Positions 1 to 20,765 of a stretch of DNA of 20,765 bases are shown piece after piece (position 1 is the first letter of the stretch; the number at the start of each line of letters is the position of its first letter). The DNA comes from a virus, in IMG/VR virus record IMGVR_UViG_3300007734_000448, positions 1-20,765 of that record; one strand, given 5' to 3'. The notes below the pieces were generated by a model. It made no database searches. It was not told the DNA's origin and saw only the letters and a list, made by a program, of their open reading frames with translations. A program made the position numbers and the translations under genes.

Positions 1-75
1 GGTCGCCAAACCGGCGCAGCGCAACTCGCTGCAATAGATTCCTTTACATGCGCACCGGGGTCTGGGCCTCGCTCC

Positions 76-111
76 ACTCTGACCTCGAGTCTGACCTCGA
101 CTCTGACCAGC
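76..111. repeat. Three-copy 12-bp tandem repeat
   Basis: Three adjacent copies read ACTCTGACCTCG (76-87), AGTCTGACCTCG (88-99) and ACTCTGACCAGC (100-111). The second differs from the first at one base and the third diverges at its last three. The core TCTGACC is exact in all three. The copies lie in the non-coding end region and could be iterated protein-binding sites or a simple slippage expansion. Confidence 0.8.
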
Positions 112-185
112 TGCGGCTGCGTGCCGCGAGATCTTCCGTCCTTTCGCGTTTAGCGCGATCGCTCGAGCGGTGCGGCGCGTGAGTC

Positions 186-202
186 GTCAAGGATTCCTTG
201 AC
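186..202. promoter_or_regulatory. Perfect 17-bp palindrome, operator-like
   Basis: The sequence GTCAAGGA-T-TCCTTGAC is an exact 8+1+8 inverted repeat. Its right arm merges into TTGACA (198-203), a -35-like hexamer, and GTTTAAAC follows at 204-211. No matching -10 box is seen at the usual distance. Size and symmetry fit the binding site of a dimeric helix-turn-helix repressor. The function is inferred. Confidence 0.4.
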
Positions 203-415
203 AGTTTAAACGCGATTCCGCGGCGGGTTTTTTCTGGGGAATCATCTGCCGATCCCTTTACCGATTAATATGGTCGAGTGGTGGCCCCCCCCTCATCCCA
301 CCATTTAGCCGCACTGGCCCCACCAGTCGAGCCTGACATTTACCGCGCTGCTTCGCGTCTTACTGGCTGGCGGATCCGAGACAAAGGCCGGCGAACATCT
401 CGCCGCTGAAACATA

Positions 416-492
416 CCCCCCCCTCTTATTTTCGCGAAGCCCTAATGCCGTTAATACCCCCACCCCTTATTTACGCGGGCGCACATACCCCC
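416..492 (-). repeat. Recurring G-tract motif next to the last gene
   Basis: On the minus strand the motif of a G-tract followed by TAT recurs three times: GGGGGTATG (484-492), GGGGTGGGGGTATT (453-466) and G8 followed by TATG (412-423). The two copies at 453-470 and 412-430 also share an AATAAG lead-in. The first copy lies inside the 3' end of the last late gene and the others just beyond its stop. A fourth G8 run lies at 285-292. The loops between G runs are mostly too long for a canonical G-quadruplex. Confidence 0.45.
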
Positions 493-835
493 TGCCTTTC
501 TTTTTGTCGGCACCCGGGGCGATTTTATCAGATACCCCATCGAGCCACCAGTGTGCCTGCGGCCTGGACAGATTGCGCCCGTTGCGCGGCCGGTACATCT
601 TGAAGCGTGCGCAGCCGTCGGCCTCCGCTCGGCGCAACAGATTGGCCGCGGTCCACGGCATGCGGCCGATGCGTGCCGCCCACTCGTCGGTAGTGAGCCA
701 GCCTGCGGGCGCGTGGCCGAGCTCATGCTGCGCCTCGACGAAGCGTGCAGCCCAGTCAGTACGTCTTGAAGGCGACCGGAGCAACGAACCGCCCGTCGAT
801 CTTGCGGATCTGGTTAAGCGTGTAGGTGCCGTCAT
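467..835 (-). CDS. Small putative DNA-binding protein
   Basis: This is a 122-residue basic protein of no family I can name. The central part, roughly residues 45-98, begins GWLTTDEWAARIG and continues through an alanine- and arginine-rich helix to RPQAHWWL. That layout resembles a small helix-turn-helix or winged-helix DNA-binding fold. The C-terminal tail is lysine- and arginine-rich (KKKGRGY). The ATG start would overlap the 3' end of the metallophosphoesterase gene by 80 bases. The more credible protein starts around residues 18-27, and a TTG at 782-784 would give a shorter overlap. It is the last gene of the late transcription unit and sits beside the non-coding end region, where a regulator would be plausible. 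Function is inferred only from fold-like features. Confidence 0.5.
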   Translation of the reverse strand: MTAPTRLTRSARSTGGSLLRSPSRRTDWAARFVEAQHELGHAPAGWLTTDEWAARIGRMPWTAANLLRRAEADGCARFKMYRPRNGRNLSRPQAHWWLDGVSDKIAPGADKKKGRGYVRPRK

Positions 836-1502
836 CGTGTAAAATCCCGCTGGCCCAACCTTGCCCCCAGCGCAGTTTGCCAGTCTTGGCGTTGATGTAG
901 TCCATGTCGCGCACGCAGAGACAGCCGATCGAGCGAGCCTCGCATGGCTCGAGTGAGGGAATCGCGGTCGTCTCGATCGTGTGCGTGTGCCCGAAAATCA
1001 CGTTGCGGTAAACGTTGGCATGCGCCCGGGTGGCGCCGACGCCGGCGTGATAGCCGTGCACGACGCGGAGCTCCCCCAGGCGGAGCACACCAAGCGCAGC
1101 GTCATAAGGCAGCATCGTCGCCCGGCACTTGCGCATGAGTGCCTGGACGCGCTTGATGCCGTCCTGGGCGTAATCACGCAGCAGCCCGGTCGCGGATCCG
1201 GCGAAGTGCCAGAGACGCTCGTCGTGATTACCCCTTAAAAAGTGGTTTTCTTTTCCACGTTCAAAGAAACGTGCTAAGAATTCTGACCCTTTGTCCCAGT
1301 CATCGACTAGGCTGGCAGCCTTCTCGTCATCGCTGGCGCCCCTGCGCAGGTTGCGAAAGTCCCATGCATCGCCGGCATGCACGCGGATGTCAGGCTGCCA
1401 GTCTTCGAGGAAAGCAAACAGCGCCTTCGCCACCTCGGGATCCAGCATATCGCCGTGGCTGTCCGCTACCACGACGAAGCGTCTCGAGGTCGTGCGTTTC
1501 AC
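756..1502 (-). CDS. Calcineurin-like metallophosphoesterase
   Basis: This 248-residue protein carries the full metal-binding motif set of the calcineurin-like phosphoesterase fold: DSHGD (Asp14, His16), GDAWD (Asp45), GNHDE (Asn92, His93), VHGYH (His149) and GHTH (His172, His174). It should be a soluble two-metal phosphoesterase that cleaves a phosphomonoester or phosphodiester. The substrate cannot be read from the sequence; nucleic acid ends, cyclic nucleotides and phosphoproteins are all possible. The start is GTG, directly abutting the stop of the upstream membrane-protein gene, so translation is probably coupled. Its place at the end of the late operon, after the lysis genes, is unusual for a housekeeping enzyme and fits an accessory role such as countering a host nucleotide signal. 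Fold assignment is firm and the role is open. Confidence 0.88.
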   Translation of the reverse strand: MKRTTSRRFVVVADSHGDMLDPEVAKALFAFLEDWQPDIRVHAGDAWDFRNLRRGASDDEKAASLVDDWDKGSEFLARFFERGKENHFLRGNHDERLWHFAGSATGLLRDYAQDGIKRVQALMRKCRATMLPYDAALGVLRLGELRVVHGYHAGVGATRAHANVYRNVIFGHTHTIETTAIPSLEPCEARSIGCLCVRDMDYINAKTGKLRWGQGWASGILHDDGTYTLNQIRKIDGRFVAPVAFKTY

Positions 1503-1754
1503 TTAAAGTCTGGAAATCACCCAGCCAGCGAATGCGATGGCGGTGCTGACGCCTGCGCTGATCAGGCCGGCCTTGGCGCGCAGCAGATCTTTCCAGTGCT
1601 CGAGCGCCGTGACGCGCCCGTTCGTCTTTTCCGCGTGGCGCAGGATCTGATCGAGCTTAACATCCTGGGCGTCGAGCCGCGTGAGCACGGTAGCGAACAT
1701 GGCATCGTGGCTCATGGGGTTAAACGGCCGAACGGTCTGGCGTTCGTCGTTCAT
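1503..1754 (-). CDS. XhlA-like coiled-coil/membrane protein (lysis region)
   Basis: This is an 83-residue protein. An amphipathic, probably coiled-coil helix spans about residues 20-58 and includes DAQDVKLDQILRHAEKTNG. One hydrophobic membrane segment closes the chain (about residues 61-83, ending AFAGWVISRL). Cytoplasmic helix plus C-terminal anchor is the plan of XhlA-type proteins and related small phage membrane proteins that work with holins. Its ATG overlaps the stop of the lipoprotein gene as ATGA, and its own stop touches the start of the phosphoesterase gene. It is probably part of the lysis cassette. A generic membrane-tethered accessory protein is the alternative. Confidence 0.6.
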   Translation of the reverse strand: MNDERQTVRPFNPMSHDAMFATVLTRLDAQDVKLDQILRHAEKTNGRVTALEHWKDLLRAKAGLISAGVSTAIAFAGWVISRL

Positions 1755-2020
1755 TTGTCGCGGGAGGCGATGATTGCCTCGTAACGTGTAACTGTCTGGA
1801 GCATATCGCTGAGAAGGTTAGGCGCGGCCCTTGCGGCGTCGGCGAACTCTGGATGGCGTAGGAATGCAGCCGTGGCGTCTGGCGTCGCGCTGACATGAGT
1901 CGGCTTGAATGTCGCGGAGCAGCCGACCAGACCGAAAGCCAGAGCGACGAGCAGATTACTGCACACCAGGATGTGAGCCGATCTGGATCGCCGATTTAAT
2001 CGCTGCTTTGTTCCTAGCAT
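1751..2020 (-). CDS. Small lipoprotein, candidate outer-membrane spanin
   Basis: This 89-residue protein starts with a basic n-region (KQRLNRRSRS), a hydrophobic stretch (about residues 17-32) and a lipobox LVGC with Cys34, so it should be cleaved by signal peptidase II and lipid-anchored. The mature part is about 56 residues. The gene overlaps the upstream 63-residue membrane protein gene by 65 bases in another frame, the arrangement typical of Rz/Rz1 spanin pairs, in which the outer-membrane lipoprotein overlaps the inner-membrane partner. The mature region is not strongly proline-rich as in classic Rz1. Lipoprotein status is well supported and the spanin role rests on context. It suggests a host with an outer membrane. 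Confidence 0.6.
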   Translation of the reverse strand: MLGTKQRLNRRSRSAHILVCSNLLVALAFGLVGCSATFKPTHVSATPDATAAFLRHPEFADAARAAPNLLSDMLQTVTRYEAIIASRDK

Positions 2021-2147
2021 CTTTCGCCGCCTTTTCCTTGAGCAGTTCGCGGTTCCTGGTCCAGCCGCTGATCACCTCGAGGATTTTCGGCAGCGAGCCG
2101 AGCAGCGAGGCGATCAGACTGATGGCGGCCGAGATCCAGCCCGGCAT
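1956..2147 (-). CDS. Small membrane protein, candidate inner-membrane spanin
   Basis: I chose the ATG at 2147 (MPGWISAAIS), one base after the upstream stop, over the frame's earlier start at 2177, which would overlap the holin-like gene. The 63-residue product has one N-terminal hydrophobic segment (about residues 4-26) followed by a highly charged helix (RNRELLKEKAAKDARNKAAI). Membrane anchor plus charged helix is the layout of a short inner-membrane spanin. Its 3' end overlaps the lipoprotein gene by 65 bases. It is much shorter than lambda Rz, so a small holin or antiholin is the alternative. Confidence that the gene is real is moderate. Confidence 0.5.
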   Translation of the reverse strand: MPGWISAAISLIASLLGSLPKILEVISGWTRNRELLKEKAAKDARNKAAIKSAIQIGSHPGVQ

Positions 2148-2148
2148 G

Positions 2149-2352
2149 TTACTCGACCTTGAAACTCTTATTCTCAACGCCGTCGTCGAGATAGTCGCCG
2201 ATGCGATTCACAACGTCCTTGAGCGTGGAAGCGACCAGGAAGATCAGGAGCCCGTACTGCTCCGGGATAAACGGAATGGCGCCGAGACCGGAAATCAGGC
2301 CGGCGACCTTGCCGATCAGGGTAGCGTGCTTCAGAAGTGCTGTCTTGTTCAT
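2149..2352 (-). CDS. Holin-like small membrane protein
   Basis: This is a 67-residue protein with two hydrophobic stretches, about residues 12-28 (LIGKVAGLISGLGAIPF) and 33-43 (YGLLIFLVAS), and a charged C-terminal tail ending in ENKSFKVE. Size, one or two membrane segments and charged tail fit a small holin, which would form the timed lesion in the cytoplasmic membrane. It follows the papain-like hydrolase gene by four bases and precedes the candidate spanin genes by one. No conserved holin family signature is obvious, so the call depends on topology and position. Confidence 0.5.
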   Translation of the reverse strand: MNKTALLKHATLIGKVAGLISGLGAIPFIPEQYGLLIFLVASTLKDVVNRIGDYLDDGVENKSFKVE

Positions 2353-2356
2353 GGTA

Positions 2357-2833
2357 TTAAAATTTGACGAGGTATCGGGATAATTTCTCGGCCGCGGTGG
2401 GATATACTTCTTTGCCTGATTGTGGCTCGATGTAGATTTGGCCGCGTTCAGTTAAAGCCGTGACGATCGCATGGCCTGCGCCTTTGCCACCCTCGGGCCT
2501 GTACCAGTACTCGCCGATGGCAAGAGCCTCGGCCTTTAGTGGGCTGGACCATGTGGCGTTAAAGAAGCGGACGGCGGCGAGGCTGACGTAGAAAGACGCG
2601 AAATCGTCGCAGTCGAATGTCTCCTCCCAGCGCACGACGCCCTCGCGGAAAAGTGTTTTGCGAAAGTCGTCGTAATAACTAGCCAGCCAGGTTGATGATA
2701 CCTCCGCGTAGATCGTGTCTTTTAGGATCAACGGAAAGCCGAGTCTGGCGCTCAGATCGGCTTCCGTGATTATCTTTCCTGTCGTCGGGCTTGCCACGAT
2801 CTTGCGGCGGAAGATGGACGACAGGAATGACAC
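2357..2833 (-). CDS. Papain-like cysteine hydrolase, candidate endolysin
   Basis: This 158-residue protein has the plan of a papain-fold hydrolase. FDCDDFA holds a candidate nucleophile Cys75, GHAIV holds His121, and IYIEPQ at residues 134-138 could supply the third polar residue. The DCDDFA...GHA...EPQ pattern is familiar from uncharacterised phage proteins. It starts with GTG (the only early start in frame), nine bases after the fibre gene stop, and has no clear signal peptide. It sits between the tail fibre and the small membrane proteins, where an endolysin is expected, and no lysozyme, amidase or transglycosylase is seen elsewhere in the window. It could instead be a tail-associated peptidase. 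Confidence 0.55.
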   Translation of the reverse strand: MSFLSSIFRRKIVASPTTGKIITEADLSARLGFPLILKDTIYAEVSSTWLASYYDDFRKTLFREGVVRWEETFDCDDFASFYVSLAAVRFFNATWSSPLKAEALAIGEYWYRPEGGKGAGHAIVTALTERGQIYIEPQSGKEVYPTAAEKLSRYLVKF

Positions 2834-2842
2834 GGCGTCGCG

Positions 2843-4042
2843 TTATTTGCGAGCGGCTTCCAGCGCGGCGACACGGGCGCGGAGCGTCTTAACCTCGGCG
2901 ACGAGCACCGGAACCAGTTTAGCCGCGTCCATAGCCCACGCATCGGTGACCTCTTCTCCGTCGTCGCCCTTCTTGACCGCTTGCGGGAACACGGCGTGAA
3001 CCTCTTGCGCCAAGAATCCGAAACGGTCCTTGTCGCCGTGGTTTTTCCAATCGAAGACGCGGGGCTTAAGGCCGTCGATGATGGCCCCGCTGTTGGTCAC
3101 GTCGCGGACGTTTTCCTTAAGACGAGCGTCCGACGTGGTATTGTAGAGAACGCCGGTTGTACCGTCCTGCGTAATAGAGCCAATGCCGGAACCGTTGCGG
3201 CCAAATCCGGCATAAATTGTTCCGCTGCTTGATGCGGAGTCCTTATTTACAATCAGACGACCAGAAGCACCTTCAAGCTGGACGTTGTAATTGTTATTGT
3301 ATCCAGACGAAGTAGATGTGCCGCTGTTTACTTGACCAGAAAACGTCGCGCTGCCGCTCACCTGCAACTTATCTCCCGTTGGTGTGGTCGTGCCGATGAG
3401 GACGTTGCCGCCTTGGGATTGAATCGCTAGGTTGCGGCCAAACGTGGTGCCCGGATCAATCGCCTGAATTGCCGAAATAGTGCTGTTTGCGCCAAGGTAT
3501 AAACCACCATCATCAGCAGATGTTTTAATACGAATGGCATAATCGCTCTCAGTCGTAATACTATCCAACGATTTGTTAAACGTACCAACACCAGCGACGT
3601 TGAGGCTGCCTGATATGGCGCTCAATCCCGCGCCGCTGACAGAGAGGTTGCCGGTGACGGAAAGTGCTGAAGAGCTAAGTGATGCCCAAGCTGCTGTTTG
3701 TCCTTGGTTGGTCCATTGAAAGCCGCCCGCATCAACGCCAGCAATAAAACGAGTGAGGCTGTCACTCGTAAGTGCCATGAGACTTACCGTAGAACCACCG
3801 CTGGTCTTTCCTTTCAGGTATGTGTTATTCGTAGCAAAAATTATATCGCCGGATGCAGTAAGGTTCCCATTATCGTCGATGGTGACCCCGCTATTCTGAA
3901 TCAGCTTTCCTGTCGTGCCATCATAGCGAGCCACGGCGTTGTCAGTCGCGCTGGTGGGCCCGCGGACGTTGCCGGTGCTGGGTACGATCTGCGCCGAGAC
4001 AGTAGCGGCGATCGCGAGGATAAGAGAGAGATAACGTTTCAT
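2843..4042 (-). CDS. Tail fibre with C-terminal S74 intramolecular chaperone
   Basis: This is a 399-residue host-recognition fibre candidate. The N-terminus reads like a Sec signal peptide (MKRYLSLILAIAATVSA, likely cut before Gln18), which is rare for a phage fibre. Residues about 20-290 are glycine-, serine- and threonine-rich repeats with fibre phrases such as AVARYDGTTGKLIQNSGV. The end is a peptidase S74 chaperone: TSDARLKENV gives the Ser304/Lys309 dyad, followed by FGFLAQEV and a C-terminal coiled coil (VAEVKTLRARVAALEA). In this family the domain trimerises the fibre and then cuts itself off just before the serine. The central part (about 3190-3900) is AT-richer than the flanks, suggesting exchange of the receptor-binding portion. 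Confidence 0.88.
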   Translation of the reverse strand: MKRYLSLILAIAATVSAQIVPSTGNVRGPTSATDNAVARYDGTTGKLIQNSGVTIDDNGNLTASGDIIFATNNTYLKGKTSGGSTVSLMALTSDSLTRFIAGVDAGGFQWTNQGQTAAWASLSSSALSVTGNLSVSGAGLSAISGSLNVAGVGTFNKSLDSITTESDYAIRIKTSADDGGLYLGANSTISAIQAIDPGTTFGRNLAIQSQGGNVLIGTTTPTGDKLQVSGSATFSGQVNSGTSTSSGYNNNYNVQLEGASGRLIVNKDSASSSGTIYAGFGRNGSGIGSITQDGTTGVLYNTTSDARLKENVRDVTNSGAIIDGLKPRVFDWKNHGDKDRFGFLAQEVHAVFPQAVKKGDDGEEVTDAWAMDAAKLVPVLVAEVKTLRARVAALEAARK

Positions 4043-4069
4043 TGTGCGTAATTCTTAAGTGTGATCAGA

Positions 4070-4489
4070 TTAAAGCAGGCCGAAGTAATAGACGCCGTCG
4101 GTAAGCGTGGTCGAATCAACGTAGATGGAGCCCAGGTCGATCACCTTGCCATCGAGCGCGGTAATCGTGATGGAGGTGCCGGGCACGAGCTCGATCTGCT
4201 GCGTGCCGTCGCCTGAGGTGCTGTCGATATAGACCGATGCGGCGTTCGCCACGCGGGAAGCGCGCTGCGCGAAGATCGTAACGGTGCGCACATAGGTGCC
4301 AGCGGAGGCGAGAGCCTCGGGCACGCTGGTCGATGCGGGCGCCTTGTTTCCGCGCACGAACGTGGCGGCGGTGGTGGTCGTCCCGGGCGTGATCTGGACC
4401 GGAAGCGGACTGGTCGGCGAGGTTTTTACCTCGGTCTCCGAGGAGGTTCCTACGTTGATAACGTAGTGCGGAATAAATGGCTGTGACAT
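4070..4489 (-). CDS. Beta-rich distal tail or fibre accessory protein
   Basis: This 139-residue protein is not one I recognise. It is rich in threonine, serine and valine with alternating polar and hydrophobic residues, suggesting beta-sandwich structure. There is no signal peptide or membrane segment. The C-terminal half (SVYIDSTSGDGTQQIELVPG and IDLGSIYVDSTTL) reads like a small virion decoration or fibre-base domain. The gene lies 12 bases after the preceding tail gene and 27 bases before the S74 fibre gene, so it probably belongs to the distal tail or fibre attachment. Another reading frame covers part of the same bases (4116-4682) but has atypical, arginine-heavy composition and is rejected. 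Confidence 0.6.
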   Translation of the reverse strand: MSQPFIPHYVINVGTSSETEVKTSPTSPLPVQITPGTTTTAATFVRGNKAPASTSVPEALASAGTYVRTVTIFAQRASRVANAASVYIDSTSGDGTQQIELVPGTSITITALDGKVIDLGSIYVDSTTLTDGVYYFGLL

Positions 4490-4501
4490 GTTGAAAGGCG
4501 A

Positions 4502-5545
4502 TTAGACGGGATAAGCGAAGGTGAAAGGCGTCCAGGCGGATCCGGTATAGACGTAAGTAAATGAGGCGTCGTCTCCACTGGTGTCTGTCGTCAGTTGCGA
4601 TAGCAGCGTGCCGCCGGATGTGCCATTGCGGACTTCGACCACAATGTTGGCGGTAGCCGGCACGGTCATGCGCAGGAAACACATATCGCCGGCGACGCGA
4701 TTTGCCGTGTCCAAAACGATCGTCCTGGTGCCGGCGGAACCGGAAAAGGTGATGATCTCGACATGCTGCATCGAGGTCGAGGCGGGCGTGATCGTCGAGG
4801 TGCCGGTGGAGTTGCTCTGCGCGTTATAGCTGCCTGAGCGGCGATTCGTAGCGATCGTGATCGAGCCGGATCCGTTCGTGATCGAGATTCCCTCGCCGGC
4901 GGTCAGCGTGGCTTTTGTGAAGCCGCTGCCATTGCCGATAAACGTCTGACCATTCGTGGCTGTACCGAGGACGGAAGCCGGCACCGGGTTAGCGGCGTAG
5001 AACGAATAGGCATTCGGGCTCTGCAGGACGTTCGAGGAATCGACGGTGACGAAGCGGCCGCCAGTCGGGCTGGCGCTCTCGGTGTTCTGGGTATCGCTGA
5101 TCGCCCGGTAGCGAATCGGCGTCCAGATCATCGCCCGGGTAATCTCGTTACCGCTGGGATCCTGGACGCGCAGCTGCTGCCAGAGGTTCTGGACCGGGTA
5201 GGGTTGGCCGACGCGCTTGGTGTTTAGCAGGCCCACCAGGTCGAACGAGTTAAGCGGCAGAATGACGCTCCATCCTCCAGTGATCGGCGTCGCGTTGGCC
5301 GTCGTCGCTGCAGGCGCGAAATCTCCGGCCACGGCATCAGACAGCGCCCAGGTCAGCGTGTAATACGCATTCCCAGCCCAGCTGGGCCAGGTATTCGTGT
5401 TGTCGGTAAAGTAGAAATTAAACGTCGGCGTGTCACCCAGGACGAGCTCGGGAATCGTGGCCGCCGTCATGTCCTGCTGCGCCGTAACGACCGCGTCGGC
5501 AGGCGAGAGCGCGTTAATGTTTAGGAAAACGTCGTTGCGGGCCAT
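4502..5545 (-). CDS. Distal tail / baseplate protein
   Basis: This 347-residue protein probably builds the tail tip. The first ~170 residues contain the phrase LVLGDTPTFNFYFTDNTNTW, resembling the N-terminal domains of upper-baseplate (BppU-like) proteins. Around residues 195-235 it switches to fibre-type sequence (GNGSGFTKATLTAGEGISIT). The last ~110 residues are a separate beta-rich domain. No enzyme motif is visible. It sits among other beta-rich tail genes between the tape measure and the S74 fibre. The structural role is likely and the exact location inferred. Confidence 0.65.
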   Translation of the reverse strand: MARNDVFLNINALSPADAVVTAQQDMTAATIPELVLGDTPTFNFYFTDNTNTWPSWAGNAYYTLTWALSDAVAGDFAPAATTANATPITGGWSVILPLNSFDLVGLLNTKRVGQPYPVQNLWQQLRVQDPSGNEITRAMIWTPIRYRAISDTQNTESASPTGGRFVTVDSSNVLQSPNAYSFYAANPVPASVLGTATNGQTFIGNGSGFTKATLTAGEGISITNGSGSITIATNRRSGSYNAQSNSTGTSTITPASTSMQHVEIITFSGSAGTRTIVLDTANRVAGDMCFLRMTVPATANIVVEVRNGTSGGTLLSQLTTDTSGDDASFTYVYTGSAWTPFTFAYPV

Positions 5546-5563
5546 TTGTCAGAAGGTGTTTCG

Positions 5564-5857
5564 TCAAGACGTAGAATCTGTGACGGTGAAAAGGCGTTTC
5601 AGCGCCGTCATCAGGCTCGAGAGAGCTGCGTTGGCGCCCTTGCTGCCTGAGATCGTGCCTAGGTCGATGTCCTTGGTGCTGATCGTCAGGATGGCATTGC
5701 GGTCGGTAAATGACAGCTGAGAAGCGCCGGTGTTCGTGATCACGACCTGGACGTTGCCAGTAAGCAGGTTAATGCGCCGGATGGCCTCGCGAACGGCGGT
5801 CGGGTTGTCCATCGCCCAGCCCAGCAGCGGATCTGTCGGCTCGGGGATCGGGCTCAT
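5564..5857 (-). CDS. Small tail-region protein of unknown function
   Basis: This 97-residue protein has no family I can name. It has an N-terminal proline-rich start (MSPIPEPTDPLLGWAMDNP), a short helix with IRRINLLTG, a beta-rich middle and a C-terminal helix (ALSSLMTALKRLFTV). Its ATG overlaps the stop of the 620-residue tail gene as ATGA, so the two are probably translationally coupled and made together. It is likely a small structural or assembly partner of the distal tail proteins on either side. Confidence 0.55.
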   Translation of the reverse strand: MSPIPEPTDPLLGWAMDNPTAVREAIRRINLLTGNVQVVITNTGASQLSFTDRNAILTISTKDIDLGTISGSKGANAALSSLMTALKRLFTVTDSTS

Positions 5858-7716
5858 ACGTCAGCAGATGCCACGCTAGTCCGATCGACTAGCAGGATAG
5901 GCCCACGCCACGGGCGGAGCTCGCCGACGCGGACGTTAATGTTATCCTGGCCGGAAAAGACGCCCTGCAGGAAAGCAGCCGTGCCGCTTTCATCGACCGG
6001 AATCGGAATGTCGTCGGCGGTCGTAATTCCAGCCGTAACCCCGGGCAGATAGAAATCGGTGGTCGTCTTCGACCGGATCACGACGCTGCCGGGCTCGTAA
6101 TTCACCTTGGTGCGTGGCCCCATCTCGGTAATCGAGGCGACGCTGGCCCAGGTATCGGAACCGACGACGGTGAGCTGGATCGTGTTAGCGTCGATCACGG
6201 TAACTTTGCTCGGCGCGATGTTTGCGAAGACGCTGCCAGAATTGCGGATGAAAATCGTCTCGCCGGCGTCGATTTCGTGGCCGACGGCGTAAAGCGTGCG
6301 TGTGGCCGACGAAGCCGCAAAGGTGATCTGCTGAGTGCGACCTATTGTTCCGTCAGTTTTTACGATCGTAATCGTGCTGCCGGAAGGCGTCAATGAAACA
6401 GCATTTCCAGAAAATGTATTATTGGAAAATCCAACAGAAAAAACCCCCACTGAATTCGTGTTATTTAAGATCGTCGAAGTTCCGCTCGAACTTGTAACAA
6501 CTACGTTCCCGCGTGCTTGTACGTTAGTCAGATTATTCAACGCCGACTGAATCGTCGTAACGTTTGAATTGTAATTTAGTGCAGATGTGGTCTGACCGAA
6601 AGCAGAAACACTGAACGTTCCACCGTTTATTTTGCCATCGGAAACTGTAATTGCGAATCGTGGATTGTAATCTCCAGCTTGAATAACACTAGCAGTGCCT
6701 CCGCCTCTGCTATTTAAATTAGTCAGTGAAGATATAGCATTTGAAATGTTATTCTGTAGCGTGCTTGATACGTTAGAAAATGCGATGTTTCCAGTCTCTT
6801 CGTCAAAAAATGAAACACGGAATGATCCGCCAGTTATTGCTGATCCTCCACCACTAATTGAGAACTGCCATGATCTGATGTTTCCTAGATAATTGCCACT
6901 AAGTTGACAATCTTTAGTTGGCCCAGCTGTAAGTCCGACGATGTTGCAGGCTACATTTGGATTAGTTAATGTGCCGTTGTTAGCTCTGATCTCGAACGCC
7001 TGACTATATCCATTCTGAGATGCAGCCACTGAGCTTGATAGCGTTGCATCGGTTGTAACCGTGATGGCTGATGTGTTAATCGTCGCCGCCGCGATGTTCG
7101 CAAAAGTCACGGTAAATCCGCTGGCGCTGTTATGAGTGCCAGTAACGGTCACGTTTCCGCGATCTTGGACCAGACTCAGCGAATTAAGCGACGCCTGGAC
7201 GTTATTCGCGTTCGCCGACTGCGCGATTGAAGCCGTGGTCTGACCGTCGAATGACAGCGTGTACGTTCCACCAGTCGGATAAAACAAGGGCACGCCGGTG
7301 TCGCTGGTGACCGTCGCCCGCTTGTAAGCGTCATACTGCTCGAGCGTGGAATCAGGTTGCACGACCAGATAACTTCCAAAGTTCCGCGGGAAGGCATCGT
7401 TTCCAGGAATCGTCGGCTTAGACAGCACGATCGTGCCGGGCTCTATCTGCTGGCCTGGCACCTTGCAGTAAGTGCGTGCGTAACGGCCAAGCCCGCCTTC
7501 CACGGTTAGCTCGGTCTCCTCGATAAGATACTGCGTATTATCCGCCGGATCAGTGCTAAGAGCGGCGGCCGGTGTGTAGCTAGAAGGTACCACGACATAA
7601 TTCCGCACCGTGCCCTTAGTGGTGGTGTCCTTGGTGGGCGCGTTGATAAACGGGTAGAACACCCGCGCCGGGCCGTCTTGGATCGCGTTGGTGAAGTTGC
7701 CGTCTTGGTACGCCAT
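5854..7716 (-). CDS. Large modular tail protein with three beta repeats
   Basis: This 620-residue tail protein is built around three copies of a ~60-residue module at about residues 149-206, 296-361 and 365-430. Each starts GG(T/S) followed by alternating hydrophobic strands, then a helix with a leucine/asparagine-rich stretch such as VQASLNSL or IQSALNNL, then a turn rich in R-G-N. Similar modules occur in large secreted or virion surface proteins. The C-terminal ~150 residues (TLYAVGHEIDAGETIFI onward) form a distinct domain. Residues ~230-455 (DNA 6350-7030), holding modules 2 and 3, are clearly AT-richer than the rest. The N-terminus shares MxYQDGxF with the tail tube protein. It directly follows the tape measure gene, so a tail-tip or adhesin role is likely. 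Confidence 0.7.
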   Translation of the reverse strand: MAYQDGNFTNAIQDGPARVFYPFINAPTKDTTTKGTVRNYVVVPSSYTPAAALSTDPADNTQYLIEETELTVEGGLGRYARTYCKVPGQQIEPGTIVLSKPTIPGNDAFPRNFGSYLVVQPDSTLEQYDAYKRATVTSDTGVPLFYPTGGTYTLSFDGQTTASIAQSANANNVQASLNSLSLVQDRGNVTVTGTHNSASGFTVTFANIAAATINTSAITVTTDATLSSSVAASQNGYSQAFEIRANNGTLTNPNVACNIVGLTAGPTKDCQLSGNYLGNIRSWQFSISGGGSAITGGSFRVSFFDEETGNIAFSNVSSTLQNNISNAISSLTNLNSRGGGTASVIQAGDYNPRFAITVSDGKINGGTFSVSAFGQTTSALNYNSNVTTIQSALNNLTNVQARGNVVVTSSSGTSTILNNTNSVGVFSVGFSNNTFSGNAVSLTPSGSTITIVKTDGTIGRTQQITFAASSATRTLYAVGHEIDAGETIFIRNSGSVFANIAPSKVTVIDANTIQLTVVGSDTWASVASITEMGPRTKVNYEPGSVVIRSKTTTDFYLPGVTAGITTADDIPIPVDESGTAAFLQGVFSGQDNINVRVGELRPWRGPILLVDRTSVASADV

Positions 7717-7722
7717 GATGAT

Positions 7723-9168
7723 TTACTTTCCGAAGCCGGCCTTAAGGAGCCGCTGGTTGATGTCGGTAAGCTGCTTGTTATTTTCGCGCTGCACATCTGC
7801 TGTTGAGCGCGTGTCCTCAACGAAGCGCTGCACCATCGACTCAAAAATCATCGGATCACCCGCAAATGCAGAGCGTGCACGTTCTAGACCAAACGTTCTA
7901 ACAGAATACTCGAGCTCTGACCTCTGCGCGAGGATCTTCCTAATGTTCTCATTTTCTGACCGTAGTCGAGCAGCCTCGCCGAGCTCAAATCCGCGAACGG
8001 CGCCAAACGGATCCGCCATCGCGCCGCGGGCGCGTCTCTCCGCCTCTACGGCAGCGGCCTCATTCCGACTAAGGATCTCTCGCAGTGTTGCAGTGCTTGC
8101 ATCATTAAACGTGGCACCTCCACGAATAGGCCCGAGCACTCTGTTTTTTTGCACCTCGGCCTGCACGGCACGTTCAGTCTGGTCGGCCGTCTCGCGAGCG
8201 ATGTCAGCGCGAACCTTGGCAAGCTGGTTCCCCTTCTCGAGCAGCTGAATCTCGACATCGGTGGTTTCCAGCCCATCGGCCTTTACTTGACGGAATTCCT
8301 TTTCGAGCGCGGCCATCTCACGCGCCAGAATCACTTCCTGCTCGGCAGCGCTTAGAGCGTCAAACTTGAGCTTCTTTAGCTTGTCGCGTGCGGCCAGCGT
8401 CTCGTCGATCGCCTTAAACTCGGCGTCCAGCGCCGCCTCGTTTTCCTTGGCCTGCTTCTCCTGGTCCTTGCGATTCTCGGCGATGATCTCGGCGCGGGTC
8501 TTCTCGAGTTGGCCCTGGAGCTCAATGCCCTTGACCGTCTTTTCGCCGACGCGGGCGATCTCTTCCTTGATCGCGAGCTCACGCTGCATGAGCAGGAAGA
8601 CTTTGCCGACCTCGTCGGCGTTCTTCATCGCGGCCTCAATGCGTGCGTCAGCCAGGCGCTTCTCGGCCTCGCGAATCTTGTCTGGATCGTTAGCCTCGCG
8701 GGCCTTGGCGAGTCGCTTCTCAGCCTCCTCGGCGCCCTTGGCTGCACGTTCAGCGAAGACCTCCTGGGCCTCGGTGATGCCGCGGACGCGATTAATCACT
8801 TTGCCGATCTCGTCGCCGATCATCGTGTACCCGGAAACGATGAAGGTCGCAGAGTCGGCGCCAAACTGCTTAGCTTGGTCGAAAGCATCGCCCAGCTTGG
8901 CGACCGATGCGGTGGCGTAATCCAGTGGCCGGCCGAGTCGCTCTGACTCCTCGCGCAGCTTTTGCGCATTCTCGGTGGCGAGCATGAAGCCGCGGATCAG
9001 CGTCGTGCCGATTCCGACCGCGGTCAGGTTTTTCCAAACGCTCGATTCGCCAAAGGTGTCGCCCAGCGTCTTCTTTAGCTGCTTACCCTCTTCGCCAGCC
9101 TGACGCAGACCGGCGGCGAGCTCGTCGGTCTTAGCAAAGAATCGGAATCCAACGCCAAATTCGGCCAC
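7723..9168 (-). CDS. Tape measure protein (short)
   Basis: This 481-residue, mostly helical protein is rich in Ala, Glu, Lys and Arg with long predicted coiled coils (about residues 130-310), including the near repeat EAEKRLAKARE / EAEKRLADARI. A short hydrophobic patch lies near residues 50-63. Position and composition fit the tape measure that fixes tail length and is ejected with the DNA. The usual rule of about 0.15 nm per residue suggests a tail near 70 nm. It starts with GTG and is the only gene here with a clear Shine-Dalgarno sequence, GGGAGG at 9177-9182, eight bases upstream, within the last codons of the preceding gene. Confidence 0.8.
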   Translation of the reverse strand: MAEFGVGFRFFAKTDELAAGLRQAGEEGKQLKKTLGDTFGESSVWKNLTAVGIGTTLIRGFMLATENAQKLREESERLGRPLDYATASVAKLGDAFDQAKQFGADSATFIVSGYTMIGDEIGKVINRVRGITEAQEVFAERAAKGAEEAEKRLAKAREANDPDKIREAEKRLADARIEAAMKNADEVGKVFLLMQRELAIKEEIARVGEKTVKGIELQGQLEKTRAEIIAENRKDQEKQAKENEAALDAEFKAIDETLAARDKLKKLKFDALSAAEQEVILAREMAALEKEFRQVKADGLETTDVEIQLLEKGNQLAKVRADIARETADQTERAVQAEVQKNRVLGPIRGGATFNDASTATLREILSRNEAAAVEAERRARGAMADPFGAVRGFELGEAARLRSENENIRKILAQRSELEYSVRTFGLERARSAFAGDPMIFESMVQRFVEDTRSTADVQRENNKQLTDINQRLLKAGFGK

Positions 9169-9170
9169 GG

Positions 9171-9800
9171 TTAATTCCTCCCGGTTAGCCCGGCGAGGTA
9201 GTCGCAGGCGATTTTGTCGCTCTCATTCGTTAAGTGCGTGCCGTAAATCCTGCGGCTCGCGAGGCGGATCAGCTGCCAAAGGCGTGTCAGCGGCATATCC
9301 AGCATCTCATCGGTCGTGATCTGGAAGCCACCGGAGGCAAGCGTGTCGGCCAGATAGGCTGGCATGCTGGCGACGGCTTGGCCCTGCGTCTCGCCGCCCT
9401 TTGGCGCGTCCATAAACGCATCGCGCAGATAGCGGTTAGTGTCGGAGGCGAGCTCCTTGGGCTTCGTGGCGAGGTAGCGGATCAGCGCACGCTGGCGGCC
9501 GGCGATCCACGGATGAAAGATGCTGCGAGAATAGAACGGTGGTTTCGGCAGATCCGACATCCACCAGACCAGCTGCGCGCAGTGTGACAGAAACTCCTCG
9601 TCAGAGTCAAAGCGCCAGGGAGCGAAAAAGCCGTTCTGGAGCTCCTCGAGTATGACGACATCACGCATCGTCAGCATGCGCACGCGGACGCCGGCGATCT
9701 GAGTGTGCGTGTGAGCCCATGCCTCACGACGCACGGCGGCCTCGCGGCGCAGAGCGTCCGCGAAGCCTGGGATCTGCTTAAATTCGAGGACTGCGGACAT
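9171..9800 (-). CDS. Protein in the tail assembly chaperone slot
   Basis: This 209-residue helical protein lies between tail tube and tape measure genes, where siphoviruses encode the tail assembly chaperone (lambda gpG/gpGT role). I place the start at the ATG at 9800; the frame also has a GTG one codon earlier. It contains several tryptophan- and arginine-rich helices (WWMSDLPKPPFYSRS) and no enzyme motif. There is no room for the usual frameshifted T extension, because the tape measure starts three bases after its stop. It might therefore act as a single-product chaperone. The role comes from gene order, not sequence similarity. Confidence 0.6.
   Translation of the reverse strand: MSAVLEFKQIPGFADALRREAAVRREAWAHTHTQIAGVRVRMLTMRDVVILEELQNGFFAPWRFDSDEEFLSHCAQLVWWMSDLPKPPFYSRSIFHPWIAGRQRALIRYLATKPKELASDTNRYLRDAFMDAPKGGETQGQAVASMPAYLADTLASGGFQITTDEMLDMPLTRLWQLIRLASRRIYGTHLTNESDKIACDYLAGLTGRN
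9177..9182 (-). promoter_or_regulatory. Strong ribosome binding site for the tape measure gene
   Basis: GGGAGG on the minus strand lies eight bases before the GTG start at 9168 and decides that start. It is notable because almost no other gene in the window has such a site. Confidence 0.75.
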
Positions 9801-9808
9801 CACGCCAG

Positions 9809-9822
9809 CCGGCGCGTGCCGG
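9809..9822 (-). other. Hairpin between tail tube and chaperone-slot genes
   Basis: The minus strand carries CCGGC-ACGC-GCCGG, a perfect 5-bp GC stem with a 4-base loop, in the short gap after the tail tube stop (9826) and before the next start (9800). No T-run follows, so it is more likely an mRNA-stabilising or translation-modulating hairpin than a terminator. Confidence 0.4.
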
Positions 9823-9825
9823 TCC

Positions 9826-10188
9826 TCAGTTGATCTTTTCCTGCCAGTTCAGCGTCGCGGTCCAAGGCGCATCTTTCGGCTTGGAAATCGACACTGAGGT
9901 GACGAAGCAGTTGACCGTGGCGTTGTCGATCGTCGCCGTGAAAACGCCAGTCGTGGCGTTGTAGGCGGCAGTGGTCGGCTCAGCGGTCGTGCTAGCGGCG
10001 AACTGGACCTCGGCCGTGCCGTTGCGCGGCTGCTTAAAGCTGATGGCGCCGGACGGATCGCCGTTGTTATCCGTGATGTTCACGGTGTTCGCCGGCTTGG
10101 TGACAGTAAAGCTGTTCGCCTTGTAGGCGATGCTGTTAATCGTGATGGTGGGCGAGCCACTCGGGAATGTGCCGTCTTGGTAGGGCAT
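9826..10188 (-). CDS. Major tail tube protein
   Basis: This 120-residue, beta-rich protein reads like a compact siphovirus tail tube subunit. A short leader (MPYQDGTFPSG) precedes a run of strands (SPTITINSIAYKANSFTVTK) and ends in a strand with TATLNWQEKIN. It would polymerise into the hollow tail tube around the tape measure. It sits between neck genes and the chaperone-slot gene, as expected. A hairpin follows the stop codon. Its first seven codons are nearly identical at DNA level to those of the 620-residue tail gene at 7716. No ribosome binding site is seen. Confidence 0.7.
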   Translation of the reverse strand: MPYQDGTFPSGSPTITINSIAYKANSFTVTKPANTVNITDNNGDPSGAISFKQPRNGTAEVQFAASTTAEPTTAAYNATTGVFTATIDNATVNCFVTSVSISKPKDAPWTATLNWQEKIN

Positions 10189-10212
10189 GGGAGTCTTTAA
10201 TTTGCGCCGGCG

Positions 10213-10710
10213 TCAACTTGCCGGCCACTGATCGGGCTTGATGTAGAATTCGAGGTTGTAGGTGATCTGAGTGCTGATCTCGTCGTTCTCGGCATCGGAA
10301 AGAGAAACGCAGGATCCCTCGCGCAGCGTGATTACTTGGTAGTAAGGCAGCGTGTTCACGTTTAGCGCCGCGGTCGCTTGCAGCATCGCTTGGCGGATGT
10401 TACCGCGGACGGTGCCAAGAGATTGCCCGGTGCCATCGCGTCGTACCGTGCCAATGGCTTGTACGGTGCCGAGCTTGTGCGAATCGTAATCCTGCGCGGT
10501 GTTATCTCGCGTTGCGGTCTGGTTCGCGTTCGTGCCCGTTACGCCGACGACCAGGGTGATGCGCGGTGTCGTTAGGATCGGCGCGGTCCCGATCAGCACA
10601 CGCGGGGTTAGAATCTGCGTCGTCGGCAGCGTGTTCTGGAAGTGAGCCTTGAGCGCGTCCTCGATGTTCGTCTCGTAATCGAGCAGCGCTGCGATGGTGC
10701 TGGCTGGCAT
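10213..10710 (-). CDS. Tail terminator / tail completion protein
   Basis: This 165-residue protein has an N-terminal helix (MPASTIAALLDYETNIEDAL), central strands with ITLVVGVTG and a C-terminal strand YNLEFYIKP, a mixed fold like tail terminator (gpU-like) proteins that cap the tube and join it to the head. The frame reaches a TTG at 10731, but the ATG at 10710, one base after the upstream stop, is preferred. It lies directly before the tail tube gene, the usual place. Family assignment is by position and general shape. Confidence 0.6.
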   Translation of the reverse strand: MPASTIAALLDYETNIEDALKAHFQNTLPTTQILTPRVLIGTAPILTTPRITLVVGVTGTNANQTATRDNTAQDYDSHKLGTVQAIGTVRRDGTGQSLGTVRGNIRQAMLQATAALNVNTLPYYQVITLREGSCVSLSDAENDEISTQITYNLEFYIKPDQWPAS

Positions 10711-10711
10711 A

Positions 10712-11512
10712 TTAAAAGAACTGCTCGGCAATCGCTTGCTGCTGGGCCTGGAATGGCGTCAGCTTTCCCTCGGCAATCATCTTGCCGATCGTGTCGAAGT
10801 AAGACCGCATGGCGTTAGTGCGGCCTTTGATCGCGGCGTTCATAATGCGCTCGGCCTCGTCTGACTTCTTACCCCAGCCGGTCTGGTTATAGGCTGCGAT
10901 AAACGGGTTATCGCCTTTGCGGCCGTCCTGGAAGACGCCCTTCCCAGGGTAATGCCGCTTCACCCACTCAGGCGCCCGATCTCCGCCCAGTTCAGTGTAC
11001 GCCCGCACCCAGCCGGCCTTGGCGTGCCCGACGTTGGCCTGGGATGCCAGGATCATCTGCTTTAGCGCAGCCTGGTCTGGCTTAAGCGTAACCATCTTAG
11101 GCCGCGGGTTGCGGTAAGCCCGGCCGCGCTTGTCGCGGTTAGCCCGGTGCAGCCGTTCGTTAGGAATAATCGCCCGCGTCTGCGCAAGTTCACCCTCGCG
11201 CAATTTGCTCGAGAAGTTCTCCCAAGCGATCGGATCGCCGACGCGGATCAGCTTTCGGATGCTCTCGCTGCGGAACTTGTTAGGATCCAGCGGCCGAAAG
11301 ATTCGCTCTAGGTCGATGCGCACGCGGTCCTTGCCCTGGCTGATCGTCTTAGGCGGCGTAATCCGCATAACGTGCTCGAGCAGCAGTTTGCCCTGCACGC
11401 TTAACGTACCAATTCCCGGATCCACCAGACCCTCTTTCGCGAGGTCTTGGATCCGCATGAGCCGAAATGCCAGCTCGTTGTCTAGATTCTCGCGGTAATC
11501 AAACGAGATCAC
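10712..11512 (-). CDS. Neck / minor tail protein (gpZ or HK97-gp10 slot)
   Basis: This is a 266-residue basic protein. Near the N-terminus it has a helix followed by KLLLEHVMRITPPKT, the pattern of HK97-gp10 / lambda gpZ-type neck proteins, in which a helix leads into a tPvdTG-like turn. The rest is arginine- and lysine-rich with an aromatic segment (HYPGKGVFQDGRKGDNPF) and a helical C-terminus. The start is GTG, overlapping the previous stop as GTGA, which implies coupling. It is longer than usual gp10-like proteins (~130 residues), so it may carry an extra domain. The structural role is inferred. Confidence 0.6.
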   Translation of the reverse strand: MISFDYRENLDNELAFRLMRIQDLAKEGLVDPGIGTLSVQGKLLLEHVMRITPPKTISQGKDRVRIDLERIFRPLDPNKFRSESIRKLIRVGDPIAWENFSSKLREGELAQTRAIIPNERLHRANRDKRGRAYRNPRPKMVTLKPDQAALKQMILASQANVGHAKAGWVRAYTELGGDRAPEWVKRHYPGKGVFQDGRKGDNPFIAAYNQTGWGKKSDEAERIMNAAIKGRTNAMRSYFDTIGKMIAEGKLTPFQAQQQAIAEQFF

Positions 11513-11844
11513 GAAAGCCGTTTTAGCCTAAGCGTGTACCACGGGTCGCCGGCGGTGTCGGTCGCGTCGATCTTGTCGATGACGTAGCCCACCCCGCCGT
11601 AAGTAATCGTCGCCCGATTCGCAGGAACCGTCGCGCCCCATTGCGTCTTGCTGGTGCAACAGTCTAGCTCGACGGTCCTGCGCTGGGAGTGGTCCTCGAA
11701 TAGATAAGTGCTCTCGACCTGATTAAACACTCCGACCAAGCCGGCCGTCGTCACGCCGGCGAGAGACGTATAAGAAAACGTCTCGCCCATCGTATCCTCG
11801 GCGAATTCCGCGGCCCGCGTGTTCAGATCGTTGAAAGCACTCAT
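11509..11844 (-). CDS. Head-tail joining protein (gpFII-like)
   Basis: This 111-residue protein has an N-terminal helix (MSAFNDLNTRAAEFAEDTMG), then strands (FSYTSLAGVTTAGLVGVFN) and a final strand pair around TITYGGVGYVIDKIDATD and WYTLRLKRLS. This is the pattern of the small head-tail joining family that includes lambda gpFII and Gifsy-2 relatives. It would sit at the neck between portal ring and tail. It starts one base after the glycosyltransferase stop and overlaps the next gene. Two adjacent cysteines (DCCTSK) are unusual for the family. Confidence 0.65.
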   Translation of the reverse strand: MSAFNDLNTRAAEFAEDTMGETFSYTSLAGVTTAGLVGVFNQVESTYLFEDHSQRRTVELDCCTSKTQWGATVPANRATITYGGVGYVIDKIDATDTAGDPWYTLRLKRLS

Positions 11845-11845
11845 A

Positions 11846-12745
11846 CTAGACTAGCGTGCTTGGGCAATCAGGATGCTTGATCCGGCGGAGCTCGCCGACT
11901 GCCGCGAAGATCTCCTTGGGATTCGCCGGATAGGTCAGATCGCCGATGTGACTCAGTGCCACTTTCGTGTCGGTGTGGATTTTTCCGCCGAGCTTTCGCC
12001 ATTCGTGGCAGAGCATGTAATCCTCTGACAGCCAGATGGGATTCCCGGGCATTACCTCGCGCACGCCAGATTTAAAATAAGCCCTGGAAGTCTTGAGCGT
12101 GTGAACGTCGGGATCGTTGCTGCCGAGATTGTATTCGGGCGCAAGGCCGGCCTCGCGGATCGCGTCAAACACGCTGCGATGGATCAGCATGAAGCCGGTG
12201 CCAGCGTGCACGACCTCGACCAGCCCGCGTTCGTCGATCTTGGCACCAGCCAGACCGTTGATCGCGAATTGCGGCACGACGCCCTTGAGCGCGTAAGGTG
12301 CGGTAACGATCTTGTGTCCGACCATGCCGTGCTGCCAGAGCCGTGCCACTGCATTACCCGGGAAAACGATGTCGGCGTCGATATACAGCAGCCAGTTGTA
12401 CTTGGTCGCCAGGAACTTCGCCGCGATCTTGTTTCGTGCCCGGTCGATGTGGCTTTCCTTGTCCAGGAACATGCTTTCGGCCACGAGCGGCTGGAGCTCG
12501 ACCTCGCCCTGCTCGTTACGCACGCGAATGCGAACGTGCAGCAGCGTCTCGTTGTAAGACGTCATGAAGCCCATCTTAACGTTACCGCCGTAGCACGGCG
12601 TACCGATTACGATCCTATCGGCTTCGTCGAAGACCATAGGCGCCGGCGCTTCCTCGGTCCTGCTCGAGACCGCTGCAATCTCGGCAGCGTGGTCTGTTAA
12701 TGCGTTGCCGGCATCAGCCGGCGCGTGTGCTGTTTGGTTGCTCAT
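11846..12745 (-). CDS. GT-A family glycosyltransferase next to the capsid gene
   Basis: This 299-residue protein has a ~40-residue unstructured N-terminus, then a GT2-like GT-A fold: VIGTPCYGG, the region leading to NWLLYIDADIVFP with the metal-binding DAD at residues 123-125, a GTGFMLIHRSVF loop (182-193), LSEDYMLC holding the putative catalytic acid pair (241-242) and a His in SHIG (266). It should move a sugar from a nucleotide donor to an acceptor in the cytoplasm; donor and acceptor are unknown. It is inserted between the major capsid gene and the neck genes, so it is made late with the virion. Possible targets are capsid or tail proteins, phage DNA or host surface glycans. Confidence 0.8.
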   Translation of the reverse strand: MSNQTAHAPADAGNALTDHAAEIAAVSSRTEEAPAPMVFDEADRIVIGTPCYGGNVKMGFMTSYNETLLHVRIRVRNEQGEVELQPLVAESMFLDKESHIDRARNKIAAKFLATKYNWLLYIDADIVFPGNAVARLWQHGMVGHKIVTAPYALKGVVPQFAINGLAGAKIDERGLVEVVHAGTGFMLIHRSVFDAIREAGLAPEYNLGSNDPDVHTLKTSRAYFKSGVREVMPGNPIWLSEDYMLCHEWRKLGGKIHTDTKVALSHIGDLTYPANPKEIFAAVGELRRIKHPDCPSTLV

Positions 12746-12778
12746 ACAAATCGTGTGTTGCTCGCGCTTATGTGGCTA

Positions 12779-12806
12779 GCCCAGCCCCCCTTTCGAGGAG
12801 CTGGGC
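12779..12806 (-). other. Hairpin upstream of the glycosyltransferase gene
   Basis: The minus strand carries stems GCCCAGC and GCTGGGC (seven pairs) enclosing a smaller CCT-CGAA-AGG stem-loop. It lies in the 102-base gap between the capsid stop and the glycosyltransferase start. No U-tract follows, so simple intrinsic termination is unlikely. A flanking inverted pair ATCGTGTG (12750-12757) / CACACGAT (12809-12816) encloses it. Confidence 0.5.
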
Positions 12807-12819
12807 AGCACACGATAAA

Positions 12820-12840
12820 CCGGCCGCGAGCGGTGGCCGG
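12820..12840 (-). terminator. Hairpin directly after the capsid stop, possible weak terminator
   Basis: CCGGCC and GGCCGG form a six-pair GC stem with a nine-base loop, extended outward by TAAA on one side and TTTA on the other. It begins about seven bases after the capsid stop codon. On the minus strand it is followed by only TTTA, so termination would be partial. It could also protect the capsid message from 3' exonucleases and favour capsid over downstream genes. Confidence 0.45.
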
Positions 12841-12847
12841 GAGTTTA

Positions 12848-13708
12848 TTAGGCGGACTTAACGTGCGCGCCGGCGGTGTTGTCACCGAGAGCAGCGCCGA
12901 ACATAACGTCCACGGACGCCCAGGCGGAACGGCTGGAGAGAGATCCCCAGGTGTTAAGCTGGACCGAGAGACCGAGATCAGGCAGCGTGATAACACGCGA
13001 ACCAGCGAGCATCGAGGCCACGCCCGGGTCGATCATCGGCAGACCGGAAGCCGCGGCGACGGCCTCGGGCCCGACCGCGAATCCGTAAATGTTCGTACCG
13101 GCACCGTCCCAGCGGGTGTTCAGGATAATCGCGTCGAAACCATAGGCGCCGGCGCGATAGCCAGAACCGCTGGCAAGACCGAAGTTCTCCGTGGTCGCCG
13201 GCAGCAGCTGCGCGAAGGCAGTGCCGTCAAGGATCAGGTGGCGCATCGAGCTCTTAGCGACCGCGGCCCAGAGGGTCTTGGTGTTCGCGGCAGAGAACGA
13301 AGCCTGCGCGATCGTGACGTTCGTCGGGAAGTTCGTCGCGGTGATCGGCGCCAGGGCGATGTCGATAATCTTGTTAGCGATGATCTGCGCATTGATCGCG
13401 GCCAGCTGCTCGAGGCGGAAGCCCTGGTTCAGCTCTTGGCTCGAGAGGTTGTAGCTCTTCGAGTAATGCTTAACCTGGACCGCGACGTTGGTGACGTTCG
13501 TGTCGCCGGTCTCGAAGTTGGTGGGGTTGGTCTGGACGGCGCCGGCGGCGTTGGCCTTGCGAACCTGCACGAAGGCGTTCTGGTTCATCGGATCCGTGCT
13601 GAAATCCGTGCTGAAAGCGCGGAGGGGAGCCAGGCGGTTGCCCAGCGTGGTCAGGGTCGCCTCGGCAAGCGTGTCGAGGACGAGGGAGGAGCTCAGGGAA
13701 TTAGCCAT
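12848..13708 (-). CDS. Major capsid protein (HK97-fold candidate)
   Basis: This 286-residue protein has the features of a siphovirus major capsid protein: an N-terminal arm (MANSLSSSLVLDTLAEATLTTLG), a strand-rich segment with VQVKHYSKSYNLSSQEL, an alpha-rich P domain (QLAAINAQIIANKIIDIAL) and a central SSMRHLILDGTAFAQLL. It follows the protease/scaffold gene by 21 bases and is followed by hairpins. The leader is A/T- and pyrimidine-rich, with no Shine-Dalgarno site, which is surprising for the most abundant product. A 493-codon frame on the opposite strand is a codon-bias shadow. Confidence 0.8.
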   Translation of the reverse strand: MANSLSSSLVLDTLAEATLTTLGNRLAPLRAFSTDFSTDPMNQNAFVQVRKANAAGAVQTNPTNFETGDTNVTNVAVQVKHYSKSYNLSSQELNQGFRLEQLAAINAQIIANKIIDIALAPITATNFPTNVTIAQASFSAANTKTLWAAVAKSSMRHLILDGTAFAQLLPATTENFGLASGSGYRAGAYGFDAIILNTRWDGAGTNIYGFAVGPEAVAAASGLPMIDPGVASMLAGSRVITLPDLGLSVQLNTWGSLSSRSAWASVDVMFGAALGDNTAGAHVKSA

Positions 13709-13729
13709 GAGAGTGGTAGGTTGATTTTG

Positions 13730-14764
13730 TTATTTACGAACGGAAAAAGCGGCGAAAAGAGCATCGCGGTTCAATTTGCGGAAAGCGCGCTTTTCGGATC
13801 CCTCGGGCATCGCCTCGTAAGCGGCGAGCATTTCCTCGGGCGTCTTGAAAGCGGCGCTCTTGCGGGCCAGCTGCGCGTGCGCGACCTTGACCGGCGCAAC
13901 GCCAAGCTGCCGAGCATCAAAGGCGGCGAGATCCTCGACCTTGACCTTGAGCTCGTCGCGCTCTTTCGAGAGCTCGGCAACGGCGGCCTCGGCCTTAGCC
14001 TTGTCGGCGGTCAGGCTGGCGATCAGGGTGTCCTTTTCGGCCAGCGCGGCCTTGTGGGTCTCGGTCAATTTAGAGAGCTCGGCAACTTGCTTCTCGGCCT
14101 CGGCCTTGAAAGTGGCGATCTCGGAATCCTTGGCAGCGAGAGCGGCGGCGTCAGGCGCCGGAACGGTCTCGGGCTTGGTTTCGGTGGTCATAGAGGGAGT
14201 CTGTAAAGTCGCGGGCGCGTCAACGGCAGAGAGAAGCCCGTTCGGATTTGCAGCGGGTCTCTGCACCAGATCGGCCGACATTACATTCGCGATGCGCATG
14301 CTGGGCGAGGAGCGGAGCGCGCCGCTGGGCGCTGAGTCGCCGAGAGAGGCTGGGATCTCACTGCCATCGGCCAGAACCCATACTGGGCGATACTCGAGCA
14401 CCAGCGAGACCCCAAATTGATCGGGCACTTTCTGCGCGAGCTCGACCAGCTTATCATACGTTGCGCCGGCCTCGCGCTTGAAAGACTCTAGGAACTCGAA
14501 GGACTTTGCCTTTATTTTGTTTCCCTCGCGATACATGCCAGAGAAAAAGCCGATCTCCTGGCCGAGCCGATCGGATCCGGCGCCGTCGTGCTTGAGATAG
14601 GCGCGGAGGCTCTTGCCGAGCAGCAGGCGCATCGCGTCGTCAATGCTCTTGTCGTCGATGTAGAGACCGTGGCCGGCGGCCTCAATCCCGCCGGTGATCA
14701 GCGAGACGTTGGCGAAGCCGCTGGCATCAGCGGAGAACTCCTGGAGGCAGACGCGATGGCTCAT
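13730..14764 (-). CDS. Prohead protease fused to coiled-coil scaffold
   Basis: This 344-residue protein matures the capsid. The N-terminal ~170 residues resemble phage prohead serine proteases: AYLKHDGAG with His59, QFGVSLVLEY with Ser120, and a SADLVQRPAANP end. Residues ~200-285 are a strong Ala/Glu/Lys coiled coil typical of scaffolds, and the C-terminus has FRKLNRDALFAAF, a possible capsid-binding helix. I use the ATG at 14764, 17 bases after the portal stop; a TTG at 14785 would overlap the portal. As in lambda C/Nu3, an internal ATG at 14191 (MTTETKPE) could give a separate 153-residue scaffold, but this is not proven. Confidence 0.78.
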   Translation of the reverse strand: MSHRVCLQEFSADASGFANVSLITGGIEAAGHGLYIDDKSIDDAMRLLLGKSLRAYLKHDGAGSDRLGQEIGFFSGMYREGNKIKAKSFEFLESFKREAGATYDKLVELAQKVPDQFGVSLVLEYRPVWVLADGSEIPASLGDSAPSGALRSSPSMRIANVMSADLVQRPAANPNGLLSAVDAPATLQTPSMTTETKPETVPAPDAAALAAKDSEIATFKAEAEKQVAELSKLTETHKAALAEKDTLIASLTADKAKAEAAVAELSKERDELKVKVEDLAAFDARQLGVAPVKVAHAQLARKSAAFKTPEEMLAAYEAMPEGSEKRAFRKLNRDALFAAFSVRK

Positions 14765-14781
14765 AATTGGTTCAGATTTCG

Positions 14782-16614
14782 TCAACTTTCGCGCTCGATC
14801 TCGAGCACCTTGCGCTCAGCCCAGGCATAGCCGGCGTCGCCACCCCAGAGCGCCCACGCTATTCGGCCGGCGGACGGGTAGCCTGGTTCGCCCGGGTTGA
14901 ATCCTTCGCCCTGCTTGTCCACCTCATGCCGGCGGAAAAACGATTTCATGCGGAAGATCGTTTCCGTAGATAGCGCCCGGCCGTTTGAAATGTCGCGTGC
15001 ACGAGCCACCCCGACGGCAGTGCCTCCGCGGTTGAACTCCTCGCGCCAGCGTAAGCCTCGGGCGGCCTCTTCGCGCATCGCCTCGGTCGGCTCGGTGTTC
15101 ACCTGCAGCGCGGCCTGGGAAAGTGCGGCAGCGTCGCTTGGGATCTGAACCGGCACCGGGATTGGTTCGTTAGCGGTGGGCGATAGATCGCCGCGCAGCC
15201 CGGGCACCGGCAGGCCGGCGTCCTCGAGCGCTTGGTTTTCAGCGGCGCGCCCGGCGATGTGGCTCTTCAGGTCGATGCCACGCTCGGCGCAGATGTCGCT
15301 TAGATTGATGATACCCGAGAGATAATCCTCGCGCTGGGCGGCGGCGTCGCGGCCAAAGTCCACGGTCAGCCGCGGTGGCATCGTGAAAGACCATTTCCAC
15401 CAGTCAGGGTTCGCCGGCAGTCGGCCATTCTTAATCGCCTTGGCGATGGCGTAGCCGACGGCGCGTCGAGCGAACGGCTTAAGCAGATCCTGGCGATCCT
15501 CGACGCTGCGCATGGCGGTCGAGATCACGAAGCGGGTGTTGGCTCCGCCGAGCGCGCTGATGTCCCAGGCTAGCTCAAACGGCCAGTTGATGCCGGCCAT
15601 CGCGTTACGCAGCAGCCGGTCCATGAATTTCTGCCACGCATCGCCCGGGCGGTCATTCTTGAACGCCTCGAGCTTGGATCCGCTGCCGGCCTTGAAGTGC
15701 CGCACCATGCCGCCGAAAAACTCCTTAGCGGCGACATCCTGGCCGACCATAGGCGCACCGGAAAGCGCCACGGCTGGATCGCTCGTATCAGCGAGCCCGC
15801 TTTCGTTGTACTCGATCAGCCCGATGCTCGAGGCGAGCGCTGATGCCATCTTTTCGTACCCCTGCACCGTGCGCAGATCCTTTAGATCCAGAATCGCGTG
15901 CGCGAAGCCTGGCAAACCGCGGAATTGGTTAATCCAGGCCGGCTCGGCTAGCAGCATCATATCGCGGGCGGTAACGTACTCGCGCGCCTCGGGCATCTCC
16001 TCCTCGCTGCCGGGCATCTGGGACTCCTCCTCGACGTAAAAGGCGACCGGCCGGCCCTGCGGGTTGATAACGACCCCGTCGATGCAGCGGAGACCCTGAT
16101 ACGGTCCTGATGTCAGGAAGCCGTCGCGGTCGAGCTTGTCGCTGCTAGGGTTGTGGATCCCTTCGCTCGGGATCAGCTGGATCGCTGGAAACGCGGTCTC
16201 GTACTCAGTCAGGATGGCGCCCACATCGCCGTCGCGGTCCACGGCGACGGACGCAAGGAAAAGGCTCGTCTGGAAATCGCGGCCGCTGATGTCCGCGATC
16301 GGGTACCATTCATTAAGCAGCCATTCGCGAGCAATCTCGCCCCACACCTGATCGGCGCCCTCGTATTTTGGCAGCCAGGAGCGGCCGACGGCGTACATGG
16401 CCTTGGCGTCGATCGCGCCCTTAGCCGGACCTAGGTTGGCGTACAGTTTGCGCGAATCGCTCAAGAGCTGCGCCCGGTCCGTGGAATTTACCTCGCTCGA
16501 GATGCTGCCGATGGTGCGGACCTCGAGCGGTCGCCGCACGATCTCCTTGCGGTTAGTGGCGTCGAATAGAGCGCCCAGCGCTGCGCGGAATCGTTGCGGG
16601 AATGGCGTCGGCAT
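14782..16614 (-). CDS. Portal protein (lambda gpB family) with extra C-terminal domain
   Basis: This is a 610-residue portal, the dodecameric ring for DNA entry. The N-terminal ~500 residues follow the lambda gpB family: SRKLYANLGPAKGAIDAKA, VDRDGDVGAIL, IQLIPSEGIHNP, GRPVAFYV, RGLPGFAHAILDLKDL and GMVRHFKAGSG are recognisable. Residues ~510-610 are an added domain with ARARDISNGRALS, MKSFFRRHEVDKQGEGF, YPSAGRIAWALWGGDAG and a terminal helix. This module is familiar from various phage structural proteins but its function is not known to me. It follows the gpW-slot gene by two bases. Confidence 0.85.
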   Translation of the reverse strand: MPTPFPQRFRAALGALFDATNRKEIVRRPLEVRTIGSISSEVNSTDRAQLLSDSRKLYANLGPAKGAIDAKAMYAVGRSWLPKYEGADQVWGEIAREWLLNEWYPIADISGRDFQTSLFLASVAVDRDGDVGAILTEYETAFPAIQLIPSEGIHNPSSDKLDRDGFLTSGPYQGLRCIDGVVINPQGRPVAFYVEEESQMPGSEEEMPEAREYVTARDMMLLAEPAWINQFRGLPGFAHAILDLKDLRTVQGYEKMASALASSIGLIEYNESGLADTSDPAVALSGAPMVGQDVAAKEFFGGMVRHFKAGSGSKLEAFKNDRPGDAWQKFMDRLLRNAMAGINWPFELAWDISALGGANTRFVISTAMRSVEDRQDLLKPFARRAVGYAIAKAIKNGRLPANPDWWKWSFTMPPRLTVDFGRDAAAQREDYLSGIINLSDICAERGIDLKSHIAGRAAENQALEDAGLPVPGLRGDLSPTANEPIPVPVQIPSDAAALSQAALQVNTEPTEAMREEAARGLRWREEFNRGGTAVGVARARDISNGRALSTETIFRMKSFFRRHEVDKQGEGFNPGEPGYPSAGRIAWALWGGDAGYAWAERKVLEIERES

Positions 16615-16616
16615 AG

Positions 16617-16895
16617 TCAGCGAAGAAAACCAGCAGTCTGCGAGACGGGTGCAGTAAATCCGGCGTCAATCGTCTGGATAGCGAGCTCGCTTGCCATAAT
16701 CAGATCGGAGATCGTCGTTCCCGGGAGAGCTTGAACCGTGATGGACTTACCGTTTAGCGCCGTGCCGACGATCTGGCCGTTCTGCGCGCTCATGTCGGTC
16801 CACTTGGAAGCCTGCAGGTCTTCGAGCCATTTCCGCGGGTTGGCCGCGTTGTTCCGCCTCGCTTGACGCAGCAGAATGGAAACGAGGATTTTCAT
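16617..16895 (-). CDS. Small protein in the gpW head-tail joining slot
   Basis: This is a 92-residue protein directly upstream of the portal gene, the place of lambda gpW. The N-terminus has a basic helix (KILVSILLRQARRNNAANP), the middle carries strands (GQIVGTALNGKSITVQALP) and the C-terminal part a helix (ISDLIMASELAIQTID). A helix-strand-helix layout is compatible with gpW-like connectors, which bind below the portal, but no diagnostic motif is present. Position is the main support. Confidence 0.55.
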   Translation of the reverse strand: MKILVSILLRQARRNNAANPRKWLEDLQASKWTDMSAQNGQIVGTALNGKSITVQALPGTTISDLIMASELAIQTIDAGFTAPVSQTAGFLR

Positions 16896-16913
16896 CTGAA
16901 AACGCTCGGCGCG

Positions 16914-17615
16914 TCAACGTAGCCCGGCGTGCGCTATGTCTATTGCCGAGATCTCGGGCGGCCTCATCTCGCCGGTCTTGCGCAGCGTGGAGAACTCGAC
17001 CCGCATATTATCGCGCACGATGCAGTATGCTTGACGGAGAGAGCCTTTGATCAGGCTTTCTGGGTGAATCGGGCAGCCGTCCTCGCGCAGTTGCTCGAGC
17101 TTGCTAAAGGTCTGAAAGTACTCGGCCGCGGCCAGTCCGCCCATAATGGCGAAGCGGTCATTGATGCCACCGAACCGGCCCCACCAGGGTGTCAGCGCTT
17201 CGTTAATTATCGGCGTGTAGGTCTGGTCGAATGAGTGGAAGAACAGATCCGGTCGCACGCGCACGAACAGATCCGCATCGCCCACCGGATGATCGCTGTA
17301 GAGCTTCCACCCTTGCTCTAGCTGCCAGAGTTGCCGCAAGACGGCCTGCACCGGCACGCTGCGCGCATATGGCTCGAAGCGCACGAACTCGGCCGGCTCC
17401 GGGATTTCTGGCTGATTTGGCTCGACCTTGCTGATCAGGGTTTTCGGCCGGAACAGCTGCTGCGTAATTTTCCAGTCGTCGGAATCTTCGTCCTGCACCG
17501 TCGAAATGTAGAAGTGCAGAGGTTGGGGCAGATGCCTGGCGACATGCCATTTGAACGTGTGCGCGCACGTTTTCCATGTGCGCATGTGGCCGGCGATGAT
17601 GATGACGGATCCCAT
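16914..17615 (-). CDS. Glycosyltransferase-like protein
   Basis: This 233-residue protein has features seen in small GT-A-like transferases of surface polysaccharide loci: an N-terminal strand and switch SVIIIAGHMRTWKTC, then YISTVQDED, DLFVRVRPDLFF at residues 116-126 in the place where a DXD motif would act, and GGINDRFAIMGGLAAAEYF (149-167). These suggest a nucleotide-sugar enzyme in the cytoplasm. A classic DXD is absent apart from DAD at 113-115, so metal use is uncertain. It follows the radical SAM gene by three bases, so the two are almost certainly co-translated and probably work in one pathway. Confidence 0.65.
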   Translation of the reverse strand: MGSVIIIAGHMRTWKTCAHTFKWHVARHLPQPLHFYISTVQDEDSDDWKITQQLFRPKTLISKVEPNQPEIPEPAEFVRFEPYARSVPVQAVLRQLWQLEQGWKLYSDHPVGDADLFVRVRPDLFFHSFDQTYTPIINEALTPWWGRFGGINDRFAIMGGLAAAEYFQTFSKLEQLREDGCPIHPESLIKGSLRQAYCIVRDNMRVEFSTLRKTGEMRPPEISAIDIAHAGLR

Positions 17616-17618
17616 AAA

Positions 17619-18962
17619 TTATAATTTCATCTGGCGCAGCTTTGCCGCACCGTCTGGGTTAGCCACATAGGCTTCGTCGATTTTAGCCGCGGCGTATTTT
17701 TCAAGTGAGCCAGTTACCTTAAGGGTGTGCAGCGGTGTCCCTTCAATCTCAGCGGTGCCGCTCAGTTGATGCGTGTCTAATCCGCCGGTGTCGTAAAGGT
17801 CTTTTATGTAGGCGATCGTTTCCTGCTGCTGCTCCTTTGTTTCGCCCGGGAGCCCGACGGTAAATGTGCCGTGAACGGTCATCCCTAGCTTTTTCAGCAT
17901 GCGCGCCGTGTCTGCCGCCTTCGCTAGATTCAGCCGCTTATTAATGATCTTATCAATCACGGTCTGGGATCCGCTCTCGAAGCCGAGCTTAACTCCGCGG
18001 CAGCCGCATTCGATCATGAGCTTCCAGGTCTCTTCCTTGATCGTGTCGGCTCGGCACATTGCGAACCAAGGCAGGCGGAACTCTTCCATCACCCGGGAGA
18101 TCAGCCGCGTGTGCTTCTCGGTCAGGTTAAACGTGTCGTCGTCCAGATAAATGCTCTTGTAGCGCACGCCTTTCGTCCAGGCATCGTCGATCTGCGTTTT
18201 GATGGCTCCGCGAACCCACTCGGGCGAATGGCAGCGCACCGTGCGCGCCCTGGTGCCATCTGGATCGTTGCCGGTCATTACCGCCGGCCAGACGCAGAAA
18301 ATGCACTTGTAAGGACAGCCGCGGCTCGTGATCAGCTGCAGCTGCGGCGCCTCCTGGCCTTTCGGGCATGCGTCCCAGTAATTACCGACGGCGACCTCGT
18401 CGTGCAGCGGGTACGGCAGGCAGTCCATTTCTTGCACGGTCAGCAGATCGTGCGCGATCACGCCGCGCTGGCCGCGGATCACGCGCAGCACTTGCTTGTC
18501 GTATTCGCCCTGGACGATCGCGGCGATGTTACGGTGCCGCCCCAGGATCTCGTCGGCCTTGGTAATGTCCAGCGGACCGCATAAAATGATCTGCGCCTTT
18601 GTCTTCGCGGCGAACCAGTCGATCACTTTCTCGTCATGCACCCAGGCTGCGGTCGCCGTCTCGAGCACCACCCAGTCAGGCGGATCGGCAAGGACTGCGT
18701 CAAAAAACTGCTGGTAGGATTCGCCCCGGGCGATCGAGTCCCGGATCTCTACTGTCGCATCTGGCAGTGTCGCCCGGGTGCGGGCGGCGGCCGAAGCTAG
18801 GAAGAACGGAAACGGCAGATAGCCTCCGTGTCGGAATTCGCCCGGCGCGTGGACCGAGTAGCGGGTGAACGGCCAGCGAGAGCCGGCGCGCACGCCGATC
18901 AGCAGCTGCTGCGTCTTCAGATCCACATCCCACCAGGGAGGGTTAGAGAATAGAACTTTCAT
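17619..18962 (-). CDS. B12-binding radical SAM enzyme
   Basis: This 447-residue protein is a radical SAM enzyme. The N-terminal ~180 residues begin MKVLFSNPPWWDV, the typical start of a cobalamin-binding Rossmann domain. SRGCPYKCIFC at residues 213-223 supplies the iron-sulfur cysteines Cys216, Cys220 and Cys223. The following CVWPAV, the SAM-contacting GFES (327-330) and GLPGET (370-375) complete the signature. Such enzymes methylate or rearrange unactivated carbons, and related forms occur in polysaccharide and lipid loci. The start is the ATG at 18962; the frame runs on upstream to 19163 but that overlaps the terminase. It lies between terminase and portal genes, an unusual place, next to a glycosyltransferase-like gene. 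Confidence 0.88.
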   Translation of the reverse strand: MKVLFSNPPWWDVDLKTQQLLIGVRAGSRWPFTRYSVHAPGEFRHGGYLPFPFFLASAAARTRATLPDATVEIRDSIARGESYQQFFDAVLADPPDWVVLETATAAWVHDEKVIDWFAAKTKAQIILCGPLDITKADEILGRHRNIAAIVQGEYDKQVLRVIRGQRGVIAHDLLTVQEMDCLPYPLHDEVAVGNYWDACPKGQEAPQLQLITSRGCPYKCIFCVWPAVMTGNDPDGTRARTVRCHSPEWVRGAIKTQIDDAWTKGVRYKSIYLDDDTFNLTEKHTRLISRVMEEFRLPWFAMCRADTIKEETWKLMIECGCRGVKLGFESGSQTVIDKIINKRLNLAKAADTARMLKKLGMTVHGTFTVGLPGETKEQQQETIAYIKDLYDTGGLDTHQLSGTAEIEGTPLHTLKVTGSLEKYAAAKIDEAYVANPDGAAKLRQMKL

Positions 18963-18999
18963 AACGTCTGATTTATGGGGTGCTATTGCGCTCAGGGTC

Positions 19000-20765
19000 T
19001 CATGTATCGGACGCTGCGCCGGCGTCCACTTTATCGGGAGATGGTAAGAGCTGCAGCGCGAGCGCCACGGCGACCTGCATAGCCTCACAATCCCACATGT
19101 GATTGGGCCCGGTCTTCGTCCAGCGCCACTCGCTGCGCCCTGTGCTCTTGCTGATGCGCTCACGCTTTACCTCGCCGCGGAGATGGCGTGCATACTCTTC
19201 GCCATGATCAGCGCCGCATTCCCAGGCATGCGAGTTGCCGGCGACCAGAGCGGCCAGCACGTCCTTAACCGGGTCTGATGCCCAGAACATATAGCGCGCA
19301 TACCCCCCGGGCACCTGCGTCTGCTTAATGCTCGAGTGGAATTTCTGCACTTTCTGGCCGTTTGGCCGGATGTGCACGAATGAGTCGTCGCCGCTTCCGT
19401 GGAGCGCGGTCCAGCCGAAGCGGATGCAGTCCTCGTACACATGTGCCGTGCTGAACTGCGCGTCTTGAAAGCATAGCTGAGACTCGACCCCAAAGTGCTG
19501 CCGGATCCCCTCGGCCTGCTCGGTGGTGCTGAGTTTGCCGCGCCAAAGTAGCTGCGAGCCTCCATCGCTCTTCCAAGCGCGAACCACCGCCCAAAAATGA
19601 TCGCGCTGCCGGTCTATTGTCATCATGCGGCGGGCCTCGTTCTCGAGCTTCTCGCGGCCCCGGGCGTGCATGTCCGCGAGCGTGTAGGTTCCGCGGAGCT
19701 CGATGGTCGTGCGGTTCAGCTGCGCCTCTTCGTTGCGCCAAGGCAGCGCCAGGCGTTGCATGTAGAAATCGCGCAGCGGGTTGATCTGACCGCGCTTCTT
19801 GAACTCACCGGCCTGGAGAAACTCGACCGCAAGCTGGCCCATGTCCTCGGCGAGGATCGCGTTCCAGTTAAACGATCGGTGCTTGCCGTCGCGATCTGCC
19901 CGCGACGCCGAATAGCGGCCGGTGCTGTTCCAGCGTGCCCGGGTGGCTGCGCTGTTCGCGTGCTCGTGCGCGCAGTGCGGACAGATCCAGCGCGTCGAGT
20001 TGCGCACCAGTTGCTCGTCCCACATGCCGTTTTCCTTGCGGGCGCCTTCGTCCCAGACGACGCAGACGCGCTTGGCCGGATCGTCAGCAGCCCGTCCGAA
20101 GAATTCCAGCGGCACGAAGCGCTGGCAGCCGAAACACTGCACCGACCAGATCTGCGCCGTGCCCTCGTGCCAGAGCCGGTCGAAGTCGTCATCGGCGTGC
20201 GATCCCTGGCTCTCGTTTAGGATCTTGCTGATGCCGTCGCGAGCGTAGGCGGAGACGCGCCGGCGTGCATGCGTCAGCAGTCCTTGCTTCCAGAGCCAGC
20301 ACTCGCTGTTGAGCTTCCAGCGGATCGACTTGCTCTGCAGATTATTCAGGTTCGCCCCGTTAATTATCAGGTAGAAATCGCCAAAGTAGATTTCGCAGGT
20401 GGCGGCGTCGTGCTTGTTTTTCGGCAGCAGCCTAGCGACCGGCTCGCAGTTGCGCAGTAAGTTGCGGTAGCGTCCCTTGACATGTTCCGCGGCGCTCTCG
20501 TCGTCCTGCTGGGTCCACATGATCGGCCCAGGCTCGTTAGCGATCGCCCAGAGGCTGCAGATCTCGACGAAGAGCGTCTTAAGCGTCTGGATCGCGGCGC
20601 GGCATGTAACCTCGCGCACGCGCTCGTCGGCGACGGCTTCGAACGGCTCGAGCAGATGCCGGCAGGTGCGGATGTCGAATGCGCCCTGGCGTGCGTAACC
20701 TCCGCCCAGCTGCACGAAGTCACGCGCCCAGTCGTGGATCGGCCGGCGATCTGGAAGCGCCCAGC
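19000..20765 (-). CDS. Terminase large subunit (lambda gpA family), 5' end cut off
   Basis: The reading frame stays open to the window edge, so the start is missing. The nearest GTG (20715) is internal, because the codons before it (WALPDRRPIHDWARDF) match the conserved family N-terminus. The ~587 visible residues contain the degenerate Walker A region AAIQTLKTLF, the GANLNNLQSKSIRW stretch before the Walker B position, a zinc-ribbon pair CFGC ... CPHC, and a C-terminal nuclease-like half with the GpA feature SKSTGRSEWRWTKTGPNHMWDCEAM. It is the packaging motor: ATP-driven DNA translocation plus genome cutting at the portal. It precedes the radical SAM gene by 37 bases. Walker A has Leu where Gly is usual. 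Confidence 0.88.
   Translation of the reverse strand, partial: WALPDRRPIHDWARDFVQLGGGYARQGAFDIRTCRHLLEPFEAVADERVREVTCRAAIQTLKTLFVEICSLWAIANEPGPIMWTQQDDESAAEHVKGRYRNLLRNCEPVARLLPKNKHDAATCEIYFGDFYLIINGANLNNLQSKSIRWKLNSECWLWKQGLLTHARRRVSAYARDGISKILNESQGSHADDDFDRLWHEGTAQIWSVQCFGCQRFVPLEFFGRAADDPAKRVCVVWDEGARKENGMWDEQLVRNSTRWICPHCAHEHANSAATRARWNSTGRYSASRADRDGKHRSFNWNAILAEDMGQLAVEFLQAGEFKKRGQINPLRDFYMQRLALPWRNEEAQLNRTTIELRGTYTLADMHARGREKLENEARRMMTIDRQRDHFWAVVRAWKSDGGSQLLWRGKLSTTEQAEGIRQHFGVESQLCFQDAQFSTAHVYEDCIRFGWTALHGSGDDSFVHIRPNGQKVQKFHSSIKQTQVPGGYARYMFWASDPVKDVLAALVAGNSHAWECGADHGEEYARHLRGEVKRERISKSTGRSEWRWTKTGPNHMWDCEAMQVAVALALQLLPSPDKVDAGAASDT

Follow-up and report, generated by a model that had tools for sequence, protein, structure and literature searches.

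Glycosylation of the virion is known in few cultured phages. The mycobacteriophages Che8 and Rita encode glycosyltransferases that are thought to decorate the major capsid protein (MCP) (PMC11256854, citing Freeman et al. 2023), and the hypervariable regions of pelagimyophages carry radical SAM cassettes (PMC7029224). AprD4 of apramycin biosynthesis, acting with the reductase AprD3, is responsible for hydroxyl removal from paromamine, and this diol dehydratase has been set against the cobalamin-dependent diol dehydratases (PMC5461906). HpnJ makes the cyclitol ether of hopanoids from bacteriohopanetetrol (BHT) glucosamine (PMC12583986). In the open-access literature we found no description of a radical SAM enzyme in virion glycosylation, or of the gene pair reported here, which consists of a radical SAM enzyme (RSAM) and a glycosyltransferase-like partner (GTx).

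Organization of the Head Operon

The window, that is, the whole stretch of DNA that was analyzed, is IMG/VR record IMGVR_UViG_3300007734_000448 (20,765 bases), and its head operon lies on the minus strand. The first-pass annotation had placed two ORFs with a 3-nt spacer between terminase and portal, and all of this was borne out, both ORFs being on the minus strand. From the terminase onward, the features are as follows.

19000..20763, minus strand: terminase large subunit (terL), GpA type (PF05876, 3.7e-17; PF20454, 3.5e-13), cut by the window end
17619..18962, minus strand: RSAM, radical SAM enzyme, 447 aa, ATG start (PF04055, 6e-15), with a B12-binding-like N-terminal domain and a radical SAM core
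17616..17618, no strand: junction of RSAM and GTx, the site of an extra gene of ~176 aa (Methyltransf_24) in sibling phages, which is absent here and in L002
16914..17615, minus strand: GTx, predicted GT-A-fold glycosyltransferase, DUF7796-like, 233 aa (AF2 model and Foldseek; homologues above the Pfam DUF7796 cut-off)
16617..16895, minus strand: gpW-like head-tail joining protein, 92 aa, located between GTx and portal, as it also is in relatives
14782..16614, minus strand: portal, lambda family (PF05136, 5.3e-29; phrog_21, 5e-34)
13730..14785, minus strand: protease/scaffold, 351 aa, read by position
12848..13708, minus strand: putative MCP, the proposed acceptor, placed by its position after the portal and the 13730-14785 gene
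11846..12745, minus strand: GTA, a second glycosyltransferase-like protein, directly after the putative MCP gene and followed by connectors and tail genes

The spacers are short: that from terL to RSAM measures 37 nt, the one separating RSAM and GTx 3 nt, and that from GTx to the gpW-like gene 18 nt. The head-operon genes abut or overlap in the relatives L026 and L027, so the operon is probably co-transcribed. The 92-aa gpW-like protein had no family match and was identified by position. The same applies to the putative MCP, homologues of which (about 23% identity) occupy the same position in related phages.

Three side observations concern proteins of the window. The portal ends in a domain of ~105 aa (window 14782-15097, residues about 505-610; phrog_2859) with 53-67% identity to stretches annotated as "major capsid protein" in Roseobacter and Synechococcus phages, which suggests either a mobile head domain or a misannotation. 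The structural module closes with a metallophosphoesterase (756-1502; phrog_221), which the related phages examined also retain, with identity down to 30% in L036-type phages. The protein at 2843-4042, which carries a terminal Peptidase_S74 (endosialidase chaperone) domain, is likely a tail fiber.

The Radical SAM Enzyme

The full radical SAM signature that had been read from the sequence is present in RSAM as CPYKCIFC (residues 216-223), GFES (327-330), and GLPGET (370-375), and the protein passed the curated cut-off of Pfam Radical_SAM PF04055 (56.2 bits against 29.5; E = 6e-15). The three cluster cysteines, GxESG, and the PGET of GLPGET were invariant in 14 of 14 RSAM family members, with identity down to 47%. 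The dN/dS ratios of RSAM (0.03-0.11) and GTx (0.03-0.09) were similar to those of the neighboring structural genes terL and portal; such low values indicate purifying selection, and thus both are maintained as functional proteins rather than being chance ORFs.

Among the NCBIfam models, HpnJ (TIGR03471) ranked first (2e-42, 145.7 bits), followed by PhpK-type P-methyltransferases and others including AprD4, none of them at the curated cut-off. We rejected the identification of RSAM as HpnJ itself, because 145.7 bits is far from the TIGR03471 equivalog cut-off of 577.6 and the true HpnJ proteins of four genomes scored 751-841, and also its assignment to the AprD4 family (59.7 bits against the NF033070 cut-off of 500). 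The AF2 model of RSAM (pLDDT 87.5) was best matched in the PDB by AprD4 (6fd2; Foldseek E 9e-19, TM 0.71), above TsrM, OxsB, CysS, and TokK, and the RSAM family profile found AprD4 in the PDB by sequence as well (1.9e-22). AprD4 and HpnJ, the nearest neighbors of RSAM, both act on an aminosugar glycoside; the resemblance is distant, and so it does not fix the RSAM substrate. In a quick ML tree, the phage and bacterial members of the RSAM family separated from HpnJ with full support, and the phage sequences formed one side of a branch (SH-aLRT 94).

RSAM had also been called a B12 enzyme. At E <= 1, PF02310 (B12-binding) matched 11 of the 14 family members, the best of them at 2.2e-8; two bacterial members (27-28 bits) and one true HpnJ (27.9 bits) fell short of the 32.1-bit cut-off. 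The window RSAM had no Pfam B12-binding match at E <= 1, and its best structural match, AprD4, is the enzyme contrasted with the cobalamin-dependent ones. The designation holds only to the extent that the family has a B12-binding-like N-terminal domain, which makes RSAM a putative cobalamin enzyme at most.

The RSAM genes of distant phages carry insertions at one site within the Fe-S motif, directly after CPYK and before the next cysteine, removal of which restores CxxxCxxC. These inteins measure 140 aa with no endonuclease (L051 and L052), 296 aa (L050), and 270 aa with an HNH domain (L013, 5300-6141; Pfam Intein_splicing, 7.6e-11). The same site is occupied by an 801-bp in-frame insertion in L204 (contig G185:C1:22007-22807).

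The Glycosyltransferase-Like Partner

The window GTx alone matched nothing in Pfam, PHROG, or NCBIfam. Its AF2 model, built on a 14-sequence alignment, reached a pLDDT of 90, and the top Foldseek matches in the PDB were all GT6 alpha-1,3-Gal/GalNAc transferases (prob 1.0, E 5.5e-7, with a moderate TM of 0.48); GTx is predicted from this model to be a GT-A fold glycosyltransferase. In BFVD the model matched proteins of cyanophages, giant viruses, and a chlorovirus that are of DUF7796 type or are glycosyltransferases. GTx homologues passed the 27-bit cut-off of DUF7796 (PF25072; L032, 28.3; L054, 52.3; L057, 52.1) and matched phrog_13607, whereas the window protein is too divergent to match either, with no hit to PF25072 at E <= 1. 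Searching the PDB by sequence with the GTx profile gave nothing meaningful. The family has the invariant residues R119xR121xD123, N152-D153-R154, and H184-P185-E186, which point to a conserved active site.

Occurrence of the Pair and the Wider Cassette

The RSAM alignment search retrieved 36 viral contigs, and GTx was present in 34 of them; the two others (L012 and L013) both end inside RSAM. The pair noticed in the first-pass annotation is thus widespread rather than confined to this contig. The phage backbones that bear it differ widely, and the gene order varies: RSAM-GTx, GTx-RSAM, or split by terL, which lies between RSAM and GTx in L047. In L036, the portal of which is 26% identical to that of the window, the pair is found between capsid-position and connector genes in the order GT2, methyltransferase, RSAM, GTx, epimerase, and GT2, while L035 and L050-L052 have the order methyltransferase, GTx, and RSAM. 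The pair was not seen inside the head block in L034, L035, and L050-L052. The slot between terminase and portal is a property of the window's own lineage; in other phages the two genes are located between capsid and connector genes or lie outside the packaging block.

The GTx-centered search gave 80 viral loci, with RSAM in 43, methyltransferase in 58, and GTA in 36, although some contigs are short, so that absence of a gene is not always proof, and these locus counts, like those from the RSAM search, were obtained by pattern-seeded searching and should not be taken as estimates of prevalence. At least 16 gains or losses of RSAM were counted on the GTx tree. RSAM depends on GTx, but not vice versa, which fits the expectation for a tailoring step, and because it is freely gained and lost, RSAM cannot be essential.

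Near-identical siblings differ in a modular way: RSAM, methyltransferase (MT), and GTx in L003-L011, MT and GTx in L017-L022 (RSAM was absent from those of the contigs that were tested), and RSAM and GTx without MT in the window, L002, L026, and L027. The sibling MT belongs to Methyltransf_24, and other partners are GT2s and an NAD-dependent epimerase. The second glycosyltransferase-like protein, GTA, matched phrog_1574 (2.7e-17), phrog_34859 "glycosyltransferase" (2.7e-4), and, weakly, GT21 and GT8 of Pfam; it lies 65-240 bp downstream of the MCP homologue in all 23 loci (23/23) with a detected MCP. Glycosyltransferase genes are thus linked to head genes: GTA to the MCP homologue and, in the lineage of the window, GTx to terL and gpW, which flank it. 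RSAM and GTx belong to a larger cassette that includes GTA and also MT, which is missing here. Separately, phages of the L046-L048 group have a second Methyltransf_24 family between terL and GTx (L176:15786-16466, L177:11921-12595, and L047:9717-10379), in the slot of RSAM or MT in the window's group.

Two relatives, G168 (32.3 kb) and G164 (31.0 kb), have exact terminal repeats (123 and 102 bp, respectively), and are therefore probably near-complete. G168 carries GTx and MT without RSAM. Its scanned ORFs include a helicase, a replication initiator, RecT, RusA, and a DNA methylase-helicase fusion, and no integrase, hydroxymethylase, or base-hypermodification gene was recognized among them. The fusion (L168:5128-7323) joins an SNF2 helicase to an N6/N4 DNA methylase.

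As to the host, distant portal homologues were found in 20 of 388 Verrucomicrobiota genomes and in 0 of 289 Alphaproteobacteria genomes (up to 33% identity, and 53-54% for the C-terminal domain alone). Because these are only distant portal homologues, a Verrucomicrobiota host may be taken as a weak lead. Six loci in Verrucomicrobiota genomes that have related terL/portal genes lacked the whole cassette.

Among 50,697 GenBank phage records searched at E <= 1e-5, there was no match to GTx (for which 1e-3 with a divergent member was also used), and RSAM had only distant matches, in Streptomyces phage SF3 and two unannotated gut phage records. The SF3 protein was rejected as a cultured relative, since it is 28% identical over 41% of the protein and its gene adjoins thymidylate kinase and MutT genes, which is a different setting. 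RSAM had no PHROG.

Proposed Function and Alternatives

We lean slightly toward the view that RSAM and GTx are enzymes of a phage-encoded glycan-decoration cassette in the late head operon, in which RSAM tailors the sugar. GTx, and also GTA, would attach a sugar to an acceptor, for which a virion protein such as MCP is the likeliest candidate, and in sibling phages the Methyltransf_24 enzyme would methylate the transferred sugar. RSAM would be an optional tailoring enzyme, whose 5'-deoxyadenosyl radical would take hydrogen from the sugar, after which the sugar would be dehydrated, rearranged, or C-methylated. The substrate is very probably a sugar: the carbohydrate target put forward in the initial reading agrees with the predicted GT-A fold of GTx, with the action of the nearest neighbors of RSAM on aminosugar glycosides, and with the glycan-cluster contexts described below. 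We rate the chance that the acceptor is the virion as about even. Counting against the cassette reading are the moderate GT6 match, the positional identification of the MCP, the phages in which the pair was not seen inside the head block, the free gain and loss of RSAM, and the Verrucomicrobiota loci that lack the cassette. For the radical chemistry of RSAM, dehydration, ring contraction, and C-methylation are all candidates. A bolder version, which we put forward tentatively and regard as on the unlikely side, is that the phage RSAM rebuilds sugars on the phage's own capsid, giving a glycan type new to viruses, and that near-identical phages swap this step in and out, using it as a switch of antigenic or receptor type.

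The genome scan of bacteria yielded 75 loci with RSAM homologues (43-53% identity), many of them in Alphaproteobacteria. Their neighbors are NAD-dependent/SDR epimerases, GT2, GT17, UDP-glucose dehydrogenase, and group-1 glycosyltransferase genes, as in polysaccharide-type clusters, and this context favors the strongest alternative, namely that the cassette modifies the host cell-surface polysaccharide, for superinfection exclusion or receptor change, and not the virion. That is also the usual reading of phage glycosyltransferases, for instance in the pelagimyophages with their variable radical SAM cassettes (PMC7029224). We nevertheless consider it unlikely, because the genes lie within the head operon, the putative MCP has GTA beside it in 23 of 23 loci, the late slot is unlike that of typical seroconversion genes, and no membrane flippase or polymerase was recognized in the cassette. 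In addition, where bacteria have the pair, it adjoins flagellin, a protein acceptor. GTx was present in only three of the 75 bacterial loci, all in Opitutaceae (L054, L057, and L080); in L054 and L057 RSAM-GTx comes immediately after a pair of flagellin genes and FliD is close by (Pfam matches to Flagellin_N/C and FliD), L054 also having WavE-type, nucleotidyltransferase, and methyltransferase genes, while L080 starts inside RSAM. Flagellin-modification loci are laid out in this way, and no other clue points as clearly to a glycan attached to protein as the target of the pair. The possibility that the Opitutaceae pairs are recent prophage remnants was rejected, as their context is flagellin and FliD and nothing in those loci matched the structural proteins of the window.

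Alternatively, RSAM might act directly on a residue of a structural protein, by C-methylation or RiPP-like thioether formation or epimerization, GTx being a separate step. The family-level relatives of RSAM in NCBIfam do include peptide/protein C-methyltransferases (ApyD and the methyl-coenzyme M reductase glutamine C-methyltransferase), and most RSAM family members have the B12-binding-like domain; even so, we judge this quite improbable, since the closest structure and the closest curated family act on aminosugars, the bacterial homologues are found among sugar-nucleotide enzymes, and RSAM tracks GTx. It is just as hard to credit that the genes are mobile cargo (a moron) with no coherent link, paired through a shared insertion hotspot: the gain and loss of RSAM and MT among near-identical phages would be expected of cargo, but the pairing holds whichever gene comes first, on phage backbones that are unrelated, and on bacterial chromosomes. 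Hypermodification of the phage DNA, as in some thymidine- or deazaguanine-modifying phages, the pathways of which include radical SAM enzymes and glycosyltransferases, is very unlikely indeed, because no hydroxymethylase or other base-modification gene was among the scanned ORFs of the related genome G168 and the bacterial pairs stand beside flagellin rather than DNA genes.

Comparison with Known Systems

RSAM recurs in dozens of uncultured phages of several lineages, and the cassette is a compact system in which to look for new radical chemistry on sugars. DUF7796 and phrog_13607, which are matched by GTx relatives and have so far been without function, gain a concrete hypothesis.

AprD4, the 1,2-diol dehydratase, resembles RSAM in its whole-length fold and acts on the aminosugar part of paromamine, but the two share 18% identity, and the aligned Fe-S loop is CPYPCRFYC (CX3CX3C) in AprD4 and CPYKCIFC (CX3CX2C) in RSAM. 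HpnJ has the same domain order as RSAM and works after the glycosyltransferase HpnI on a glucosamine glycoside, whereas the phage family is a separate branch of the tree without the hpnI/hpnK context. Phage-encoded glycosyltransferases, predicted ones in the window, are common to the mycobacteriophages and the window, although the glycan of the latter is putative; PMC11256854 mentions no radical SAM enzyme for them, and the glycosyltransferase genes of Maravista described there lie close to the genome's 3' end, while those of the window are in the head operon. The flagellin-associated loci of Opitutaceae have the same RSAM-GTx, with flagellin as the presumed acceptor there and a virion protein as the proposed one here, a parallel that raises the idea of one enzyme pair tailoring glycans on self-assembling protein shells and filaments.
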